A stretch of 64,000 nucleotides of DNA from Spirosoma luteum DSM 19990 (GTDB lineage Bacteria > Bacteroidota > Bacteroidia > Cytophagales > Spirosomataceae), in the NCBI RefSeq assembly GCF_000374065.1, contig NZ_KB893301.1, positions 89,429-153,428 on the forward strand, given 5' to 3'. The position numbers and the translations under genes were made by a program. Under the pieces are notes generated by a model. That model had not been told where the DNA came from, did not search any database, and saw only the letters and a program-made list of their open reading frames with translations. Of this stretch, positions 1 to 64,000 are shown piece by piece; the first letter of the stretch is position 1; each line of letters begins with the position of its first letter.

Positions 1-15
1 ATTTTAAAAGGGTTT

Positions 16-79
16 GTAAATCATAAAAGTCATGGGACTGGCAACTACAACTGCCAGTCCCATGACTTTTATGATTTAC
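16..79 (-). terminator. Long perfect hairpin downstream of dapA
   Basis: Two 28-nt arms (16-43 and 52-79) are perfect reverse complements around an 8-nt loop. The hairpin starts 22 nt after the dapA stop codon, and the minus strand then runs into an A/T-rich stretch (positions 1-15). It fits a rho-independent terminator, although the stem is far longer than needed. The perfect pairing is seen directly; the function is inferred. Confidence 0.75.
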
Positions 80-101
80 CCCAATTGGGTAAGGTGCGGC
101 T

Positions 102-998
102 TCAGGCCACTAGTTCCAGTAACCCATCGCGCTGTAAAACAGCCCGTTGGCGTTCGACCAGATCATCGGAGGCTCGCATGAGGGGGAGCCTTACTTCGGA
201 TGAAATAAGCCCCATGATGTCCAGAATACTTTTAACGCCAACCGGATTACCTTCTTCATACAACAAAGGGTCTATTCGTAGAAAATGCCCAAGTTCTTTC
301 TGCGCGAAAGCGAAATCGCCCCGCAATGCGGCTTCAATCATGCCGCAGAACTTAGCCGGAAATACATTGGCAATGACCGACATAACGCCGACGCCACCGA
401 TACTGACGATGGGGACGCCTTGCACATCGTCGCCGGAAATGAGCAGAAAATCGTCGGGCTTATCGCGGGCAATTTCCATACACTGCTCAATGATACAGGA
501 CGCTTCTTTCACACCGATAATATTCGGGTGCTGCGCCAGTTCGCAGATGGTTTCGGCACTCATATTAATACCCGTCCGAAATGGAATATTGTACAGAATA
601 ACCGGCACCGGGCTGGCATCGGCTACACGGGTAAAGTGCTCGATAACGCCCCGTTTGCCGGGTTTATTATAGTACGGGCAAACGGATAAAATGGCATCGA
701 CACCATCGAAATCAATGTCCTTCATACCCGCAACAACGTCGGATGTTACATTACCCCCCACACCAAATACGATGGGCAGGTTTTTTGGATTATTTTCCCT
801 GAGGTATTGAAGCAGCTTCGCTTTTTCCTGTTTCGTTACTGTGGGCGATTCGCCGGTAGTGCCTTGCAAAACGATGTACCGAACACCCCCATCGGAGATG
901 TGCCGAACGATGCGGCCGAAGCCATCGAAATCAATCGATTGATCAGCGTTGAAAGGAGTTACGATAGCAACCCCTACGCCATGGAACTTAGTATCCAT
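102..998 (-). CDS. dapA: 4-hydroxy-tetrahydrodipicolinate synthase (DapA)
   Basis: Condenses pyruvate with aspartate semialdehyde in the first committed step of lysine and diaminopimelate synthesis in the cytoplasm. The 298-residue length is normal for this class I aldolase. The GTTGES signature covers residues 46-51, PYYNKP is at 108-113, the catalytic tyrosine is Y136 in YNIPFRTG, and the Schiff-base lysine is K164 in IIGVKEAS. The reading frame is open 10 codons further upstream, but the ATG at 998 gives the normal N-terminus (MDTKFHG) and lies 28 nt from a good -7 box. It is monocistronic as far as can be seen; ligA follows upstream on the same strand after about 120 nt. Homology to the DHDPS family is clear; distinguishing it from N-acetylneuraminate lyase rests on overall similarity. 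Confidence 0.95.
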   Translation of the reverse strand: MDTKFHGVGVAIVTPFNADQSIDFDGFGRIVRHISDGGVRYIVLQGTTGESPTVTKQEKAKLLQYLRENNPKNLPIVFGVGGNVTSDVVAGMKDIDFDGVDAILSVCPYYNKPGKRGVIEHFTRVADASPVPVILYNIPFRTGINMSAETICELAQHPNIIGVKEASCIIEQCMEIARDKPDDFLLISGDDVQGVPIVSIGGVGVMSVIANVFPAKFCGMIEAALRGDFAFAQKELGHFLRIDPLLYEEGNPVGVKSILDIMGLISSEVRLPLMRASDDLVERQRAVLQRDGLLELVA

Positions 999-1025
999 TA
1001 GAATAAACAGGAAAGTACAACACGG

Positions 1026-1033
1026 CAAAGTTA
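1026..1033 (-). promoter_or_regulatory. Candidate -7 box of dapA
   Basis: The minus strand reads TAACTTTG here, an exact match to the Bacteroidota TAnnTTTG -7 consensus, 28 nt before the dapA ATG. A clear -33 TTG is not present, although a T-rich stretch lies about 20 nt upstream. No transcript data are available. Confidence 0.5.
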
Positions 1034-1116
1034 CGGGAATTTAGTTGCGAAAAATCTTGCCGGGCTACGTTCTCTTTTTGAATCTATACCCCGTAAGTTA
1101 GTCAACCGTACTAACC

Positions 1117-3420
<2,304 letters not shown>

Positions 3421-3552
3421 ATTGAGTTTGTTTCCTCGTTCATGCAAAAAACGTTAGTTTTACAGGACAAAAAAATACGTAGCCCATAATTGCACAAGGC
3501 ACCGACCACGCTTTTTTTCGGACGTTCCTTTTTTCAGTACATCTGACTAACT

Positions 3553-4224
3553 ATGAATCAGCCCCTCATTGCCCCTTCTTTGCTGGCCGCCGATTTTGCC
3601 AATCTGCAAAAAGAACTGGAACTGATTAACCAGAGTGAAGCTGATTATCTGCATTTTGATGTGATGGATGGCGTATTTGTTCCCAATATTTCGTTTGGCT
3701 TTCCGCTACTGGAGGCAGCCCGCAACTACTGCCGCAAACCACTGGACGTACATTTGATGATTACCCAGCCAGAGCGGTATCTGGAGGCTTTTGCCGAAGG
3801 AGGGGCCTCGGTTATTCATGTTCACTACGAAGCCTGTACGCACCTGCACCGAACGCTTACCCGCATTCGTGAATTGGGCTGCCGGGCGGGCGTTGCCCTT
3901 AATCCACATACGCCCGTTTCGAGTCTTGAAGATGTGCTGGAGCAAATCGATGTTGTTCTGATAATGTCTGTCAATCCTGGCTTTGGCGGTCAGTCATTCA
4001 TTCCACATACCATCCAGAAAGTAACGAAGTTGAAGCAGCTTCTGACGGCAAATCGCTCCCCGGCGCTGATTGAAATTGATGGGGGAGTCAGTCAGCAAAA
4101 TGCGGAGGCCTTAGTTAGGGCCGGGGCCAATGTGCTGGTAGCGGGTAATTCAATTTTTAAGGCGGAAGACCCGCTGCAAGCTATCCAGCAATTAAGAAAC
4201 AGCAGTCTGCCTCTGGTAGCCTGA
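3553..4224 (+). CDS. rpe: Ribulose-phosphate 3-epimerase
   Basis: Interconverts ribulose-5-phosphate and xylulose-5-phosphate in the pentose phosphate pathway. The 223 residues form a single TIM barrel. The expected residues are present: S9 in APSLLAADF, the metal ligands H34 and D36 in HFDVMDG, H67 in DVHLMI, and the second catalytic Asp D176 in EIDGGV, plus the phosphate loop around NPGFGGQ (141-147). The product feeds the transketolases encoded elsewhere in this window. The next gene begins 47 nt downstream on the same strand, but it is a lipoprotein of unrelated role. Confidence 0.96.
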   Translation: MNQPLIAPSLLAADFANLQKELELINQSEADYLHFDVMDGVFVPNISFGFPLLEAARNYCRKPLDVHLMITQPERYLEAFAEGGASVIHVHYEACTHLHRTLTRIRELGCRAGVALNPHTPVSSLEDVLEQIDVVLIMSVNPGFGGQSFIPHTIQKVTKLKQLLTANRSPALIEIDGGVSQQNAEALVRAGANVLVAGNSIFKAEDPLQAIQQLRNSSLPLVA

Positions 4225-4271
4225 TGTATACGATGTCCTATTGGTCCATTTGAATCTGTAGCCCTCCGTTC

Positions 4272-5672
4272 ATGAATAAAGTATATCTGGTCGTTTTCCT
4301 TAGTGCCCTGATACTGGCAACGGCCTGTCGCGATACCCAGCAAACCCGATCAGAGTCCTCCTCGGATACCGTTGCGCTGGCCGCTCCCCCTGCTCCCGAA
4401 TGGGCCAAAAATGCGACTATTTACGAGGTCAATACGCGGCAATTTTCCCCACAGGGTAGTTTCAAAGCAATTGAAGAAGAGTTGCCACGCCTGAAAGAAA
4501 TGGGGATCGATATTATCTGGCTGATGCCTATATTTCCCCTTAGTCAGGAAAATAAACAGGGTACCTTGGGCAGTTTGTACGCCATTGCTGACTACGATAA
4601 AGTGAATGCGGCTTATGGTACACTCGCCGATTTTAAGGCGCTCGTTAACCGGGCACACGCGCTGGGTCTGCACGTTCTACTTGATTGGGTGGCCAGCCAC
4701 ACGGGCCGCGATCACGTATGGGTGGATGCCCATCCCGACTGGTACCTTCAGGAGAACGGACGTATGATTGCCCCTATTGATCCGCAAACCAATAAGTCGA
4801 CCAACTGGAAGGACGTTGTGGCCCTTGATTACAATAACCCCGACATGCGACGGGCTATGATCAGCACCATGCAGTACTGGGTGAAGGAAACGGACGTGGA
4901 TGGGTATCGGTGCAATATGGGCGGTTTTGTGTCAAATGACTTCTGGGCAGAATTACGCCCTGAGTTAGACAAAATCAAGACGGTTTTTATGCTCTCCGAA
5001 TGGGAAAATGAAGCGGATCAGTTCAAAAGCTGTTTCAATATGAATTATAGCTGGACGATGCATACGATCATGAAGGCCGTTGCGAAAGGGCTTCAAACCG
5101 CCGACAAGATCGACTCTGTGCGGGAAGTGAACCAGCAGCGCTTTCCTATTTGGTACTACCAGATGCTGTTTACGCAGAATCATGACGAAAATACCAACAA
5201 TGGTACGGTAACGGAAACGTTCGGACCCGGTGCCGACGCGTTTATGGTGCTGAGCTGTACGCTGGAAGGGATGCCACTGGTATATAATGGTATGGAGTCC
5301 AACCTGACTAAGCGGATGTCCTTTTTTGAACCGGATACCATTGCCTGGGGAAACTATGCCAAAAGTGATTTCTTCAAGACCCTGCTTACCTTAAAGCACC
5401 GAAACCGGGCGTTATGGAACGGACTGGCCGGGGGTAAGGCAATAAAAATCAGTACCGATCATGACGATACAGTGTACGCTTTTTACCGGCAGCGCGATAG
5501 TGACCGGGTCGTTGTGTTACTTAATCTAAGCGACCACGCGCAAACGGTACATCTGATAGGTGATGGCTTTACGGGTATGTACACTGAGATATTCAGTCAT
5601 CAGCCCATCGAATTGAAATCCGAAATGACTGCTACGCTCAAACCCTGGGAATATCGGGTACTGACGAATTAA
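4272..5672 (+). CDS. GH13 alpha-amylase-family lipoprotein, catalytic Asp replaced by Asn
   Basis: A 466-residue glycoside hydrolase family 13 protein with a lipoprotein signal ending in LATAC (Cys19), so probably anchored to the outer membrane or facing the periplasm. The (beta/alpha)8 motifs are recognisable: region I LLDWVASH (136-143), region II VDGYRCNMGG (209-218), the acid/base Glu in MLSEWE (E243), and region IV QNHDEN (H304, D305). In family members region II normally reads GFRxD, with Asp as nucleophile; here residue 215 is Asn (codon aat at 4914-4916). Region I also has Ser142 where Asn is usual. The protein may be inactive, sugar-binding only, or catalytically altered. Expected substrates would be alpha-glucans or maltodextrins. 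Confidence is high for the family, low for activity. Confidence 0.85.
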   Translation: MNKVYLVVFLSALILATACRDTQQTRSESSSDTVALAAPPAPEWAKNATIYEVNTRQFSPQGSFKAIEEELPRLKEMGIDIIWLMPIFPLSQENKQGTLGSLYAIADYDKVNAAYGTLADFKALVNRAHALGLHVLLDWVASHTGRDHVWVDAHPDWYLQENGRMIAPIDPQTNKSTNWKDVVALDYNNPDMRRAMISTMQYWVKETDVDGYRCNMGGFVSNDFWAELRPELDKIKTVFMLSEWENEADQFKSCFNMNYSWTMHTIMKAVAKGLQTADKIDSVREVNQQRFPIWYYQMLFTQNHDENTNNGTVTETFGPGADAFMVLSCTLEGMPLVYNGMESNLTKRMSFFEPDTIAWGNYAKSDFFKTLLTLKHRNRALWNGLAGGKAIKISTDHDDTVYAFYRQRDSDRVVVLLNLSDHAQTVHLIGDGFTGMYTEIFSHQPIELKSEMTATLKPWEYRVLTN

Positions 5673-5775
5673 GTTTTCTCACCAGCTGGCACGATAGGCC
5701 CGTAACTTATCGTTAAAATTGACAACTAATTCTCTACACATTCCGTATATAATTTATACTCACGCTTCACTGTTT

Positions 5776-7866
5776 ATGCGATTTTGGATCATTTTGACGG
5801 GGATCATCAGTGTAATGACCACTTCAAGAAGTCAGGCGCAAACAACGACTCCGCAATCGGAAACGGGCATTCGCACTAAACTGGAGCTACCCCGCATACA
5901 GTGGGCAGGCCGCGTAATGGGCGTTTCGTCAGAGAAAAAGGGAGAGCCTACCGGCGAACAATTCGGTGCATCACAGGCTTTGGGCCGACCCAGTAAAGTG
6001 CCCGAAATGGGCGAAAGCCCCTGCGCCTGGGCACCCTTTTATGCCGATGGAACGGCTGATGAATGGATTCAGGTAGGGTTTGATCAACCCATGTATGCCC
6101 GGCAAATTATTATAGCCGAAAATGTAAATCCGGGAGCCGTTGTTAAGGTTATTGTAACCGATGATAAAAGCACCGAGCATGTCGTTTACGAAGCACCGGG
6201 CACTCAGCCCCGCACCGATCCGCTACTCCGTATATTTCCCAAAGAAAGTGATTACCGCTGTTCCCGAATCAAGGTTGTTATGAACGGGGCCGCCCTGAAG
6301 GGAATGAACCAGATCGATGCCATTGGTATTTCGGAAGAAAAAACCCCCGTAGCCGTAGGAATCAATCTGTCGAAGGAGACACCTAAAGAAATTCAGAAAG
6401 AAAACCTGGGCAAAACCGTCAATTCCGCCGGGCAGGAGGTAGCCCCCGTTATTTCACCCGATGGCCGGACACTGTACTTCACCCGGAATTTTAACAAGGC
6501 TAACATCGGAGCCTCCGACCGGCAGGACGTCTGGTACTCCACGCGGCAGTCGGTGGCTAACGGGAGTGAGTCTGACTGGAGTGAAGCCGTCAATATTGGC
6601 CCACCTATCAACAATGCGGGCGACAATGCCATCAGCGGCATGGCACCCGATGGGCGCACTGCCTACCTTATCAACGTGTACCGACCCGACGGGGGCATGT
6701 CGTTCGGGATTTCAAAATCCATCCGGACCAAAGCGGGCTGGTCGCAACCGGTGGAGTGCCGCATAGCTAATAACTACAACCTGCACGAAAAAAACCAACT
6801 GGAATTTTGTGTTTCGCCCGACGGGCGGGCTATTATCCTGGCCGTTCAGCGGAAAGATACCCGGGGTAACCGCGATTTGTACGTGTCGCTGCAAAAACCG
6901 GACAATAGCTGGACGGAACCCGTATCCCTGGGTAATGTGATCAACACGGCCGAATTTGAAAGCTCGCCCTTTCTGGCGGCCGACAGTCGAACGCTTTATT
7001 TCACCTCGGCCGGCCATGCGGGTTATGGCAACGGGGATATTTTCGTTAGTCGGCGGCTGGATGACTCCTGGGGTAACTGGAGTGAGCCCGAAAACCTTGG
7101 GCCTTCCATCAATACCGACGAGTGGGATGGTTATTTTACCATTCCGGCCTCGGGCGATTATGCCTATCTGAGTTCTCGCGCCGGTTCGCTGGGAGAAGAT
7201 GACATTTTTCGATTGAAACTGTATCCTGCCATCAAACCCGATCCGGTAGCCATCATATCGGGGCAGGTGCTGGATTCAAAGAGTAAAAAACCAATAGCTT
7301 CGGAAGTGATATCCGAAATTCTTGGCGACAGTACGGATGTCTCCACTGTTGACTATAACCCCGAAACCGGCGGGTTTACGATGATTTTGCCCACGCAAAA
7401 AGCCTATACGCTGAAAGCAAAAAAAGAAGGTTACTTCACTACCAGCGAAGTGCTCGACCTGAGTAAAGACAAACGGTTTCGGGATATTCGGCGTACCCTG
7501 CTTTTAGTGAAAATTGAACCTGGTCAGAAAATTACCATGCGCGAGGTACTGTTTCAGCAAAGTCAGTATGAACTGGAGCCGGGAGCCAACGCCGAACTGG
7601 ACCAGGTAGTGGCGATGCTGGACAAATACCCAACCATGGAGTTGCTGGTGGAGGGGCACACCGATAACCAAGGCGAATGGGACCTTAACATGAAACTCTC
7701 GGAAGATCGGGTTCGGGTAGTGAAAGAGTACATGATGGCAAAAGGGGTAACCGAAAGCCGCATTCAGACCAAAGCCTGGGGACCCAGCAAACCCGTTGCC
7801 AGCAACACCAACGAGGAGAAACGCAAACTAAACCGGCGGGTAGAATTCACAATCCTGAAACTATGA
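5776..7866 (+). CDS. PD40-repeat OmpA-family outer-membrane protein
   Basis: A 696-residue envelope protein. The ATG at 5776 was chosen because it gives a clean signal peptide ending SQAQ; an upstream in-frame start at 5719 would add 19 residues that do not look like a signal. After a beta-sandwich-like N-terminal part come WD40-like PD40 blades (SPDGRTLYFTRNF, SPDGRAIILAV, AADSRTLYFTS), then a carboxypeptidase-regulatory-like domain (IISGQVLDSKSKKPI), and a C-terminal OmpA peptidoglycan-binding domain with the EGHTDNQG motif and an NRRVEF end. Such proteins link the outer membrane to peptidoglycan in Bacteroidota and often accompany gliding or type IX secretion genes, but no such gene is nearby. 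The role is inferred from domains only. Confidence 0.85.
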   Translation: MRFWIILTGIISVMTTSRSQAQTTTPQSETGIRTKLELPRIQWAGRVMGVSSEKKGEPTGEQFGASQALGRPSKVPEMGESPCAWAPFYADGTADEWIQVGFDQPMYARQIIIAENVNPGAVVKVIVTDDKSTEHVVYEAPGTQPRTDPLLRIFPKESDYRCSRIKVVMNGAALKGMNQIDAIGISEEKTPVAVGINLSKETPKEIQKENLGKTVNSAGQEVAPVISPDGRTLYFTRNFNKANIGASDRQDVWYSTRQSVANGSESDWSEAVNIGPPINNAGDNAISGMAPDGRTAYLINVYRPDGGMSFGISKSIRTKAGWSQPVECRIANNYNLHEKNQLEFCVSPDGRAIILAVQRKDTRGNRDLYVSLQKPDNSWTEPVSLGNVINTAEFESSPFLAADSRTLYFTSAGHAGYGNGDIFVSRRLDDSWGNWSEPENLGPSINTDEWDGYFTIPASGDYAYLSSRAGSLGEDDIFRLKLYPAIKPDPVAIISGQVLDSKSKKPIASEVISEILGDSTDVSTVDYNPETGGFTMILPTQKAYTLKAKKEGYFTTSEVLDLSKDKRFRDIRRTLLLVKIEPGQKITMREVLFQQSQYELEPGANAELDQVVAMLDKYPTMELLVEGHTDNQGEWDLNMKLSEDRVRVVKEYMMAKGVTESRIQTKAWGPSKPVASNTNEEKRKLNRRVEFTILKL

Positions 7867-7897
7867 GAACCCGGATTTTGCACGTAGTTTTGCCCTG

Positions 7898-8275
7898 ATG
7901 TCTGCTCCTTTGTCGCGTAATACATTGTTTTTGCTGGCTTCTTTACTGGTACTCGCTCTGGGTCTTCGTCTGTACCGGGTTGGTACCTACGGTATTTTTT
8001 TCGACGGAAAGTCGACGCAGCTCATCAGCCAGAGTGTAGTGCTGGAAGGCTCCAATCAGAAAGATGTGTTCAGCAAGCCCTACTTTACCCCCGCTGAGTA
8101 CTGGAAGCCCAAGACGATCAACGATTTTATTGACGCCAACATCCGGGGCGACATTGGCAACAGCCCGGCCTATTATGCGGTAGAACCCAACCATATTATA
8201 CTGGTAAAAGGGAATTCAGGCGAAAAAACCACTATTTTTGATTTCAGAGGGGCAACTTATCCCTACATTGATTAG
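7898..8275 (+). pseudogene. Internally deleted GT39/ArnT-like glycosyltransferase remnant
   Basis: A 125-residue reading frame. Residues 1-94 look like the N-terminus of a polytopic dolichyl-phosphate-mannose-type (GT39) glycosyltransferase: one transmembrane helix (10-25), then FFDGKST, KDVFSKPYFTP and GDIGNSPAYYAV. After that the sequence jumps to a short tail ending DFRGATYPYID that resembles the C-terminal end of such proteins. The hundreds of residues of membrane helices expected in between are missing. From memory of the family, the loop-1 motif is usually FFDEKS with an acidic catalytic residue; here it is Gly. I infer an in-frame deletion relic, but a small functional single-pass protein cannot be excluded. 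It lies 31 nt after the OmpA gene and 20 nt before the transketolase N half. Confidence 0.55.
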
Positions 8276-8295
8276 CCCGTTAGCATCAGCCAACT

Positions 8296-9120
8296 ATGAA
8301 TTTAATTACAGATATAACGGATATAAAAACGCTTCAGGGGCAACTCAGACTTAAATTACTGAGTATGTACAACCAGGCTCATGCCGGGCATATCGGCTGT
8401 TCGCTCAGTTGCATCGACCTGATGATTGCAACGCTCGTGTTACGTAAACGGGAACAGGATACGTTTCTGCTTTCCAAGGGTCACGCGGCCGCTTCGCTGT
8501 ATACCTGCCTGAACTACCTCGGCGAGATTTCGGACGAGACCCTGGCCACATACTACCTGAATGGTACCTCGTTACCGGCTCACCCGGCACCCAAGCAGCA
8601 TCTGGGAATTCCTTTTGCTACCGGGTCGCTGGGGCATGGGCTGCCCATTGGTACCGGCATTGCCCAGGCGGGGAAACTAATGGGTGATGATTCCCGCGTG
8701 TTTGTGCTGATGTCGGATGGCGAAACCAACGAAGGTACTACCTGGGAGGCCGCCCACTTTGCTATCCAGCATGGGCTGGATAACCTCATTGTGTTGATTG
8801 ATAAAAACGGGTTGCAGGGCTTTGGTCAGACAGTCGATGTGATGGGTGATACGGCCGATGTGAAAACCTGGAATGCTATTGGTTTCGATACAGAAGTGGT
8901 GGATGGTCATGATATTAGCGAACTGGTAGCGACCGTTGACCGGTTGACGGCCAATGCCAATGGGAAACCTAAACTGCTGATTGCCAAAACAATCAAAGGC
9001 AAAGGCGTTTCGTACATGGAAAACCGGCTCGAATGGCATTACCTGCCCATGACGGAAGCCCAGTACGAGCAGGCGCATACGGAGGTTAGTGAGCGGTATT
9101 TTCAGCCACATCCTGCCTGA
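8296..9120 (+). CDS. Transketolase-like, N-terminal (ThDP pyrophosphate-binding) subunit, glycan locus
   Basis: A 274-residue N-terminal half of a split transketolase. It carries the HAGHIG and SKGHAA motifs, GSLGHGLPIGTGIA, and the ThDP/Mg motif SDGETNEG with the downstream KNGLQG. The first position of the usual GDG triplet is Ser. The partner C half lies at 11256-12164, separated by the epimerase::GT2 fusion. Split transketolases transfer a two-carbon ketol unit; in this setting, among glycosyltransferases, the pair may act on a nucleotide-linked or other special sugar rather than in the pentose phosphate pathway. That is inference from context. A second, more canonical pair exists at 46911-47864 and 49509-50366. 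Confidence 0.88.
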   Translation: MNLITDITDIKTLQGQLRLKLLSMYNQAHAGHIGCSLSCIDLMIATLVLRKREQDTFLLSKGHAAASLYTCLNYLGEISDETLATYYLNGTSLPAHPAPKQHLGIPFATGSLGHGLPIGTGIAQAGKLMGDDSRVFVLMSDGETNEGTTWEAAHFAIQHGLDNLIVLIDKNGLQGFGQTVDVMGDTADVKTWNAIGFDTEVVDGHDISELVATVDRLTANANGKPKLLIAKTIKGKGVSYMENRLEWHYLPMTEAQYEQAHTEVSERYFQPHPA

Positions 9121-9205
9121 TTGGTGATTGACCTGTTGTACCAATCCCTATAAAACTCCCCGTTGTGGCGGGCATATCCGTCTTTTGCCGTAATTTGCGG
9201 CCTGA

Positions 9206-11224
9206 ATGAATTCGTCTACTCCCCCTGTGGCACCCGCTGATCCTTTGCAGCTTGCTGGCCCAATCGTCGTATTTGGAGCCAGTGGCTTTATCGGCGCTAA
9301 TCTTTTTGAGCAGCTTTTTCGCGTCCGCCAGATTACCGGAACGGCTGATGTATATGCGCTCACCCATGATGCTACGAAGGCCTGGCGGCTTAAGTTACTG
9401 GATGTACCTGCCGAAAATATTATTCACTGCGATATTCTATCGGATGCGTCAGTGCAGGATGTGTTCGAGAAAATAAAGCCCCGAACTATATTTAATCTGG
9501 CTGCCTATGGTGCGTATAGCAAGCAGAAGAATGTTGTTCTGACGTATGAGACCAACGTGTTGGGTACCGTGAACATCCTCGAAAACTGCACGCCCGATAT
9601 GGTATATATCCATGCCGGGAGTAGTTCGGAGTACGGATTCAACTGTACTGCTCCGAAGGAAACAGACCGGGTCGAGCCGAACAGCCATTATGCCGTGTCG
9701 AAAGTATCGGCGGCTTATACGCTGGAGTATTACGCTAAAATGCACCAGCTGAATACACTTAATCTGCGGCTTTATTCGATCTATGGTGGCTGGGAGGAAC
9801 CCGACCGGCTGATTCCCCGACTCGTTGAAGAAACCCGTAAAGGGCAGTGGCCTCCGCTTGTGTCGCCCGATATCAGCCGTGATTTTGTGTATGTGGATGA
9901 CTGTATCGATGCCTTTGTGCAGGCCGCGTTGCGGGTCAACCCCACCATTCGGGGGCGTTCATACAACATTGCAACGGGTAAACGGACGACCATGCGCGAG
10001 CTGGCCGGGGTAGCCCGACAAACGTTTGGGGTAACGCAGGAACCGGTCTGGGGCAGCATGACCAACCGGAACTGGGACCTGTCCGACTGGTATGGCGACC
10101 CCACAGCCGCTGAAGCCGACCTGGGCTGGAAAGCCCGGACATCCCTCAGCGATGGGCTGCGCCGAACGGCCGACTGGCAGATAACCAACCAGTACGAGAG
10201 CCGGGTTATCCCCGCTTTTCAGACCCCCTCGCTTAACCCGGTCATATCGCCCATCATTGCCTGTTATCGGGATGCGCAGGCTATCCCATACATGTATGAG
10301 CGGCTGGTGAAAACGTTCAATGAGCTGAAAGTGCGGTACGAAATCATTTTCGTTAACGATAACTCCCCCGATAATACCGACGAAGTACTGAACGAGATTT
10401 GCGCCAGAGATCCGAACGTTATTGCCATCAAGCACTCCCGGAATTTCGGTTCGCAGTCCGCATTCCTGAGCGGCATGGAAATTTCTACGGGTGATGCCGT
10501 AGTGCTTATGGATGGCGATTTGCAGGACCCTCCCGAGGTAATTCCGCAGTTTTACGAAAAATGGCAACAGGGTTTTGATGTGGTATACGGCGTTCGGGTA
10601 CAGCGCGAAATGCCGCCCCACGTTCACTTTTTCTACAAACAGTTTTACCGCCTGTTCAAACGAACTGCCTACATCGACATCCCGGTCGATGCGGGTGATT
10701 TCTCTATTATTGACCGCAAGGTGGTACGCGAACTCGTTAATCTGCCCGAAACGGAGCAGTTTCTGCGGGGATTGCGGGCCTGGGTGGGATTCAAACAAAC
10801 GGGTGTGGACTACGTCAGGCCGGAGCGCATGTTCGGCGTTTCCACGAACAACTGGACCAAGAATATATGGTGGGCCAAAAAAGCCATTTTCTCGTTTAGC
10901 TTCGCCCCGCTGGAATTGATGACCTACGCCGGTTTTGTACTGACAGGCCTCTCAATGCTGGGCATTGCTTGGCAGATTTTTGCCCGGTTCTTCAATTTTG
11001 ACCCTAATACGCCCTACGGTACATCGACCGTTATTATTCTGGTCATGTTTTTTGGCGGTATTAACTTGCTGGGTATCTCGTTTCTTGGCGAGTATATCAG
11101 CAAGATTTTTGAAGAAACTAAAAAACGTCCGAAATTTATACGGACCATGGTTCGCAAAGGGGATCGGGTATACAAGACTTCTGCTGAGATCAGTACCATG
11201 ATTGAACAGCGAAAAAGTAAGTAA
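9206..11224 (+). CDS. Fusion: NAD-dependent sugar epimerase/dehydratase + GT2 glycosyltransferase
   Basis: A 672-residue two-domain protein in one open frame. Residues 19-325 form an extended short-chain dehydrogenase (GDP-mannose dehydratase/epimerase type): VFGASGFIG (22-30), the active-site Ser near SSSEYG (139-144), and YxxxK (Y162, K166). Residues 345-560 form a GT-A family 2 domain like polyprenyl-phosphate mannosyl/glucosyltransferases: IIACYRDAQ, FVNDNSPD, LMDGDLQDPP (DxD at D436/D438). Two C-terminal transmembrane helices (about 573-595 and 608-632) are followed by a basic tail, as in ArnC/GtrB proteins. It probably makes an activated sugar and loads it onto a lipid carrier at the inner membrane. 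It is placed between the two transketolase halves with gaps of 85 and 31 nt. The fusion itself is directly visible; the substrate is unknown. Confidence 0.88.
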   Translation: MNSSTPPVAPADPLQLAGPIVVFGASGFIGANLFEQLFRVRQITGTADVYALTHDATKAWRLKLLDVPAENIIHCDILSDASVQDVFEKIKPRTIFNLAAYGAYSKQKNVVLTYETNVLGTVNILENCTPDMVYIHAGSSSEYGFNCTAPKETDRVEPNSHYAVSKVSAAYTLEYYAKMHQLNTLNLRLYSIYGGWEEPDRLIPRLVEETRKGQWPPLVSPDISRDFVYVDDCIDAFVQAALRVNPTIRGRSYNIATGKRTTMRELAGVARQTFGVTQEPVWGSMTNRNWDLSDWYGDPTAAEADLGWKARTSLSDGLRRTADWQITNQYESRVIPAFQTPSLNPVISPIIACYRDAQAIPYMYERLVKTFNELKVRYEIIFVNDNSPDNTDEVLNEICARDPNVIAIKHSRNFGSQSAFLSGMEISTGDAVVLMDGDLQDPPEVIPQFYEKWQQGFDVVYGVRVQREMPPHVHFFYKQFYRLFKRTAYIDIPVDAGDFSIIDRKVVRELVNLPETEQFLRGLRAWVGFKQTGVDYVRPERMFGVSTNNWTKNIWWAKKAIFSFSFAPLELMTYAGFVLTGLSMLGIAWQIFARFFNFDPNTPYGTSTVIILVMFFGGINLLGISFLGEYISKIFEETKKRPKFIRTMVRKGDRVYKTSAEISTMIEQRKSK

Positions 11225-11255
11225 ATAGAGAAACGGACTCCGGTCTGCCACTACT

Positions 11256-12164
11256 ATGCGAAAAGAATTTTCAGCCGCCATCGAGAAAATCGGGCGGGAA
11301 GACGATAAAGTAGTATTCATCACCGGTGACCTAGGCTATAATGCCCTGGAAAACGTGGTTGATGCGCTGGGGCCGCGTTTCATCAATGCGGGTGTGGCCG
11401 AGCAGAATATGGTGGGTGTGGCTGCTGGCATGGCCTACAAAGGGTACAAAGTATTTTGCTACAGCATTGCCCCGTTTGTAGTGTATCGGTGTCTGGAGCA
11501 ATTTCGAAACGACGTGTGCCTGCACAACATGCCGGTTTTTCTGGTCGGTAACGGGGGTGGTTACGGCTATGGCATCATGGGAAGTACCCACCACGCTATC
11601 GAAGATCTGGCCTGTCTGAGCAGTTTACAGAACGTGAATACCTACATCCCGGCTTTTGCGGATGAGGTGGGTCCAATGCTCGATCAGATTGTGGCGGAGG
11701 GGCGGCCAACGTACCTGCGTTTGGGCGCGGGCCCCAATACCCCCGACGGTGCCGAGATGTATGGCTCGTTCAAACACATTGTACGTAGTGACGCTTCCAT
11801 TGGTACCGTTATAGCGTTGGGGCCGGTGGCCGCCAATGTGCTGACTGCCCTGAACGATGAGTTGCTGACGGGGCAGTTCGACGTGTTTACGGCTACCAAC
11901 CTCCCGCTTGACCTGCCCTCCGGGCTGGCCCATCGCTGGGCGGGTAAGCCAATGCTGGTAGTGGAAGAACACGTGTCAATCGGTGGATTGGCTCAGCAAT
12001 TGTCCGTTAAGCTACTGACCGATGGCGCATCGCCCAGTCATTTTGTGAGCCTGACGGCGCAGGGCTACCCGAACGGCCTGTACGGCGATCAGAAATATCA
12101 CCAGCAACTATCAGGGCTGGACCCCGTCAATATTGCCCGTCAGTTGGCCTCGTTTACGAACTAG
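11256..12164 (+). CDS. Transketolase-like, C-terminal (pyrimidine-binding) subunit, glycan locus
   Basis: The 302-residue partner of the N half at 8296-9120. It contains the PYR domain with the catalytic Glu in GVAEQNM (residues 46-52) followed by the GVAAGMAYKGYKVF stretch, then a transketolase C-terminal domain with VVEEHVSIGG. The segment after the PYR motif differs from the pentose-phosphate type pair at 46911-47864, which has the FANFATGRVYDQ stretch here; this supports a different acceptor. It begins 31 nt after the fusion gene and is followed 11 nt later by a membrane protein, so the four genes are probably one transcript. Function as a C2-transferase is family knowledge; the sugar substrate is not known. 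Confidence 0.87.
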   Translation: MRKEFSAAIEKIGREDDKVVFITGDLGYNALENVVDALGPRFINAGVAEQNMVGVAAGMAYKGYKVFCYSIAPFVVYRCLEQFRNDVCLHNMPVFLVGNGGGYGYGIMGSTHHAIEDLACLSSLQNVNTYIPAFADEVGPMLDQIVAEGRPTYLRLGAGPNTPDGAEMYGSFKHIVRSDASIGTVIALGPVAANVLTALNDELLTGQFDVFTATNLPLDLPSGLAHRWAGKPMLVVEEHVSIGGLAQQLSVKLLTDGASPSHFVSLTAQGYPNGLYGDQKYHQQLSGLDPVNIARQLASFTN

Positions 12165-12175
12165 TACTGAATCCA

Positions 12176-13915
12176 TTGGTAACGCTATCCAATACGCGAC
12201 AATCACGACAGACCCGTTCCGGTTCATACCGACTATGGATTGCCACTTTCCTGTTGCTGATTCCAATTGGCCTGTTTTGGTACGTGTGGGGTCTATATGC
12301 CACTAACGTACCCAAATGGGACGATCACGTGCTGCGTTTTTTTCTGTTCGCTCTCGACGAAGAAACCTCTTTTTCAGGCAAAATTTATCAGTTCGTTAAG
12401 CAGCACAACGAACATCGGATTGTGTATGACCGGCTGATTGCCTGGCTCGATTACCAACTGACGGGAAAGCTGAATTTTGTCCATCTTATGTTTATCGGCA
12501 ACCTGAGTCTGCTGGGACTAGTAGCCGTTTTCGGACGGGTGTTGAGTCAGCAGGCACCGGGTAGTGCCTTTATCCGTGGGGCAGGAGTAAACTGGCGGAT
12601 GGGGTTGGTTTATCTTCCCCCGGTGGCATTTCTATTGCTGAATCTCTCACAGTGGGAAAACATGTTCTGGGGCATGGCCGCTTTGCAGAATTTTACGGTC
12701 ATGCTCTGGGTGTTCCTGGCAATTTATGTGCTTGCCTATACCAACAAAACAGGGTTGGCTCTGGTGCTAGCATTGGCCGCGACGCTCACCAGTGGTAATG
12801 GACTGCTGGTATGGCCCGTTGGGTTCGGCATGTTGCTGTTACGCACCGGATTTGCCGGTAAAAAAGAACGTAGTGCCTTATTGATATGGATTTCTGGAGC
12901 TATTCTGGCATTTGTGCTCTATTTCTGGGGTTACCAGAAACCACCCGGTAACCCACCGTTACGCAGTTCATTTCTTGAACTAATAAAGGGCTGGCTGGCG
13001 TTCAATGGCTCGGCCGCGGAGGCAATTCCGGTTGGGCCGGTAGTTGGTTTGTGCGTAGTGCTGGGGGGAGTTTGCCTACTACTGGTATTGGCTATATGCC
13101 TTACTATAGGCCGGAAATACCTGAACCGCAGACCACTGTCTTCGCTCGATTTCTTCTTTCTGGGCGCGGTTGCTTTCCTCATTGGTACCAGTGCCGTAGT
13201 AGCCTGGACCCGCACCGGATTTGGTTTTAATACCCTCATTACCAGTCGGTACAAATTGTACTCGCTGCTGTTGATGACCGTTTTGTACACCTATCTGGTC
13301 AGTGAGTCCGGGACTTTTGTAAAAAAATGGGTGCTGATGGGTGGTTTACTGGTTGGTGGTGTGCTAACGGCCGGTTCATACCTCACCTACCTGGGGGATG
13401 CTATTTGGTGGCGGCAATGGTCGCTAACCAATCAGTTCAACTGGACGCACAGCAGCAATGGTCCGGCCGTTAGCCGGGACTCGATTTCTGACCGTTATAC
13501 ATCATTGGCTCTCTCTTTTGTTAACTCAGCTACACCCACTATTTATGGCCCGACCCGCCAGTCTCCAATAGCGGTGCAGGTGCGTAAAACGCCGGAGGGG
13601 TACGAGGTGTTAAGTACAACTATCCCGGCTCAGGGACTGGTAAATGCCGGGAACTTCATAGTAGCCCGCTCCGCGAAGCGGACGTATCTGTTTCCGGTAC
13701 GCCAGAATAAAGGCTCCATTCGGACGGCCATTTTCAACCCCTCTACGCTTTTTACCGCCGGTTTTAGGGCTATGATCTTACCGGTTGAATTAGATGCGGG
13801 CGTCTACCAGCTTTTAGTGCTGAGCGTTTCGGATAACGGGGTAAGCCTGCATCCAACCAACCAAACTATTCAGTCGGCGGGGGAACCCGGCACAACCACC
13901 AAAACGAACTGGTAA
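12176..13915 (+). CDS. Polytopic membrane protein, possibly GT-C type glycosyltransferase
   Basis: I do not recognise the family with certainty. The 579-residue protein has about ten hydrophobic helices between residues 20 and 400 and a non-membrane C-terminal part of about 170 residues. The first loop holds KWDDHVLRFFLF and QHNEHRIVYDRLIAW; an acidic pair in the first periplasmic loop and the topology are typical of GT-C glycosyltransferases using lipid-linked sugars, which suits the neighbourhood. The start codon is TTG at 12176, 11 nt after the previous stop; there is no in-frame ATG before the first helix. An O-antigen ligase/polymerase or a plain membrane protein are alternatives. Confidence 0.6.
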   Translation: MVTLSNTRQSRQTRSGSYRLWIATFLLLIPIGLFWYVWGLYATNVPKWDDHVLRFFLFALDEETSFSGKIYQFVKQHNEHRIVYDRLIAWLDYQLTGKLNFVHLMFIGNLSLLGLVAVFGRVLSQQAPGSAFIRGAGVNWRMGLVYLPPVAFLLLNLSQWENMFWGMAALQNFTVMLWVFLAIYVLAYTNKTGLALVLALAATLTSGNGLLVWPVGFGMLLLRTGFAGKKERSALLIWISGAILAFVLYFWGYQKPPGNPPLRSSFLELIKGWLAFNGSAAEAIPVGPVVGLCVVLGGVCLLLVLAICLTIGRKYLNRRPLSSLDFFFLGAVAFLIGTSAVVAWTRTGFGFNTLITSRYKLYSLLLMTVLYTYLVSESGTFVKKWVLMGGLLVGGVLTAGSYLTYLGDAIWWRQWSLTNQFNWTHSSNGPAVSRDSISDRYTSLALSFVNSATPTIYGPTRQSPIAVQVRKTPEGYEVLSTTIPAQGLVNAGNFIVARSAKRTYLFPVRQNKGSIRTAIFNPSTLFTAGFRAMILPVELDAGVYQLLVLSVSDNGVSLHPTNQTIQSAGEPGTTTKTNW

Positions 13916-13920
13916 CTTTG
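13913..13920 (+). promoter_or_regulatory. Candidate -7 box before the acyltransferase gene
   Basis: TAACTTTG, an exact TAnnTTTG match, overlaps the stop codon of the preceding gene and lies 23 nt before the ATG at 13944. No matching TTG is seen about 20 nt upstream, so this may be chance. Confidence 0.35.
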
Positions 13921-13943
13921 CCCTTCGTTTGATTATCAACGCT

Positions 13944-15119
13944 ATGCAGCCAATAACCCAATTCGTGAAGCCTACCCGCCCGGCCCTGAACCACCTGATT
14001 CAGCTGGACGGAGTTCGATTCATTGCCGTTGCCCTGGTACTGTTCGATCACTGGACTATGGAGCGAATTGCGCTGCCGGTGGGCGCATTGGGTGCCTTGG
14101 GCGTAACCATCTTCTTTGTACTCAGTGGTTTTTTGATTACCCGCATCCTGCTATCCAGCAAGGATAAACTCAGTAATCAGCCGGGGCGATACGGCGTTCC
14201 GGGCGGCCTGGGCAAGTACCTTAAGACGTTTTACATCCGCCGTACTATTCGGATTTTCCCCGTCTATTACCTCACCCTGATTATACTGGCACTGGTCAAT
14301 GAGCCGCCTGTACGGGAAAAATTTGCTTGGCTGGCTCTCTACGGTACTAATATTTACATTGCCCTCAAACATACCTGGATGGGTACCGTGGATCATCTCT
14401 GGTCGCTGGCGGTGGAGGAGCAGGTGTACATGTTTTTACCCCTGTTATTATTCTTTGTGCCGCGCCGGTTTGTTCCCCTCACGGCCTTTCTGATGATTAT
14501 TGGTAGCGTGGCGATGCGTTACGTGCTGTATCGGGCACAGATGCCCTGGTTCATCGGATACGTCTCAACCCCAACCTGTCTGGACGCTTTCGGGCTGGGT
14601 GCGCTCATGGCGTATGGCTGGCTTTACCAGCGCGACCGGTTTGACCGGTTCTTTCGCTCGTCCATATGGGTTTGGCTCAGCCTATTACTCTTTATTGGCG
14701 TTGGCATTCTGAATCACTGGATTTCCATCGACTCGCCACGCGGGTATCATAATGTAATGTCTGATGTATGGGAGCGGCTGGCGGCTTCGCTGTTTGGTTT
14801 TTTCCTGATTGGACGGGCAGTGCTGGGTTTTGGCGGAGTCATGAAATGGATACTCGAAAATCCCGTCAGTCAGTACATGGGGCGTATCAGCTACGGGTTG
14901 TACCTATACCATAACTTTGTCTTCAACGTCTACCATACGAAACCCACCCATTTTACGGTGCGCTCCTGGAACTGGCTGACAAACCACTTGCCGGTGCTGA
15001 ACAGTACGTATTTTTTTCAGTTTTCATTTTTTGTTTTACTGACTATTCTGTTGGCTACAATTTCCTGGTTTTTGATCGAAAAACCAATCAATTCACTTAA
15101 AGATCGGTTCTCTTACTGA
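13944..15119 (+). CDS. Acyltransferase family 3 membrane protein
   Basis: A 391-residue integral membrane O-acyltransferase, with about ten helices. Family marks are QLDGVRFIAVALVLFDHW near the N-terminus (catalytic His in DHW), FFVLSGFLITRILL, an arginine-rich YIRRTIRIFPVYY, and HLWSLAVEEQ. These enzymes acetylate or succinylate sugars of surface polysaccharides, which fits the surrounding glycosyltransferases. An upstream TTG at 13929 is in frame, but the ATG at 13944 is a more likely start. The gene starts 28 nt after the preceding membrane protein. Confidence 0.9.
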   Translation: MQPITQFVKPTRPALNHLIQLDGVRFIAVALVLFDHWTMERIALPVGALGALGVTIFFVLSGFLITRILLSSKDKLSNQPGRYGVPGGLGKYLKTFYIRRTIRIFPVYYLTLIILALVNEPPVREKFAWLALYGTNIYIALKHTWMGTVDHLWSLAVEEQVYMFLPLLLFFVPRRFVPLTAFLMIIGSVAMRYVLYRAQMPWFIGYVSTPTCLDAFGLGALMAYGWLYQRDRFDRFFRSSIWVWLSLLLFIGVGILNHWISIDSPRGYHNVMSDVWERLAASLFGFFLIGRAVLGFGGVMKWILENPVSQYMGRISYGLYLYHNFVFNVYHTKPTHFTVRSWNWLTNHLPVLNSTYFFQFSFFVLLTILLATISWFLIEKPINSLKDRFSY

Positions 15120-15218
15120 CCAGCGAATGTAGCCTGTATCGGCCCCGGCTGTTAATACTGTATTGACCACACGATAAGGTCATGATACGTTAAGGCGTGT
15201 ACCGGCTAACAATTTCCT

Positions 15219-15226
15219 TATATTTG
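15219..15226 (+). promoter_or_regulatory. Candidate -7 box upstream of the GT2 gene
   Basis: TATATTTG is an exact TAnnTTTG match in the 207-nt spacer that separates the acyltransferase from the GT2 gene, 100 nt before its ATG. The -33 region is not convincing (GTTAAGG at about the right distance). The rest of this spacer shows nothing else recognisable. Confidence 0.45.
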
Positions 15227-15326
15227 CAGTAGTAATACGTACGATCAATTTGTTGATTAATTAGCCTAATCTATTTCAAACCTGTTGACAAACGAAGGGC
15301 ATTGTCAATCTCCTAAAGTACACTGA

Positions 15327-16088
15327 ATGAGCCTTATGCTGTCCATTGTAATGCCAGCTTACAATGAAGAAGAAGTAATCGAAACTGTTGTTAAGCAGTG
15401 GACTGATTTATTGACCCGTCAATTTCCTGGCGAGAATACCCGACTGATTGTCGTTAATGATGGCTCTAAAGATAAAACCGGGCAAATTCTGGATGAGATC
15501 AAAAGTCGGTATCCAAAACTGATGGTTGTTCATCAGCCGAATGGTGGTCATGGAAATGCCGTCGTAAACGGGTATCGGCAGGCCGTTGCGCTGGACTCGG
15601 AATATGTGTTCCAGACTGATAGTGATGACCAGTTTGTTACCGACGATTTTGCCCGGTTGTGGGCCAGACGCAATGATTCTCCGTTTATTCTGGGCTATCG
15701 GGAAGAGCGGTACGATGCCTTTGCCCGATTGATAATTACCCGAATTCTGCGGTGGAGCATTACGCTAATCTACGGAACGCACATCATGGATAGTAATATC
15801 CCGTTCCGTCTTATCCGGGGTTCGTTCCTCCGGAAACTACTGGCGCAACTACCGAGCCCGAATCCCTTTGCGCCCAATATTTTCCTGGCTGTTATGGCAA
15901 AAAAAGCGGGCTTCAATACGTTCGATATCCCAATTACCCACAAGGAGCGGCTAACGGGAACGGTATCTATCCTGAAGTGGAAGCTGCTGGAAGTTTGCTT
16001 CCAGAGTTTTAAAGAACTGGCTCAGTTCCGTTTTGAACTGGCTGGCAAAGTCAAAGCACTTAGAAAACCAGAGCCCGTAACGGCATAA
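15327..16088 (+). CDS. Family 2 glycosyltransferase
   Basis: A 253-residue cytoplasmic GT-A enzyme. Motifs: SIVMPAYNEE at residues 6-15, VVNDGSKDKT, the acidic DSDDQF triad about residue 97-102, and the C-terminal ITHKERLTGTVS that corresponds to the acceptor and catalytic region. It lacks the C-terminal transmembrane helices found in the fused GT2 at 9206-11224. The substrate is unknown. It is followed by a perfect 20-bp hairpin and then by the UDP-galactopyranose-mutase-like flavoprotein, which supports a role in making a surface glycan. Confidence 0.9.
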   Translation: MSLMLSIVMPAYNEEEVIETVVKQWTDLLTRQFPGENTRLIVVNDGSKDKTGQILDEIKSRYPKLMVVHQPNGGHGNAVVNGYRQAVALDSEYVFQTDSDDQFVTDDFARLWARRNDSPFILGYREERYDAFARLIITRILRWSITLIYGTHIMDSNIPFRLIRGSFLRKLLAQLPSPNPFAPNIFLAVMAKKAGFNTFDIPITHKERLTGTVSILKWKLLEVCFQSFKELAQFRFELAGKVKALRKPEPVTA

Positions 16089-16092
16089 ATAC

Positions 16093-16148
16093 TAGTTCGA
16101 GGTTTGTTGTTTGTCGCTAGCCAACGATAAACAACAAACCTCGAACTA
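16093..16148 (+). terminator. Perfect 20-bp inverted repeat between GT2 and flavoprotein genes
   Basis: The arms 16093-16112 and 16129-16148 are exact reverse complements with a 16-nt loop. It begins 5 nt after the GT2 stop and ends 12 nt before the next ATG. There is no T-run, so it may be a transcript-stabilising or attenuating hairpin rather than a full terminator. Confidence 0.55.
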
Positions 16149-16159
16149 ATCACTCAGCA

Positions 16160-17551
16160 ATGAAGTATAAATATGTTATTATTGGCTCCGGTCCAACAGG
16201 TCTGGGAGCTGCTTACCGGCTGAAAGAGTTAGGTATTACCGACTTCATCGTTTTAGAAAAAGAAAACCGTATTGGGGGCCTGTCCCGTAGTTTTGTGGAC
16301 GAAAAAGGGTTTACCTGGGATGTGGGTGGCCACGTCCAGTTTTCTCACTACAACTACTTCGACGACCTGATGCTTAAGGCATTGGGAGAAGATGGCTGGC
16401 TCAGTCACCAGCGCGAATCGTGGGTCTGGATCGAAAACCGCTTCGTCCCTTACCCGTTTCAGAACAACATCAAATATTTGTCTCCCGAAACGATGTGGAA
16501 ATGCCTGGAAGGGATTATCCATAACTACAAGTTTCCCACTAATGTAAAACCAGCCAATTTCCGCGAGTGGATTTTAGCCACGTTCGGCCAGGGTCTGGCC
16601 GATACGTTCATGTTTCCGTACAACTTTAAAGTGTGGGCTTATCCACCCGAGGATATGAACGCCGTGTGGGTGGGCGAACGGGTAGCGGTTACCGACTTAC
16701 AGCGGGTCACTAAAAACATCATTTTTGATCAGGATGATTTTTCTTGGGGGCCCAATAGCACGTTTAAATTTCCTAAGCAGGGCGGTACCGGTGGCATTTG
16801 GGAAGCCGTAGGCGACCTCATTGGCCGGGAGTACGTAAAGCTAAACGCCACTGTCGAAAGCGTGATTGGCCCCGAGAAAAAAATCAGGCTGGCCGATGGT
16901 ACCGACATTCAGTACGAATACCTGATGAGTACTGTACCCCTCGATCTGTTTACGCAAAAGGTGGAAGGCCTGGATTCTGAAACGGTACAAACGGCACAGG
17001 GACTAAAACACTCGTCCACCAATGTAGTTGGCATTGGGTTAAAAGGAAAACCCAAGCCAAGCCTGGAAACTATGTGCTGGATGTATTTTCCAGAATATAA
17101 CAGCCCCTATTATCGGGTAACGGTATTCTCGAACTACAGCCCGAACAACGTGCCGGACATCAACCAGAACTGGTCATTGATGACTGAAACGAGTGAGTCA
17201 TCGGCCAAGCCGGTCAACCGCGAAACATTGATTCAGGATACAATAAAGGCTTTGATAGAAGATCAGCTTATCGAATCAGCCGATGATGTTGTTTCAACCT
17301 TTCACATGGCTTTCGATTATGGGTATCCAACCCCTTCGGTAGAGCGGGATGGTATTCTGAAGGCCGTTCTGCCTAAACTGGAGCCATTTGGCATTTATTC
17401 GCGGGGGCGGTTTGGAGCCTGGAAATACGAAGTCAGTAATCAGGATCATTCCCTGATGCAGGGCGTGGAGTGGGCAAACCGGGTGGCGGCCAACGTCCCT
17501 GAGGTTACGATGCCTTTCCCGGAAACCGCCAACGCGATGTGGGGGAAATAA
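16160..17551 (+). CDS. FAD-dependent oxidoreductase, UDP-galactopyranose-mutase / protoporphyrinogen-oxidase-like
   Basis: A 463-residue flavoprotein with an N-terminal Rossmann FAD motif (IIGSGPTGLGAAYRL, residues 7-21), the GGLSRS stretch, and DVGGHVQF. PYPFQNNI and FMFPYNFKVWAYP resemble the substrate-binding region of UDP-galactopyranose mutases and related amine-oxidase-fold enzymes found in polysaccharide loci. I infer modification of a nucleotide sugar or lipid-linked sugar; the exact reaction cannot be read from sequence. The gene is enclosed between two long perfect hairpins. Confidence 0.8.
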   Translation: MKYKYVIIGSGPTGLGAAYRLKELGITDFIVLEKENRIGGLSRSFVDEKGFTWDVGGHVQFSHYNYFDDLMLKALGEDGWLSHQRESWVWIENRFVPYPFQNNIKYLSPETMWKCLEGIIHNYKFPTNVKPANFREWILATFGQGLADTFMFPYNFKVWAYPPEDMNAVWVGERVAVTDLQRVTKNIIFDQDDFSWGPNSTFKFPKQGGTGGIWEAVGDLIGREYVKLNATVESVIGPEKKIRLADGTDIQYEYLMSTVPLDLFTQKVEGLDSETVQTAQGLKHSSTNVVGIGLKGKPKPSLETMCWMYFPEYNSPYYRVTVFSNYSPNNVPDINQNWSLMTETSESSAKPVNRETLIQDTIKALIEDQLIESADDVVSTFHMAFDYGYPTPSVERDGILKAVLPKLEPFGIYSRGRFGAWKYEVSNQDHSLMQGVEWANRVAANVPEVTMPFPETANAMWGK

Positions 17552-17560
17552 ATAAGTTGT

Positions 17561-17631
17561 AAGTTATAAAGTAGTAAGTGGCTGACGCGACACCGATATT
17601 TGTGCGTCAGCCACTTACTACTTTATAACTT
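17561..17631 (+). terminator. Perfect 28-bp inverted repeat after the flavoprotein gene
   Basis: Arms 17561-17588 and 17604-17631 pair perfectly around a 15-nt loop, 9 nt after the stop codon. The next gene (ATG 17651) starts 19 nt past the hairpin, so downstream expression would need read-through or a promoter in the hairpin. Confidence 0.6.
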
Positions 17632-17650
17632 ATTCACTTACTACTTTTAT

Positions 17651-20368
17651 ATGAATAAACGTCTCTGGATTGGTATTGGCGCAGTGGCTTTGCTGGTAGC
17701 AGGCTGGTTTTTTTACCGGCAATTGTTTCCGGTCGGCCGCACTGTCGATTCGCTGATGCCGCCGGGGGCTTTGCTGGTACTGACCAGTGACCGTTTGCAG
17801 GATACCGTTTCGGCCCGGACACTGCGCAGGGAAATTTCCCTGCGGCAGATACCAATCTTCGATGAAGCCCGTCAGCGGCTCGACCGATTCCTGTACGCAA
17901 CGGCCGACACGGCCACGGTACTTGAATTTATCTCTGGTCGGGATGTTCGGTACTCGTTACACTCCATTTCCAAAACTACCCTCGACTTTATCTTTTATAT
18001 TCCCATTTCTGATAAAGATCAATCATTTATCAATCGGGTAACCAACCCCGACCCTCGCCAGTACCGCGTTCTGAACCATACATTTTCGGGAGAGAAGATT
18101 CTTGATCTGGTGAACCGGGCCAATGATCCGGTGGGGTCTTTTATCCTGACAGACCATTTCCTGGTTGGCAGCGTATCGGGTATTCTGATTGAGAACGTAG
18201 CGAAACGGATGCATCAGTCCCTGAAACTGACGCAAAAAGTGCACAACTTTCGCATGGATGCCGACCATATAGCTGGGTTATCCGTACGGCCCGATGTATT
18301 GCAATCCCTGTTTAGCGATGTTGGGTCACTGGTAAGATTGTTCTTACCCGAAGAACTGAACCTGCAATTCCGGTATTCGGCATCCCGTTCTCACCTCATT
18401 GGTTATTCGGTGGATCAGATTGGTGCCCGGCGCGATGTAGCGGCCTTGTTTGCCAATCAAACTCCCCAGCGGATTCAGCATCCGGAGCTGATTCCGCAGA
18501 CGACGGCCACGCTGTACCACATCAGCATTAGCGATGCTCCGCGTTTCGGGCAGTCACTCAGCACGTTGCTGGGGTCGGCTTCCAGCGACTTCCTGCGTGA
18601 CCGGTTTAGTCAGATTAAACCGGAAACCAAAGCGCTTTATGAGACGCTGGCCAGTGATATTTTATTGTGCCGTCTGGAATCGGCTACGGGTGGTCCCCGT
18701 CAGGTGTTGATCCTGACCACCAGGAACGGCCGGTTACTGGCTAATGCGTATCAGCAGGTAGCTTTCCGGGCGGGGGCTAAAGCACCCGACGCACCAAAAA
18801 ACTATCTGGGCCACAAAATACTGCGACTCAATGTACCGGAGTTACCGGCATCCCTCCTCAGCAGCCTGTTTTCGGGCTTCCCCCAAAGCTGGATTACCCA
18901 ACATGGCCCTGCACTGATTGTTACGAACAGTGAAGAAACAATGCAGGATTATTTGCAGCAAATGGCACGGGGAGCCGTCTGGAATGCCGACGAACGGCAG
19001 GCCGAGTTACTGAATGCGACGCTGCGTCCGGCCAATTTCACCGCCTTCGCCCGGTTACAACGGGGTCAGACGACTATACCCGTCAGTTGGCCGTTAGCCT
19101 GGCAGAATCTGCTCGATCAGATTGATCTGGCTACCGGCAGCCCTTCCCTGTCAAATCTGGAAAATATGGCTTATCAGGCCAGCTACGGTAACAAAAATAT
19201 TCAGTCGACGGTCATACTGGGACGTACCACAACGCGGGCCAGCCGGGCAGTGCTGAACAAAGTACTGCTGCGGAAGAAGACGGAATTTAACGCCCCGCTG
19301 ATTTCGGCTCCCATCGTAACGGGAAACCTGAGTGATAGTTCGGCCCAGTTTTACGTTCAGAACAACGCCAGTGAGTTTGTGCTGGTCACACCCGCTGGCG
19401 ATAAACTGGTGCAGAACAGTACGGATGGGCCCATACGCAGCAACGCCCTTGGGGTCGATTTTCTGAACAATGGCCGATTGCAATACCTGTTCATGACCGA
19501 CCGGACGCTGTACATTGCCGACCCCGTACGCATCAAAAAGGAGGTGGCCTTACAAGCCATTCCGCTACCCAAAGGCATTGATCCATCCTATCTGGCACGA
19601 CCACGGGGTAGTCAGCAACGAAATCTGGTTGCACTGGTAGCTCACAAAGAGGGACACATATACGCCCTCGACAGGCAGCGCCGAACGTTCGTTCGCCTGA
19701 TGACTGCTCCGCACAAAGGGCCGCTGCAGTTACCTTTTCAGGTTATTACAACGCCGAATGGAATGGATGTGCTGGCCATCCAGACGGACGGCACCCTGAA
19801 TCACTGGCGGGAGAATGGAACACAGTATCCGCATTTCCCAACCCGAATTGAGCGGCAAAATGAAGAACAACCCGAAATTAGGTTTGCCGGGCCGGCATTA
19901 TTACCGGCGGGTCAGTCAATGATTCAGACCATTGCCGATGAGGGGCAGCTTTTTTCCATTAACAGCAACGGCCTGATTGCCAAACGAACCCAACTGTACC
20001 GGCCCGTACGGCGTGGCTTATTCAGACTCATTCCGGACGAAGATCAAACGAACTGGCTGTTGCTTCGAACGTCGGATACGGAAGTAACGGTGCTGGATCA
20101 GCGGGGTCAACGCCTGTTCGACGTTCGGGCATTGCAGTCGGGCCGTAATACGGTTCGGTATCATCGGCTGGGGGCGGGGGTCGAGTTAATCAGTGTTCAA
20201 TCCGGTAACTTTACCATGCTGTATGGTCTGGACGGGCGCATCCTGAATGACCGACCCATTCCGAGTGATTTTCCGGTAGCACTGCAATTTGATGAGCGCA
20301 CTAATGAATTATACGTGCTGAGTGGAGCTCAGCAGGCCGTTGAGTTATTTAGTGTTCGGTTGCGGTAG
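17651..20368 (+). CDS. Large membrane-anchored hypothetical protein
   Basis: Not recognised. It has 905 residues when started at the ATG at 17651, which places a hydrophobic anchor at residues 4-22 (LWIGIGAVALLVAGWFF) and leaves almost the whole protein outside the cytoplasm; an earlier in-frame start at 17600 lies in the hairpin and is unlikely. Residues 40-550 are mixed alpha/beta with a PPGALLVLTS opening reminiscent of DUF3352-type proteins; residues 550-900 hold recurring beta-rich units (YLFMTDRTLYIADP, GMDVLAIQTDGTLNHW, LLLRTSDTEVTVLD) that suggest a beta-propeller. The stop overlaps the reading frame of the SGNH gene, so the two are likely cotranscribed. Confidence 0.7.
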   Translation: MNKRLWIGIGAVALLVAGWFFYRQLFPVGRTVDSLMPPGALLVLTSDRLQDTVSARTLRREISLRQIPIFDEARQRLDRFLYATADTATVLEFISGRDVRYSLHSISKTTLDFIFYIPISDKDQSFINRVTNPDPRQYRVLNHTFSGEKILDLVNRANDPVGSFILTDHFLVGSVSGILIENVAKRMHQSLKLTQKVHNFRMDADHIAGLSVRPDVLQSLFSDVGSLVRLFLPEELNLQFRYSASRSHLIGYSVDQIGARRDVAALFANQTPQRIQHPELIPQTTATLYHISISDAPRFGQSLSTLLGSASSDFLRDRFSQIKPETKALYETLASDILLCRLESATGGPRQVLILTTRNGRLLANAYQQVAFRAGAKAPDAPKNYLGHKILRLNVPELPASLLSSLFSGFPQSWITQHGPALIVTNSEETMQDYLQQMARGAVWNADERQAELLNATLRPANFTAFARLQRGQTTIPVSWPLAWQNLLDQIDLATGSPSLSNLENMAYQASYGNKNIQSTVILGRTTTRASRAVLNKVLLRKKTEFNAPLISAPIVTGNLSDSSAQFYVQNNASEFVLVTPAGDKLVQNSTDGPIRSNALGVDFLNNGRLQYLFMTDRTLYIADPVRIKKEVALQAIPLPKGIDPSYLARPRGSQQRNLVALVAHKEGHIYALDRQRRTFVRLMTAPHKGPLQLPFQVITTPNGMDVLAIQTDGTLNHWRENGTQYPHFPTRIERQNEEQPEIRFAGPALLPAGQSMIQTIADEGQLFSINSNGLIAKRTQLYRPVRRGLFRLIPDEDQTNWLLLRTSDTEVTVLDQRGQRLFDVRALQSGRNTVRYHRLGAGVELISVQSGNFTMLYGLDGRILNDRPIPSDFPVALQFDERTNELYVLSGAQQAVELFSVRLR

Positions 20369-20382
20369 TGGAATTTGATTTT

Positions 20383-21390
20383 ATGCTAATGCACTTTCTT
20401 CGCTATATCATTTTGGCCCTGGCCCTCACTTTGTGGGCAGGCGGTTTATCCACCACCGTATCGCGCTGGCTTTATCGTACCGGCGTTATTGCGGACGATT
20501 ATCGGTATGGCGATTTATACCGGCTCTCGGCTCTAAACCAGTTCAAAGTGGCACAGCCTGTTTGTTCGCCTTCCAACCGGGCGAGCGATTCAGCGTCTAC
20601 GCACCTGTACCTGATTGGCGATAGCTTCTCGGAGCCACAGCGCCTGAGTAAAGACGACTTTCGGGTCAGTTATTATCGGCGCGTGGGCTGGGATAATCAG
20701 CAACGGATTCAGCTGGACTCAACAAAGCGGAATATACTGCTGATCGAATCCGTCGAGCGTCATTTTCGGGAGCATCTTAGCCGACCCAGCCAGGAATTTA
20801 TTGTCGAGCAGGATACAACCCGGCATCCTGCCGCCAACCCAACGCTATTCCAGCGGCTTAGCCTTGAGATTCACTGGACTGATGTAGAAGAGCGGCTTGA
20901 ATCAGCCCTGTTTAGTCAGGATTGGGCGTTTTGGTTCAAGGAACTGAAAGCCAGCCTAACACTAGACTGGTTTGACCGGACATACGCGAGTGTCAGTTTA
21001 TCGAAAAACCGTCAACATCTGTTCCTGAACAGCGATACAAATCCGAAAAAGCCTCTGAACTCATCATTTGTACCGATACCGGATGCGGAAATAAACGCTC
21101 TGGTCGACAGTGTCAATTCGGTGGCAGGCCGTTATCGGAAACTGGGTTTCGATGCCGTCTATTTATCCATCATTCCGAACAAAGCTACCTTGCTGGAAAA
21201 GGAACGGGATGACTACAACCACCTGATCGAACGGGTTCAGGACAACCCGCGTCTAACGGTGCCAACTATTGATACCTATCGGGCGTTTGAGCAGAGTCCG
21301 GTATCGCCTTATCTCAAAAGTGACACCCACTGGAACTGTGAAGGCCGGGCCATCTGGCTCGATCTGGTGCGGCAGACGTGCGGAATTTGA
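20383..21390 (+). CDS. Membrane-anchored SGNH/AlgX-like protein
   Basis: A 335-residue protein with an N-terminal signal anchor (about residues 3-23). YLIGDSFSEP holds the block I Ser of SGNH esterases and SDTHWNCEGRAIW the block V Asp-His pair, the layout seen in AlgJ/AlgX/DltD-like O-acetyltransferases of exopolysaccharides. It probably acetylates or deacetylates a surface glycan in the periplasm, perhaps working with the acyltransferase at 13944. The frame is open from a GTG at 20368 that overlaps the previous stop; the ATG at 20383 puts the anchor at a normal distance from the N-terminus. It ends 8 nt from a convergent small gene. Confidence 0.7.
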   Translation: MLMHFLRYIILALALTLWAGGLSTTVSRWLYRTGVIADDYRYGDLYRLSALNQFKVAQPVCSPSNRASDSASTHLYLIGDSFSEPQRLSKDDFRVSYYRRVGWDNQQRIQLDSTKRNILLIESVERHFREHLSRPSQEFIVEQDTTRHPAANPTLFQRLSLEIHWTDVEERLESALFSQDWAFWFKELKASLTLDWFDRTYASVSLSKNRQHLFLNSDTNPKKPLNSSFVPIPDAEINALVDSVNSVAGRYRKLGFDAVYLSIIPNKATLLEKERDDYNHLIERVQDNPRLTVPTIDTYRAFEQSPVSPYLKSDTHWNCEGRAIWLDLVRQTCGI

Positions 21391-21398
21391 ACGGGCTA

Positions 21399-21677
21399 CT
21401 ACACCCTGTCCGTTAAGGTTGGGTCGGATTCGGTACCATCGTTGTTGCCCAGAGAATCCCCGTTGCCGTAGTTATTGGTATCCTGCTCCATTGTTGGGCT
21501 GCCCGATGCTATACCAACACCATCCGGCCCACTATCCACCTCGCCCGCCAAATCAGTTGGGTTATAGTCTTCACTGAGCATCACACTGTCGTCGGGTACC
21601 TGGGCTGTGTCGCCCGTATCGGGTCGGACTGGTTGCGGGCTTTTATTGAGCATCGCATCCTGATTTACGTTTTCCAT
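21399..21677 (-). CDS. Small acidic low-complexity hypothetical protein
   Basis: Not recognised. The 92 residues are rich in Asp, Glu, Asn, Gly, Pro and Thr, with no signal peptide, no membrane helix and no cysteine; the protein is predicted disordered and strongly acidic. It begins with ATG at 21677 and ends 8 nt from the convergent SGNH gene. Acidic, disordered small proteins of this kind are common in Spirosoma-like genomes, but no function is known to me. It could be a spurious frame, although no competing frame in the region looks better. Confidence 0.5.
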   Translation of the reverse strand: MENVNQDAMLNKSPQPVRPDTGDTAQVPDDSVMLSEDYNPTDLAGEVDSGPDGVGIASGSPTMEQDTNNYGNGDSLGNNDGTESDPTLTDRV

Positions 21678-21795
21678 GTGTGTATCGTCAAAGTAGATAT
21701 ACTACAGGGATAACTCAAAAAAACTAAATCGGTTTGGGTTGCCGACTATCATTTTGTTTTTGCTGATTGCATCGAGGGCTGATAAAGGCAGCGTG

Positions 21796-22002
21796 TTAAG
21801 GGTTCAGCTTACTTTTCATAAAGCGAACTGCCATGTACGTATATAGAAACAGGGCCGCTGTTTCCAAAACAGCTTCCAATCTGTTGTTGGCATAAACTCC
21901 ACTACTCAAGTCCTGTATCCAATCAATCAATATTGCGCAATATCCTGCGAAAGAAGCAAAGGAGCCTATAATGAGAATAACGATGAGCAGTAACTGACGC
22001 AT
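21796..22002 (-). CDS. Small two-helix membrane protein
   Basis: Not recognised. Started at the ATG at 22002 it has 68 residues: one strong helix at the N-terminus (LLLIVILIIGSFASFAGYC) and a second near the C-terminus (ALFLYTYMAVRF), with a KSKLNP tail. An upstream in-frame start at 22059 would add 19 residues. A small holin-like or accessory membrane protein is possible, but nothing nearby points to a role. Confidence 0.4.
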   Translation of the reverse strand: MRQLLLIVILIIGSFASFAGYCAILIDWIQDLSSGVYANNRLEAVLETAALFLYTYMAVRFMKSKLNP

Positions 22003-22344
22003 GATTAATCCTGCAAGGTATAGTAAGTCGATAGTGTTGTTGAGCTTAAAATTGGACAATTACCTTGCCAGATGGTTTAATGGCGGTAAATAATTTATGA
22101 AATGTATAACAGTTTACTAGACAGCGGTTTATTTAGCTTTAAACGGATGCACCTTAGGCACGGGTAGCGATAAGTATAAAAGATGTGTGGCTAGTCAGTA
22201 GCTATTATGTCCGGCCGGGGTGGTGAACAAGACCATCAATTACCACGCGTACCAAACCTGTAAACGGGGCTTATCTACTATCACCGCAGTGTATTACACC
22301 GTATCTGGTAAACAGCCAATGAACTTACCTGCTATTTTTACGTC
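22003..22344. other. Divergent intergenic region without recognised gene
   Basis: These 342 nt separate the small membrane protein (minus) from pyrR (plus). I see no convincing ORF, tRNA or strong hairpin. The only signal is a -7-like TATTTTTA box at 22333-22340, 4 nt before the pyrR ATG. Confidence 0.4.
22333..22340 (+). promoter_or_regulatory. Possible -7 box immediately before pyrR
   Basis: TATTTTTA matches seven of eight positions of TAnnTTTG. Transcription would start about at the pyrR ATG (22345), giving a leaderless or very short-leader mRNA. The match could be chance. Confidence 0.3.
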
Positions 22345-22884
22345 ATGAACCAAAAACGTCTGATTCTGTCCAGCCCGCTGCTCGAGATTGTCATTAGCCG
22401 ACTGGCACAACAATTGATCGAAACATATCAGGACTTCTCCGATACTGTCATTCTGGGCATGCAGCCACGGGGTATTTACTTTGCCGAACGTGTGGCGCGG
22501 GAACTGAATCGGGCTTTGGGCCAAACGGTGCCGCTTGGCTATCTGGATGCCACGTTTTACCGGGACGATTTCCGTCGGCGCGATAGCCCGCTGCGGGCCA
22601 ATACAACCAACGTTCCCTTTATTATTGAAAATAAACGGGTAATCCTGATCGACGATGTGTTGGCAACGGGCCGTATGGTTCGGGCCGCCCTAGACGCCAT
22701 GACCGCCTTCGGACGCCCCCGGAAAGTAGAACTCGTTGTGCTGATCGACCGGCGTTATAACCGCGATTTACCCATCAAACCGGATTATACCGGCAAGCGG
22801 GTCAACACGCTCGAATCACAGCAGGTGCTGGTTGAATGGACGGAGCAGGGGGCCGAAACGGACCGAATCTGGCTGGTTGGCTAA
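22345..22884 (+). CDS. pyrR: PyrR-type phosphoribosyltransferase
   Basis: A 179-residue phosphoribosyltransferase of the PyrR family, which combines uracil phosphoribosyltransferase activity with, in some bacteria, RNA-binding attenuation of pyr genes. The PRPP-binding motif is VILIDDVLATGR at residues 99-110, and YRDDFRRRD (72-80) matches the PyrR flexible loop. No pyr genes are adjacent, so regulation cannot be judged. A -7-like word (TATTTTTA, 22333-22340) lies so close to the ATG that the transcript could be leaderless. Confidence 0.9.
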   Translation: MNQKRLILSSPLLEIVISRLAQQLIETYQDFSDTVILGMQPRGIYFAERVARELNRALGQTVPLGYLDATFYRDDFRRRDSPLRANTTNVPFIIENKRVILIDDVLATGRMVRAALDAMTAFGRPRKVELVVLIDRRYNRDLPIKPDYTGKRVNTLESQQVLVEWTEQGAETDRIWLVG

Positions 22885-23015
22885 AGATTTTGGAGTGAGT
22901 AAAAACACTCATTAGTAAATTTCTGCTGATTAGTACTTTACTTATATTACTTTACACAATTAAGGTACACTAATGGGCAAATATTTACTTAATTTAGCAG
23001 ACCGTAATTAGTACT

Positions 23016-25583
23016 ATGAACCGTCTGCTGCGCTTGTTCGCTTTCTTCTTCATTTTTATCATCCTGGGTAGCAGTACATATGCCCAAACTACCTATACCG
23101 TTACCGGTCTGGTTACCGATGCGAATACAGGTGATCCAATCCCGTTTGCCAGTGTTTCCCTCGTTGGTAAAAAGAATGGTACCATGGCCGACGAATTGGG
23201 GCGTTATTCGCTGACCGTGAAGCTGTTATCTGACTCTCTGGCTGTTAGCTCAATGGGCTATAAAACACTTCGGCTGGCTATCGATCCAGAACGAATTACC
23301 CAGGCGGTCGATTTTAAACTTAAATCAGGCGGGATGGCCCTGCAGGAGGTAACGGTTCGGGCTGGTGAAAACCCTGCCTGGCGTGTACTCCGGCAACTTC
23401 GTAAAAACAGGAATCTGAATGACCGTAAACGACTGGCTGCCTACGAGTACGACAGTTATGTGAAAACTGATATTGCCCTCAGTCACGTTTCAGACCGGAT
23501 GCGTAAGAATCCGCTCATCAAAAGTATCAACAGGGCGATGAGTAAATATGACTCTATTGTGGACGATGAGGGTCATAAGTTATTGCCGTTGCTGGCTTCC
23601 GAATCGGTGTCGCGGTATTATTTCAGAGACAGTCCCGACCGCAAACGGGAGGATATTCGGAAAACGCGGATTAGAGGGGTGGCAGTTGATGATGCCGGGC
23701 TGAGTTCGCAGTTGCTGGGCGGTACTAACCTGGTAAGCCAGAATTTCTATGACAATTACATTCCCATTCTGGGTAAAGATTTTGCCTCGCCCGTTGGTGA
23801 TAACTGGAAAAGCTGGTACGAATTTTTTCTGGCCGATACGACCCAGATTGGTGACCATGTCTGCTATGAAATCCAGTTCGAACCCAAGCGTAAGGAGGAC
23901 CTTGCGTTCATTGGCAAAGCGTGGATCGACACTACCTCCTTTGCGCTCTGCCAGATCGAAACCCGTATTGGCAGTGGAGCCAATCTGAATTACGTCCGGT
24001 CTCTGACCATTGAACAGGAACTGGAATCGACCATCGACTCTTCCTCGGGCAAGGGGGTTACTGCCGGCTGGTTACCCATCAGTATCCGGCTATCGGCCAA
24101 CCTGACGGGCGTGGGTAAGCAATCGCTGGGAATGCGGGCGCAGGTAACACTCCGCAACGACAACATTATTGTGAACCGACCGCACCCGCCAGGTTTTTAT
24201 GAGCAGGCCGTTGAACTGAGTGATACAGTGGCTACCGAGAATGAGGCTTTCTGGCATTCCATTCAGCGCAACCTGGCCGGTTCCGATTCATTGAGCAAAG
24301 AGGATTTAAAAACCCGTGAGGTGATCGCTAAACTACGGTCAGTACCAGCGGTAAAAAAAGCAGAAGCAGTCGGGCAGATATTGGTAACGGGTTTTTACAA
24401 AGCGGGCGGATTTGATCTAGGGCCGTATCCGTACCTGTTTGCCGTGAACAGTGTGGAAGGACTACGAACCCGCATTGGTTTTCGGACCAACGATGACTTT
24501 AGCCGTAACTGGATACTACAGGGTTATCTGGCGTATGGTACATTGGATGGGCAGTTCAAATACGGTGGTGAACTGAGTTACCTGTTCTCCCGGCAGCACT
24601 GGACGGTAGCGGGTGTGCGGATAGCCAATGATCTGGAACGACTGGGGCTAACCCCCGAATTAATTGGGGGTAACCGGATTTTTTATGCTCTGAGCCGTTT
24701 TGGCCGGTATCGGGGAGCGTATCAGAGCTACCAGAAAGAAGCTTATGTTAAAGCAGAACCGATAAAAGGGGTGTTGCTGACGGCCACACTCGGGAGTCGT
24801 ACGTTCGACCCGCTATTTCCCTTCCGCTACCGGCTAGAGCCCGAATTGGGTGACCAGTCTACCCTCGCTTCCTATATCAATGATGCTTACTGGTCGTTTG
24901 AAGCGCGACTCGCCCGGAAGGAAAAGTACGTTATGGAGGGGAATAACCGCATTACACTTGGTACTAAACGCGCGCCTGTTTTAACCATACGGTACACCCA
25001 GGGTATGAAATCCCTGGGTAGTGATTTCAATTACCGCCGGATTACCCTGCGGGCACAGCAGTCGCTGCGAATTGGCACCCTTGGTCGGATGACCTACCTG
25101 CTGTCGGCAGGATACACGCCCGATATAATGCCTGCTCCCATGCTGTTTCCGCACATTGGTAACCCCACCCCGCTGCTCACGGTCAATACCTTTAACCGGA
25201 TGCAGTTTTATGAGTTCGTGAGCGACCGTTTTGTGGCTGTTCACGTACAGCATAAGTTCGAAGGGTTATTATTTAACCGCCTGCCCCTTATTCGAAAGCT
25301 CAACTGGCGATTGATTGCCAACGTAGATGCCTTATGGGGGAGTTTATCCGACGAGAATCAGGAAGTAGCTTCCCGGAGGATGTTGCCAAGTGGTACCAGG
25401 CCCATTTACTTTGGTGCCCTCGACAAAAATAAGCCGTATGTCGAAGTAGGTTATGGTATTGATAATATCTTCAAACTCATTCGTATTCAGGCCATTCACC
25501 GGCTCAATTACCTGGATGGTGGCCCAAACAACATACCCCTCAATTCGTTTGCGCTGAAAGCATCGGCCTCTATTAACTTCTGA
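23016..25583 (+). CDS. DUF5686 outer-membrane protein with carboxypeptidase-like domain
   Basis: An 855-residue outer-membrane protein. A signal peptide (to about residue 24, ending STYAQ) is followed by a carboxypeptidase-regulatory-like domain (VTGLVTDANTGDPIPFASVSL, about residues 29-105) and then a long DUF5686 region predicted to be a beta-barrel, ending in an aromatic-poor KASASINF strand. Related proteins resemble TonB-dependent receptors but lack a plug domain; their role is not established. The gene stands alone; two copies of ATTAGTACT flank its leader (22929-22937 and 23007-23015). Confidence 0.85.
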   Translation: MNRLLRLFAFFFIFIILGSSTYAQTTYTVTGLVTDANTGDPIPFASVSLVGKKNGTMADELGRYSLTVKLLSDSLAVSSMGYKTLRLAIDPERITQAVDFKLKSGGMALQEVTVRAGENPAWRVLRQLRKNRNLNDRKRLAAYEYDSYVKTDIALSHVSDRMRKNPLIKSINRAMSKYDSIVDDEGHKLLPLLASESVSRYYFRDSPDRKREDIRKTRIRGVAVDDAGLSSQLLGGTNLVSQNFYDNYIPILGKDFASPVGDNWKSWYEFFLADTTQIGDHVCYEIQFEPKRKEDLAFIGKAWIDTTSFALCQIETRIGSGANLNYVRSLTIEQELESTIDSSSGKGVTAGWLPISIRLSANLTGVGKQSLGMRAQVTLRNDNIIVNRPHPPGFYEQAVELSDTVATENEAFWHSIQRNLAGSDSLSKEDLKTREVIAKLRSVPAVKKAEAVGQILVTGFYKAGGFDLGPYPYLFAVNSVEGLRTRIGFRTNDDFSRNWILQGYLAYGTLDGQFKYGGELSYLFSRQHWTVAGVRIANDLERLGLTPELIGGNRIFYALSRFGRYRGAYQSYQKEAYVKAEPIKGVLLTATLGSRTFDPLFPFRYRLEPELGDQSTLASYINDAYWSFEARLARKEKYVMEGNNRITLGTKRAPVLTIRYTQGMKSLGSDFNYRRITLRAQQSLRIGTLGRMTYLLSAGYTPDIMPAPMLFPHIGNPTPLLTVNTFNRMQFYEFVSDRFVAVHVQHKFEGLLFNRLPLIRKLNWRLIANVDALWGSLSDENQEVASRRMLPSGTRPIYFGALDKNKPYVEVGYGIDNIFKLIRIQAIHRLNYLDGGPNNIPLNSFALKASASINF

Positions 25584-25657
25584 TTCTTCCGTAAGGTCAC
25601 ATCCGGGCTGATAACTTTCTGCTTCTGTTACCTGTTCTTTGTGAAACGTTTTTCTGT

Positions 25658-26503
25658 ATGTCTCTTGTTGCCCCCGTCACCATTCAGAAAGTTTCCGGTA
25701 ACAGCCAGCGTGAAGCACCGGACCTGCTGGCCGTTGAAGAACCCCTCGAAATTCGTCTGGGCTTTGGCTCGCTGAACGACCGCCAGCAACGGGCCGTATC
25801 GGTCACGATGCGAACACCCGGCCACGATGAAGAACTGGCGCTGGGCTTCCTGTTCACTGAAGGGATCATTCGCCTGCCCGCCGATGTGTTGTCGTGCCGG
25901 CATTGTGTACAGGACGCTGAAAAAGAAGGCAATGTTATCCGGGTTGAACTCCAGCCAACTGTGGCCGTCGACTGGGCGCGGCTGGAGCGCAACACGTTTA
26001 CGTCGTCCAGTTGTGGGTTGTGCGGCAAAACCTCTATCGAAGCGGTACGGTCGCTCACACCCGGCCCTGTTTTATCGGAGCTTAGCCTCTGGTCGTCGGT
26101 GTTGCATACCCTGCCGGAGCGGGTTCGGGAATCCCAGCCGGCCTTTGCCCACACGGGCGGTATTCATGCGGCTGCTTTGTTCGATGCGCAAGGGAAACTG
26201 TTGCTGGTGCGCGAAGATATTGGTCGGCACAACGCCCTGGATAAATTGATTGGTGCGGCTTTCTGGCACAACTGGTTGCCTCTTAGCAAAGCTGGTGTCT
26301 TTCTGAGTGGCCGGATTGGCGTAGAACTGGTGCAGAAAAGCTGGATGGCAGGTGTGCCGTTCGTAGCCGCCGTAGGTGCTCCGTCGAGTCTGGCGGTACA
26401 GATGGCTCAGGAAGCCCGGATAACACTGGCGGGTTTTGTTCGTAATGACCGGTTCAACGTGTATAGCGAGCCACAACGTATCCGTATAGCGGTTAATGCT
26501 TAA
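25658..26503 (+). CDS. fdhD: Formate dehydrogenase accessory sulfurtransferase FdhD
   Basis: A 281-residue cytoplasmic protein that passes sulfur from a cysteine desulfurase to the molybdenum cofactor of formate dehydrogenase. The hallmark SSCGLCGKTS with C119 and C122 is intact, as are DEELALGFLFTEG and the C-terminal AVGAPSSLAV. No formate dehydrogenase or molybdenum cofactor gene is in the window, so the client enzyme must be encoded elsewhere. The 3' end overlaps the convergent lipid kinase gene by 11 nt. Confidence 0.94.
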   Translation: MSLVAPVTIQKVSGNSQREAPDLLAVEEPLEIRLGFGSLNDRQQRAVSVTMRTPGHDEELALGFLFTEGIIRLPADVLSCRHCVQDAEKEGNVIRVELQPTVAVDWARLERNTFTSSSCGLCGKTSIEAVRSLTPGPVLSELSLWSSVLHTLPERVRESQPAFAHTGGIHAAALFDAQGKLLLVREDIGRHNALDKLIGAAFWHNWLPLSKAGVFLSGRIGVELVQKSWMAGVPFVAAVGAPSSLAVQMAQEARITLAGFVRNDRFNVYSEPQRIRIAVNA

Positions 26504-27419
26504 CTGAATTGTCGGCCAATTCTTCGGTTGTACTGCCAGGCACTATTGATGCCGACTTTGGTAGTACCATCAGCAGAGCTCCCGGTTTGATAGCTGCTTT
26601 TATCTGGTTCACTTTACCCCGGTACTCACCATCTACCTGAAAATACACTTTCCGGTGTGTTTCAATGGTGATAGATGTGGCCGGGAAAATTTCGACATTC
26701 CGGGGATCGAAAGGTTTATACTGCCAGAACAACTTTACAATCTCCCACACTGACAGCCGACGGAAAATAACGACTTCAAAGTGACCATCGAAGGGAGAGC
26801 CGTCCGGATTGATAACGGCTCCGGTACCGTACATCCGGGCGTTGGCCAGTACTACCATGAGGGCCGCCCGTTCCACACAGGTGTCACCGATGGTAATGGA
26901 TATCCGCAATAGCCGACGTTTTTTTAATACGTTAACGACACTCCGAAGATAGCCCAGTTTGCCACGCAGGTTATTTTTTTCGTAGTGCTGTACCAACTGG
27001 GCGTTCAGCCCTATATCGCTCAGGTGCAGGCAGATATCATCACCATTGATGAGTACCACGTCGGTCGGCCTGGTTTCCCCGTCTACCAGAACCGCCAGAC
27101 TACCGTCAACGTCGGTAGGAATCTCCAGTTCACGGGCCATACCGTTGGCCGAGCCAGCCGGTAGTACGCCCAGTGGAATGCCGGTATCGAGCAGGCAGGT
27201 AGCTACAATCTTTATGGTGCCATCACCCCCTACGGCTACTACCCGGTCTGGTTTATACTGCTTAATCTGCTGGGGCAGGGTCTGCTCGTCGGTTTCTCCG
27301 TTGAGATGAAACAGGTGAAACTGATGGGGCGAATCAGCAAAGAAAGTACGGATACCCGTTTCCCACCGGGTTTTGTCTGTACCACCCGAAGCCGGGTTGA
27401 TGGCGAATAAAAAAGTCAA
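26493..27419 (-). CDS. Diacylglycerol/lipid kinase (DagK/YegS family)
   Basis: A 308-residue cytoplasmic kinase of the DAGK-catalytic family, which phosphorylates diacylglycerol or related lipids. The N-terminal INPASGG, the nucleotide-binding GGDGT (64-68), and LPAGSANGMAREL are conserved. The start is TTG at 27417-27419; no ATG gives the proper N-terminus. It is transcribed divergently from a gene for an App1-like phosphatidate phosphatase across only 71 nt, which pairs a possible producer and consumer of phosphatidate. Confidence 0.88.
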   Translation of the reverse strand: MTFLFAINPASGGTDKTRWETGIRTFFADSPHQFHLFHLNGETDEQTLPQQIKQYKPDRVVAVGGDGTIKIVATCLLDTGIPLGVLPAGSANGMARELEIPTDVDGSLAVLVDGETRPTDVVLINGDDICLHLSDIGLNAQLVQHYEKNNLRGKLGYLRSVVNVLKKRRLLRISITIGDTCVERAALMVVLANARMYGTGAVINPDGSPFDGHFEVVIFRRLSVWEIVKLFWQYKPFDPRNVEIFPATSITIETHRKVYFQVDGEYRGKVNQIKAAIKPGALLMVLPKSASIVPGSTTEELADNSVKH

Positions 27420-27490
27420 CTTATAAGAGAATTAAAAGTTGTAAATGATAGGAGTCTTTAACCTTACGAAACCTCAGCAACCCGTCAGTA

Positions 27491-28540
27491 ATGGATAAAC
27501 AAAAAACCAGCTTAAAGGATAGAATAAAACGATTTTTCCTGGCAAAACTGCGACTGAGTGATCAGCCGGTGGTGCGTGTATACCGGGGATTTGGCAACGA
27601 TACCCAACTACTGATTGACGGGCATGTATTCAAACGTAGTGCTCTGGCCCGAAATCAATACCGTAATATCGATATCGTTAATCTGCTGGCCGTGCTGCGC
27701 CTTTTTTTGGTAAAGCCCTATCCCAATGCCTTAGTAAAGGTGTATTTTGGTGAGCAGGTCATTGAAACGAAGGCGGATTCCAACGGTTACTTTGCCATTA
27801 CGCTAACTTTGACGGAACCTTTGCCTCCCGGCTGGCACCGCATAAAAGCACGGGTCGTGTCGCAGACAATTACGCCTGAACTACTACTTGCCGAGGATGA
27901 GGGGAAAGTGTTAATACCGGACCCAACGCCGTTTATCTGCATTTCGGATATTGACGATACATTCCTGATTTCGCACTCCTCAACCATTACCAAGCGATTA
28001 CAGGTGCTCCTGACCGAGAATGCCCACAGTCGAAAGCCTTTTGACGGCGTAGTGGCTCATTACAAGCTTCTGGCCGAAGCCGGATCCAATACGCAGGCAC
28101 TTAATCCATTTTTTTACGTATCCAGCAGTGAATGGAATCTGTATAGCTATATTCTGGAGTTTTCTCAAAAAAACGGGTTGCCGGAGGGTGTGTACCGGCT
28201 TAGCCCGCTCAAACGCCTGACCGAGTTGCTTAAAACAGGCAGAGGGAAACACCATACTAAATTTGACCGGATAGAACAGATTATCGGCTTATATCCAACC
28301 CGGCAGTTTGTCCTGCTGGGTGACGATTCGCAGCAGGACCCCGTTATTTATGCACGGGTAGTAGCGCAGTTTCCCGAACAGATTCGCTGCGTGTATATTC
28401 GACAAATTTACGCACCCAATAAAACGCGTACGGAAAAGATAGTAGCTACCATAGAAGCTGCGGGGGTAGCTTGCTGTTATTTTGCCCACAGTGCCGAGGC
28501 TCGCCGGCATTCGGTAGCTACTGGGTTAGTGCAGGCCTAA
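27491..28540 (+). CDS. App1-family phosphatidate phosphatase (DUF2183)
   Basis: A 349-residue HAD-like phosphatase. The catalytic SDIDDTFLISHSS at residues 152-164 (D153, D155) is typical of DUF2183/App1 proteins, which in yeast dephosphorylate phosphatidate; LLGDDSQQDP and PFFYVSSSEWNLY are further family motifs. The N-terminal 100 residues contain a beta-rich domain. No signal peptide is visible. Neighbouring the divergent lipid kinase suggests control of phosphatidate or diacylglycerol levels; this is inference. Confidence 0.86.
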   Translation: MDKQKTSLKDRIKRFFLAKLRLSDQPVVRVYRGFGNDTQLLIDGHVFKRSALARNQYRNIDIVNLLAVLRLFLVKPYPNALVKVYFGEQVIETKADSNGYFAITLTLTEPLPPGWHRIKARVVSQTITPELLLAEDEGKVLIPDPTPFICISDIDDTFLISHSSTITKRLQVLLTENAHSRKPFDGVVAHYKLLAEAGSNTQALNPFFYVSSSEWNLYSYILEFSQKNGLPEGVYRLSPLKRLTELLKTGRGKHHTKFDRIEQIIGLYPTRQFVLLGDDSQQDPVIYARVVAQFPEQIRCVYIRQIYAPNKTRTEKIVATIEAAGVACCYFAHSAEARRHSVATGLVQA

Positions 28541-28542
28541 AA

Positions 28543-28674
28543 ATGAATGCTATAGGCGCCTGGCTGCCGTGTGGTGGCTACGCTATATTAAAATTTAATG
28601 TTTCTGTTATTTATACTATTTTACCCCTTTTTATCCCGATATTACTTTTATTACTACTGATACTAGTGAAATAA
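28543..28674 (+). CDS. Possible single-helix membrane microprotein
   Basis: A 43-residue reading frame starts 2 nt after the App1 gene. Its N-terminal half is mixed and its C-terminal half is a continuous hydrophobic helix (ILPLFIPILLLLLLILV) with a terminal Lys, as in small membrane proteins. Position and composition make it plausible as a translationally coupled microprotein, but AT-rich non-coding DNA could produce such a frame by chance. The rest of the spacer to 28753 holds only a short hairpin at 28681-28699. Confidence 0.3.
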   Translation: MNAIGAWLPCGGYAILKFNVSVIYTILPLFIPILLLLLLILVK

Positions 28675-28753
28675 TACACGCAAGCATGATTCTTGCTTGA
28701 TCGATATACGTATTTATAGCTAAAAATTATCCTACGCCGAAATAATATATAGC

Positions 28754-31228
28754 ATGATAGTGAGAGCGAACGCAGTGTTGCTTTTGACCTTTATAGGTAG
28801 TCTTCTATGTACCTGGCAGGCGAAAGCGCAACTTAAAATTACATTTCCTGTTAGCCGGTTGGTTGTCCAGCGTAATAACAGTAACCAGGCAACGGTACAG
28901 ATTGCTGGCAGCTATTCTCAACCACTGGAATCTATTGAAGCACGGGTGGTAGCGCGGGTAGCGGGTCAGGGAACATCAACGGACTGGGCACCTTTGCAGA
29001 ATAATCCTACAAACGGGCAATTCAACGGCTCGCTAACGGTGCGGGGGGGCTGGTATCAGCTGGAAGTGCGAGGATTGAGCGGAGGGGGCGTAGTGGTATC
29101 GGATGTGGTGGACCGATTTGGGGTGGGGGAGGTATTTGCCATCATGGGCCACTCCAACGCGCAGGGTTCTTCCTGTTACGTTAACGGAACAGATAGATGC
29201 CCGACTACCAGCGGACCGAGTGATGACCGGGTTACCATTGTAGCCCTCGACCAGAGCAGCAGCGATTTTCAAAATTACCTCAACACGGCCGATACCCGTT
29301 ATCTGCCGGGGCTGGCGTTCAGCAAACTCCTGACTAACAGCGGGATGTCGCCGTTTGCCAGTGTATCCTGGTTATGGGGACCAATGGGCGATGCACTCGT
29401 ACAGCGAATCAATGTGCCGGTGCTGCTGTATAATGCCGGATTCGGTGGAACAAATATGCAGCAAACGTACTGGGCAGCCTATAATATTCCCTTTCAGCAT
29501 TCATTTGTTCGCTACGACCTGCGGATGCCCTTTGCCAATGTACGTAACCTAATGAACCTGTACGTGCCTACTACGGGGTTGCGGGCTGTATTGATACAAC
29601 ACGGAGAAAACGACCGCGATAATTCCACCGATTCTACCGCGAAGTATTATTCCGGAGTTATCGACAAACTGCGGTCTGAGTCCAATAAACCAAATCTGGC
29701 TACTATCGTCGCTTTATCCTCATACGTTACCCATCCTTTTGATAACATCCGGGCGGCTCAGCTTCGAGTTATTGGTACGCCCAATTATTTGGCTTTCCAG
29801 GGGCCTGATCTTGACAATATCAACTCGCTGGATGACCGACCCGATCAGTTGCACTTTTCGCCTTCCGGCCAGGCGAAAGCAGGACAGGCCTGGGCTTCGG
29901 CTATTAGCGATACCTACCTGTCCACCATCACGCCTTACCTTGCCGAAACACAGCCGATTGCTACCATTGCCTGTGCGACCGCTAATCAGCTATTGCTTAC
30001 CCAACCCGGTGGATTCCAGTACAGCTGGAATACGGGTAGCACCAACAATAGTGTGACGGGTGGAGCAGGAACTTACTCGGCAAGGCTGAGAAATGCGCAG
30101 AACAAAATATACTTCCCGCCCGCCATAGTAGTGCCTGGTAACGTTCAGCCCGGAACGCCAACAATAGCGACGGATAACGGTACATCGTCTATTTGCCAGA
30201 GTACGGGTCTGACCCTAACCTCGTCTTATGCCGGAGCGAACAGTTGGAGTACCGGCTCTTCCGCCCAATCCATATTGGTTACCACGCCGGGGGCCTATAC
30301 ACTACAAACCCGGAATCCGGTTTACGGTTGTATATCAGATGTGGTTTCGAGAACAATTAATCTGGCTCCGGCGGAGTTGGGCCTGAGTATGCAAACAGCC
30401 CGACGTATTGTGGCCGTGAACGATACAGTAAGCTTCTGGTTAACGGTACACAACAAAGGTGGCTGCGATGTGGGTCCCATAAGCATTCAGAGCCGTTTGC
30501 CCCCCAATGTCTCCTTTGTTTCTGCCAGCGGCCTGTCGGCGTTGAATAACACAGTGAGTGGCAGCGTCGGCAATATTAATGCTGGTGGGACGGTAACCCG
30601 GCAATATACTGCCCGCCTGACGGCGGAAGGAGCCTATTTTCCTACTGCCGAGCTGACAGCCAGTGTTAACCCCATCCCAGGTGTGACGCTGAACAACGGC
30701 ACGGCTAACGGAGAGGAAGACGAGACGCAGACTGATTTGCGGACAACCGTAACGTCGGGGAATGTGTACATGTCGCCAAATCCTAACCAGGGGCCATTGC
30801 CGCCCGTTCAGTTGAATCAACCTGTGCCCGAACCAGACAAGGCCGATCTAAGCCTTTCCGTACAACTTAGCAGGCTGGTTGTAAAACCAGGAGAATCCCT
30901 TACTATTACGCTCACGGTACAGAATCGGGGTAGTCTGGCTGCTACCAACGTGATGTTGACAGATGTGCTGCCGGCTGGTCTTCAGTTTGTTGCTTCCCCG
31001 TCGGGCATGACCGCCAGTGGATCGTCGGTGAATGGGACGATTGGTCAGATACCCGTCGGGCAATCCGCCAGTCTGACCTTTATTGTTCAGGTAACCGGTA
31101 GTGGTACGTTCATCAACAAATCCCAGATTATGGCCACCGATCAGCCCGATTCTGATTCGACGCCGGGGAACGGGTATACCAATGGTGAAGATGATCAGGC
31201 TAATACGTATATTCGTACTACCAGCTGA
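28754..31228 (+). CDS. Secreted SGNH/sialate-O-acetylesterase-like protein with DUF11 repeats
   Basis: An 824-residue exported protein. Signal peptide residues 1-25 (ending AKAQ). Residues 30-120 form a beta-sandwich; residues 125-395 an SGNH/carbohydrate-esterase domain with GVGEVFAIMGHSNAQG (Ser in block I), GFGGTN, HGENDRDN, and DQLHFSPSGQ (catalytic His). Then come an Ig-like segment with SYSWNTGSTNN-type motifs (about 400-540) and two DUF11 repeats (about 545-640 and 700-795) ending in NGEDDQA. DUF11 modules are usual stalks of surface-displayed proteins. Likely a cell-surface esterase acting on acylated glycans. It is followed closely by an exported RidA. Confidence 0.82.
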   Translation: MIVRANAVLLLTFIGSLLCTWQAKAQLKITFPVSRLVVQRNNSNQATVQIAGSYSQPLESIEARVVARVAGQGTSTDWAPLQNNPTNGQFNGSLTVRGGWYQLEVRGLSGGGVVVSDVVDRFGVGEVFAIMGHSNAQGSSCYVNGTDRCPTTSGPSDDRVTIVALDQSSSDFQNYLNTADTRYLPGLAFSKLLTNSGMSPFASVSWLWGPMGDALVQRINVPVLLYNAGFGGTNMQQTYWAAYNIPFQHSFVRYDLRMPFANVRNLMNLYVPTTGLRAVLIQHGENDRDNSTDSTAKYYSGVIDKLRSESNKPNLATIVALSSYVTHPFDNIRAAQLRVIGTPNYLAFQGPDLDNINSLDDRPDQLHFSPSGQAKAGQAWASAISDTYLSTITPYLAETQPIATIACATANQLLLTQPGGFQYSWNTGSTNNSVTGGAGTYSARLRNAQNKIYFPPAIVVPGNVQPGTPTIATDNGTSSICQSTGLTLTSSYAGANSWSTGSSAQSILVTTPGAYTLQTRNPVYGCISDVVSRTINLAPAELGLSMQTARRIVAVNDTVSFWLTVHNKGGCDVGPISIQSRLPPNVSFVSASGLSALNNTVSGSVGNINAGGTVTRQYTARLTAEGAYFPTAELTASVNPIPGVTLNNGTANGEEDETQTDLRTTVTSGNVYMSPNPNQGPLPPVQLNQPVPEPDKADLSLSVQLSRLVVKPGESLTITLTVQNRGSLAATNVMLTDVLPAGLQFVASPSGMTASGSSVNGTIGQIPVGQSASLTFIVQVTGSGTFINKSQIMATDQPDSDSTPGNGYTNGEDDQANTYIRTTS

Positions 31229-31278
31229 TTTCAACAGGACAGAAAACATATTGTTACTGGTTTACCCCCTTCATACCG

Positions 31279-31734
31279 ATGAAATACGTACGTAATTTTT
31301 TGTTCTGTCTGGCTTTGGCTTCGTGTAGTCAGGCCCAGACCACTGTTGCACCCAAGGTTCCATCAGGGTATCTATACCCGGCAAGCCCCGGTATTCCCGG
31401 CAAAACGGTATACATATGCGGAGAGCGACCATTCAATGCCAATGGTGATTTGGTAGGAGCAGGTAATTTGACGGCGCAGACCCGGCAGATTTTCGACAAC
31501 ATAAAAACAGCATTGGCTACTGTCAATATGGACTTGACAAACATAAACCAGATCAAGTATTCGGTTAAAACAGGGCCTGATATAGTGGCAGTACCCGTGG
31601 CTCAGGCTCAGACATTACAGGCAGTTGAAGCTGCTTATCTGGCTACCCCACCCAAGATTACGGAAACCAAAGCCGTCACTCAGACCACCCGCGACGATGT
31701 GTTAATCGAAATAGAAGTGATCGCTATAAAGTGA
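31279..31734 (+). CDS. Exported RidA/YjgF-family protein
   Basis: A 151-residue RidA-fold protein with an N-terminal export signal whose h-region ends in LALASCSQAQ, so it may be a lipoprotein with the acylated Cys16. Most RidA proteins are cytoplasmic 2-iminobutanoate deaminases; an exported form suggests a different role. The family core is present (SGYLYPASPGI, YICGERPFNANGDLVG, TRQIFDNIKTALA, VEIEVIAI-like end IEIEVIAIK), but the conserved Arg of the active site near the C-terminus (usually in RP or CRV) is not obvious. The gene begins 50 nt after the esterase gene. Confidence 0.8.
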   Translation: MKYVRNFLFCLALASCSQAQTTVAPKVPSGYLYPASPGIPGKTVYICGERPFNANGDLVGAGNLTAQTRQIFDNIKTALATVNMDLTNINQIKYSVKTGPDIVAVPVAQAQTLQAVEAAYLATPPKITETKAVTQTTRDDVLIEIEVIAIK

Positions 31735-32214
31735 GCAGGGATTGAGGTGGGGAAGCGTTACGGATGACCCTGACTACCCTGCTTGGTCAATCGGTGAATT
31801 GACATTAGGTAGGTCAGGCGGGTGCCATTAAGCATTTCGCTTTACTGCCAACCGTCAGTCTCAGACGGTGAACGTTGCCCAGCTGGACGAACGGACTGAT
31901 TATCCTTTCTAACAATGCCCCGCTCTTTTCTGAGCGGGGCATTGTCTTTTGTTGTGCCAGCTTATCAGTAGCTAATAGACATGCGGGATGGATTTTAAGG
32001 CTCAACCTAACCTGTGGGGAGGGGTATGGGGTATTTGATTTAGCAAATCCACTCCCTATACAGCAGGCCATCAGCTGGAAGTCCGATAAGCTGCTGGATA
32101 CGCGAATATGGTGGGACAAGAAGTAAAGACACACTGTTGCTTCCTTTGTTCTGACAGGGGAAAATACAAATTGAGGGGTCAAACCACACACAAACTACCG
32201 TAACGCTTTCCCAA
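31735..32214. other. 480-nt intergenic region with one terminator
   Basis: Between ridA and the GntP permease gene. The only firm element is the hairpin at 31912-31945. The remainder has no convincing coding frame, tRNA or repeat; a minus-strand frame at 31814-32191 lacks any recognisable protein feature. Confidence 0.4.
31912..31945 (+). terminator. Rho-independent terminator after ridA
   Basis: 14-bp perfect stem (31912-31925 with 31932-31945), six-nt loop, followed by ctttt. It lies about 180 nt after the ridA stop. Confidence 0.75.
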
Positions 32215-33660
32215 ATGACAGATCCGCTATTCATTTTAGCCGCCGGTGTTTTAATCGTAGTTGGTGGTATTATTGGGTTGAAGTTGCATCCTTTTTTAGC
32301 CCTGTTGCTGGGAGCGTTTGTCGTAGCCCTCATGACACCGGCTACCGCTATAGAACAGTTTGCCCTGGCAAAGGGAACAGCTCCGGCGGCTGCCGCTGCG
32401 CTGGCTAAAAAAGGCATTGGCGAACGCATTGCCACAGAGTTCGGGAATACCTGCGGCAAAATAGGTATCCTGATTGCTATGGCCGCCATCATTGGCAAAA
32501 GTATGCTGGAAAGTGGGGCTGCCGAACGCATTATCCGGTCGATGCTGCGACTCACGGGGATTGAAAAAGCACCCATAGCCTTTTTGGTTGGCAGTTTCTT
32601 TGTCGGTATACCCGTTTTTTTCGATACGGTTATCTTCCTGATGGTTCCGCTGGCAAAAGCGATGGCGCTGCGGATCGGCAAAAACTACCTGCTGCTGGTG
32701 CTTTGTGTAATGGCGGGGGCTGCTATGGCCAATTCGCTGGTGCCCCCGGCGCCGGGGCCGCTATTTCTGGTAGGCGAAATGCGCATACCCATTGGCATGA
32801 TGATGATTGGCGGTACCATCGTAGGCCTTTTCACTATTACGTCTGGCTACTTTTTTTCGGTTTGGGCCAATCGCAAATGGCCGATACCTCTGCGGGATTC
32901 GCTGGATGCCCGTCTGGACGATATCAAGGCCATTGCCGCCAAAGACAATGCCAATTTACCCCCGCTGGGTTTGTCACTCCTGCCGGTGCTGATTCCGTTG
33001 GTGTTTATCTGCGTCGATACCGCTCTTGGTGCCATGACCACACCGGGCGTTCCCCTTACGGATTCGGCTTTGGGGAGTAAACTGGTGAGTCTGGTCAGGT
33101 TTTTTGGCGATAAAAACATTGCTATCGTTACGGGAGGCATAGTCGCGCTGCTCATCCTGGCCCGCCAGAAGCGGGGCAGTAAAGAAGGACTGACGGCTTT
33201 CGTACAGACAGCCCTGATGAGTGGGGGCGGTATTATTCTGATTACCGCAGCGGGTGGGGCATTCGGGGGTATGCTGCAACAGACCGGTATCAGTTCCCGT
33301 ATTGCCGACTTGACTTCTGCTTACCAGATGGCGCTTATTCCGCTGGCTTTCCTGATTGCGGCCGTTGTGCGTACGGCGCAGGGGTCGGCCACGGTAGCGC
33401 TCATTACTGCCTCGGGAATCCTGTCGGGAATGGCCGGGAGTGCCAATCTGGGATTTCATCCGCTGTATCTAGGCCTGGCCATAGGGTGCGGCTCAAAGCT
33501 GATGCCCTGGATGAACGATTCCGGTTTCTGGATTATCTGCAAACTAAGCAACCTGACCGAGCAGGAAGCACTAAAAACGATTTCGCCCCTGCTGGTTGTC
33601 ATGGGCCTGACGGGTTTAGTTATCATCCTGATTGCAGCCCGGTTGTTTCCCCTGGTGTAG
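32215..33660 (+). CDS. Gluconate:H+ symporter family permease (GntP)
   Basis: A 481-residue inner-membrane transporter with about twelve helices. VPPAPGPLFLVGEM (about 180-193), VRTAQGSATVALITASG (about 387-403) and WMNDSGFWI are GntP-family signatures. The family imports gluconate, and some members take other sugar acids. It starts a three-gene plus-strand cluster with a glucarate-dehydratase-like enzyme 76 nt downstream and an M19 dipeptidase, so the transported compound may be an acid sugar processed by these enzymes. Confidence 0.88.
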   Translation: MTDPLFILAAGVLIVVGGIIGLKLHPFLALLLGAFVVALMTPATAIEQFALAKGTAPAAAAALAKKGIGERIATEFGNTCGKIGILIAMAAIIGKSMLESGAAERIIRSMLRLTGIEKAPIAFLVGSFFVGIPVFFDTVIFLMVPLAKAMALRIGKNYLLLVLCVMAGAAMANSLVPPAPGPLFLVGEMRIPIGMMMIGGTIVGLFTITSGYFFSVWANRKWPIPLRDSLDARLDDIKAIAAKDNANLPPLGLSLLPVLIPLVFICVDTALGAMTTPGVPLTDSALGSKLVSLVRFFGDKNIAIVTGGIVALLILARQKRGSKEGLTAFVQTALMSGGGIILITAAGGAFGGMLQQTGISSRIADLTSAYQMALIPLAFLIAAVVRTAQGSATVALITASGILSGMAGSANLGFHPLYLGLAIGCGSKLMPWMNDSGFWIICKLSNLTEQEALKTISPLLVVMGLTGLVIILIAARLFPLV

Positions 33661-33736
33661 CCCGGGAAAAAAGCTAGCGGGAGAAACCTGACGAATAATA
33701 CTTTTACGTTTAGCCATTGATATTGATACTGCAGCC

Positions 33737-35047
33737 ATGCTTATGTCCCTAAAAACTGGTCCTCGGATTAAAGAAATCCATATCACCCCCATTGCCATTG
33801 TTGACCCGCCCCTGCTGAATGCCGCCGGTTTGCACGCTCCTTACGCGCTGCGTACCATCGTAGAACTGGTAACGGACGATGGTATTTCGGGGATTAGCGA
33901 AATTCCGGGAACCAGCGCCATTGATGCCGCCCTGCACGATTCCATCGCCCTGCTCATTGGAAAAGACGTGTTTCAACTCAATGAAATCCGGCAGGTTCTC
34001 ATCAACCGGTTTGGAACCGACACCGCTGCCGAACGGGGCGAAACGCCCTGGGACCAGCGCAAACTGGTGCATATTTTTAGTGCTATTGAGGTGGCCTGTA
34101 TGGATATTATCGGGAAAGTAACGGGTCGCCCGATTGTTGATTTGCTGGGTGGGAAGATGCGGGACCGGGTGCCTTTTGCTGCTTATCTGTTCTACAAATA
34201 TGGGGGAGCGGGGGGAGAACTGGGTTTCGGTACAGACCCGGCCGCAACGGGCTGGGCAGCCGCCCGGCAGGCAAGCGGACTAACACCAGTAGAAATGGTA
34301 ACTCAGGCAAAAGCCATGTGCACGGAGTTTGGCTTCCAGTCCATCAAGTTGAAAGGGGGAGTATTTGAGCCGCAGCAGGAAGTTGATGCCATGTTTGCCC
34401 TGCACGAAGCATTCGGTCCTGATATTCCCCTTCGCCTGGACCCTAATGCCATCTGGAAGCTGGAAACGGGTATCAAATACGGTCGGCAGCTGGAACCCAT
34501 CCTCGAATACCTGGAAGACCCCGTCCGGGGGCAGGAAAACATGGCCAAGGTTCGCCAGGCGCTAACTATTCCGCTGGCGACGAATATGTGTACGACATCG
34601 TTTGGGGATATTCCCAACAGCATCCGGCTGGGGGCGGAGGATATTATTTTGAGCGACCACCATTTCTGGGGAGGACTACGGGCCTCCATGACCCTGGCGG
34701 GTATTTGCGAAACCTTCGGGCGGGGACTGTCGATGCACTCCAATAGTCATCTGGGCATTTCGCTGGCTGCGATGGTGCATCTGGGGGCCGCCCTTCCCCA
34801 TTTGACCTATGCGCTTGATACGCACTACCCCTGGCAATCGGACGAGATTATCACGGCCGGACGGTTTACGTTTGAGGAAGGAGCGGTAGCGGTGCCCACA
34901 GAACCAGGTCTTGGCGTTGAACTCGACCGGATAGCCCTGGCTCGGTTGCACCAGAACTACCTGAGCTGCGGACTCACAAAACGGGATGACCAGGTGGAAA
35001 TGCAGAAAGTACAACCGGGCTGGACCTTTCAGTCGGTACGCTGGTAG
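33737..35047 (+). CDS. Glucarate-dehydratase-like enolase-superfamily enzyme
   Basis: A 436-residue enzyme with the enolase fold. Residues expected for glucarate dehydratase are in place: the KxK pair K204/K206 in SIKLKGG, metal ligands D235 (RLDPNA), E260 (LEDPVRG) and N283 (ATNMCT), and the His of the His-Asp dyad in SMHSNSHLG (H334 or H338). It would dehydrate D-glucarate, L-idarate or a related acid sugar. Position after a GntP permease supports uptake and catabolism of an aldonate or aldarate. No downstream aldolase or ketoacid reductase is present here, so the route is incomplete. Confidence 0.85.
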   Translation: MLMSLKTGPRIKEIHITPIAIVDPPLLNAAGLHAPYALRTIVELVTDDGISGISEIPGTSAIDAALHDSIALLIGKDVFQLNEIRQVLINRFGTDTAAERGETPWDQRKLVHIFSAIEVACMDIIGKVTGRPIVDLLGGKMRDRVPFAAYLFYKYGGAGGELGFGTDPAATGWAAARQASGLTPVEMVTQAKAMCTEFGFQSIKLKGGVFEPQQEVDAMFALHEAFGPDIPLRLDPNAIWKLETGIKYGRQLEPILEYLEDPVRGQENMAKVRQALTIPLATNMCTTSFGDIPNSIRLGAEDIILSDHHFWGGLRASMTLAGICETFGRGLSMHSNSHLGISLAAMVHLGAALPHLTYALDTHYPWQSDEIITAGRFTFEEGAVAVPTEPGLGVELDRIALARLHQNYLSCGLTKRDDQVEMQKVQPGWTFQSVRW

Positions 35048-35099
35048 GAAAGGGTAATTTTACGTGTAAATCATTTAATCCCTCCCGACTACCCAACTT

Positions 35100-36170
35100 A
35101 TGTTCACGATAGATGCCCACCTCGATTTGAGTATGAATGCCATGGAGTGGAACCGCGACCTGCGCCAGCCGGTAGCCCAGCTACGCCAGCGCGAAGAAGG
35201 CATGACTGATAAACCCGACCGGGCAAAAGGTACCGTTTCCTTACCCGAATTACGCCGGGGGAATATTGGCCTGGTAGTGGCCACGCAGATAGCCCGCTAC
35301 GTAGCTCCCGGTAATCCATTGCCTGGTTGGCACTCGCCGGAGCAGGCGTGGGCGCAAACGCAGGGGCAGCGTAGCTGGTACAACGCGATGGAAGATGCGG
35401 GCGAGATGGTGCAGGTTAGTGACCTGGCCAGCCTGGAGAAGCACCTGTTGCTGTGGCAGGATGGAACGCCTAATGACCAGAAACCGGTAGGCTACATGCT
35501 GAGTCTGGAAGGGGCCGACTCCATCCGAACGCTAGCCGATGTTGAAACCGCTTACAACTACGGCCTGCGGGCTATTGGCCCTGCCCATTACGGCCCCGGC
35601 CGATATGCACAGGGTACCGATGCCAGCGGTGGGGTGGGCCCTGCCGGTCAGGCATTGTTGCAGGAAATGGAGCGACTCAACATTATTCTGGACGCTACGC
35701 ACCTTTGCGACGATAGTTTTTGGGAAGCACTCGATTACTTCAACGGGCCGGTTTGGGCCAGCCATACTAACTGCCGCACCCTGGTAAACCATAATCGGCA
35801 GTTCAGTGATGCGCAGCTAAAAGAATTAATTGCGCGCGATGCTGTAATTGGTGGGCCACTGGATGCCTGGATGATGGTGCCTGGCTGGGTACGGGGAAAA
35901 TCCACGCCCGAAGCTATGAACTGTACGCTCTCCGTCATGATTGACCATCTGGACCATATCTGCCAGCTGGCGGGTAATGCCCGGCACATCGGCATCGGCT
36001 CCGACCTGGACGGTGCTTTTGGCAAAGAGCAGTCGCCGGTGGACCTGGACACCATTGCCGATTTGCAGAAAATACCCGACCTCTTGCGTCAGCGGGGGTA
36101 CACGGAGGACGATGTCGCCAACGTCATGCACGGCAACTGGCTTCGGTTCCTGCGCCGGGTTTGGGCATAG
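35100..36170 (+). CDS. Membrane dipeptidase family (peptidase M19)
   Basis: A 356-residue zinc hydrolase of the renal-dipeptidase family. DAHLDL (H7, D9) provides the first metal ligands, LEGADSI the bridging Glu, and HIGIGSDLDGAFG a conserved C-terminal region. No signal peptide is visible, so it is probably cytoplasmic. M19 enzymes cleave dipeptides, including D-amino-acid-containing ones. It forms the last gene of the permease / enolase-superfamily cluster, 52 nt after it; the connection of a dipeptidase to acid-sugar catabolism is unexplained and could mean an amino-acylated substrate. Confidence 0.88.
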   Translation: MFTIDAHLDLSMNAMEWNRDLRQPVAQLRQREEGMTDKPDRAKGTVSLPELRRGNIGLVVATQIARYVAPGNPLPGWHSPEQAWAQTQGQRSWYNAMEDAGEMVQVSDLASLEKHLLLWQDGTPNDQKPVGYMLSLEGADSIRTLADVETAYNYGLRAIGPAHYGPGRYAQGTDASGGVGPAGQALLQEMERLNIILDATHLCDDSFWEALDYFNGPVWASHTNCRTLVNHNRQFSDAQLKELIARDAVIGGPLDAWMMVPGWVRGKSTPEAMNCTLSVMIDHLDHICQLAGNARHIGIGSDLDGAFGKEQSPVDLDTIADLQKIPDLLRQRGYTEDDVANVMHGNWLRFLRRVWA

Positions 36171-36180
36171 GCTATACTGA

Positions 36181-36225
36181 TAAAGCCGATACAGCTTATT
36201 TTGAAGCTGTATCGGCTTTATTTTT
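36181..36225 (+). terminator. Strong rho-independent terminator
   Basis: 17-bp perfect stem (36181-36197 with 36204-36220), six-nt loop, then ttttt. It lies 10 nt after the M19 gene and ends the plus-strand cluster. Confidence 0.9.
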
Positions 36226-36339
36226 CGACGAATCTGTGTGTACTCCTTTATCCCTGAATGGGTATCATTTTTCCCCACGGCCGAACATGGGCAGCAGTAG
36301 AAACTGTTTCATCGCTTCCGGAAATCAGGCGACGAAGGC

Positions 36340-37506
36340 TTACTCCTTCTTCGTCGAAAACTGATAAATCGTGGTGGTTTTGTACGTTTCGCCGGGCTTC
36401 AGCGTGGTTGTCGGGAACGACGGCTGGTTAGGCGAATCGGGGTAATGTTCGGTTTCCAGGCAGAGGGCATAGCGTTTCTTGTACGGAAATCCTTCGCGGC
36501 CCACCACTTTGCCATTCAGGAAGTTGCCGGTATAAAACTGTACGGCAGGTTCTGTAGTGCTTACGTCCATTACCCGCCCGGAGGTTGGCTCATAAACCGT
36601 AGCCGCCTTTTTCAGCGAACCGGCCTCTCCGTTCAGTACCCAGGCGTGGTCGTAGCCACCACCGTATTTTATCTGTGTGTCGGTAGAGTCGTTGATGCGG
36701 GCACCTACTACCATTGGCTTCGTAAAGTCGAAGGGGGTACCGGCCACGGGCTGGAGTTTGCCGGTTGGAATCAGGGTCTCATCGACGGGGATGAATTTAT
36801 CCGCATTGATGGTCACCACGTGGTCGAGTATGTCGCGTTCGGCCCCGCCCGTCAGGTTAAAATACGTGTGATTGGTCAGGTTGACCACCGTTGGCTTATC
36901 GGTCGTTGCTTCGTAATCGATCTTGAGGGCGTTGTCTTTTTGCAGGGTGTAGGTCACCGTTACAGACAGATTACCCGGATACCCTTCTTCCATGTCTTTC
37001 GATGTGTAAGCCAGTTTCAGGGCGGGTTCGTTGCCCTCCACAGGGGTAGCGGTCCACAGCACCTTGTCGAAACCTACTTTCCCGCCGTGCAAATGGTTAC
37101 CCATGTTGTTGATAAACAGGTTGTAAGGCTTACCATCCAGCGTGAATTTGCCTTTGGCAATCCGGTTGCCGTATCGCCCGACTAGTGCCCCAAAGAAGGG
37201 GTTATTCTTAACGTAACTCGACAACGAATCCAGACCCAGCGTTACGTCCTCAAATTTTCCGTCTTTGTCGGGGGCGGTCAGCGCCACAAGGATACCACCG
37301 TAGTTGGTGATTTTGGCGGTCATGCCAGCGGCATTCCGCAGGGTAAACAAATCAGCTGTTTGGCCATCGGGCAGTTGGCCGTAGGCTGCTTTTTCGATTC
37401 CCGGCTTTTGTTCGTCGGCCATATTTTCTTTCTTGGAAGAGCAGGAAGTCATAGTCAGAATGCCCGTGAACAGGGCCAGCGATAAACAATGGGTCAAAGC
37501 GTTCAT
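36340..37506 (-). CDS. galM: Aldose 1-epimerase (galactose mutarotase-like) lipoprotein
   Basis: A 388-residue mutarotase with a lipoprotein signal ending MTSCSS (Cys22), so it acts outside the cytoplasm. The fold marks are NYGGILVAL (about 68-76), GRYGNRIAKGKF (about 110-121), NHTYFNL with catalytic His, and the catalytic Glu region near LCLETEHYPDSPNQPSFP. It probably converts anomers of arabinose or galactose released by secreted hydrolases. It is the last gene of the arabinose operon, 89 nt after araD. Confidence 0.92.
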   Translation of the reverse strand: MNALTHCLSLALFTGILTMTSCSSKKENMADEQKPGIEKAAYGQLPDGQTADLFTLRNAAGMTAKITNYGGILVALTAPDKDGKFEDVTLGLDSLSSYVKNNPFFGALVGRYGNRIAKGKFTLDGKPYNLFINNMGNHLHGGKVGFDKVLWTATPVEGNEPALKLAYTSKDMEEGYPGNLSVTVTYTLQKDNALKIDYEATTDKPTVVNLTNHTYFNLTGGAERDILDHVVTINADKFIPVDETLIPTGKLQPVAGTPFDFTKPMVVGARINDSTDTQIKYGGGYDHAWVLNGEAGSLKKAATVYEPTSGRVMDVSTTEPAVQFYTGNFLNGKVVGREGFPYKKRYALCLETEHYPDSPNQPSFPTTTLKPGETYKTTTIYQFSTKKE

Positions 37507-37595
37507 GAATGAGTAAGGGATTTAGGAAGTGAGCATTCGTGTAGTCAGTAAAGAGTAATTGGGGGCGTTCATACTATAAAAGAGTGAGGCTCTTT

Positions 37596-38294
37596 TTACT
37601 CTTCCTGCCCATAGTAAGCGTTCGGACCATGTTTCCGCTCGTAATGTTTGAGCCGGAGTGTATCCTTAATCCGGGGCGTATGGGGGTTTATCTGCAACGT
37701 CAGCTGAGCCATGCGGGCCACTTCTTCCAATACCGCCGAATTGTAAACGGCTTTGGCCGCCGTTTTTCCCCAGGTAAATGGCCCGTGATTTTGTAACAGC
37801 ACCATCTCCATATCGCTTGGCGAAAGCCCTCTTTCCTGAAACGCGTTGAAAATCTGGTTGCCCGTTTCGTGTTCGTAATCGCCCTGAATCATGGCATCGG
37901 TCAGGACGGGCGCACAGGGAATATCCTGGTGGGTGTGGTCGGCGTGGGTGGTGCCAAAAATGGGAATGTCCATACCCGCCTGTGCCCAGGCCACGGCGTA
38001 GGTACTGTGCGTGTGCGCAATACCACCGATGTTCTCCCAGGTTTTGTAGAGCAGGGCGTGGGTTTTAGTATCGGATGAAGGCCGGTAAAGACCTTCGATG
38101 ACGTTGGCATCGAAATCGCAGATAACGATGTCGTAGGGTGTCAGTTCTTCATAGGGCACACCACTGGGTTTGATGGCAAATACGCCCCGTTCCCGGTCAA
38201 CGGCACTAACGTTGCCGAAGGTAAACAACACCAGGCCCAGGCTGGGAAGCTGCATGTTGGCCTCGTAACATTCTTCTTTTAAGGTCTGATACAT
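37596..38294 (-). CDS. araD: L-ribulose-5-phosphate 4-epimerase
   Basis: A 232-residue class II aldolase-fold epimerase that converts L-ribulose-5-phosphate to D-xylulose-5-phosphate, the last step of arabinose entry into the pentose phosphate pathway. FTFGNVSAVD, FAIKPSGVPYEEL, the zinc-binding HTHSTYAVAWAQ (two His) with a later His in LLQNHGPFTWG are all present. It sits between abfA and galM in the ara operon. Confidence 0.95.
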   Translation of the reverse strand: MYQTLKEECYEANMQLPSLGLVLFTFGNVSAVDRERGVFAIKPSGVPYEELTPYDIVICDFDANVIEGLYRPSSDTKTHALLYKTWENIGGIAHTHSTYAVAWAQAGMDIPIFGTTHADHTHQDIPCAPVLTDAMIQGDYEHETGNQIFNAFQERGLSPSDMEMVLLQNHGPFTWGKTAAKAVYNSAVLEEVARMAQLTLQINPHTPRIKDTLRLKHYERKHGPNAYYGQEE

Positions 38295-38310
38295 AATTTA
38301 AAGAGTGAAT

Positions 38311-38375
38311 GAGCGAAAGATGGAAAGTGTAGGAGAGGATCAGTATCGCTCTTTCACTCTTTCCTTCTTTCGCTC
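38311..38375. repeat. Purine-rich imperfect inverted repeat in the ara operon
   Basis: gagcgaaagatggaaagtg (38311-38329) pairs with the reverse complement of 38355-38375, differing by one base and a two-base gap. The 16-nt word at 38346-38361 recurs exactly at 62191-62206. It may form an mRNA hairpin between the GH51 and araD genes. Confidence 0.6.
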
Positions 38376-38379
38376 TTTT

Positions 38380-39921
38380 TCATAATTCCAATACAACGAC
38401 CGATACGGGGGGCAGGGTCACCGTCAGGGTATTGCCCGATAGTTTGGCCCCGTTAAAAGCGGCTGGCTTGATGGTTTCCGGCTTTTCAAACGTGTTATGG
38501 TCCTGCACGTGTGCCGATGTCAGAATACGACCGGTCACGGCGGTGCTTTTTACGCCTTGCAGCGTCAGGGTGATGGTTTGTGGCTTGTTCATGTCGATGT
38601 TCACGAGCGAAATGTGCATCTTACCCGCTTTGTCGCGGGAGGCCGATACGGATACCGCCGGGAGTTTATACTTGTCCACCGCATAACTGCCAGATTTGAT
38701 GTCGATGGGCAGGAGGGTGGCATCCTGGTGTACGCTGTACATTTCCATGACGTGGTAGGTTGGCGTCAGAATCATTTTTTCGCCCTTCGTCAAAATAACC
38801 GACTGCAACACGTTGATGGCCTGAGCGAGATTGGCCATCCGTACCCGGTCGGCATGTTTATGGAAAATATTGAGCGTAGAACCGGCCAGCACGGCATCGC
38901 GCATGGTATTCTGCTGATACAGGAAACCCGGATTCGTACCCGGCTCCACATTGTACCACGCTCCCCACTCATCCACAATGAGGGCTACTTTTTTCTCCGG
39001 GTCGTACTTGTCCATAATGGCCGCGTGCTTTTCAATGAATTCGTCCATTTTCAACGCTTCGTCCATCGTGTGGGCGTAGTCAGTTTCGGTAAAGTCGGTC
39101 GCCGACCCTTTCGCGTTTTCGCCCCAGCCAAACACCGAATAGTGGTGCATGGCCACACCCTCCAGCATATTCATGGGGATGTTTTTCATCAACGTTTCCG
39201 TCCAGTTGTAGTCATCGTCGCTGGCACCCGACGCAATCCGGAAAATCTTCTCCTTACCGACGTTTGCATTCATAAACGTGCTGTACTGCCGGTAGAGATT
39301 GGCGTAAAAATCGGGTTTCATGTTGCCGCCACAACCCCAGGCTTCGTTGGCTACACCCCAATAGCGTACGTTCCAGGGAGCGGTACGACCGTTCTCCTGC
39401 CGCAGGGTGGACATGGGACTGTCTTTCGGGAAGTTGACGTACTGTACCCATTCGCTCAACTCCTGCACGGTGCCACTGCCCACGTTCCCCGAGAGGTAAG
39501 GTTCAGTGCCCAGCAGTTCGCACATGTTCAGGAAATCGTGCGTACCGAAACTGTTGTTTTCCGTGACACCGCCCCACCACGTATTTACGATGGTTGGGCG
39601 TTTGTCTTTGGGGCCGATGCCGTCTTTCCAGTGGTAGGTGTCGGCAAAACAGCCGCCCGGCCAGCGAAGGTTAGGAATCTTCAGCTTTTTGAGCGCGTCC
39701 ACCACATCCAGCCGCACCCCATTCTTGTTGGGGATTTTGGTGTTGTTTTCGCTCACGTAAAAGCCGTCGTAAATACTACGGCCGAGGTGCTCGGCGAAGT
39801 GGCCATAGATGTGTCGGCTGATGACCGTTTTGCCCTCATCGCCTTTGAGGGTAACCGTATTCTGGGCCTGAACGAACAGGCTGATACCTGACAGCAGAAT
39901 GATTGTGAGTTCTTTTTTCAT
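38380..39921 (-). CDS. abfA: GH51 alpha-L-arabinofuranosidase
   Basis: A 513-residue exported (signal peptide ending VQAQ, residues 1-20) family 51 arabinofuranosidase. The acid/base Glu is E193 in GVANEAWGCGG and the nucleophile is E318 in IVDEWGAWYN; RWPGGCFADTYHW is a further family motif. It removes arabinose side chains from arabinoxylan or arabinan oligosaccharides in the periplasm or at the cell surface and thereby supplies the operon's own substrate. It lies 6 nt downstream of araA. Confidence 0.94.
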   Translation of the reverse strand: MKKELTIILLSGISLFVQAQNTVTLKGDEGKTVISRHIYGHFAEHLGRSIYDGFYVSENNTKIPNKNGVRLDVVDALKKLKIPNLRWPGGCFADTYHWKDGIGPKDKRPTIVNTWWGGVTENNSFGTHDFLNMCELLGTEPYLSGNVGSGTVQELSEWVQYVNFPKDSPMSTLRQENGRTAPWNVRYWGVANEAWGCGGNMKPDFYANLYRQYSTFMNANVGKEKIFRIASGASDDDYNWTETLMKNIPMNMLEGVAMHHYSVFGWGENAKGSATDFTETDYAHTMDEALKMDEFIEKHAAIMDKYDPEKKVALIVDEWGAWYNVEPGTNPGFLYQQNTMRDAVLAGSTLNIFHKHADRVRMANLAQAINVLQSVILTKGEKMILTPTYHVMEMYSVHQDATLLPIDIKSGSYAVDKYKLPAVSVSASRDKAGKMHISLVNIDMNKPQTITLTLQGVKSTAVTGRILTSAHVQDHNTFEKPETIKPAAFNGAKLSGNTLTVTLPPVSVVVLEL

Positions 39922-39927
39922 ACAGGG

Positions 39928-41418
39928 TTATCGGTAATAGGATTCACTCCAGCGAAGTTCATTTTTCAGCTGACGTAGGTTTGTATCTCGGTCAATAACC
40001 ACTAGTTCAACGCCAAATATGTCAGCGAGGTCTTCTACGTGGCTGGTTGTCAGGTTCTGGCTGTACACCGTATGGTGAGCACCACCGGCCAGAATCCAGG
40101 CCGCACAACCGGTTTGCATGTCGGGCATCGGTTTCCATAAGGCACGGGCAACGGGCAGTTTGGGTAATGCTTCCGATACGGCCACCGCTTCAACCTCATT
40201 GACCAGCAACCGGAATCGATTACCCATATCAATTAATGATACATTGATAGCGGGACCCGCCGGAGCATTGAACACCAGCCGGACCGGGTCGGCCTTACCG
40301 CCAATACCCAGTGGATGAATCTCACAGGTAGGTTTGCCGGCCGCGATGGATGGGCAGATTTCGAGCATGTGCGACCCCAGCACCAACGGATTTTCCGGAT
40401 TGAAATGGTACGTATAATCCTCCATGAATGAGTTGCCGCCCGGCAGGCCGGAAGCCATCACTTTCATCGTGCGTACCATTGCCGACGTTTTCCAGTCGCC
40501 CTCACCCCCGAAGCCGTAGCCATCGGCCATTAGTCGCTGGGAGGCAATGCCGGGGAGTTGTGTCATGCCATGCAGGTCTTCGAATGTATCGGTGTACGCC
40601 GAGAAGCCGCCATCTTCCAGAAAAGCCCGCAGACCCAGTTCTATTTTAGCCGCATCGCGCAGGGAACTGTACTGGGCCCCGCCTTTACGCAGTGAATTCA
40701 TCAGCGTGTAGGTATCGTTGTATTCCGTAATCAGCTGGTCGATGGACGCGTCGCTCATTTGATTGATAACGGCTACCAGATCGCCGATGCCGTGCGTATT
40801 GACCGACATGCCAAACGTCATTTCGGCGGCTACCTTGTCGCCATCGGTAACGGCCACCTGCCGCATGTTGTCGCCGAAGCGAACCACTTTCATGTTCTTC
40901 AATTCGAAAGCGGCCACAGCCACGCGGGACCAGGCCGCAATCTTTTCCACTACGTCGGGCTGCTGCCAGAAACCAACCACTATTTTCCGGTTCAACCGCA
41001 TACGAGCCATGATGAACCCAAATTCCCGGTCGCCGTGAGCCGACTGGTTGAGGTTCATAAAGTCCATGTCGATGTTGCTCCAGGGAATGTCGCGGTTGAA
41101 TTGGGTGTGCAGGTGGAGCAATGGTTTCTGAAGGACGGCTAATCCCCGAATCCACATTTTGGCGGGCGAGAATGTGTGCATCCAGGTAATGATACCTACG
41201 CAGTTGGGCGCTACGTTCGCTTCCTGACAGATAGCGTAGATTTCGTCGGGTGTTTTAACGACGGGTTTGAATACCACCCGGATTGGGATAGGGGCGGCTT
41301 TGTCCAGAAATTCCGCAATAATTTGGGAGTGCTCCGCTACCTGCCGGAGCGTTTCTTCGCCGTATAAATGCTGGCTACCGGTCACGAACCAGACTTCGTA
41401 TTTTTTCAGGTCAATCAT
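39928..41418 (-). CDS. araA: L-arabinose isomerase
   Basis: A 496-residue AraA that converts L-arabinose to L-ribulose. The N-terminal [15 protein letters not shown] is diagnostic; metal and catalytic positions are seen in [15 protein letters not shown] and MEDYTYHF, and the protein has the family's normal length. It is cytoplasmic and Mn-dependent. Gaps to the flanking genes are 67 nt (araB) and 6 nt (GH51), consistent with one transcript. Confidence 0.97.
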
Positions 41419-41485
41419 TAGACTACTAAATTTTGAGATTGGTCGGCCGACAATTAGCTGTCGGACTGTTTAGTGTACAGTTTAC

Positions 41486-43135
41486 TTAGCTGGGTTCGGC
41501 CGTGTGCTTCTCAACAAAGGCTCCCAGGTCCAGGTATTTTTTGTAGAGGATATCATAAGTACTTACCTTGTCGGGCCGGGGCGTGTACTCCGCATCAAAG
41601 CCTGAACCCATTGCCTGCTGGGCCGCTTCCAGATTGGGGTGAACGCCGGCCGCTACGGACGCGCACATGGCCGCTCCCAGCGCACACGCCTGGTCGGCCG
41701 TGGCTACCTGAATGGGTTTGTTCAGCACGTCAGCCAGGGTTTGCATAACGAACGCTGATTTCTTGGCGACACCACCAATGGCAATTACCTTCCTGATGGG
41801 AACGCCTTCTGCGATGAATCGCTCGACAATGCTGCGGGAACCAAACGCGGTGGCTTCTACCAGTGCTTTAAAAAATTTGGGCGCATCGGTGCCGAGGTTT
41901 AGACCCGTGAGGGCCGCTTTCAGCGTGTGGTTGGCATCAGGTGTCCGGCGACCGTTTATCCAGTCCAGTGCTAGTACGTCCTGTTCGGTTACGGGTAACC
42001 GGGCCGCTTTGTCGGCTAGATGGGGAATGAGTTGCTGACTGAGTTTATCGGCTGCTTCGTCGCCCAGTAACTCTCGTACCGGACTGGTAATGAGTCGGGA
42101 AAACCAGGCGTACACATCACCGAAAGCCGACTGCCCCGCTTCCAGCCCCAGCATGCCCGGTGCTACCGAACCATCTACCTGTCCGCAGATTCCCCGGATG
42201 AGCCGATGGCCAATTTCCTCGTTGGGAGCCATCAGAATGTCGCAGGTAGAGGTGCCAATGATACGCACAAACGCGTAGGGTTCAATCTGCGCGCCGATGG
42301 CACCCATGTGCGCATCGAAAGCACCAATGCCCACCACCACATCCGGCGAAAGGCCCAGCTTTCCAGCCCATTCGGGCGAAAGGGTGCCCATTGGCTGGTC
42401 GGACGTGTAGGTTTCTGTAAACAGACGGTCGCACAGACCATCCAGCAGCGGGTCGAGCCTAGTAAGGAATTCGTTGGATGGTAGTCCATTAAATTCGCGG
42501 TGCCAGAGGGCTTTGTGACCAGCTGCACAGCGCGACCGGTGCAACGTCAGTGGGTTTGTGTTACCCGTTAGTACCGCCGATATCCAGTCGCAGTGTTCAA
42601 CCCAGGAAAAGGCGTGCGGTCGAATAGATTCATCCACCCGAAGCTGATGCAGCAACTTGGCCCAGAACCACTCCGATGAATAGATGCCGCCCACGTATTT
42701 AGTGTAGTCCACATCCCAGTGGTGGGCCAGTTCATTAATTTCGCTGGCTTCGGCGTTGGCGGTGTGGTCTTTCCAAAGAATAAACATGCCGTTCGGGTTA
42801 TCCAGGCAATCGGGGCGAAGGGCGAGTGGTAGACCTGTTTCGTCCACCGCACAGGGTGTAGAGCCGGTTGTATCCACGGAGATGCCAACTACCTGTTGCT
42901 TTACCTCGCCGGGTGCCTGCGCCAAAGCGCCAACAATGGATGCTTCCAGTCCTTCCAGATAGTCGAGCGGGTGTTGCCGAAACTGTGCGGTAGCGGGGTC
43001 ACAGTAAAGTCCCTGTTTCCAGCGCGTGTATTCATGGACATGAGTGCCGACGGTTTCTCCTGTCAGAGCATTGGTTATCAATGCTCTGACGGAGTCACTG
43101 CCAAAATCGACACCGATAACATAGGGATTCGTCAT
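41486..43135 (-). CDS. araB: Ribulokinase
   Basis: A 549-residue FGGY-family sugar kinase that phosphorylates L-ribulose. The N-terminal VIGVDFGSDSVRALI is the phosphate-1 motif, GISVDTTGSTPCAVD follows, and the C-terminal KVIAIGGVAKKSAFVMQTLADVL matches AraB (quoted as separate motifs IAIGGVAKKS and MQTLADVL). It lies 9 nt after the regulator gene and 67 nt before araA. Confidence 0.96.
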   Translation of the reverse strand: MTNPYVIGVDFGSDSVRALITNALTGETVGTHVHEYTRWKQGLYCDPATAQFRQHPLDYLEGLEASIVGALAQAPGEVKQQVVGISVDTTGSTPCAVDETGLPLALRPDCLDNPNGMFILWKDHTANAEASEINELAHHWDVDYTKYVGGIYSSEWFWAKLLHQLRVDESIRPHAFSWVEHCDWISAVLTGNTNPLTLHRSRCAAGHKALWHREFNGLPSNEFLTRLDPLLDGLCDRLFTETYTSDQPMGTLSPEWAGKLGLSPDVVVGIGAFDAHMGAIGAQIEPYAFVRIIGTSTCDILMAPNEEIGHRLIRGICGQVDGSVAPGMLGLEAGQSAFGDVYAWFSRLITSPVRELLGDEAADKLSQQLIPHLADKAARLPVTEQDVLALDWINGRRTPDANHTLKAALTGLNLGTDAPKFFKALVEATAFGSRSIVERFIAEGVPIRKVIAIGGVAKKSAFVMQTLADVLNKPIQVATADQACALGAAMCASVAAGVHPNLEAAQQAMGSGFDAEYTPRPDKVSTYDILYKKYLDLGAFVEKHTAEPS

Positions 43136-43144
43136 GAAATAAGG

Positions 43145-43846
43145 TCAGGATAAAGTTAGTTCCGGAAAAAAACTCACGTAGTCATTCAAATAGCGCTGGT
43201 AGTTGGTGGTATCCAGCCGGTAAAGCTGTCCTTTCTTGGTGGCAGATTTACTGTCTTTCTCACCTGTACCGAGTAGTAACCCGGTAGAAATTATTTTTCG
43301 GCTGAAATTCCGCCGGTCGAGTTTTCGATTGTAAATCGCTTCGTACAGTTTCTGAAGCTGGGGAATGGTAAACTGTTCGGGTAGTAACTCAAATCCGATA
43401 GCATGCAGGGCTGCTTTGTAGCGTAGCTGCTGCCTGGCCTGTTCTACCATCTTGTTATGGTCAAAAATCAGGTTGGGTTTCTCAGACAGGCTAATCCAGT
43501 ACGCATTATGCGCATTAATCGCGTTTATATCCTGTTGCTGGCTGTTGACCAGGGCGTAGTAAACAACGGAAATGGTGCGCTCAACGGGGTCTCGGTTTAT
43601 GGATCCGAAGGTTTGTAGCTGTTCGAGGTAGTTGTTTTTCAAGCCTGTTAATTCGTACAAAATTCGCTGGGCAGCCGTTTCAAGGTCCTCGTCTTCTCCT
43701 AAAAAACCACCCATCAATGACCATTTACCAAGCTCCGGTTCAAAATTTCGTTTGATAAGCAACAGTTTAATATCTTCCCCATCGAAGCCAAAAATAATAC
43801 AGTCGAGGGCGACCAGGATTCGATTGGAATGCGTATAGTAACTCAT
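43145..43846 (-). CDS. araR: NUDIX-domain transcriptional regulator (AraR of Bacteroidota type)
   Basis: A 233-residue protein with an N-terminal NUDIX fold (about 8-145) and a C-terminal winged helix (about 150-230: LPEQFTIPQLQKLYEAIY, RRNFSRKIISTG). The NUDIX box around GGFLGEDEDLETAAQR is degenerate: the canonical REUxEE is replaced by QRILYE, so the domain probably binds an effector rather than hydrolysing. This fits the NrtR/AraR family that senses arabinose in Bacteroides. It is the first gene of the ara operon, so it is likely autoregulated. Confidence 0.9.
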   Translation of the reverse strand: MSYYTHSNRILVALDCIIFGFDGEDIKLLLIKRNFEPELGKWSLMGGFLGEDEDLETAAQRILYELTGLKNNYLEQLQTFGSINRDPVERTISVVYYALVNSQQQDINAINAHNAYWISLSEKPNLIFDHNKMVEQARQQLRYKAALHAIGFELLPEQFTIPQLQKLYEAIYNRKLDRRNFSRKIISTGLLLGTGEKDSKSATKKGQLYRLDTTNYQRYLNDYVSFFPELTLS

Positions 43847-43885
43847 CGTGGCAACAAAGAAAGTACCGGAAAATTGTAATGGTGT

Positions 43886-43906
43886 TTATAAGACACAATT
43901 ATAAGA
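43886..43906 (-). promoter_or_regulatory. Candidate AraR operator in the ara promoter region
   Basis: The direct repeat TTATAAGA occurs at 43886-43893 and 43899-43906 (13-nt period), with a partly palindromic GTGTTTATAAGACAC overlapping at 43882-43896. It lies about 40-60 nt upstream of the araR ATG, a reasonable place for an operator. Function is inferred from position only. Confidence 0.4.
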
Positions 43907-44068
43907 AAAAGCATTCGTAATCCGTAAATCGTTCTAAAAAATATAATGTCCAGTACCGACAGGTATGGTGTAAGTAGGGTGATAATTGCCAATATGAATC
44001 TGACCATGGGGAAAAGAAGCGTAGAAGTAGGTAGATTTAAAATAGATAGTTATACCTATATTCGCAGG

Positions 44069-44476
44069 ATGACACCTGAACGCAGACTTGACCAGTTAGA
44101 GCCACTGATGGCTGACGCACTCCAAAAAATTGATCGCCTGATTGAAGGTCAGGGCAAACTGATTGATATGGTTACCCGCGCCGACCAGAATGCAACCAAT
44201 GCCGCTGCGCGAGCAGACTACGCTGCTGAGCGAGCAGACCACGCTGCTGAGCGAGCGGACTATGCCGCTGAACGAACAGACTACGTTGCTGGGCGAGCAG
44301 ACTATGCTGCTGAAAAGGCGGATTACGCTGCTGAGCGAGCAGACTACGCTGCTAAAATGACTGATACAACAGCTAAAGGTGTGGCTAACCTCACTGTATC
44401 TATGCAGAAACAGTTTGACGAACTACGAACCGGGCAGGAAACAATTATGAATTATCTGCGGGAGAAACTTCCTTAA
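44069..44476 (+). CDS. Heptad-repeat coiled-coil protein
   Basis: Not recognised beyond its repeat. Started at ATG 44069 it has 135 residues: a short helix (PERRLDQLEPLMADALQKID), seven tandem heptads of the form (R/K)ADYAAE plus one decayed copy, and a C-terminal helix ending NYLREKLP. A single long coiled coil is predicted throughout; no signal or membrane helix. An in-frame start at 43946 would add 41 residues but overlaps the ara promoter region. The heptads are encoded by a 21-bp tandem repeat. Confidence 0.6.
   Translation: MTPERRLDQLEPLMADALQKIDRLIEGQGKLIDMVTRADQNATNAAARADYAAERADHAAERADYAAERTDYVAGRADYAAEKADYAAERADYAAKMTDTTAKGVANLTVSMQKQFDELRTGQETIMNYLREKLP
44210..44356 (+). repeat. 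21-bp tandem repeat (seven copies) in coding sequence
   Basis: Seven units of 21 bp, each encoding one coiled-coil heptad, with the period matching the reading frame so that copy-number change keeps the frame. Units differ by a few bases. Likely prone to slippage or recombination. Confidence 0.9.
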
Positions 44477-44520
44477 AATAGCGTTTGCTAGAGTTGCATC
44501 TGGTCAAAAAATCTCCCATA

Positions 44521-44558
44521 AAACGCCAAAGGCCGGATTAGTCCGGCCTTTGGCGTTT
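44521..44558. terminator. Bidirectional terminator hairpin
   Basis: 17-bp perfect stem (44521-44537 with 44542-44558), four-nt loop, between the convergent heptad-repeat and osmC genes. A-rich left flank and T-rich right flank allow termination from both sides. Confidence 0.85.
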
Positions 44559-44575
44559 ACGTATACTTAGTACGG

Positions 44576-44998
44576 TTAAGCTAACGTAGCCTCAACGGTG
44601 ATTTTCGTATTGAACAACTTGGAAATGGGACAATTCGCTTCGGCATCGTCTACCAGCGACTGAAATTTATCTTTGTCAATCCCCGGTACACTTGCCTTTA
44701 CAATCAGGTGCGACTCGCTAATGCTACCCGCATCGCTATCAAGTGTGATGATGCTCTGCGTATCGATTGAATCAGCGGTAAAACCGGCTTCCTGTAAGTT
44801 AAAGGCCAGTTTCATGGAGAAACAGCCCGCGTGCGCTGCGCCAACCAGCTCTTCCGGATTAGTCCCTACGCCATCGGCAAAGCGAGTGTTAAATGAATAT
44901 TGTGTACCGTTCAGTACCGAACTGGCCGTTGAAACCATTCCTTTACCTTCTTTACCCGACCCTTCCCAATGGGCGGATGCTTTACGTTTAATGTTCAT
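44576..44998 (-). CDS. osmC: OsmC-family peroxiredoxin
   Basis: A 140-residue OsmC/Ohr-family thiol peroxidase that detoxifies organic hydroperoxides. The first Cys is in HAGCFSM, the second in [12 protein letters not shown], as in OsmC proper. [10 protein letters not shown]-type N-terminus ([12 protein letters not shown]) is also typical. Cytoplasmic. It stands alone; the next gene upstream on the strand is 240 nt away. Confidence 0.93.
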
Positions 44999-45111
44999 GC
45001 TGGAATAATTTAGTGAATGCCAACCTACGTAAGTGGCCGTATATAATAAAGCTCAACAGAGGAATTTTGTTACAAATTCGGCGAGTAGTTCTGCTATTCC
45101 GGAAAATGATT

Positions 45112-45156
45112 GAGTCGTACTACCGTCCCCGACAATCAGGAACAATAGTACGACTC
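45112..45156 (-). terminator. 11-bp hairpin downstream of the Spy-like gene
   Basis: GAGTCGTACTA (45112-45122) pairs perfectly with 45146-45156 across a 23-nt loop, in the spacer after the Spy-like gene (stop 45239, minus). A T-run is not evident, so its role as a terminator is only possible. Confidence 0.4.
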
Positions 45157-45238
45157 CGCTAATCTTTGAGATGGGTGGGACTTATCTAATGCGCTAAATA
45201 AGAGGAATACAGGTTATGAAACGGTGCTGTTTCCAGTA

Positions 45239-45673
45239 CTAATTTCCCTGATTTAGCCGATTGAGCAACATCTTGTTAAATTCCTGCTCTGTCTTGTACA
45301 ATTCAGTCAGTTGGGCAGGGGTAATAACTTTTAGAAATCGGCCCATATATTCTTCGTCCAGATCGGCCAGTTTCTGCTTGGTTGCGTTCACCTCCCGAAG
45401 GCCGTTTACCAGTTGCTCTTCATTCGCACCGGAGCGGTTTGGCGCGTTGTTCAACTGACGAACCCGCCGGTTCAGCTCCTGCTTCTTGGCATTGTATTCA
45501 TTATAAACCGCCCAAAACTGGGGAGCCTGATCGGTAGTCAGGTTCAGCCGGTTCGTAATCATGCCAATTTTGGCTGCTTCAATTTTCTGCCGCCCATTGC
45601 CGTCATTCTGTGCGCTGGCCACCTGTGCCGTAAACATCAGACTAACCAGCCAACCGATAAATACGTATCTCAT
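45239..45673 (-). CDS. Spy/CpxP-like periplasmic protein
   Basis: A 144-residue exported protein; ATG 45673 gives a signal peptide ending VASAQ. The mature part is helical and Gln/Asn/Leu-rich, with NLTTDQAPQFWAVYNEY and TPAQLTELYKTE, the LTxxQ motifs of Spy/CpxP/CnrX-type proteins that act as envelope-stress or metal sensors. It follows the anti-sigma-like gene by 25 nt and belongs to a sigma / anti-sigma / sensor cluster on the minus strand. Function is inferred from motif and position. Confidence 0.75.
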   Translation of the reverse strand: MRYVFIGWLVSLMFTAQVASAQNDGNGRQKIEAAKIGMITNRLNLTTDQAPQFWAVYNEYNAKKQELNRRVRQLNNAPNRSGANEEQLVNGLREVNATKQKLADLDEEYMGRFLKVITPAQLTELYKTEQEFNKMLLNRLNQGN

Positions 45674-45698
45674 TTTAGTAAGGTTAATCATGCTTAAA

Positions 45699-46163
45699 TC
45701 AGGAACCCCGATTGGGAATATCCTGCACGTTATACTCTTTTATGTGTTGTTGAATATCGACCGGATTCACATTGAGAAACTCAATGGCTGTTGTATCGCT
45801 ACCCAATGAATAGTGGAGCTGCTGACTATCGGCTAGTTCGTAAGCGTTTACTCCCTGTTCTTCCAGATAAGCCGCTATCATCTGATTGCTAACACCAGCC
45901 AGTGCTTCACCTGGTATTGACTCCTGACGTTGCGGTAATGTTTGCCAGACTAAAAAGGCAATCAGACTGACCCCCGCCAGTGATGCTGCCGTACGCTGCC
46001 AGGACCAGCTGATGCTTAACGCGGGCCTGGACTTTCTTGTTACGTGGGCTTGTACGCGAGAGGGGAGCGCATCGAAGTACCCATCCGGAGCCGTAAACGG
46101 CACTTGCCGTAATGGATGCTCGGGGGGTAACTCATCAAGCCTGAATTCGTTTTTGGCGTTCAT
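45699..46163 (-). CDS. Probable membrane anti-sigma factor
   Basis: A 154-residue single-pass protein (ATG 46163). The first 60 residues are cytoplasmic and carry FTAPDGYFDALPSRVQ, a motif seen in Bacteroidota anti-sigma-like proteins; a helix spans about residues 63-80 (AASLAGVSLIAFLVW); the rest is periplasmic. It lies 71 nt after the sigma gene and before the Spy-like gene. There is no zinc-finger (HxxxCxxC) anti-sigma motif, so the assignment rests on topology, motif and position. Confidence 0.65.
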   Translation of the reverse strand: MNAKNEFRLDELPPEHPLRQVPFTAPDGYFDALPSRVQAHVTRKSRPALSISWSWQRTAASLAGVSLIAFLVWQTLPQRQESIPGEALAGVSNQMIAAYLEEQGVNAYELADSQQLHYSLGSDTTAIEFLNVNPVDIQQHIKEYNVQDIPNRGS

Positions 46164-46234
46164 TATGTTGGTGTGTATTCGATACACAATTTAATCTTGT
46201 TTCTGGGAATTTGACAGTCTGGACCGGCTGTGGT

Positions 46235-46807
46235 TTAATCGGTTGTATCGGTTTTCGTTAGATAATCTTCTATTTTTTTCACAGCCAGGTGGTAAGAGGC
46301 TTTCAACGCACCCACCGATGTACCTGTAATGTCCGAAATTTCTTCGTATTTCATGTCATCGAAATACTTCATGTTGAAAACCAGCCGCTGCTTATCGGGT
46401 AATTTCAATAGCGCCTTTTGCAATTTTAACTGTATCTCTTCGCCACTTAACTCGTTGCCCGATGTAACGTAGTCGGCGTTGGTTTCCAGCTTTTCCATCA
46501 ACTCACCTTCCACGTCGCCAATGGGCAGAAAAAAGCGTCGGCGTTTCTTGTTGAGGAAGTTCAGGCACTCATTGGTAGCAATGCGGTAAACCCAGGTATA
46601 TAACTGACTGTCGCCCCGAAACTGTTCCAGACTGTTCCAGACTTTTATGAACGTTTCCTGCACCAGATCGTCAGCATCATCGTGGTCGATGACCATTTTC
46701 CGGATGTGCCAATAGATTTTCTGCTGATACTTACGCACCAGTAGGTTAAAGGCATAGTTCCGGCTCGACGGGTCGCGGTATTTGGCAAGCAGTTCTTCGT
46801 CAGTCAT
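46235..46807 (-). CDS. ECF-type RNA polymerase sigma factor
   Basis: A 190-residue sigma-70 family ECF factor with region 2 (VRKYQQKIYWHIRKMV, DDADDLVQETFIKVW) and region 4 (LPDKQRLVFNMKYF, YEEISDITGTSVGALKASYHLAVKK). It is the first gene of the cluster with the anti-sigma-like and Spy-like genes. A partly palindromic stretch (46819-46902) precedes it and may contain its own promoter. Confidence 0.92.
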   Translation of the reverse strand: MTDEELLAKYRDPSSRNYAFNLLVRKYQQKIYWHIRKMVIDHDDADDLVQETFIKVWNSLEQFRGDSQLYTWVYRIATNECLNFLNKKRRRFFLPIGDVEGELMEKLETNADYVTSGNELSGEEIQLKLQKALLKLPDKQRLVFNMKYFDDMKYEEISDITGTSVGALKASYHLAVKKIEDYLTKTDTTD

Positions 46808-46818
46808 TCTTCATGCAG

Positions 46819-46902
46819 TTTACGGTTTTTGGTTGTTATCTTAGGATTGGCTGGCACACTTATAAATTTTTGCGTCAGCAAACCGTAAACCAAAACCGTA
46901 AA
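46819..46902. repeat. Near-perfect inverted repeat between tktC and the sigma gene
   Basis: tttacggtttttggtt (46819-46834) is repeated in inverted orientation at 46888-46902 with one A missing; an additional copy of aaaccgtaaa precedes it (46880-46889). The 84-nt block fills the spacer between the sigma factor start and the end of the transketolase C half. Confidence 0.5.
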
Positions 46903-46910
46903 TCATAAAT

Positions 46911-47864
46911 CTATTTTCTTGCTATTGCTTTTTTCACCTGTTCAACGATCTTGTCGGCTGTGAGGCCGTACTTTTCCATCAACTGGTCGGGAGTAGCACT
47001 TTCGCCAAATGTATCGTGAACGCCCACGTATTCCAGCGGGGCCGGATAGTAGCGGGCTAGTACCTGCGCCACACTATCGCCCAGGCCGCCATTGATCATG
47101 TGCTCTTCGGCCGAAACCGCACAGCCGGTTTTCTTCACCGATGCCAGAATGGCTTCTTCGTCCAGTGGCTTGATGGTGTGAATATTGATAATATCGGCTT
47201 CGATGCCCTGTTCCGACAGGATTTCACCCGCTTTGATGGCTTCCCAAACCAGGTGCCCTGTGCAGAAGATAGATACGTCTTTTCCTTCGTTCACTGTCCA
47301 GGCTTTTCCAATCTCGAACTTCTGGTCGACGGGGGTAAATACGGGAATAACCGGTCGGCCAAAACGCAGATAAACCGGACCAACATGTTCGGCAATGGCC
47401 AGGGTAGCGGCTTTGGTCTGGTTGTAATCGCAGGGATTAATAACCGTCATGTTAGGCAGCATTTTCATCATGCCCAGATCTTCCAGAATTTGGTGGGTAG
47501 CGCCATCTTCGCCGAGGGTCAGGCCCGCGTGCGAAGCGCAAATTTTAACGTTTTTGTTGGAATACGCTACCGATTGCCGAATCTGGTCATATACACGGCC
47601 CGTAGCGAAATTAGCGAACGTGGTGGCGAAGGGAATATGACCGCCAATGGTCAGGCCTGCCGATACGCCAATCATGTTGGCTTCGGCAATGCCACACTGA
47701 ACGAAGCGTTCCGGATTTTCTTTAATGAATGTGTCCAGTTTGAGCGAACCCGCCAGATCGGCTGTCAGCGCGATCACACTGGGGTTCGATTTGCCTAGTT
47801 CGGCTATGCCCGCGCCGAAGCCCGAACGCGTATCTTTCTTTTCGGTATAGTCGTATTTTTTCAT
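46911..47864 (-). CDS. Transketolase, C-terminal subunit (canonical pair)
   Basis: A 317-residue C-terminal half of a split transketolase, with the catalytic Glu in CGIAEANMIGVSAGL, the ThDP-pyrimidine segment FATTFANFATGRVYDQIRQ and the C-terminal VSAEEHMINGGLGD. Together with the N half at 49509-50366 it forms a heterodimer of the pentose phosphate type. The TOPRIM-like gene ends 8 nt before its ATG. The nucleotides just before the ATG read TAGAGAC, also found in the nearby 80-bp repeat, a possible scar of the insertion upstream. Confidence 0.93.
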   Translation of the reverse strand: MKKYDYTEKKDTRSGFGAGIAELGKSNPSVIALTADLAGSLKLDTFIKENPERFVQCGIAEANMIGVSAGLTIGGHIPFATTFANFATGRVYDQIRQSVAYSNKNVKICASHAGLTLGEDGATHQILEDLGMMKMLPNMTVINPCDYNQTKAATLAIAEHVGPVYLRFGRPVIPVFTPVDQKFEIGKAWTVNEGKDVSIFCTGHLVWEAIKAGEILSEQGIEADIINIHTIKPLDEEAILASVKKTGCAVSAEEHMINGGLGDSVAQVLARYYPAPLEYVGVHDTFGESATPDQLMEKYGLTADKIVEQVKKAIARK

Positions 47865-47872
47865 AGTCTCTA

Positions 47873-48445
47873 TTAATTCGCCGAAGCGAGATTTTGCAAT
47901 TTAGTTAGAAAATACTGTGCCGAGGGACAGTTTGGGTGTTTTGCTGCGTTTTCGATGGTGAAGCCATTGTTCTTCATGGCATTCGCCAGAAGAACTTTAC
48001 TCTTGCGAAACCGATTGAATCGGCCTGATTGTAAGCCTAAGTTGATAATGGTTGTTATCGCGTCTCCATCCGCTTCCGGAAACTCAATAAAAGTGTCAAC
48101 CCCAACAAAGTGACTCAACGTGGAGTCATCAGCCAGGTACCAGTTTTCAAATTCTTTGACGGCCACAATGACTGTTTGATCAGGGTGTTGGCTAACATCC
48201 TGTTTTGTCAGCGTTATACACAAATCTTTATCCAGATCAACTAGCACGTAAATATGCTCAGCACCTTTATCCAGCAGAATCTGACGGTGCTTGTTAATAC
48301 GCTCTGCACCGTATTCTTTTTTACCACCAGCTTGCGTAACGCCAATCAACTCTATACCGAATTGAGCAATGGATGCTCTGAAGCCGACAGTATCCAGAAT
48401 AATTGGTTCGGTTTCTCCTTCACAAATGATACCCAATTTTACCAC
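47873..48445 (-). CDS. TOPRIM-like protein (DUF4276/RloB-like), partner of the AAA ATPase
   Basis: A 190-residue protein with the marks of a TOPRIM nuclease domain: CEGETEP with E9/E11/E13 after the first strand (LGIIC), VLVDLDKD (D70, D72) and KEFENWYLAD (E98, E100). DUF4276, RloB and PARIS AriB-type proteins share these motifs. The start is GTG at 48445 and overlaps the ATPase stop by 7 nt, a classical sign of coupled translation. It is visibly AT-richer than the neighbouring genes. I infer a nuclease effector whose activation is controlled by the upstream ATPase in a phage-defence unit; the exact family cannot be fixed without a profile search. Confidence 0.65.
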   Translation of the reverse strand: MVKLGIICEGETEPIILDTVGFRASIAQFGIELIGVTQAGGKKEYGAERINKHRQILLDKGAEHIYVLVDLDKDLCITLTKQDVSQHPDQTVIVAVKEFENWYLADDSTLSHFVGVDTFIEFPEADGDAITTIINLGLQSGRFNRFRKSKVLLANAMKNNGFTIENAAKHPNCPSAQYFLTKLQNLASAN

Positions 48446-49416
48446 GGAATCCCACCTCCGAGAGCATTGGAAAGCCAGGCTTCGTCCATGGGTAAATCGT
48501 GCAAATCCATACCTTGAATTTGTTTAGTCTTCGTTACTCCTTCCTTCTTATCGACCAAAACAATTTCTTCGGATGTCAGCTGGGAGACCAGCATATGCGA
48601 GTGCGTATTGAGCCATATGTAATGGCCAAACTCTTCGCAGGCGTATCGACAAAGATTAACAAGTTCCTTAACAACCTTAGGATTTAGACCATTTTCTGGT
48701 TCTTCAATGCATAAAAACTGCGGTTCTTGGCTTTGATAAATGGCTGTTAGTAGAGCCAAAATGTTTTTTGTCCCATCAGAGATTAAGTCTTTGGTGAAAT
48801 ACTGAGGTGTTGAATTTTCGAACCAGTGTAGTTCATCCCGTTCATCAACCTCAACGGCTTTAAAACCAGGAACGAATAATTCGAGCCACTCGAAGATTTC
48901 AGCCTTTAGTACCTTATTGTTAAGTAGCCTCTTTAATACCTTTTCCAGATTTTTTGCTGATAGAGAAAGTCGACGGTTATCGTCTAAGGGTAATTTTACT
49001 AGATCTTCATTCTTCACAAAGAGCCTTGAAGAATTAGCGAAATACTGTTTGTATTCCGGTGACTCTTTTTCTTGGGTTGTTAAGTTATTTTCTTCCTCTA
49101 TGATTAGACCCCCGTATTCCTCTTGGAATTCTTCCTCTGAATAGGAATATTGAACACCGAAGTGATCGAAATACACATTGAAGGCGAATGTCTTAGTGGG
49201 ATCTTGTCTCCTCAAAAAGTTTGCGTATCCACCAAACAAACTTGTCACAATAACTTTTGAAGTCCTATATCTTAAATTCACAAACTCTAGAGCCTCGAAA
49301 ATATTCGATTTGCCCGACCCGTTGGGGCCAACAAAGACCGTGAACGGATTGGGCTCAATAAGCTCAATCCGTTCGATGGACTTGAAATTTTCGATTACTA
49401 AGGATTTGATTTTCAT
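48439..49416 (-). CDS. AAA (OLD/SMC-like) ATPase, putative defence sensor
   Basis: A 325-residue ATPase of the AAA_15/AAA_21 type found in OLD nucleases, PARIS (AriA), RloA and related defence proteins. MKIKSLVIENFKSIERIEL gives the typical N-terminus (ATG 49416); an in-frame start at 49485 would run through the repeat element and is rejected. Walker A is GPNGSGKS (30-37), the ABC-like signature LISDGTKNIL (211-220), Walker B FLCIEEPENGLNP (234-246), and a switch His in LNTHSH. Unlike OLD proteins the TOPRIM domain is a separate overlapping gene. Sampled 60-nt blocks here hold 24 and 22 G+C, versus 29 and 35 in the adjacent transketolase gene. Confidence 0.8.
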   Translation of the reverse strand: MKIKSLVIENFKSIERIELIEPNPFTVFVGPNGSGKSNIFEALEFVNLRYRTSKVIVTSLFGGYANFLRRQDPTKTFAFNVYFDHFGVQYSYSEEEFQEEYGGLIIEEENNLTTQEKESPEYKQYFANSSRLFVKNEDLVKLPLDDNRRLSLSAKNLEKVLKRLLNNKVLKAEIFEWLELFVPGFKAVEVDERDELHWFENSTPQYFTKDLISDGTKNILALLTAIYQSQEPQFLCIEEPENGLNPKVVKELVNLCRYACEEFGHYIWLNTHSHMLVSQLTSEEIVLVDKKEGVTKTKQIQGMDLHDLPMDEAWLSNALGGGIPW

Positions 49417-49422
49417 ATCTTG

Positions 49423-49502
49423 TGTAGAGACGCAATACCTTGCGTCTCTACACAAGATGGTATTGCTGACGCACATGAGACGCAAGGTATTGCGTCTCTA
49501 CA
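49423..49502 (-). repeat. 80-bp double-hairpin REP-like element, copy A
   Basis: Two short inverted repeats built on gtagagacgcaa and ttgcgtctctac, separated by a central gatggtattgctgacgcac stretch. The left stem is 16 bp if extended (49419-49434 with 49441-49456); the second stem is 8 bp. The loops (atacct and aggtat) are complementary, so the element is also one large palindrome. It lies 6 nt from the ATPase start and 6 nt from the transketolase N-half stop. A second copy lies at 50377-50456. Confidence 0.85.
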
Positions 49503-49508
49503 TATCGA

Positions 49509-50366
49509 CTAATAATCTTCCATTCCCACCGTCAAGGGCAGGCCATTCAGGGCTTGCGTTAGCTGGTCGGCGTTGGGGGCCGTGCCGTGCCATTTGTAAT
49601 TGCCCACCATGTAGTCGACGCCGAAGCCCATTTCGGTATGCATTAGAATCATCGTGGGTACGTCGGGGTTTTCCTGCGCTTTATTGAGTGTCCGGATAAC
49701 CTCGGCCATATCGTTCCCTTCCATTTCGTCAACGAACCAGCCAAAAGCGCGGTACTTGTCGGCCAGGCTCCGGTTATTGTTCACATTGTCGGTTGTGCCG
49801 TCAATCTGGGCGTGGTTCAGGTCGATAACGGCGGTCAGGTTGCCGAGTTTTTTGTTGGGCGCAAACTGAGCCGCTTCCCAAATCTGGCCTTCCTGTTGCT
49901 CACCGTCGCCCATGAGTACATATACATGATTTTTATCCCCATTGAGTTTTTTGGCATAGGCTGCTCCACTGGCTACCGATAAGCCCTGCCCCAGCGAACC
50001 GGAGGCAATCCGAACGCCTGGCAGGTGCTCGGCCGTAGTGGGGTGCCCCTGCAACCGGCTGTCGAGTTTGCGGAATGTTGCCAGTTCCGAAACCGGGAAG
50101 TATCCTGCCCGAGCCAACACCGAATAAAACACCGGCGAAATGTGGCCGTTGGAAAGAAAGAAAATATCCTCGTCGCGGCCATCCATATCGAAGACTGGAT
50201 TACCCCGGGCATCTTTTTTTCGGTTCATCACCTCAAAATAAAGAGCGACAAAAAAATCGGCGCAGCCCAACGAACCGCCGGGGTGGCCCGAATTAACAGC
50301 TGCAACCATCCGAAGGATGTCGCGCCGAACGGCCGTAGCCGTGCCTTCAAGTTGTTCGATTTTCAT
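49509..50366 (-). CDS. Transketolase, N-terminal subunit (canonical pair)
   Basis: A 285-residue N half of a split transketolase with SGHPGGSLGCAD near the N-terminus, GSLGQGLSVASGAAYA, and the ThDP motif MGDGEQQEG with DLNHAQIDG. The partner is at 46911-47864, separated by the ATPase and TOPRIM-like genes. It is flanked on both sides by copies of the same 80-bp repeat. It likely provides pentose-phosphate transketolase activity, linking the arabinose operon and rpe. Confidence 0.93.
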   Translation of the reverse strand: MKIEQLEGTATAVRRDILRMVAAVNSGHPGGSLGCADFFVALYFEVMNRKKDARGNPVFDMDGRDEDIFFLSNGHISPVFYSVLARAGYFPVSELATFRKLDSRLQGHPTTAEHLPGVRIASGSLGQGLSVASGAAYAKKLNGDKNHVYVLMGDGEQQEGQIWEAAQFAPNKKLGNLTAVIDLNHAQIDGTTDNVNNNRSLADKYRAFGWFVDEMEGNDMAEVIRTLNKAQENPDVPTMILMHTEMGFGVDYMVGNYKWHGTAPNADQLTQALNGLPLTVGMEDY

Positions 50367-50376
50367 AGTTTTACAC

Positions 50377-50456
50377 TGTAGAGACGTAATACCTTGCGTC
50401 TCATGACCGGATGGTATTGCCGACTCACATAAGAAGCAAGGGATTACGTTTCTACG
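50377..50456 (-). repeat. 80-bp double-hairpin REP-like element, copy B
   Basis: Same length, order and orientation as the copy at 49423-49502, with several base differences (for example gagacgtaat for gagacgcaat and a degenerate right hairpin). It lies between the transketolase N half and bcp; the bcp stop codon and last codon fall inside its left edge (50452-50456). Confidence 0.8.
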
Positions 50457-50901
50457 TTAATATCTGTTTTGCGTGTTCTTTAGTATCAACTTTTTCGATG
50501 ATGTCCGTAAGGATACCCTGCTCATCAATGAGGAAAGTAGTGCGGACAATACCCATGAATTTTTTGCCGTACATGGATTTTTCTTTCCAGACATCGTAGG
50601 CTTCTACCACCTGTTTATCCGTGTCGGCAACAAGCGTGAAGGGCAAGTCGTACTTGGTTATAAACTGCTGATGCGCTTTTTGGTCATCGACACTTACGCC
50701 CAAAACGTCGTAACCCGCTGCCCGTAAGTCAGCGTAATTGTCGCGCAGGCTACAGGCCTGGGCGGTGCAACCCGGTGTGTCATCCTTCGGGTAAAAATAC
50801 AGCACCACTTTTCTGCCTTTGTAATCAGACAGCCTGACAGGATTACCCTGCTGGTCAACACTCGTAAAATCGGGAGCGGGGTCGCCGATGGATAGGCTCA
50901 T
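50452..50901 (-). CDS. bcp: Thiol peroxidase Bcp (atypical 2-Cys peroxiredoxin)
   Basis: A 149-residue peroxiredoxin that reduces peroxides with thioredoxin. The peroxidatic C45 and resolving C50 lie in DTPGCTAQAC, as in the Bcp/PrxQ subfamily. The last residues (QILT) and stop codon lie in the 80-bp repeat, so the present C-terminus was fixed by the insertion. It starts 12 nt after the M23 peptidase gene and is probably cotranscribed with it. Confidence 0.95.
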   Translation of the reverse strand: MSLSIGDPAPDFTSVDQQGNPVRLSDYKGRKVVLYFYPKDDTPGCTAQACSLRDNYADLRAAGYDVLGVSVDDQKAHQQFITKYDLPFTLVADTDKQVVEAYDVWKEKSMYGKKFMGIVRTTFLIDEQGILTDIIEKVDTKEHAKQILT

Positions 50902-50913
50902 AGGATAGCTGGT

Positions 50914-52992
50914 TTATCGTCTCTTTTTCTTTCGTGTCGGGGCCACTTTCCGACGAACTGCGGGACGAGGTTCGTTTATAGTCGTACTGTCAGAACCAAT
51001 ATTACCCGACCGGTCTTTAACCTGAACAAGTACCTCGACTCCTTTCTCGAAAGCTTCGTCAGGATTCAGCTTGTCCGACCAAAGCAACGACCGCTTGTAA
51101 TCATACTGCATCAGTACCCATTCGCCGTTGACCAGTGCCCTGAAGTCAGCAATGCCCGACAGGTCGTCCCGAATGCGGGCTGTAATGCCCTGTTCAGTAG
51201 CTGTCAGGATATCTACTTTAGGCGGGTTGGTATCCGTCATCAGTTGAAACCGACCTAATGACCGGGTTTTGAACTCAATGTGTCCCCCGCTCCAGGTACC
51301 TCCTAAATAACTCTCATTTCCGCCACTCGTCCAATACACTTTAGTACGGGCGGTGTCAATGGCAATGGGATAATCCGGAGTGTAGGAAACGGTCAGGTAA
51401 TCGTTTAGGGGTATAATGGATTGGTTAATTTCCAGTCCCCCGCCCGGCAACAGGCGCGTAGCCAAATAAAGCGTGTCGAACAGGGTTCCGGTTGTAAACT
51501 GCAATCGGTTTTTACCATCTGTAACAACCTCTTTCCGCCCCGGGATTAACTTCTTCCTCAGATTTGTTCGTATGATACTATGACCAAACTCAACGGAGTC
51601 GGGCAAAGACTGACGCAAATCTATAAGATAAACCGCTTGATTAGCGTGAACATAGCTAACAGGTTGCTCAATTACAGTACGACCAACAAAGAGTTTAGCC
51701 GCCGGTGGATTGTCAATCGGTAAATTCCTGACGCTCAACTTCAGTACATTTTCGTCAGTTGTGATGGTGGCAGTAGGAGCCTGCTCAATGATGGTTGCCG
51801 CAACTGGTTTGGTAACCGGACTCTCCGCCAGTGAATCCAGCCGGAGTCCGCTCTCAGGTGCTTGTTCCGGCAGAATAGTAAACGTCAGCTGGGCAGAGTG
51901 GTCAAATGCATCGAAAAGGACCAGCGTTACCTCGTGGGGCTTTCCATCCAGCAAGGGCAAACGACCCCGGTAGGTTGCATTGTTCTGTAACTTGTACAGA
52001 TTGAGGCTGTTGCCATCGGCTATATAAGCCCGGTGATAGCGCTGACCACTCGTCTGCTCAATCTCGTAGTTTTCGTGAATGTTCATGAACCGGGTTTTCT
52101 CACTCGGAAAACTGTTCATGTTATACGAAAAAACTTCCCGCCCGTCGAGTCGAACTTCCAGGCAGCTAATGCCAATACGGTAAGGCGAACCGCTGGTTTT
52201 GTCGTAGGCCAGTGCTTCTATCCCAATCAGACCCGAAGCCGTTATGGGCTGGGTAATGGTATAGGTGCCATCGGCCCGGCGCACGGGTGCGTAGCTTACC
52301 CGGTGGTACTCGCCGTTGATACGCGAGGTTGGGGTCATTGTTTTCAGGGCAATCCGCTCAAAATAGGGCGGAACGTTGTCCTGGATTTCCGGGAATCCGT
52401 ACAGTAGTGGATTGATCAGGTTATCGTGGGCATCCCGAATCTCGAAGTGCAGATGCGGCCCACCCGAACCACCCGTATTACCCGATGCCGCAATAACGTC
52501 GCCCTGCTTGACCGGAAACTGCCCGGGTTTAAAGCGCAGGTCAATCTCAAAGGTTTTCTTCTGATACTGCTGCGCCTTCAGATAAATTCCCAACGTATCC
52601 CTGAGTGACTTCAGGTGGCCATAAACGGTGGTGAGGCCGTTCGGGTGTTTGATGAAGATAACGTTACCATAGCCACCGGTAAAAACGGCGATTCGGGCTA
52701 TATAGCCGTCGGCAGCGGCATGAACATCGAGCCCCTCACGGCCACCCGTTCGGATATCCAGACCCGCGTGAAAGTGATTGGGGCGTAAGTCGCCCACGCC
52801 CCCCGACAATGAGTTGGCAGCACCGGGCTGAATGGGAAATATAAAATACCCGTTTATGAGGGTACCCGGTTTTATGTATCCCGTTGCAACCGTTTCCGCC
52901 AGAGGGGTCGAATCTGGCCTGACCGATTGGCCCCAGACCAGATTGAGCGAGGCCAGAAACGTAAGGAACCTAAAAAATAAGAGTCGTTTCAA
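50914..52992 (-). CDS. Secreted M23-family metallopeptidase
   Basis: A 692-residue exported protein; signal peptide residues 1-21 (LNLVWGQ). The M23 peptidase domain lies near the N-terminus: NHFHAGLDIR (His/Asp zinc ligands), YGNVIFIKHPNG, and GPHLHFEIRD (HxH). The C-terminal 400 residues are beta-rich, with Ig-like units and a basic KKRR tail. M23 enzymes cut peptidoglycan cross-links; the large C-terminal part may hold it at the envelope. The start is TTG at 52992; the methionines downstream would remove the signal. It forms a minus-strand transcript with bcp. Confidence 0.87.
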   Translation of the reverse strand: MKRLLFFRFLTFLASLNLVWGQSVRPDSTPLAETVATGYIKPGTLINGYFIFPIQPGAANSLSGGVGDLRPNHFHAGLDIRTGGREGLDVHAAADGYIARIAVFTGGYGNVIFIKHPNGLTTVYGHLKSLRDTLGIYLKAQQYQKKTFEIDLRFKPGQFPVKQGDVIAASGNTGGSGGPHLHFEIRDAHDNLINPLLYGFPEIQDNVPPYFERIALKTMTPTSRINGEYHRVSYAPVRRADGTYTITQPITASGLIGIEALAYDKTSGSPYRIGISCLEVRLDGREVFSYNMNSFPSEKTRFMNIHENYEIEQTSGQRYHRAYIADGNSLNLYKLQNNATYRGRLPLLDGKPHEVTLVLFDAFDHSAQLTFTILPEQAPESGLRLDSLAESPVTKPVAATIIEQAPTATITTDENVLKLSVRNLPIDNPPAAKLFVGRTVIEQPVSYVHANQAVYLIDLRQSLPDSVEFGHSIIRTNLRKKLIPGRKEVVTDGKNRLQFTTGTLFDTLYLATRLLPGGGLEINQSIIPLNDYLTVSYTPDYPIAIDTARTKVYWTSGGNESYLGGTWSGGHIEFKTRSLGRFQLMTDTNPPKVDILTATEQGITARIRDDLSGIADFRALVNGEWVLMQYDYKRSLLWSDKLNPDEAFEKGVEVLVQVKDRSGNIGSDSTTINEPRPAVRRKVAPTRKKKRR

Positions 52993-53051
52993 AAGAAAAA
53001 CTGTCGATGATTTGTCAGAGCATACCCATACACTGTGTTGACAAAATGAAC

Positions 53052-53663
53052 TTACTTTACATCAAATGTCAGCATGGGTTTATCGGCAATAAATGCGGTT
53101 AACTTATCCCCAACCTGAACCGGTCCCACACCCTTTGGTGTGCCCGTGAATAAAATGTCGCCCTGTTGAAGCAGAAAAAAACGCGACACGAACGATATCA
53201 AATAATCAATCTGGAACAACATTAAACTGGTATTGCCCCGTTGCCGGGTTTCGCCGTTAACGTCCAGGTGAAAGTTTAGATTTTTAAGGTCCGGGAAATC
53301 CGATTTGGGCACAAAGCCCGAGATAGGGGCCGAGCCGTTGAAGCCTTTGGCCAGTTCCCACGGGAGCCCCTTCGCCTTTAGTTTACTTTGTAAGTCGCGG
53401 GCGGTAAAATCAATACCAACACCTATTTCGTCGTAGTATTTGTGCGCGAATTTCTCGTCAATATTTTTCCCTACCCGATTGATTTTGACCAGAATTTCGA
53501 CCTCGTGGTGAACATCCCGGGAGAAATCCGGGTAGAAGAACGGCTCGTTTTTCAGAGGGACGGCCGTTTCCGGTTTCAGGAAGATAACGGGGGCGTCGGG
53601 CTGTTCGTTGTTCAACTCCTTAATATGCTCGACGTAATTCCGACCAACGCAGATGATTTTCAT
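53052..53663 (-). CDS. Fumarylacetoacetate hydrolase family protein
   Basis: A 203-residue FAH-fold hydrolase or isomerase. ATG 53663 gives the usual start (MKIICVGRNYVEHIKEL); an in-frame start at 53699 is less likely. FLKPETAV, HHEVEILVKI (metal ligands), and GDILFTGTPKGVGPV are conserved. Such short single-domain members often hydrolyse acylpyruvates or decarboxylate oxaloacetate. It is not adjacent to a clear pathway. Confidence 0.9.
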   Translation of the reverse strand: MKIICVGRNYVEHIKELNNEQPDAPVIFLKPETAVPLKNEPFFYPDFSRDVHHEVEILVKINRVGKNIDEKFAHKYYDEIGVGIDFTARDLQSKLKAKGLPWELAKGFNGSAPISGFVPKSDFPDLKNLNFHLDVNGETRQRGNTSLMLFQIDYLISFVSRFFLLQQGDILFTGTPKGVGPVQVGDKLTAFIADKPMLTFDVK

Positions 53664-53861
53664 ACGGGATTCTCTAGGTTTAGGCCTGATAATCAACACA
53701 CGCCTGAACCGGTAGACATGAGTTTTTAAACTATTCAGATTATTGCAAATCTAAGGACTAAAGAGGGCCTGACCGCATCTGGTTTACAAAAATTTGAACA
53801 AATGCCAGCTCTGGTGAGTCATATAACGTCAGAATCTCACTAAACAAGAAAATACAAATTA

Positions 53862-54683
53862 ATGAAAAAGACACTCCTAAGTATGTTAGTGCTGGTGGGA
53901 CTCATCTCCTCCTGTGCACGGGTACCGCTAACGGGCCGTCGGCAATTACTGCTGGTGCCTAGCGATCAGATTTTGGCGCTGAGCAGTCAGCAATACAAGC
54001 AGTTCCTGGATACCAGCCGCGTGGTAAACTCCGGCGATGCCGAGATGGTACGCCGGGTTGGTGTGCGTATCCGCCAGGCTGTTGAGCAATACATGAACGC
54101 AAACGGGCTTAGTAAGCGATTAGAAGGATTCAACTGGGAGTACAACCTGGTACAAAGCCCTCAGGTAAATGCCTGGTGTATGCCCGGAGGTAAGATTGTC
54201 GTTTATTCCGGTATTCTGCCGTACACCCAGAATGAAGCAGGATTAGCCACTGTAATGGGCCATGAGGTGTCGCACGCCATTGCCGAACACGGTAATGAGC
54301 GCATGAGCGAAAGCCTCGTAGCTAATGGATTGATGCAGGTAGGGCAGGCCTATCTGGGATCGCAGGCGCAGCAGAGTAATACTACCAGGGCTCTGCTGAT
54401 GCAGGCGGTTGGTGCCGGGTTGCCTGCTGCCTATCAGGTGGGCCGTGCCTTGCCGCACAGCCGGGCGCAGGAATCGGAAGCGGATCACCTCGGCCTGGTA
54501 TTCATGTCGATGGCCGGATACAATCCGGAGGAGGCTGTGGCGTTCTGGTCGCGTATGGCCAAAGCGGGTTCCGGTAAGTCAACGCCTGAGTTCCTATCGA
54601 GCCACCCATCTGATGCTCGCCGGATCAATGATTTGCAGAAGTTGTTGCCCGAAGCGAAGACGTATTACGCCAAAGCTCGTTAG
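53862..54683 (+). CDS. M48-family zinc metallopeptidase lipoprotein
   Basis: A 273-residue periplasmic lipoprotein (signal ending ISSCAR, Cys18) of the BepA/LoiP type. HEVSHAIAEH is the HExxH zinc motif and RAQESEADHLGL holds the third ligand. These peptidases assist outer-membrane protein quality control. It is followed by a 33-bp hairpin shared with the convergent sucC gene. Confidence 0.93.
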   Translation: MKKTLLSMLVLVGLISSCARVPLTGRRQLLLVPSDQILALSSQQYKQFLDTSRVVNSGDAEMVRRVGVRIRQAVEQYMNANGLSKRLEGFNWEYNLVQSPQVNAWCMPGGKIVVYSGILPYTQNEAGLATVMGHEVSHAIAEHGNERMSESLVANGLMQVGQAYLGSQAQQSNTTRALLMQAVGAGLPAAYQVGRALPHSRAQESEADHLGLVFMSMAGYNPEEAVAFWSRMAKAGSGKSTPEFLSSHPSDARRINDLQKLLPEAKTYYAKAR

Positions 54684-54687
54684 TTGC

Positions 54688-54757
54688 GACCAAGTACCAG
54701 CAAAAAGTAAAAGCCCGAACGTGCGTTCGGGCTTTTACTTTTTGCTGGTACTTGGTC
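54688..54757. terminator. 33-bp perfect inverted repeat between M48 and sucC genes
   Basis: 54688-54720 and 54725-54757 are exact reverse complements with only a 4-nt loop (gtgc). It lies 4 nt after the M48 stop and 7 nt from the sucC stop, so it can end transcription from both sides. It is the longest perfect hairpin in the window. Confidence 0.85.
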
Positions 54758-54764
54758 AAAGTTC

Positions 54765-55982
54765 TTACAACGACTCAATAACCTGCCGAACCTTCTCGGC
54801 GGCTTCCTTAAGTAATACGGCTGATTGTACTTTCAAACCAGATTCGTCAATGATTTTAGCCCCTTCTTCGGCATTGGTACCCTGCAAACGAACGATAATC
54901 GGAACCGGAATATTACCGATGGCTTTGTAGGCTTCCACAACACCCGTAGCCACACGGTCGCAGCGAACGATACCACCGAAAATATTGATCAGGATCGCTT
55001 TTACGTTCGGGTCTTTCAGAATAATCCGGAAACCGGCTTCTACCGTTTTGGCATTGGCTCCACCCCCAACATCGAGGAAGTTAGCCGGTTCGCCACCGGA
55101 TAGTTTGATAATATCCATGGTTGCCATGGCCAGACCAGCACCGTTTACCATACAGCCGACGTTCCCGTCCAGTTTCACGTAGTTCAGGTCATTGGCCGAC
55201 GCTTCAACTTCGAGAGGATCTTCTTCGGCCAGATCACGCATGGCTTTCAGGTCGAGGTGGCGGTACAGGGCATTATCGTCCAAGTTCACCTTAGCATCAA
55301 CGGCCAGAATTTTGTTGTCTGACGTTTTCAGAACCGGGTTAATCTCGAACATGGATGCATCCGTGTCCACGTACGCTTTATAAAGTGCTGTAACGAACTT
55401 CACCATTTCTTTGAAGGCTTCCCCTTCCAGCCCAAGCCCGAAAGCTACCTTGCGTGCCTGAAACGGTTGCAGCCCAACGGATGGATCGATCCATTCTTTC
55501 ACGATTTTTTCGGGTGTATGCTCGGCTACCTCTTCAATGTCCATACCGCCTTCGGTACTGGCCATTATGACGTTACAGGCTTTGTTCCGGTCGAGCAGAA
55601 TACCGATGTACATTTCCTTTGGTTCCGTAGCACCAGGGTAATACACATCTTCGGCAATGAGGACTTTGTTCACCTGTTTTCCTTCCGGGCCGGTCTGGTG
55701 GGTAACCAGTACGTTACCAATGAGATTTTTGGTGATGTCCCGTACCGCATCGATACTTTTGGCTAATGCTACGCCCCGTTGCTCAGAACCAACGATCTTG
55801 CCTTTTCCGCGGCCACCGGCGTGAATCTGAGATTTTACCACCACAAACTTCTGACCTGACTGGGCCATCAGGAGTTTGGCGGCTTCAACGGCTTTCTCGG
55901 GTGATTCAGCTACGATACCCTCCTGAATGCGGACACCGTACTTTTTAAGAATTTCTTTACCCTGATACTCGTGTATATTCAT
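54765..55982 (-). CDS. sucC: Succinyl-CoA ligase (ADP-forming) beta subunit
   Basis: A 405-residue beta subunit of succinyl-CoA synthetase (TCA cycle), with ATP-grasp domain. MNIHEYQGKEIL is the family N-terminus and was used to choose ATG 55982; the frame is open far upstream. GGRGKGKIVG, MFEINPVLKT, GCMVNGAGLAMATMD and the CoA-binding NIFGGIVRCD are intact. No sucD is in the window, so the alpha subunit is elsewhere. It is divergent from the ABC ATPase gene across a 166-nt palindromic spacer. Confidence 0.96.
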   Translation of the reverse strand: MNIHEYQGKEILKKYGVRIQEGIVAESPEKAVEAAKLLMAQSGQKFVVVKSQIHAGGRGKGKIVGSEQRGVALAKSIDAVRDITKNLIGNVLVTHQTGPEGKQVNKVLIAEDVYYPGATEPKEMYIGILLDRNKACNVIMASTEGGMDIEEVAEHTPEKIVKEWIDPSVGLQPFQARKVAFGLGLEGEAFKEMVKFVTALYKAYVDTDASMFEINPVLKTSDNKILAVDAKVNLDDNALYRHLDLKAMRDLAEEDPLEVEASANDLNYVKLDGNVGCMVNGAGLAMATMDIIKLSGGEPANFLDVGGGANAKTVEAGFRIILKDPNVKAILINIFGGIVRCDRVATGVVEAYKAIGNIPVPIIVRLQGTNAEEGAKIIDESGLKVQSAVLLKEAAEKVRQVIESL

Positions 55983-56037
55983 GGCAACTGCAACAAGGAG
56001 GATTGGAAATCGTATTTTTGTGCGGCAAGTTAACAGG

Positions 56038-56144
<107 letters not shown>

Positions 56145-56148
56145 CCAG

Positions 56149-56808
56149 ATGTCGCTTCTTCAAACCATTGATATTCGCCGGAATTACGGTAACCTGGCTG
56201 TACTGAAAGGAATTGATCTGGCTATCGGGCCGGGTGAAGTCGTTTCTATCGTTGGGGCATCAGGCGCCGGGAAAACGACATTACTCCAGATACTTGGTAC
56301 CCTGGACCGGCCCGATTCGGGGGAGCTGCGGATTGCCGGCCAGAACGTTTTTGCGCTCAATGACCGGCAACTGGCAAAATTCCGCAATGAGCGCATCGGT
56401 TTTGTTTTCCAGTTCAACAATCTGCTGCCTGAATTTACAGCCCTCGAAAATGTGTGTTTGCCCGGGTTCATTGCGGGGAAAGATGAACGGGCGGTTCGCC
56501 AGCGGGCTACTGAATTGCTGGAAAAACTCAGCCTGCAGGACCGGATGAAAAACCTGCCCTCTCAACTGTCTGGCGGGGAGCAGCAACGGGTAGCCGTAGC
56601 ACGGGCACTCATCAATCAACCGGCCATTGTCTTTGCCGATGAACCCAGCGGGAACCTCGATTCGCGTAATGCAGAAGGTTTACACCAGCTATTCTTTCAA
56701 CTTAGGGATGAACTGGGGCAAACCTTCATTATTGTAACGCATAATGAAGCGCTTGCCGCCCTTGCCGACCGTACGGTAACCATTCGGGACGGGCTGCTTT
56801 TTAATTAA
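56149..56808 (+). CDS. ABC transporter ATPase, LolD/FtsE-like
   Basis: A 219-residue ATPase of the lipoprotein/efflux ABC family (LolD, MacB, FtsE). Walker [10 protein letters not shown] at residues 36-44, signature [15 protein letters not shown], Walker [13 protein letters not shown] and the switch His in VTHNEA. It has no transmembrane part, and no permease is adjacent; in Bacteroidota a solitary LolD-like ATPase commonly pairs with a distant permease. The ATG at 56149 gives [14 protein letters not shown], the normal start. Confidence 0.9.
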
Positions 56809-56831
56809 TATCAGTTCATGTTTACATAGAG

Positions 56832-56875
56832 TTTGCCCGCCAGGTTAAGTATTTTTACCTAACTTGTTGGGCAAA
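56832..56875 (+). terminator. Imperfect hairpin after the ABC ATPase gene
   Basis: A 20-bp stem with four mismatches (56832-56851 with 56856-56875), four-T loop, 24 nt past the stop codon. Several mismatches are G/A and may pair in RNA. Confidence 0.6.
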
Positions 56876-57025
56876 TCCTATACCCACTTTCTTTTACAAT
56901 GTACTTATTGTCAGTTGGTTGTGCTCATGGTGGAAAAATTATTCCGGGATATCAATGAATTTTACTTAATTTTGTTTTATAATTGTGTCGAAAAGAAAAG
57001 TTTTTCATAACGTTGAGTAAATCAG

Positions 57026-57054
57026 AAAGCCAAGAGAGTGTCTCACTTGGCTTT
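57026..57054 (+). terminator. Short rho-independent terminator
   Basis: Nine-bp stem (57026-57034 with 57046-57054) followed by a T-run, about 220 nt after the ABC ATPase gene; it is also positioned to end transcripts from unknown small RNA in this gap. Confidence 0.6.
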
Positions 57055-57149
57055 TTTGTTTTCTTACACGTCAATGGAAAAGCAGAATTCGCTGCCTTGC
57101 GAAGAAAAATCGTTTTTTGAAACGGATAGCAGCGGTGAGTTATTACCCG

Positions 57150-58562
57150 TTATTCTTCCTTGTCTTCTTTCTTTTTATCCTTCTTCGGATCTCTCTTTAT
57201 CACAAGGTCGTCATTTTTAAGTTTCTTAGAGACGGCAATAAAGGGGCCGGAAATAATCTGCTCTCCTTCTTTCAAACCCGATAAGATTTCGATGTTCTCG
57301 AAATCGCTGATACCGGTTGTTACGTTCCGTTGTACGGCTTTGCCTCCTGCATTGATAAAAACGATTTCTTTCGCCTTCTCTTTCTTCTCCACTTGTCCGG
57401 CCGGCACTTCATTAACAGTACCGTTCTGATTGTCTTTCATTTCGGCCGTGTCAATAGCAGTTGAATCGGCACTGCGCGTTGTGACAGCCGCAATGGGTAC
57501 CGCCAGAACCTTGGCTTTTCGGTCGGTCAGGATTTCGACCGAGGCCGTCATGCCGGGCTTGAACGGGTAGCCTTTCTTGTCTTTCTGAGCCAGCAGGTCA
57601 GCGTAAGAGCTATTCAATATTTTTACTTTCACTTCAAACTCCGTTACGGCATCGGCCGACAGGGAAGCGGCTGCACCCCCTGAACTCGTAAGTCCGTTGG
57701 CTGTATTGGCAATTTCGTACACGACGCCTTTAAATTTTCGGCCGGTCATGGTGTAGGAGTCCACTTCAATATCGGCCGTGTCGTTGAGGTTAACCCGTAC
57801 AATATCGTTCTCATTCACGTTAATGCGAACTTCCATGTTTTGCAGATTGGCAATTCGCATAATCTCGGTACCCGCCATCTGAGAGGTACCCACCACGCGC
57901 TCGCCCAATTCAATATTGAGTTTTGATACCGTACCATTTACGGGACTGTATATCGTTGTTTTACGCAGGTTTTCCGTTGCATCGCGCAGGCTGGCTTCGG
58001 CACTCTTTATATTGAAAGACGATGCCCGAACGTTGGCGTTGGCTGATTCCACTTCCTGCTTGGCGACGTTGTAATTGGCCGCGCTGGTTTCCAGATCGGC
58101 CGATGAGATGACCTTGTCGGCGTATAATTTCTGTTGCCGGTCGTAGTCTGCTTTGGCCCGTATCAATCGGGCACTCGACTGCGCTACGGAAGCTTTGGTT
58201 TGCTCTAACTGCGCCCGACTTTGATTTACCGTGGCCCGCGCCCGCGCCAGTAATGACTCATAGTTGTCAGGACGAATACGGCACAGCAACTGGCCCGCTT
58301 TGACGGGGTCACCTTCATTCACGTACAGTCCAATGATTTCTCCCGATACGTCGGGGCTGATTTTTACTTCGACCTGCGGCTGAACGCGCCCTGACGCGCT
58401 GACCCGTTCGGTTATATCGGTCCGTTTGACGGTTGCGAAATCAACTTCTGTTGCTTCTGGTTTGCCAATCAGACCAGCTTGTTTTGCCGCGACTAATCCA
58501 CCTACAATCAATATAACCAGTCCACCTAATAGCCACCAAATGCGATTCGACTTTTTCTTCAT
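57150..58562 (-). CDS. HlyD/MacA-type periplasmic adaptor
   Basis: A 470-residue membrane-fusion protein of a tripartite efflux or export system. ATG 58562 gives KKKSN followed by a signal anchor (IWWLLGGLVILIVGGLV). Domains in order: lipoyl half (VEVKISPDVSGEIIGLYV), long coiled-coil hairpin (about 100-215, Ala/Gln-rich), second lipoyl half (TTIYSPVNGTVSKL), beta-barrel and membrane-proximal domains, and a charged C-tail (KKDKKKEDKEE). An upstream frame to 58622 falls in repeats and is rejected. It works with the ATPase at 60481 and the TolC-like protein at 58661. Confidence 0.9.
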   Translation of the reverse strand: MKKKSNRIWWLLGGLVILIVGGLVAAKQAGLIGKPEATEVDFATVKRTDITERVSASGRVQPQVEVKISPDVSGEIIGLYVNEGDPVKAGQLLCRIRPDNYESLLARARATVNQSRAQLEQTKASVAQSSARLIRAKADYDRQQKLYADKVISSADLETSAANYNVAKQEVESANANVRASSFNIKSAEASLRDATENLRKTTIYSPVNGTVSKLNIELGERVVGTSQMAGTEIMRIANLQNMEVRINVNENDIVRVNLNDTADIEVDSYTMTGRKFKGVVYEIANTANGLTSSGGAAASLSADAVTEFEVKVKILNSSYADLLAQKDKKGYPFKPGMTASVEILTDRKAKVLAVPIAAVTTRSADSTAIDTAEMKDNQNGTVNEVPAGQVEKKEKAKEIVFINAGGKAVQRNVTTGISDFENIEILSGLKEGEQIISGPFIAVSKKLKNDDLVIKRDPKKDKKKEDKEE

Positions 58563-58570
58563 GATAGGGA

Positions 58571-58660
58571 GTGAATGAGTGATTGAGTGGATGAGTGAGT
58601 AGAACGTCCATTGGCTATTCACTCAATCACGTCGCTTCGGCGTACCGATTCACTCAATCA
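58571..58660. repeat. gtgattgagtg simple repeats between hlyD and tolC genes
   Basis: The word tgattgagtg (58580-58589) occurs inverted at 58620-58629 and 58651-58660; the latter two are part of a 13-nt direct repeat attcactcaatca (58617-58629, 58648-58660). It is similar in style to the purine-rich repeats at 38311-38375 and 62129-62202. Confidence 0.6.
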
Positions 58661-60142
58661 TTAATTAAAACTGAACGGTTTGTTTTGGTAAAAATCTAAA
58701 ATTTTGGTTCTAAACACGTAATCGTACTTAGCCTGCACCAAACTGGCCCGGGCACGATCCAGGTTCGTTTTGGTGATATTGTATTCTGTTACGTTAATCG
58801 ATCCGGCATTCAGTCGGCTTTCCGATGCGCCAAAAGCCGATTCCAGTGCCTGCACCTGTGCCAGCGTAGCCCGGTACCGGTTTCCCGATGCCTCCAGGTT
58901 CGCATAGGCATTTTCAATGTTCTGGCGAAGCAGCAAGCGGGTGTTATCGGCCTGTAATTCCGAGTTTTGCTTGTTCAACGTGGCCGTCTGCACCCGGTTT
59001 CGAACCTGAAACCGGTTGAATATTGGTATTTGTAAACTAAATCCAAGCGACCGGTTCAGGTTATTTTTGACTTGTTCCGTGAAGGAAAAATTTTCGTATG
59101 AAAAGTTGGGTTGCTCGATAAAAATGGTTGTCGATACGCCGTTGATTATAACCGTTTGCGGAATTTGGTTCGTGCCATTCTGGGTAGCCCGTTGCGCACC
59201 AAAGTTAGAGTAAAGCGACGTTAAACCGCCATTCACCTGCAACAGAGGATAGTAATTTCCCCGTGCCACATCTATTCCTTTTTCATCGCTCCGAACGCGC
59301 AAATTAGCGGCCTTTACATCGGGCATAGTCTCGTTGGCAATTTCAAATATCTGCTGGGGCGAAGCTTCGTATGTTACAATGCTGGGGTCCGGGACAGCTA
59401 TAGGAGCTACTTCAATGGACTGGTCGCTGAATAGATTCATCGACTGAAGCAACGCTACTTTAGCCAGATCGATGTTGTTCTGTGCATTAACAATGGCCAG
59501 TTGATCCGTAGCCTGCTGCGCCCGTAAATCGAACAGGGCCGACTCGGCGGCTGCTCCGGCACTAACCAATTTCTGAGTCCGCTCAAACTGCGACCGGCTT
59601 ACATCGGCCTGCCGCCGGGCAATTATAAGCTGCTCCTGGCCCGTCAGTACGTTCAGGTAATTCTGAATCACCGTCAGGATAACGTTGTTTTTGGTAGCCT
59701 CCAGATTTTTCTCATTGGACTGGAGCAGTAACTCGTTTTGTTTGATGGTATTCTGCAAAATTCCCCCGTTGAACAGGGTGGCAGAGGACGTCAGCTGAAA
59801 GTTGTTCGACTGGATGGACCGCGATACAAACTGGTTGGTAACCGGGTTGATGTTAAAACCAGCGCTGAAATTCTGCGTAGCAAAACCATTCAGGTTTGGA
59901 AGCCGGTTTAGCTTTGCCTGCTGCAGTTGTACCTCACTGTTGTTAATCTGTAACTGGCTCTGCTTTACCGTGATGTTATTTTTGAGCGCAATGTCGATAC
60001 ATTGTGGTAAATCCAGCCGGTTTGCCGCAGGAATCACCCCGTTTGCGGGCGATACGGCCGATGCATCCGTTCGGGTCGGCGCATTTTGTGCGTAAACGTT
60101 CGACAATCCTGTCGTTAGTAACAGGGCTATTATAACCCGCAT
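58661..60142 (-). CDS. TolC-family outer-membrane channel
   Basis: A 493-residue outer-membrane efflux protein. ATG 60142 gives a signal peptide ending VYAQ; the frame is open to 60169 but the extra residues do not fit. The mature protein has the duplicated coiled-coil pattern of TolC, with RLNAGSINVTEYNITKTNL in the second repeat and an internal ANRLDLPQCIDIALKNN start. It lies in the same operon, 98 nt upstream of the HlyD adaptor gene. Confidence 0.9.
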   Translation of the reverse strand: MRVIIALLLTTGLSNVYAQNAPTRTDASAVSPANGVIPAANRLDLPQCIDIALKNNITVKQSQLQINNSEVQLQQAKLNRLPNLNGFATQNFSAGFNINPVTNQFVSRSIQSNNFQLTSSATLFNGGILQNTIKQNELLLQSNEKNLEATKNNVILTVIQNYLNVLTGQEQLIIARRQADVSRSQFERTQKLVSAGAAAESALFDLRAQQATDQLAIVNAQNNIDLAKVALLQSMNLFSDQSIEVAPIAVPDPSIVTYEASPQQIFEIANETMPDVKAANLRVRSDEKGIDVARGNYYPLLQVNGGLTSLYSNFGAQRATQNGTNQIPQTVIINGVSTTIFIEQPNFSYENFSFTEQVKNNLNRSLGFSLQIPIFNRFQVRNRVQTATLNKQNSELQADNTRLLLRQNIENAYANLEASGNRYRATLAQVQALESAFGASESRLNAGSINVTEYNITKTNLDRARASLVQAKYDYVFRTKILDFYQNKPFSFN

Positions 60143-60480
60143 CTGTTTCCAGGCCACTTGCATACACATAATTTTGATAGGTCAATGTTACAAACTTAGC
60201 ATCGGCGCAGCTATCATTTTGGGATAAACGGCGCAAATCAAGCCTGTTTTTGGTTTATAAATCGGATATATTCCCGTAAATGAAATCAACAGGCCGGTAA
60301 ATAATCACACGGTTCAACGCAGTCGTGGACTGGTTGAAACCGTTACGGTGTGAAGTAAGGCAGATTAGGTCAGGGTTCGTTGATAGCCACCCTGGCGGCC
60401 TGACCCCCTCTATTGGCCTGGGGCGCGTCAATAATAAGAGGCAATGGGTACTATCCCGTCATTGGTTGCTGTCTCCCCGC
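60143..60480. other. Intergenic region before the TolC gene
   Basis: 338 nt without convincing ORF. It includes a weak hairpin (ggtcagg at about 60367 with cctgacc at about 60399) and AT-rich DNA near the TolC start that could hold a second promoter for the exporter. Confidence 0.35.
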
Positions 60481-61182
60481 TTACTTTACAGCCTGTGCGC
60501 TCAGTTGCTGAAGGGATGATTCTTCCAGCCAGCCATCTTTTAGCCGAATGACACGGGAACCGTATTCAGCATTAACTTCGGAGTGGGTTACCTGTACGAT
60601 GGTTACGCCGTCTTTTTTGTTCAGTTCTCGAAACAGTTCCATGATGTCGCGGGCCTGGTCGGAGTGGAGGTTTCCCGTGGGCTCATCGGCAAAAATAACG
60701 GTCGGTTCGGCAGCCAGCGCCCGGGCGATACCAACCAGTTGCTGCTGACCACCCGATAATTGAGCGGGAAACAAATCTTTTTTGGCGACCATATTGAAGC
60801 GGTCGAGCAACCCGGCCACGCGGCTTTTCCGTTCTGACCCGTTCAGTCCCTTGTACAGCAGGGGCGTTTCAATGTTTTCATACACCGTCAGTTCGTCAAT
60901 CAGGTGATAGGCCTGAAACACGAAGCCAATGCGGGTACGGTGCAGTTCGGTCCGTCTTTTTTCGGATAATTTCTGAACGGGCTGATCATCAAAGAAGTAT
61001 TCGCCCTCGGAGGGTTCTTCCAGCAGGCCCAAAATGTGCAGCAGGGTCGACTTACCGGAGCCGGAAGGCCCCATAATGGAAATGAACTCTCCCTGAGCAA
61101 TGTCGAGGCTGATATTGCGAAGAACGTATACCTTGCCAAAGCCAGCGGGGTAATACTTGGAGACGTTGCGAAGTTGAATCAT
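60481..61182 (-). CDS. ABC transporter ATPase, MacB/LolD type
   Basis: A 233-residue ATPase. Walker A GPSGSGKST, signature LSGGQQQLVGIARAL, Walker B VIFADEPTGNLH, switch His in VTHSEV. It starts a minus-strand run of ATPase, TolC-like and HlyD-like genes, the components of a MacAB-TolC-type exporter; the MacB permease is not seen in the window, either missing or encoded elsewhere. Unlike MacB it is a stand-alone ATPase. A gap of 338 nt separates it from the TolC gene. Confidence 0.9.
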   Translation of the reverse strand: MIQLRNVSKYYPAGFGKVYVLRNISLDIAQGEFISIMGPSGSGKSTLLHILGLLEEPSEGEYFFDDQPVQKLSEKRRTELHRTRIGFVFQAYHLIDELTVYENIETPLLYKGLNGSERKSRVAGLLDRFNMVAKKDLFPAQLSGGQQQLVGIARALAAEPTVIFADEPTGNLHSDQARDIMELFRELNKKDGVTIVQVTHSEVNAEYGSRVIRLKDGWLEESSLQQLSAQAVK

Positions 61183-61412
61183 AATTGGTTACGTTTAAAC
61201 GATTATTTTTGGCCGTACCGGTAATGGCTCAACCCTCGTGCCAGATTGTTATCGCCCTGATTTATAAGAAACTACCGATAACCCTAAGGTACGTAACGTC
61301 CGTTAGCGGACAAAGTCATTTGTAAAACCGGACACCTCTTTTTGATTATTCGTGCAACGAAGTTCTGCTTTTTTTCATCTTGTAGGTAGCCTGTCACTAA
61401 ACCAGAAAAGCT
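61183..61412. other. Divergent spacer between ABC ATPase and DUF2807 genes
   Basis: 230 nt, AT-rich near the middle, containing the promoters of both genes. No strong box or hairpin could be pointed to; nothing else was recognised. Confidence 0.3.
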
Positions 61413-62114
61413 ATGAAAGGACTACTACTATCCATTACGTTATTCGCTGCCGCTCTTAACACCTCCAGTGACGACTGGAAAAAAGACCGGCCCGTATCGG
61501 GGTTTACCGGCCTGAGTGTCAGCAACGGTATTGTTGTTTATCTAACCCAGGGCAATGCCGAAAAACTAACCCTGGAAGCCAAAGGGGTAGACGAAGACCA
61601 GGTTATTTCGGAAATACGGAATGGCACCCTAAGGCTTTACATCGAGCGGAAAGGATTCGGTGGCTGGGCCTGGGGACGAAACACATCCGTAAAAGCGTAT
61701 CTGACATTCCGGCAACTACAAACCATACGGGCCGGGGGCGGGGCCAATGTGTTTGGGCAGGGCCGCCTTTCGTTCAATGACCTGAGCCTGGAGGCATCGG
61801 GCGGCTCCAATATGCAGTTAGACTTCAAGGCCCATGACCTCAGCGCATCCGCATCGGGTGGGGCCGATGCGCGCTTGCAGGGGTCGGCCCGGATGTTCAA
61901 TGCCAACGGCTCCGGCGGGTCTAACCTCGATGCCCGAAAGCTAACGGTAGAAAGTTGTAACGCCAGCTCGTCCGGCGGCTCTAATGTGTATGTCAATGCC
62001 CAAAACGAGTTGAGAATGAAGGCGTCGGGCGGCTCGGATATTTATTACTACGGCTCAGCCAGCGTGGTGGCCAGAAGCGAATCCGGCGGCTCGGATATCA
62101 TCCGGAAGAATTAA
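61413..62114 (+). CDS. GIN-domain (DUF2807) exported protein
   Basis: A 233-residue protein of the auto-transporter adhesin head GIN family. A short N-terminal signal (MKGLLLSITLFAAALNTSS) and a right-handed beta-helix-like repeat section with many SGGSN and SGGAD turns (for example ASGGADARLQGSA, GSGGSNLDARKL, SGGSDIYYYG). Such proteins are widespread in Bacteroidota; the function is unknown. The start is ATG 61413. Confidence 0.85.
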   Translation: MKGLLLSITLFAAALNTSSDDWKKDRPVSGFTGLSVSNGIVVYLTQGNAEKLTLEAKGVDEDQVISEIRNGTLRLYIERKGFGGWAWGRNTSVKAYLTFRQLQTIRAGGGANVFGQGRLSFNDLSLEASGGSNMQLDFKAHDLSASASGGADARLQGSARMFNANGSGGSNLDARKLTVESCNASSSGGSNVYVNAQNELRMKASGGSDIYYYGSASVVARSESGGSDIIRKN

Positions 62115-62128
62115 AAATGAGGGGAAGT

Positions 62129-62202
62129 GTGAAAGAGCGAAACAGCGAATCACTAATTTTGCCTGTTCAATCTGCTTCGGTAGTTCAATTTCGCTCTTTC
62201 AC
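62129..62202. repeat. Perfect 14-bp purine-rich inverted repeat upstream of purK
   Basis: gtgaaagagcgaaa (62129-62142) pairs exactly with 62189-62202. The 16-nt word at 62191-62206 occurs identically at 38346-38361. It lies between DUF2807 and purK and 21 nt before the purK start. Confidence 0.65.
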
Positions 62203-62222
62203 TCTTACGTTCTTTCACGCTC

Positions 62223-63359
62223 TTGACACATACTATTGGTATTCTTGGCGGGGGCCAGCTTGGTCTGATGCTGTTGCAGGCATCCATCGACTGGAATCTC
62301 CGCGTCCATATTCTCGATCCTGATGCCGAAGCACCCTGTCGACACCTGTGTGCGCAGTTCACAACGGGTTCACTCACCGATTATGATACGGTCTATCAGT
62401 TCGGGCAATCGGTTGATGTACTGACTATTGAGATTGAACGCGTCAACGTAGAAGCCCTCGAAGCGCTGGAACGGGAAGGAAAACGGGTGTTTCCGCAGCC
62501 GTCCGTGATCCGGATTATTCAGGATAAGCGGCTACAGAAACAGTTTTACCGCGCCAACAACCTGCCCACTGCCGATTTTATCCTGACCGACAACCGCGCC
62601 GATGTGGCCATGATCGAAATTGATAGACCGGACTTTTTTCCGGCCTTCCACAAACTCGGTCGGGATGGGTACGATGGGAGGGGGGTTCAGCGCATTAGCT
62701 CCGTTGCCGATGTGGGCAAAGCGTTCGATGCACCTGGTATTCTGGAAAAAGCGGTTGACTTCACTAAAGAACTGGCTGTAATCGTGGCCCGCAACGAGCG
62801 GGGAGAGGTAGAAACCTTTCCCACGGTGGAAATGGTGTTTCACCCCGAACTCAATCTGGTCGAATACTTGTTTGCCCCGGCCGAAATTTCGGTTGAAACC
62901 GACCGGCAGGCGCAGGCCATTGCCCGACGAACTGCCGACGCCTTCGGCATTGTTGGGTTACTGGCGGTGGAGTTGTTTCTGGATAAACAGGGGAACGTCC
63001 TCATCAATGAAGTTGCGCCCCGTCCGCATAACAGCGGGCATCACACCATCCGGGCCAACGTAACATCGCAGTTCGAGCAACACTGGCGGGCTATTTTGAA
63101 CTACCCACTCGGCAATACTTCCGCCTACAAACCAGCCGCTATGGTTAACCTCCTCGGCGAAGATGAACACACCGGCCCCGCCGTGTACGAAGGGTTGGAG
63201 AATCTGCTCGCTATGCCTGGCGTGTTCCCTTTTCTGTATGGTAAAGCCATCACGAAACCCTTCCGTAAAATGGGCCACGTAACTGTCATGGATGGTTCGC
63301 TGCATGCGCTGCGGGAAAAAGTGTCGGATGTGAAAGCGGCCATTCGGGTGATTTCCTGA
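62223..63359 (+). CDS. purK: 5-(carboxyamino)imidazole ribonucleotide synthase
   Basis: A 378-residue ATP-grasp enzyme that carboxylates AIR to N5-CAIR with ATP and bicarbonate. GILGGGQLGLMLLQAS (residues 5-20), HKLGRDGYDGRG and NEVAPRPHNSGHHT are diagnostic. The start is TTG at 62223, giving MTHTIGILGGG. No purE is present next to it; in many genomes they are adjacent. Confidence 0.95.
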   Translation: MTHTIGILGGGQLGLMLLQASIDWNLRVHILDPDAEAPCRHLCAQFTTGSLTDYDTVYQFGQSVDVLTIEIERVNVEALEALEREGKRVFPQPSVIRIIQDKRLQKQFYRANNLPTADFILTDNRADVAMIEIDRPDFFPAFHKLGRDGYDGRGVQRISSVADVGKAFDAPGILEKAVDFTKELAVIVARNERGEVETFPTVEMVFHPELNLVEYLFAPAEISVETDRQAQAIARRTADAFGIVGLLAVELFLDKQGNVLINEVAPRPHNSGHHTIRANVTSQFEQHWRAILNYPLGNTSAYKPAAMVNLLGEDEHTGPAVYEGLENLLAMPGVFPFLYGKAITKPFRKMGHVTVMDGSLHALREKVSDVKAAIRVIS

Positions 63360-63432
63360 GCGTTAAATTGTTAATTTTCAGGTAAATAGCTAAGAGGATT
63401 CTCCCTGGTAAATTGCCCTGTAGCCAGCAATT

Positions 63433-63476
63433 GAAACGGGGCATAAGTGACTGTGTAGCCACTTATGCCCCGTTTC
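63433..63476. terminator. 17-bp hairpin between purK and the PepSY-like gene
   Basis: 63433-63449 pairs perfectly with 63460-63476, 10-nt loop. It stands between convergent genes and can terminate both. Confidence 0.85.
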
Positions 63477-63492
63477 GCTGCACTACGATTAC

Positions 63493-64000
63493 TTAGTGTT
63501 TCCCTGTACGAACGTTGACAAAAGCACCGTTGGCATCGAACAGCAGGAAGTATCTGGTACTGTTCTGCGTAATCATTACGGCGTATACCGTTACACCGTC
63601 CCGCGTAGTAGCCTGGTATGCCTGCCCGAAGGTATAACCGCTATAGTTGGTTGTCAGGTACGTGGTTACGGTAGCGGGTAGCTGAGCCGCCGTTAGCGAG
63701 GTGCCCATTGGTTTTCCTCCGCCGGGTCCACCATGACCTCCTTTACCTCCACCCCCTTTCAGCAGGTTGCCCGCTGGGTCGAAGTTAAGCTGGAACGTTT
63801 TGCCGTTGGCCGTAATAACCGTTTCGTAATAAATCACCACCCCGGCCGAATCCGCAGCCTGTTCGGCCTGAACCAGTACGTAGCCGGGGTAAGTGGTGGT
63901 CAGGTAGGTAGTAATGGCGGCTGGCAACGCATCGGCCGTAATTGTGGTTTCGTTCGCATCGTTCATACCGGGACCGCGTCCGCCTTTGCCAGCCACAAAA
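63493..64000 (-). CDS. PepSY-like secreted protein, 5' end beyond the window
   Basis: At least 168 residues; the frame is open at the right edge, so the true start lies outside. Two PepSY-like repeats, each with a (T/L)P(A)xxTTYLTTxYxGY pattern (LPAAITTYLTTTYPGYV and LPATVTTYLTTNYSGYT), are joined by a Gly/His/Lys-rich linker (GGGGKGGHGGPGGGK). Similar PepSY-like (DUF2874-type) proteins are periplasmic in Bacteroidota. A signal peptide is expected outside the window. Function not known. Confidence 0.65.
   Translation of the reverse strand, partial: FVAGKGGRGPGMNDANETTITADALPAAITTYLTTTYPGYVLVQAEQAADSAGVVIYYETVITANGKTFQLNFDPAGNLLKGGGGKGGHGGPGGGKPMGTSLTAAQLPATVTTYLTTNYSGYTFGQAYQATTRDGVTVYAVMITQNSTRYFLLFDANGAFVNVRTGKH

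Follow-up and report, generated by a model that had tools for sequence, protein, structure and literature searches.

A HEC-01-type ATPase and Toprim gene pair kept at one address between split transketolase genes in Spirosoma and its relatives, probably diversified by recombination

The window analysed here, a 64,000-nucleotide stretch from the 6.6 Mb genome of Spirosoma luteum DSM 19990, carries an ATPase gene and a Toprim gene between the two halves (tktN and tktC) of a split transketolase. From protein family membership and the comparison of related genomes, we propose that this pair is probably a two-gene abortive-infection system of the HEC-01 type (AbiL/RloAB-like), which holds a fixed address at tktN|tktC and has been diversified by recombination. 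The pair is locked to its site, has been lost with traces left behind, and has conserved ends, a mosaic interior and well-kept catalytic residues. The proteins are already known; what is new is the fixed core address with the apparent exchange of modules in place.

The four genes lie on the minus strand in the order tktN, ATPase, Toprim, tktC (Table 1). The initial annotation had read two overlapping genes between the transketolase halves, and both open reading frames are found there, the ATPase gene running from an ATG at 49416 to a stop at 48439 and the Toprim gene from a GTG at 48445 to a stop at 47873. Counting the window, 64 pairs were compared; the two genes share exactly 7 nt in 63 of them and 4 nt in the remaining one, and such constancy is not chance. 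From the Toprim stop to tktC the median distance is 10 nt (range -4 to 1043 in 56 genomes). Because of the overlap and this short spacing, the ATPase, Toprim and tkt genes likely form one operon. The same genome has a second split tkt pair (contig C4, 113523-114754), where the two matches end 18 nt apart with no insert; its tktN is 67% identical, and a similar second tktN match was seen in eight further genomes of the genus. Elsewhere in the window, a 21-nt tandem repeat in seven copies (44199-44353), located in the open reading frame 43946-44476, encodes a repeated AAERADY-like stretch.

Table 1. Coordinates of the gene pair, its parts and its neighbours in the window, and of two relatives on E. 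coli plasmids
Feature	Position	Strand	Remarks
tktC	46911-47864	-	C-terminal half of split transketolase, 317 aa; downstream neighbour of the pair
Toprim nuclease-like protein, HEC-01B / RloB-AbiLii-like	47873-48445	-	190 aa
3' conserved end	47873-47923	-	last 16 Toprim codons and stop; DNA nearly identical in the genus
ATPase stop / Toprim start overlap	48439-48445	-	7 nt
OLD/AAA_21-type ABC ATPase, HEC-01A	48439-49416	-	325 aa; proposed sensor and antitoxin
Hypervariable module	48982-49281	-	ATPase residues 46-145; proposed recognition domain, apparently exchanged between species
5' conserved end	49282-49416	-	first 45 ATPase codons including Walker A; median DNA identity 0.92 in the genus
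Palindromic intergenic repeat, REP-like	49423-49501	.	79 nt; genus-wide; probably unrelated to the pair
tktN	49509-50366	-	N-terminal half of split transketolase, 285 aa; upstream neighbour of the pair
BREX-embedded pair, E. coli plasmid (L174)	7886-9570
BREX-embedded pair, E. coli plasmid (L175)	5886-7570

Profile searches show that the pair is a catalogued candidate defence system, HEC-01, which has the same two-gene composition. The best PADLOC match of the ATPase is HEC-01A (model PDLC04176, E=2.4e-88) and that of the Toprim protein is HEC-01B (model PDLC04191, E=5.2e-41), and these assignments agree for two ATPase relatives from outside the family and for the five Toprim relatives scanned. 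The suggestion that the system was undescribed must therefore be withdrawn. The initial annotation had also considered a housekeeping repair family; the profiles gave HEC-01A and HEC-01B in PADLOC and AAA_21 in Pfam (ATPase, 5e-28). The Toprim protein matched Pfam models under their cut-offs, namely RloB (E=0.0011, 19.6 bits against a cut-off of 31.5) and, likewise below, DUF4276. In NCBIfam it had no match, and none of the 25 ATPase matches listed came up to its cut-off. The AlphaFold model of the ATPase is of moderate confidence (pLDDT 78.4, pTM 0.77) and has as its nearest folds the first-ranked retron/Septu PtuA chains and Rad50/SMC heads (best E=3.4e-12, TM 0.58). The Toprim model (pLDDT 91.9) gave one match below 1e-3, to 6nk8, an OLD protein of Burkholderia, in its C-terminal region (E=6.3e-4, with a weak TM of 0.42).

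The residues expected of an OLD-type ATPase and Toprim pair (Walker A and B, signature, switch His, Toprim E and DxD) are present in the window, and the reading of these motifs as intact extends to relatives. Walker A (G30, G35, K36 and S37), the ATPase signature (S213-D214) and Walker B (E239) were found in 64 of 64 pairs and H272 in 62; in the Toprim partner, E9, D70 and E100 are invariant, E13 occurs in 62, and D72 in 55 with E in the remaining nine. The pair thus belongs to a known molecular kind, in which an OLD-type ABC ATPase and a putative Toprim nuclease are separate proteins.

Several named systems resemble the pair. HEC stands for Hma-embedded candidate (PMC12988326, PMC10855318, in the portions available); the available text of the former states that several HECs have antiviral activity, while that of PMC12724379 merely lists HEC-01 in a genome. 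Although the name derives from Hma defence loci, the surroundings here are tkt genes and those of the relatives are histidine-utilisation, rbfA, dapB or BREX genes; Hma embedding is a discovery context and not a property of HEC-01 proteins. AbiL of Lactococcus (AbiLi/AbiLii) likewise combines an ATPase with a RloB/Toprim toxin, but it is plasmid-borne, unlike the pair in the window, and its PADLOC matches (AbiLi 2e-25, AbiLii 2e-6) are weaker than those to HEC-01. Its abortive-infection activity is cited in the accessible part of PMC10440598, where the NetFlax study treats AAA:TOPRIM_OLD pairs, those of the RloB/AbiLii type included, as toxin-antitoxin and defence pairs and tested related ones as toxin-antitoxin pairs. 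PARIS also has an OLD-type ATPase sensor and a separate Toprim effector, and its AriA profile is the best match of our ATPase outside HEC (1.3e-31); according to the available sections of PMC12409363, AriA is the sensor and AriB a tRNase. The PARIS partner, however, is AriB (DUF4435), and our Toprim protein matched neither AriB in PADLOC nor DUF4435 in Pfam at E up to 1, which bears out the earlier description of an OLD-like ATPase with a separate partner unlike AriB. Septu/retron PtuA shares the ATPase fold, but its partner is HNH instead of Toprim. The Toprim fold resembles the C-terminal region of Class 2 OLD; in OLD and in GajA of Gabija, though, ATPase and Toprim are carried in one chain.

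By analogy with PARIS and AbiL, the ATPase would hold its Toprim partner inactive. It may sense infection through the hypervariable segment (residues ~46-145), as its variability suggests, and would then free the Toprim protein, a predicted metal-dependent nuclease that could cut tRNA, other RNA or DNA and so stop the infected cell, as AriA/AriB do in PARIS.

The distribution of the Toprim gene indicates a fixed address. We use "family" for the genome collection's own grouping; NCBI assigns Spirosoma to Cytophagaceae and Dyadobacter to Spirosomataceae, and the pair is found at tkt in both. A Toprim homolog was found in 24/36 genomes of the genus, as one copy each, and every one of the 24 copies is flanked by tktN and tktC; in G024 these flanks fall on separate contigs. 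Family-wide, 67/200 genomes had a match, 23 of them in the genus, and in all 67 the best copy adjoins tktN and/or tktC. The 44 non-genus members comprise 30 viewed as loci and 14 placed by coordinates, at 1.0-1.9 kb from tktN; some of the 44 loci are flanked by tkt on one side only, owing to contig ends. G040 has a further, weak match elsewhere, and G133 has two matches, both on tkt contigs. The same gene order occurs in Fibrella, Fibrivirga, Pseudarcicella and Dyadobacter records, and an Arcicella contig begins inside the ATPase gene and has tktC after the Toprim gene. Eight loci from four genera (L106, L108, L109, L111, L115, L141, L142 and L144) have a Uma2-type nuclease gene (PF05685; PADLOC candidate PDC-S03) between tktN and the ATPase gene, its name coming from the profile in L108 and from resemblance in the other seven. 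At a further locus (L119), a gene that by eye is hydrolase-like lies between Toprim and tktC.

The initial annotation had held that a pair carried at this position by all relatives, with normal base composition, would speak against a defence cassette. The position is indeed constant among carriers in genus and family, but 133/200 family genomes have no match and, in the 23 genus genomes with a full pair, the interior is never host-like in composition. The pair had been described as AT-richer than its hosts, and its interior exceeds both tkt genes in AT content in 23/23 genus genomes with a full pair. The conserved linkage to tkt would also suit a pair that has a housekeeping or regulatory role linked to transketolase, or to central carbon metabolism, and evolves fast for other reasons. 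We consider this very unlikely given the 133 genomes without a match, the hypervariable interior, the in-frame stops within the matches of G067, G036, G145 and G457, and the location of outside relatives beside histidine-utilisation, rbfA or dapB genes and of distant ones inside BREX.

Genomes without the pair reveal how this distribution arose. The transketolase halves are adjacent in 11/12 such genomes of the genus (including G017), the twelfth, G025, being without a tktN match, and in 20/20 genomes sampled, by hand among those with tktN listed, from the family's 122 remaining match-less genomes; in one of these 20 (L163) the start of tktC, overlooked by the search, is in a separate open reading frame ~100 nt from tktN. 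The halves are thus normally adjacent, as first supposed, and the idea of a general insertion hotspot was rejected on these counts. Gaps without the pair measure 5-354 nt, the longest being that of G017 and the rest at most 203 nt. Leaving L163 aside, 30 gaps were considered and 29 searched, a 5-nt gap being too short for this; the search found remnants of the pair's ends in five, two of them just 20-24 nt long, and none in the other 24, against 1/600 shuffled gaps. The gap of G017 holds a decayed ATPase start with the first 129 nt kept and stops thereafter. These remnants, with the constant position, show that the pair was lost in several lineages and exclude a recent insertion in the window, contrary to the initial annotation; gain of the pair elsewhere in the family is possible.

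A 79-nt palindromic repeat built around GTAGAGACGCAA...TTGCGTCTC does border the pair, but its proposed role as an insertion boundary does not stand. Since a second copy lies upstream of tktN (50377-50455), related copies occur elsewhere in the genome and similar letters are found in some tkt gaps without the pair, it has the look of an intergenic repeat found throughout the genus, and the 7-nt TAGAGAC can be no more than a leftover of such a repeat. If a repeat-flanked element had recently brought in a defence cassette by lateral transfer, the AT-richness and the repeat alongside would be accounted for; with the same position in every carrier, remnants in pair-less gaps and the repeat itself in such gaps and before tktN, this scenario is exceedingly improbable. 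It is refuted for the position, and a recent import of the interior alone is possible.

Within the genus, the first 135 nt and the last ~48 nt of the pair are nearly identical between species, and the interior is at or near background identity even where tkt is 95-99% identical. Across 21 genus genomes, the median DNA identity was 0.92 for ATPase codons 1-45, more than for tktN (0.79) and tktC (0.82), and fell to 0.415 for codons 46-145, 0.64 for 146-205 and 0.67 for 206-325; the Toprim start gave 0.49 and the Toprim end 0.75. At four-fold silent sites, identity in the genus was 0.777 for ATPase codons 1-45 and 0.82 for the last 16 Toprim codons, against 0.31-0.36 for the pair interior and 0.45-0.46 for tkt. 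The control genes are also raised (first 45 codons of a sigma gene 0.675, last 16 codons of tktC 0.696, first 45 codons of tktN 0.527), and codon constraint may therefore explain part of the conservation of the ends.

Between genera the picture is mixed. Comparing the genus with others at silent sites, the 5' end is higher than tktC against genera g16, g8, g3, g29 and g31, and hardly or not above it against g22 (0.30 versus 0.31), g36 (0.32 versus 0.25) and g5 (0.23 versus 0.24); the 3' end is above tktC against g8, g3, g29 and g5, and below it against g16 (0.27 versus 0.45), g31 (0.25 versus 0.38) and g22. Though not uniform, this pattern is explained better by exchange among certain relatives than by a constraint acting everywhere. 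The controls and the between-genus comparisons ruled out silent-site conservation as sole proof of recombination. Because the controls weaken its simple reading, the claim of exchange is carried by mosaics and trees.

The mosaic examples, both the G001/G021/G014 set and that of genus g31, were chosen after viewing alignments or trees. Between genomes G001 and G021, ATPase nt 91-540 are 0.35-0.69 alike, and the sharp difference is limited to residues ~46-180; every other window shown, whether in tktN, tktC, Toprim or elsewhere in the ATPase gene, gives 0.86-1.00. Over nt 91-540 G021 resembles G014 (0.58-0.88). The Toprim gene of G014, for its part, is unlike that of either genome, with 0.39-0.54 across nt 1-450. 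In three g31 genomes the tktN ends are 93-100% and the first 90 nt of tktC 98-99% identical; their Toprim interiors are 0.33-0.61 alike and their Toprim ends 0.97-1.00.

A broader count took all 243 within-genus pairs among 49 genomes with full genes, 210 of the pairs coming from one genus. In 33 of them tktC is at least 0.85 alike; among these close pairs the ATPase middle is at the codon-shuffled level in 21 and the N part of Toprim below 0.65 in 26, the Toprim interior being fully at this null in just five. The ATPase end exceeds tktC in 231/243 pairs and the Toprim end in 215/243. Trees agree with this. In the tkt and sigma tree the 24 genus genomes form one side of a branch with support 91. 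The Toprim data reject monophyly of the genus (p-AU 1.4e-5; AU test on 51 rows with quick trees, leaving out the outgroups and the long-branch G065, G131 and G041), and the Toprim tree splits the genus among several classes common to other genera. In that tree the Toprim sequences located at tkt stand apart from those outside; the support is modest (82), and G041 is the single exception.

Such mosaics are strong evidence for swapped modules. The ends and mosaics suggest that incoming alleles may recombine within the conserved stretches, 135 nt at the start and ~50 nt at the finish of the pair, and new recognition or effector modules would then be swapped in place without a mobile element. Phage selection for rare specificities may be what keeps old allele classes. 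Among the genomes compared we saw no donor and no direct recombination event. The genome's own silent store of cassettes was considered as a source and rejected, a protein search giving just four weak further matches. Were the pair a plain toxin-antitoxin addiction pair, its variability would reflect relaxed constraint and ancient divergence with no exchange; AAA:TOPRIM_OLD pairs do behave as toxin-antitoxin pairs in NetFlax (PMC10440598, available text). We regard this as unlikely, since relaxed constraint cannot give one unlike segment between alike flanks, as in G001/G021, or its sharing between G021 and G014, and the catalytic residues are nearly invariant.

Relatives outside the family are rare. 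A draw of 395 genomes of the class gave five strong matches (weak ones in G297, G503 and G507 were excluded from the members), and in two of the families concerned 2/36 and 3/61 genomes had a match, starting genomes counted. Six of eight outside loci adjoin histidine-utilisation genes, namely ftcD (L120, L121, L123, L165 and L166) and urocanase (L124); the remaining two have rbfA (L122) and dapB (L167) as neighbors. Histidine-utilisation genes, in several different families, are possibly a second fixed address. Distant Toprim homologs (~31%) are found on 11 E. coli plasmids, and on both plasmids viewed the pair, its genes likewise overlapping by 7 nt, lies within BREX, flanked by pglX and pglZ. 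The accessible part of PMC12839542 describes TOPRIM-linked OLD-ABC pairs that belong to BREX loci. As to mobile carriers other than these plasmids, no phage record matched and one viral contig did so at 27%.

Could the locus be a homing-like selfish element, its Toprim nuclease cutting other alleles or empty sites and being copied in by repair? One address in the family, conserved terminal DNA, patchy presence and absence, decay with remnants, and the recurrent addresses outside the family, with histidine-utilisation genes at 6/8 loci, would all be explained. Homing nucleases stay conserved because their target is, however, whereas the nuclease interior is variable here and the intergenic target is not conserved; moreover, homing elements are not known to include an OLD-type ATPase partner. 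We hold this explanation to have only a slight chance of being right.

We retain the reading as an abortive-infection system. Because of family membership, the BREX-embedded relatives, the Uma2/PDC-S03 gene at the same site and the variability, the role of the pair is probably defence. A fixed core-operon address and one copy per genome are unusual for a defence system and count against this; defence systems are usually found through their clustering in mobile islands. A literature search that covered few subscription papers and preprints found no description, for HEC-01, of a fixed core-operon address or of conserved ends with a swapped interior.

A wider reading, put forward tentatively and held at somewhat less than even chances, is that of a balanced locus like those of immune receptors. 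A sensor-nuclease would be kept at one core address family-wide, its terminal DNA serving as a docking platform, and recognition (ATPase residues ~46-180) and effector (ATPase C-half and Toprim) modules from ancient allele classes would be swapped independently across species and genera without a mobile element; other lineages would use histidine-utilisation, rbfA and dapB clusters. In type I restriction, hsdS is a fixed locus at which recognition modules are swapped between conserved stretches. The exchange of modules proposed here is similar, but the proteins are unrelated and it is ATPase sensor and Toprim effector modules that vary.

The pair sits in a core metabolic operon, inherited there across the family and apparently renewed by swapping parts in place. 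If this is true, island-based searches would overlook immune loci fixed in this way. A natural experiment is offered by near-identical genomes whose main difference is one ATPase segment of ~450 nt (G001/G021) or the Toprim allele, and these contrasts could reveal which segment sets phage specificity in OLD-type sensors.
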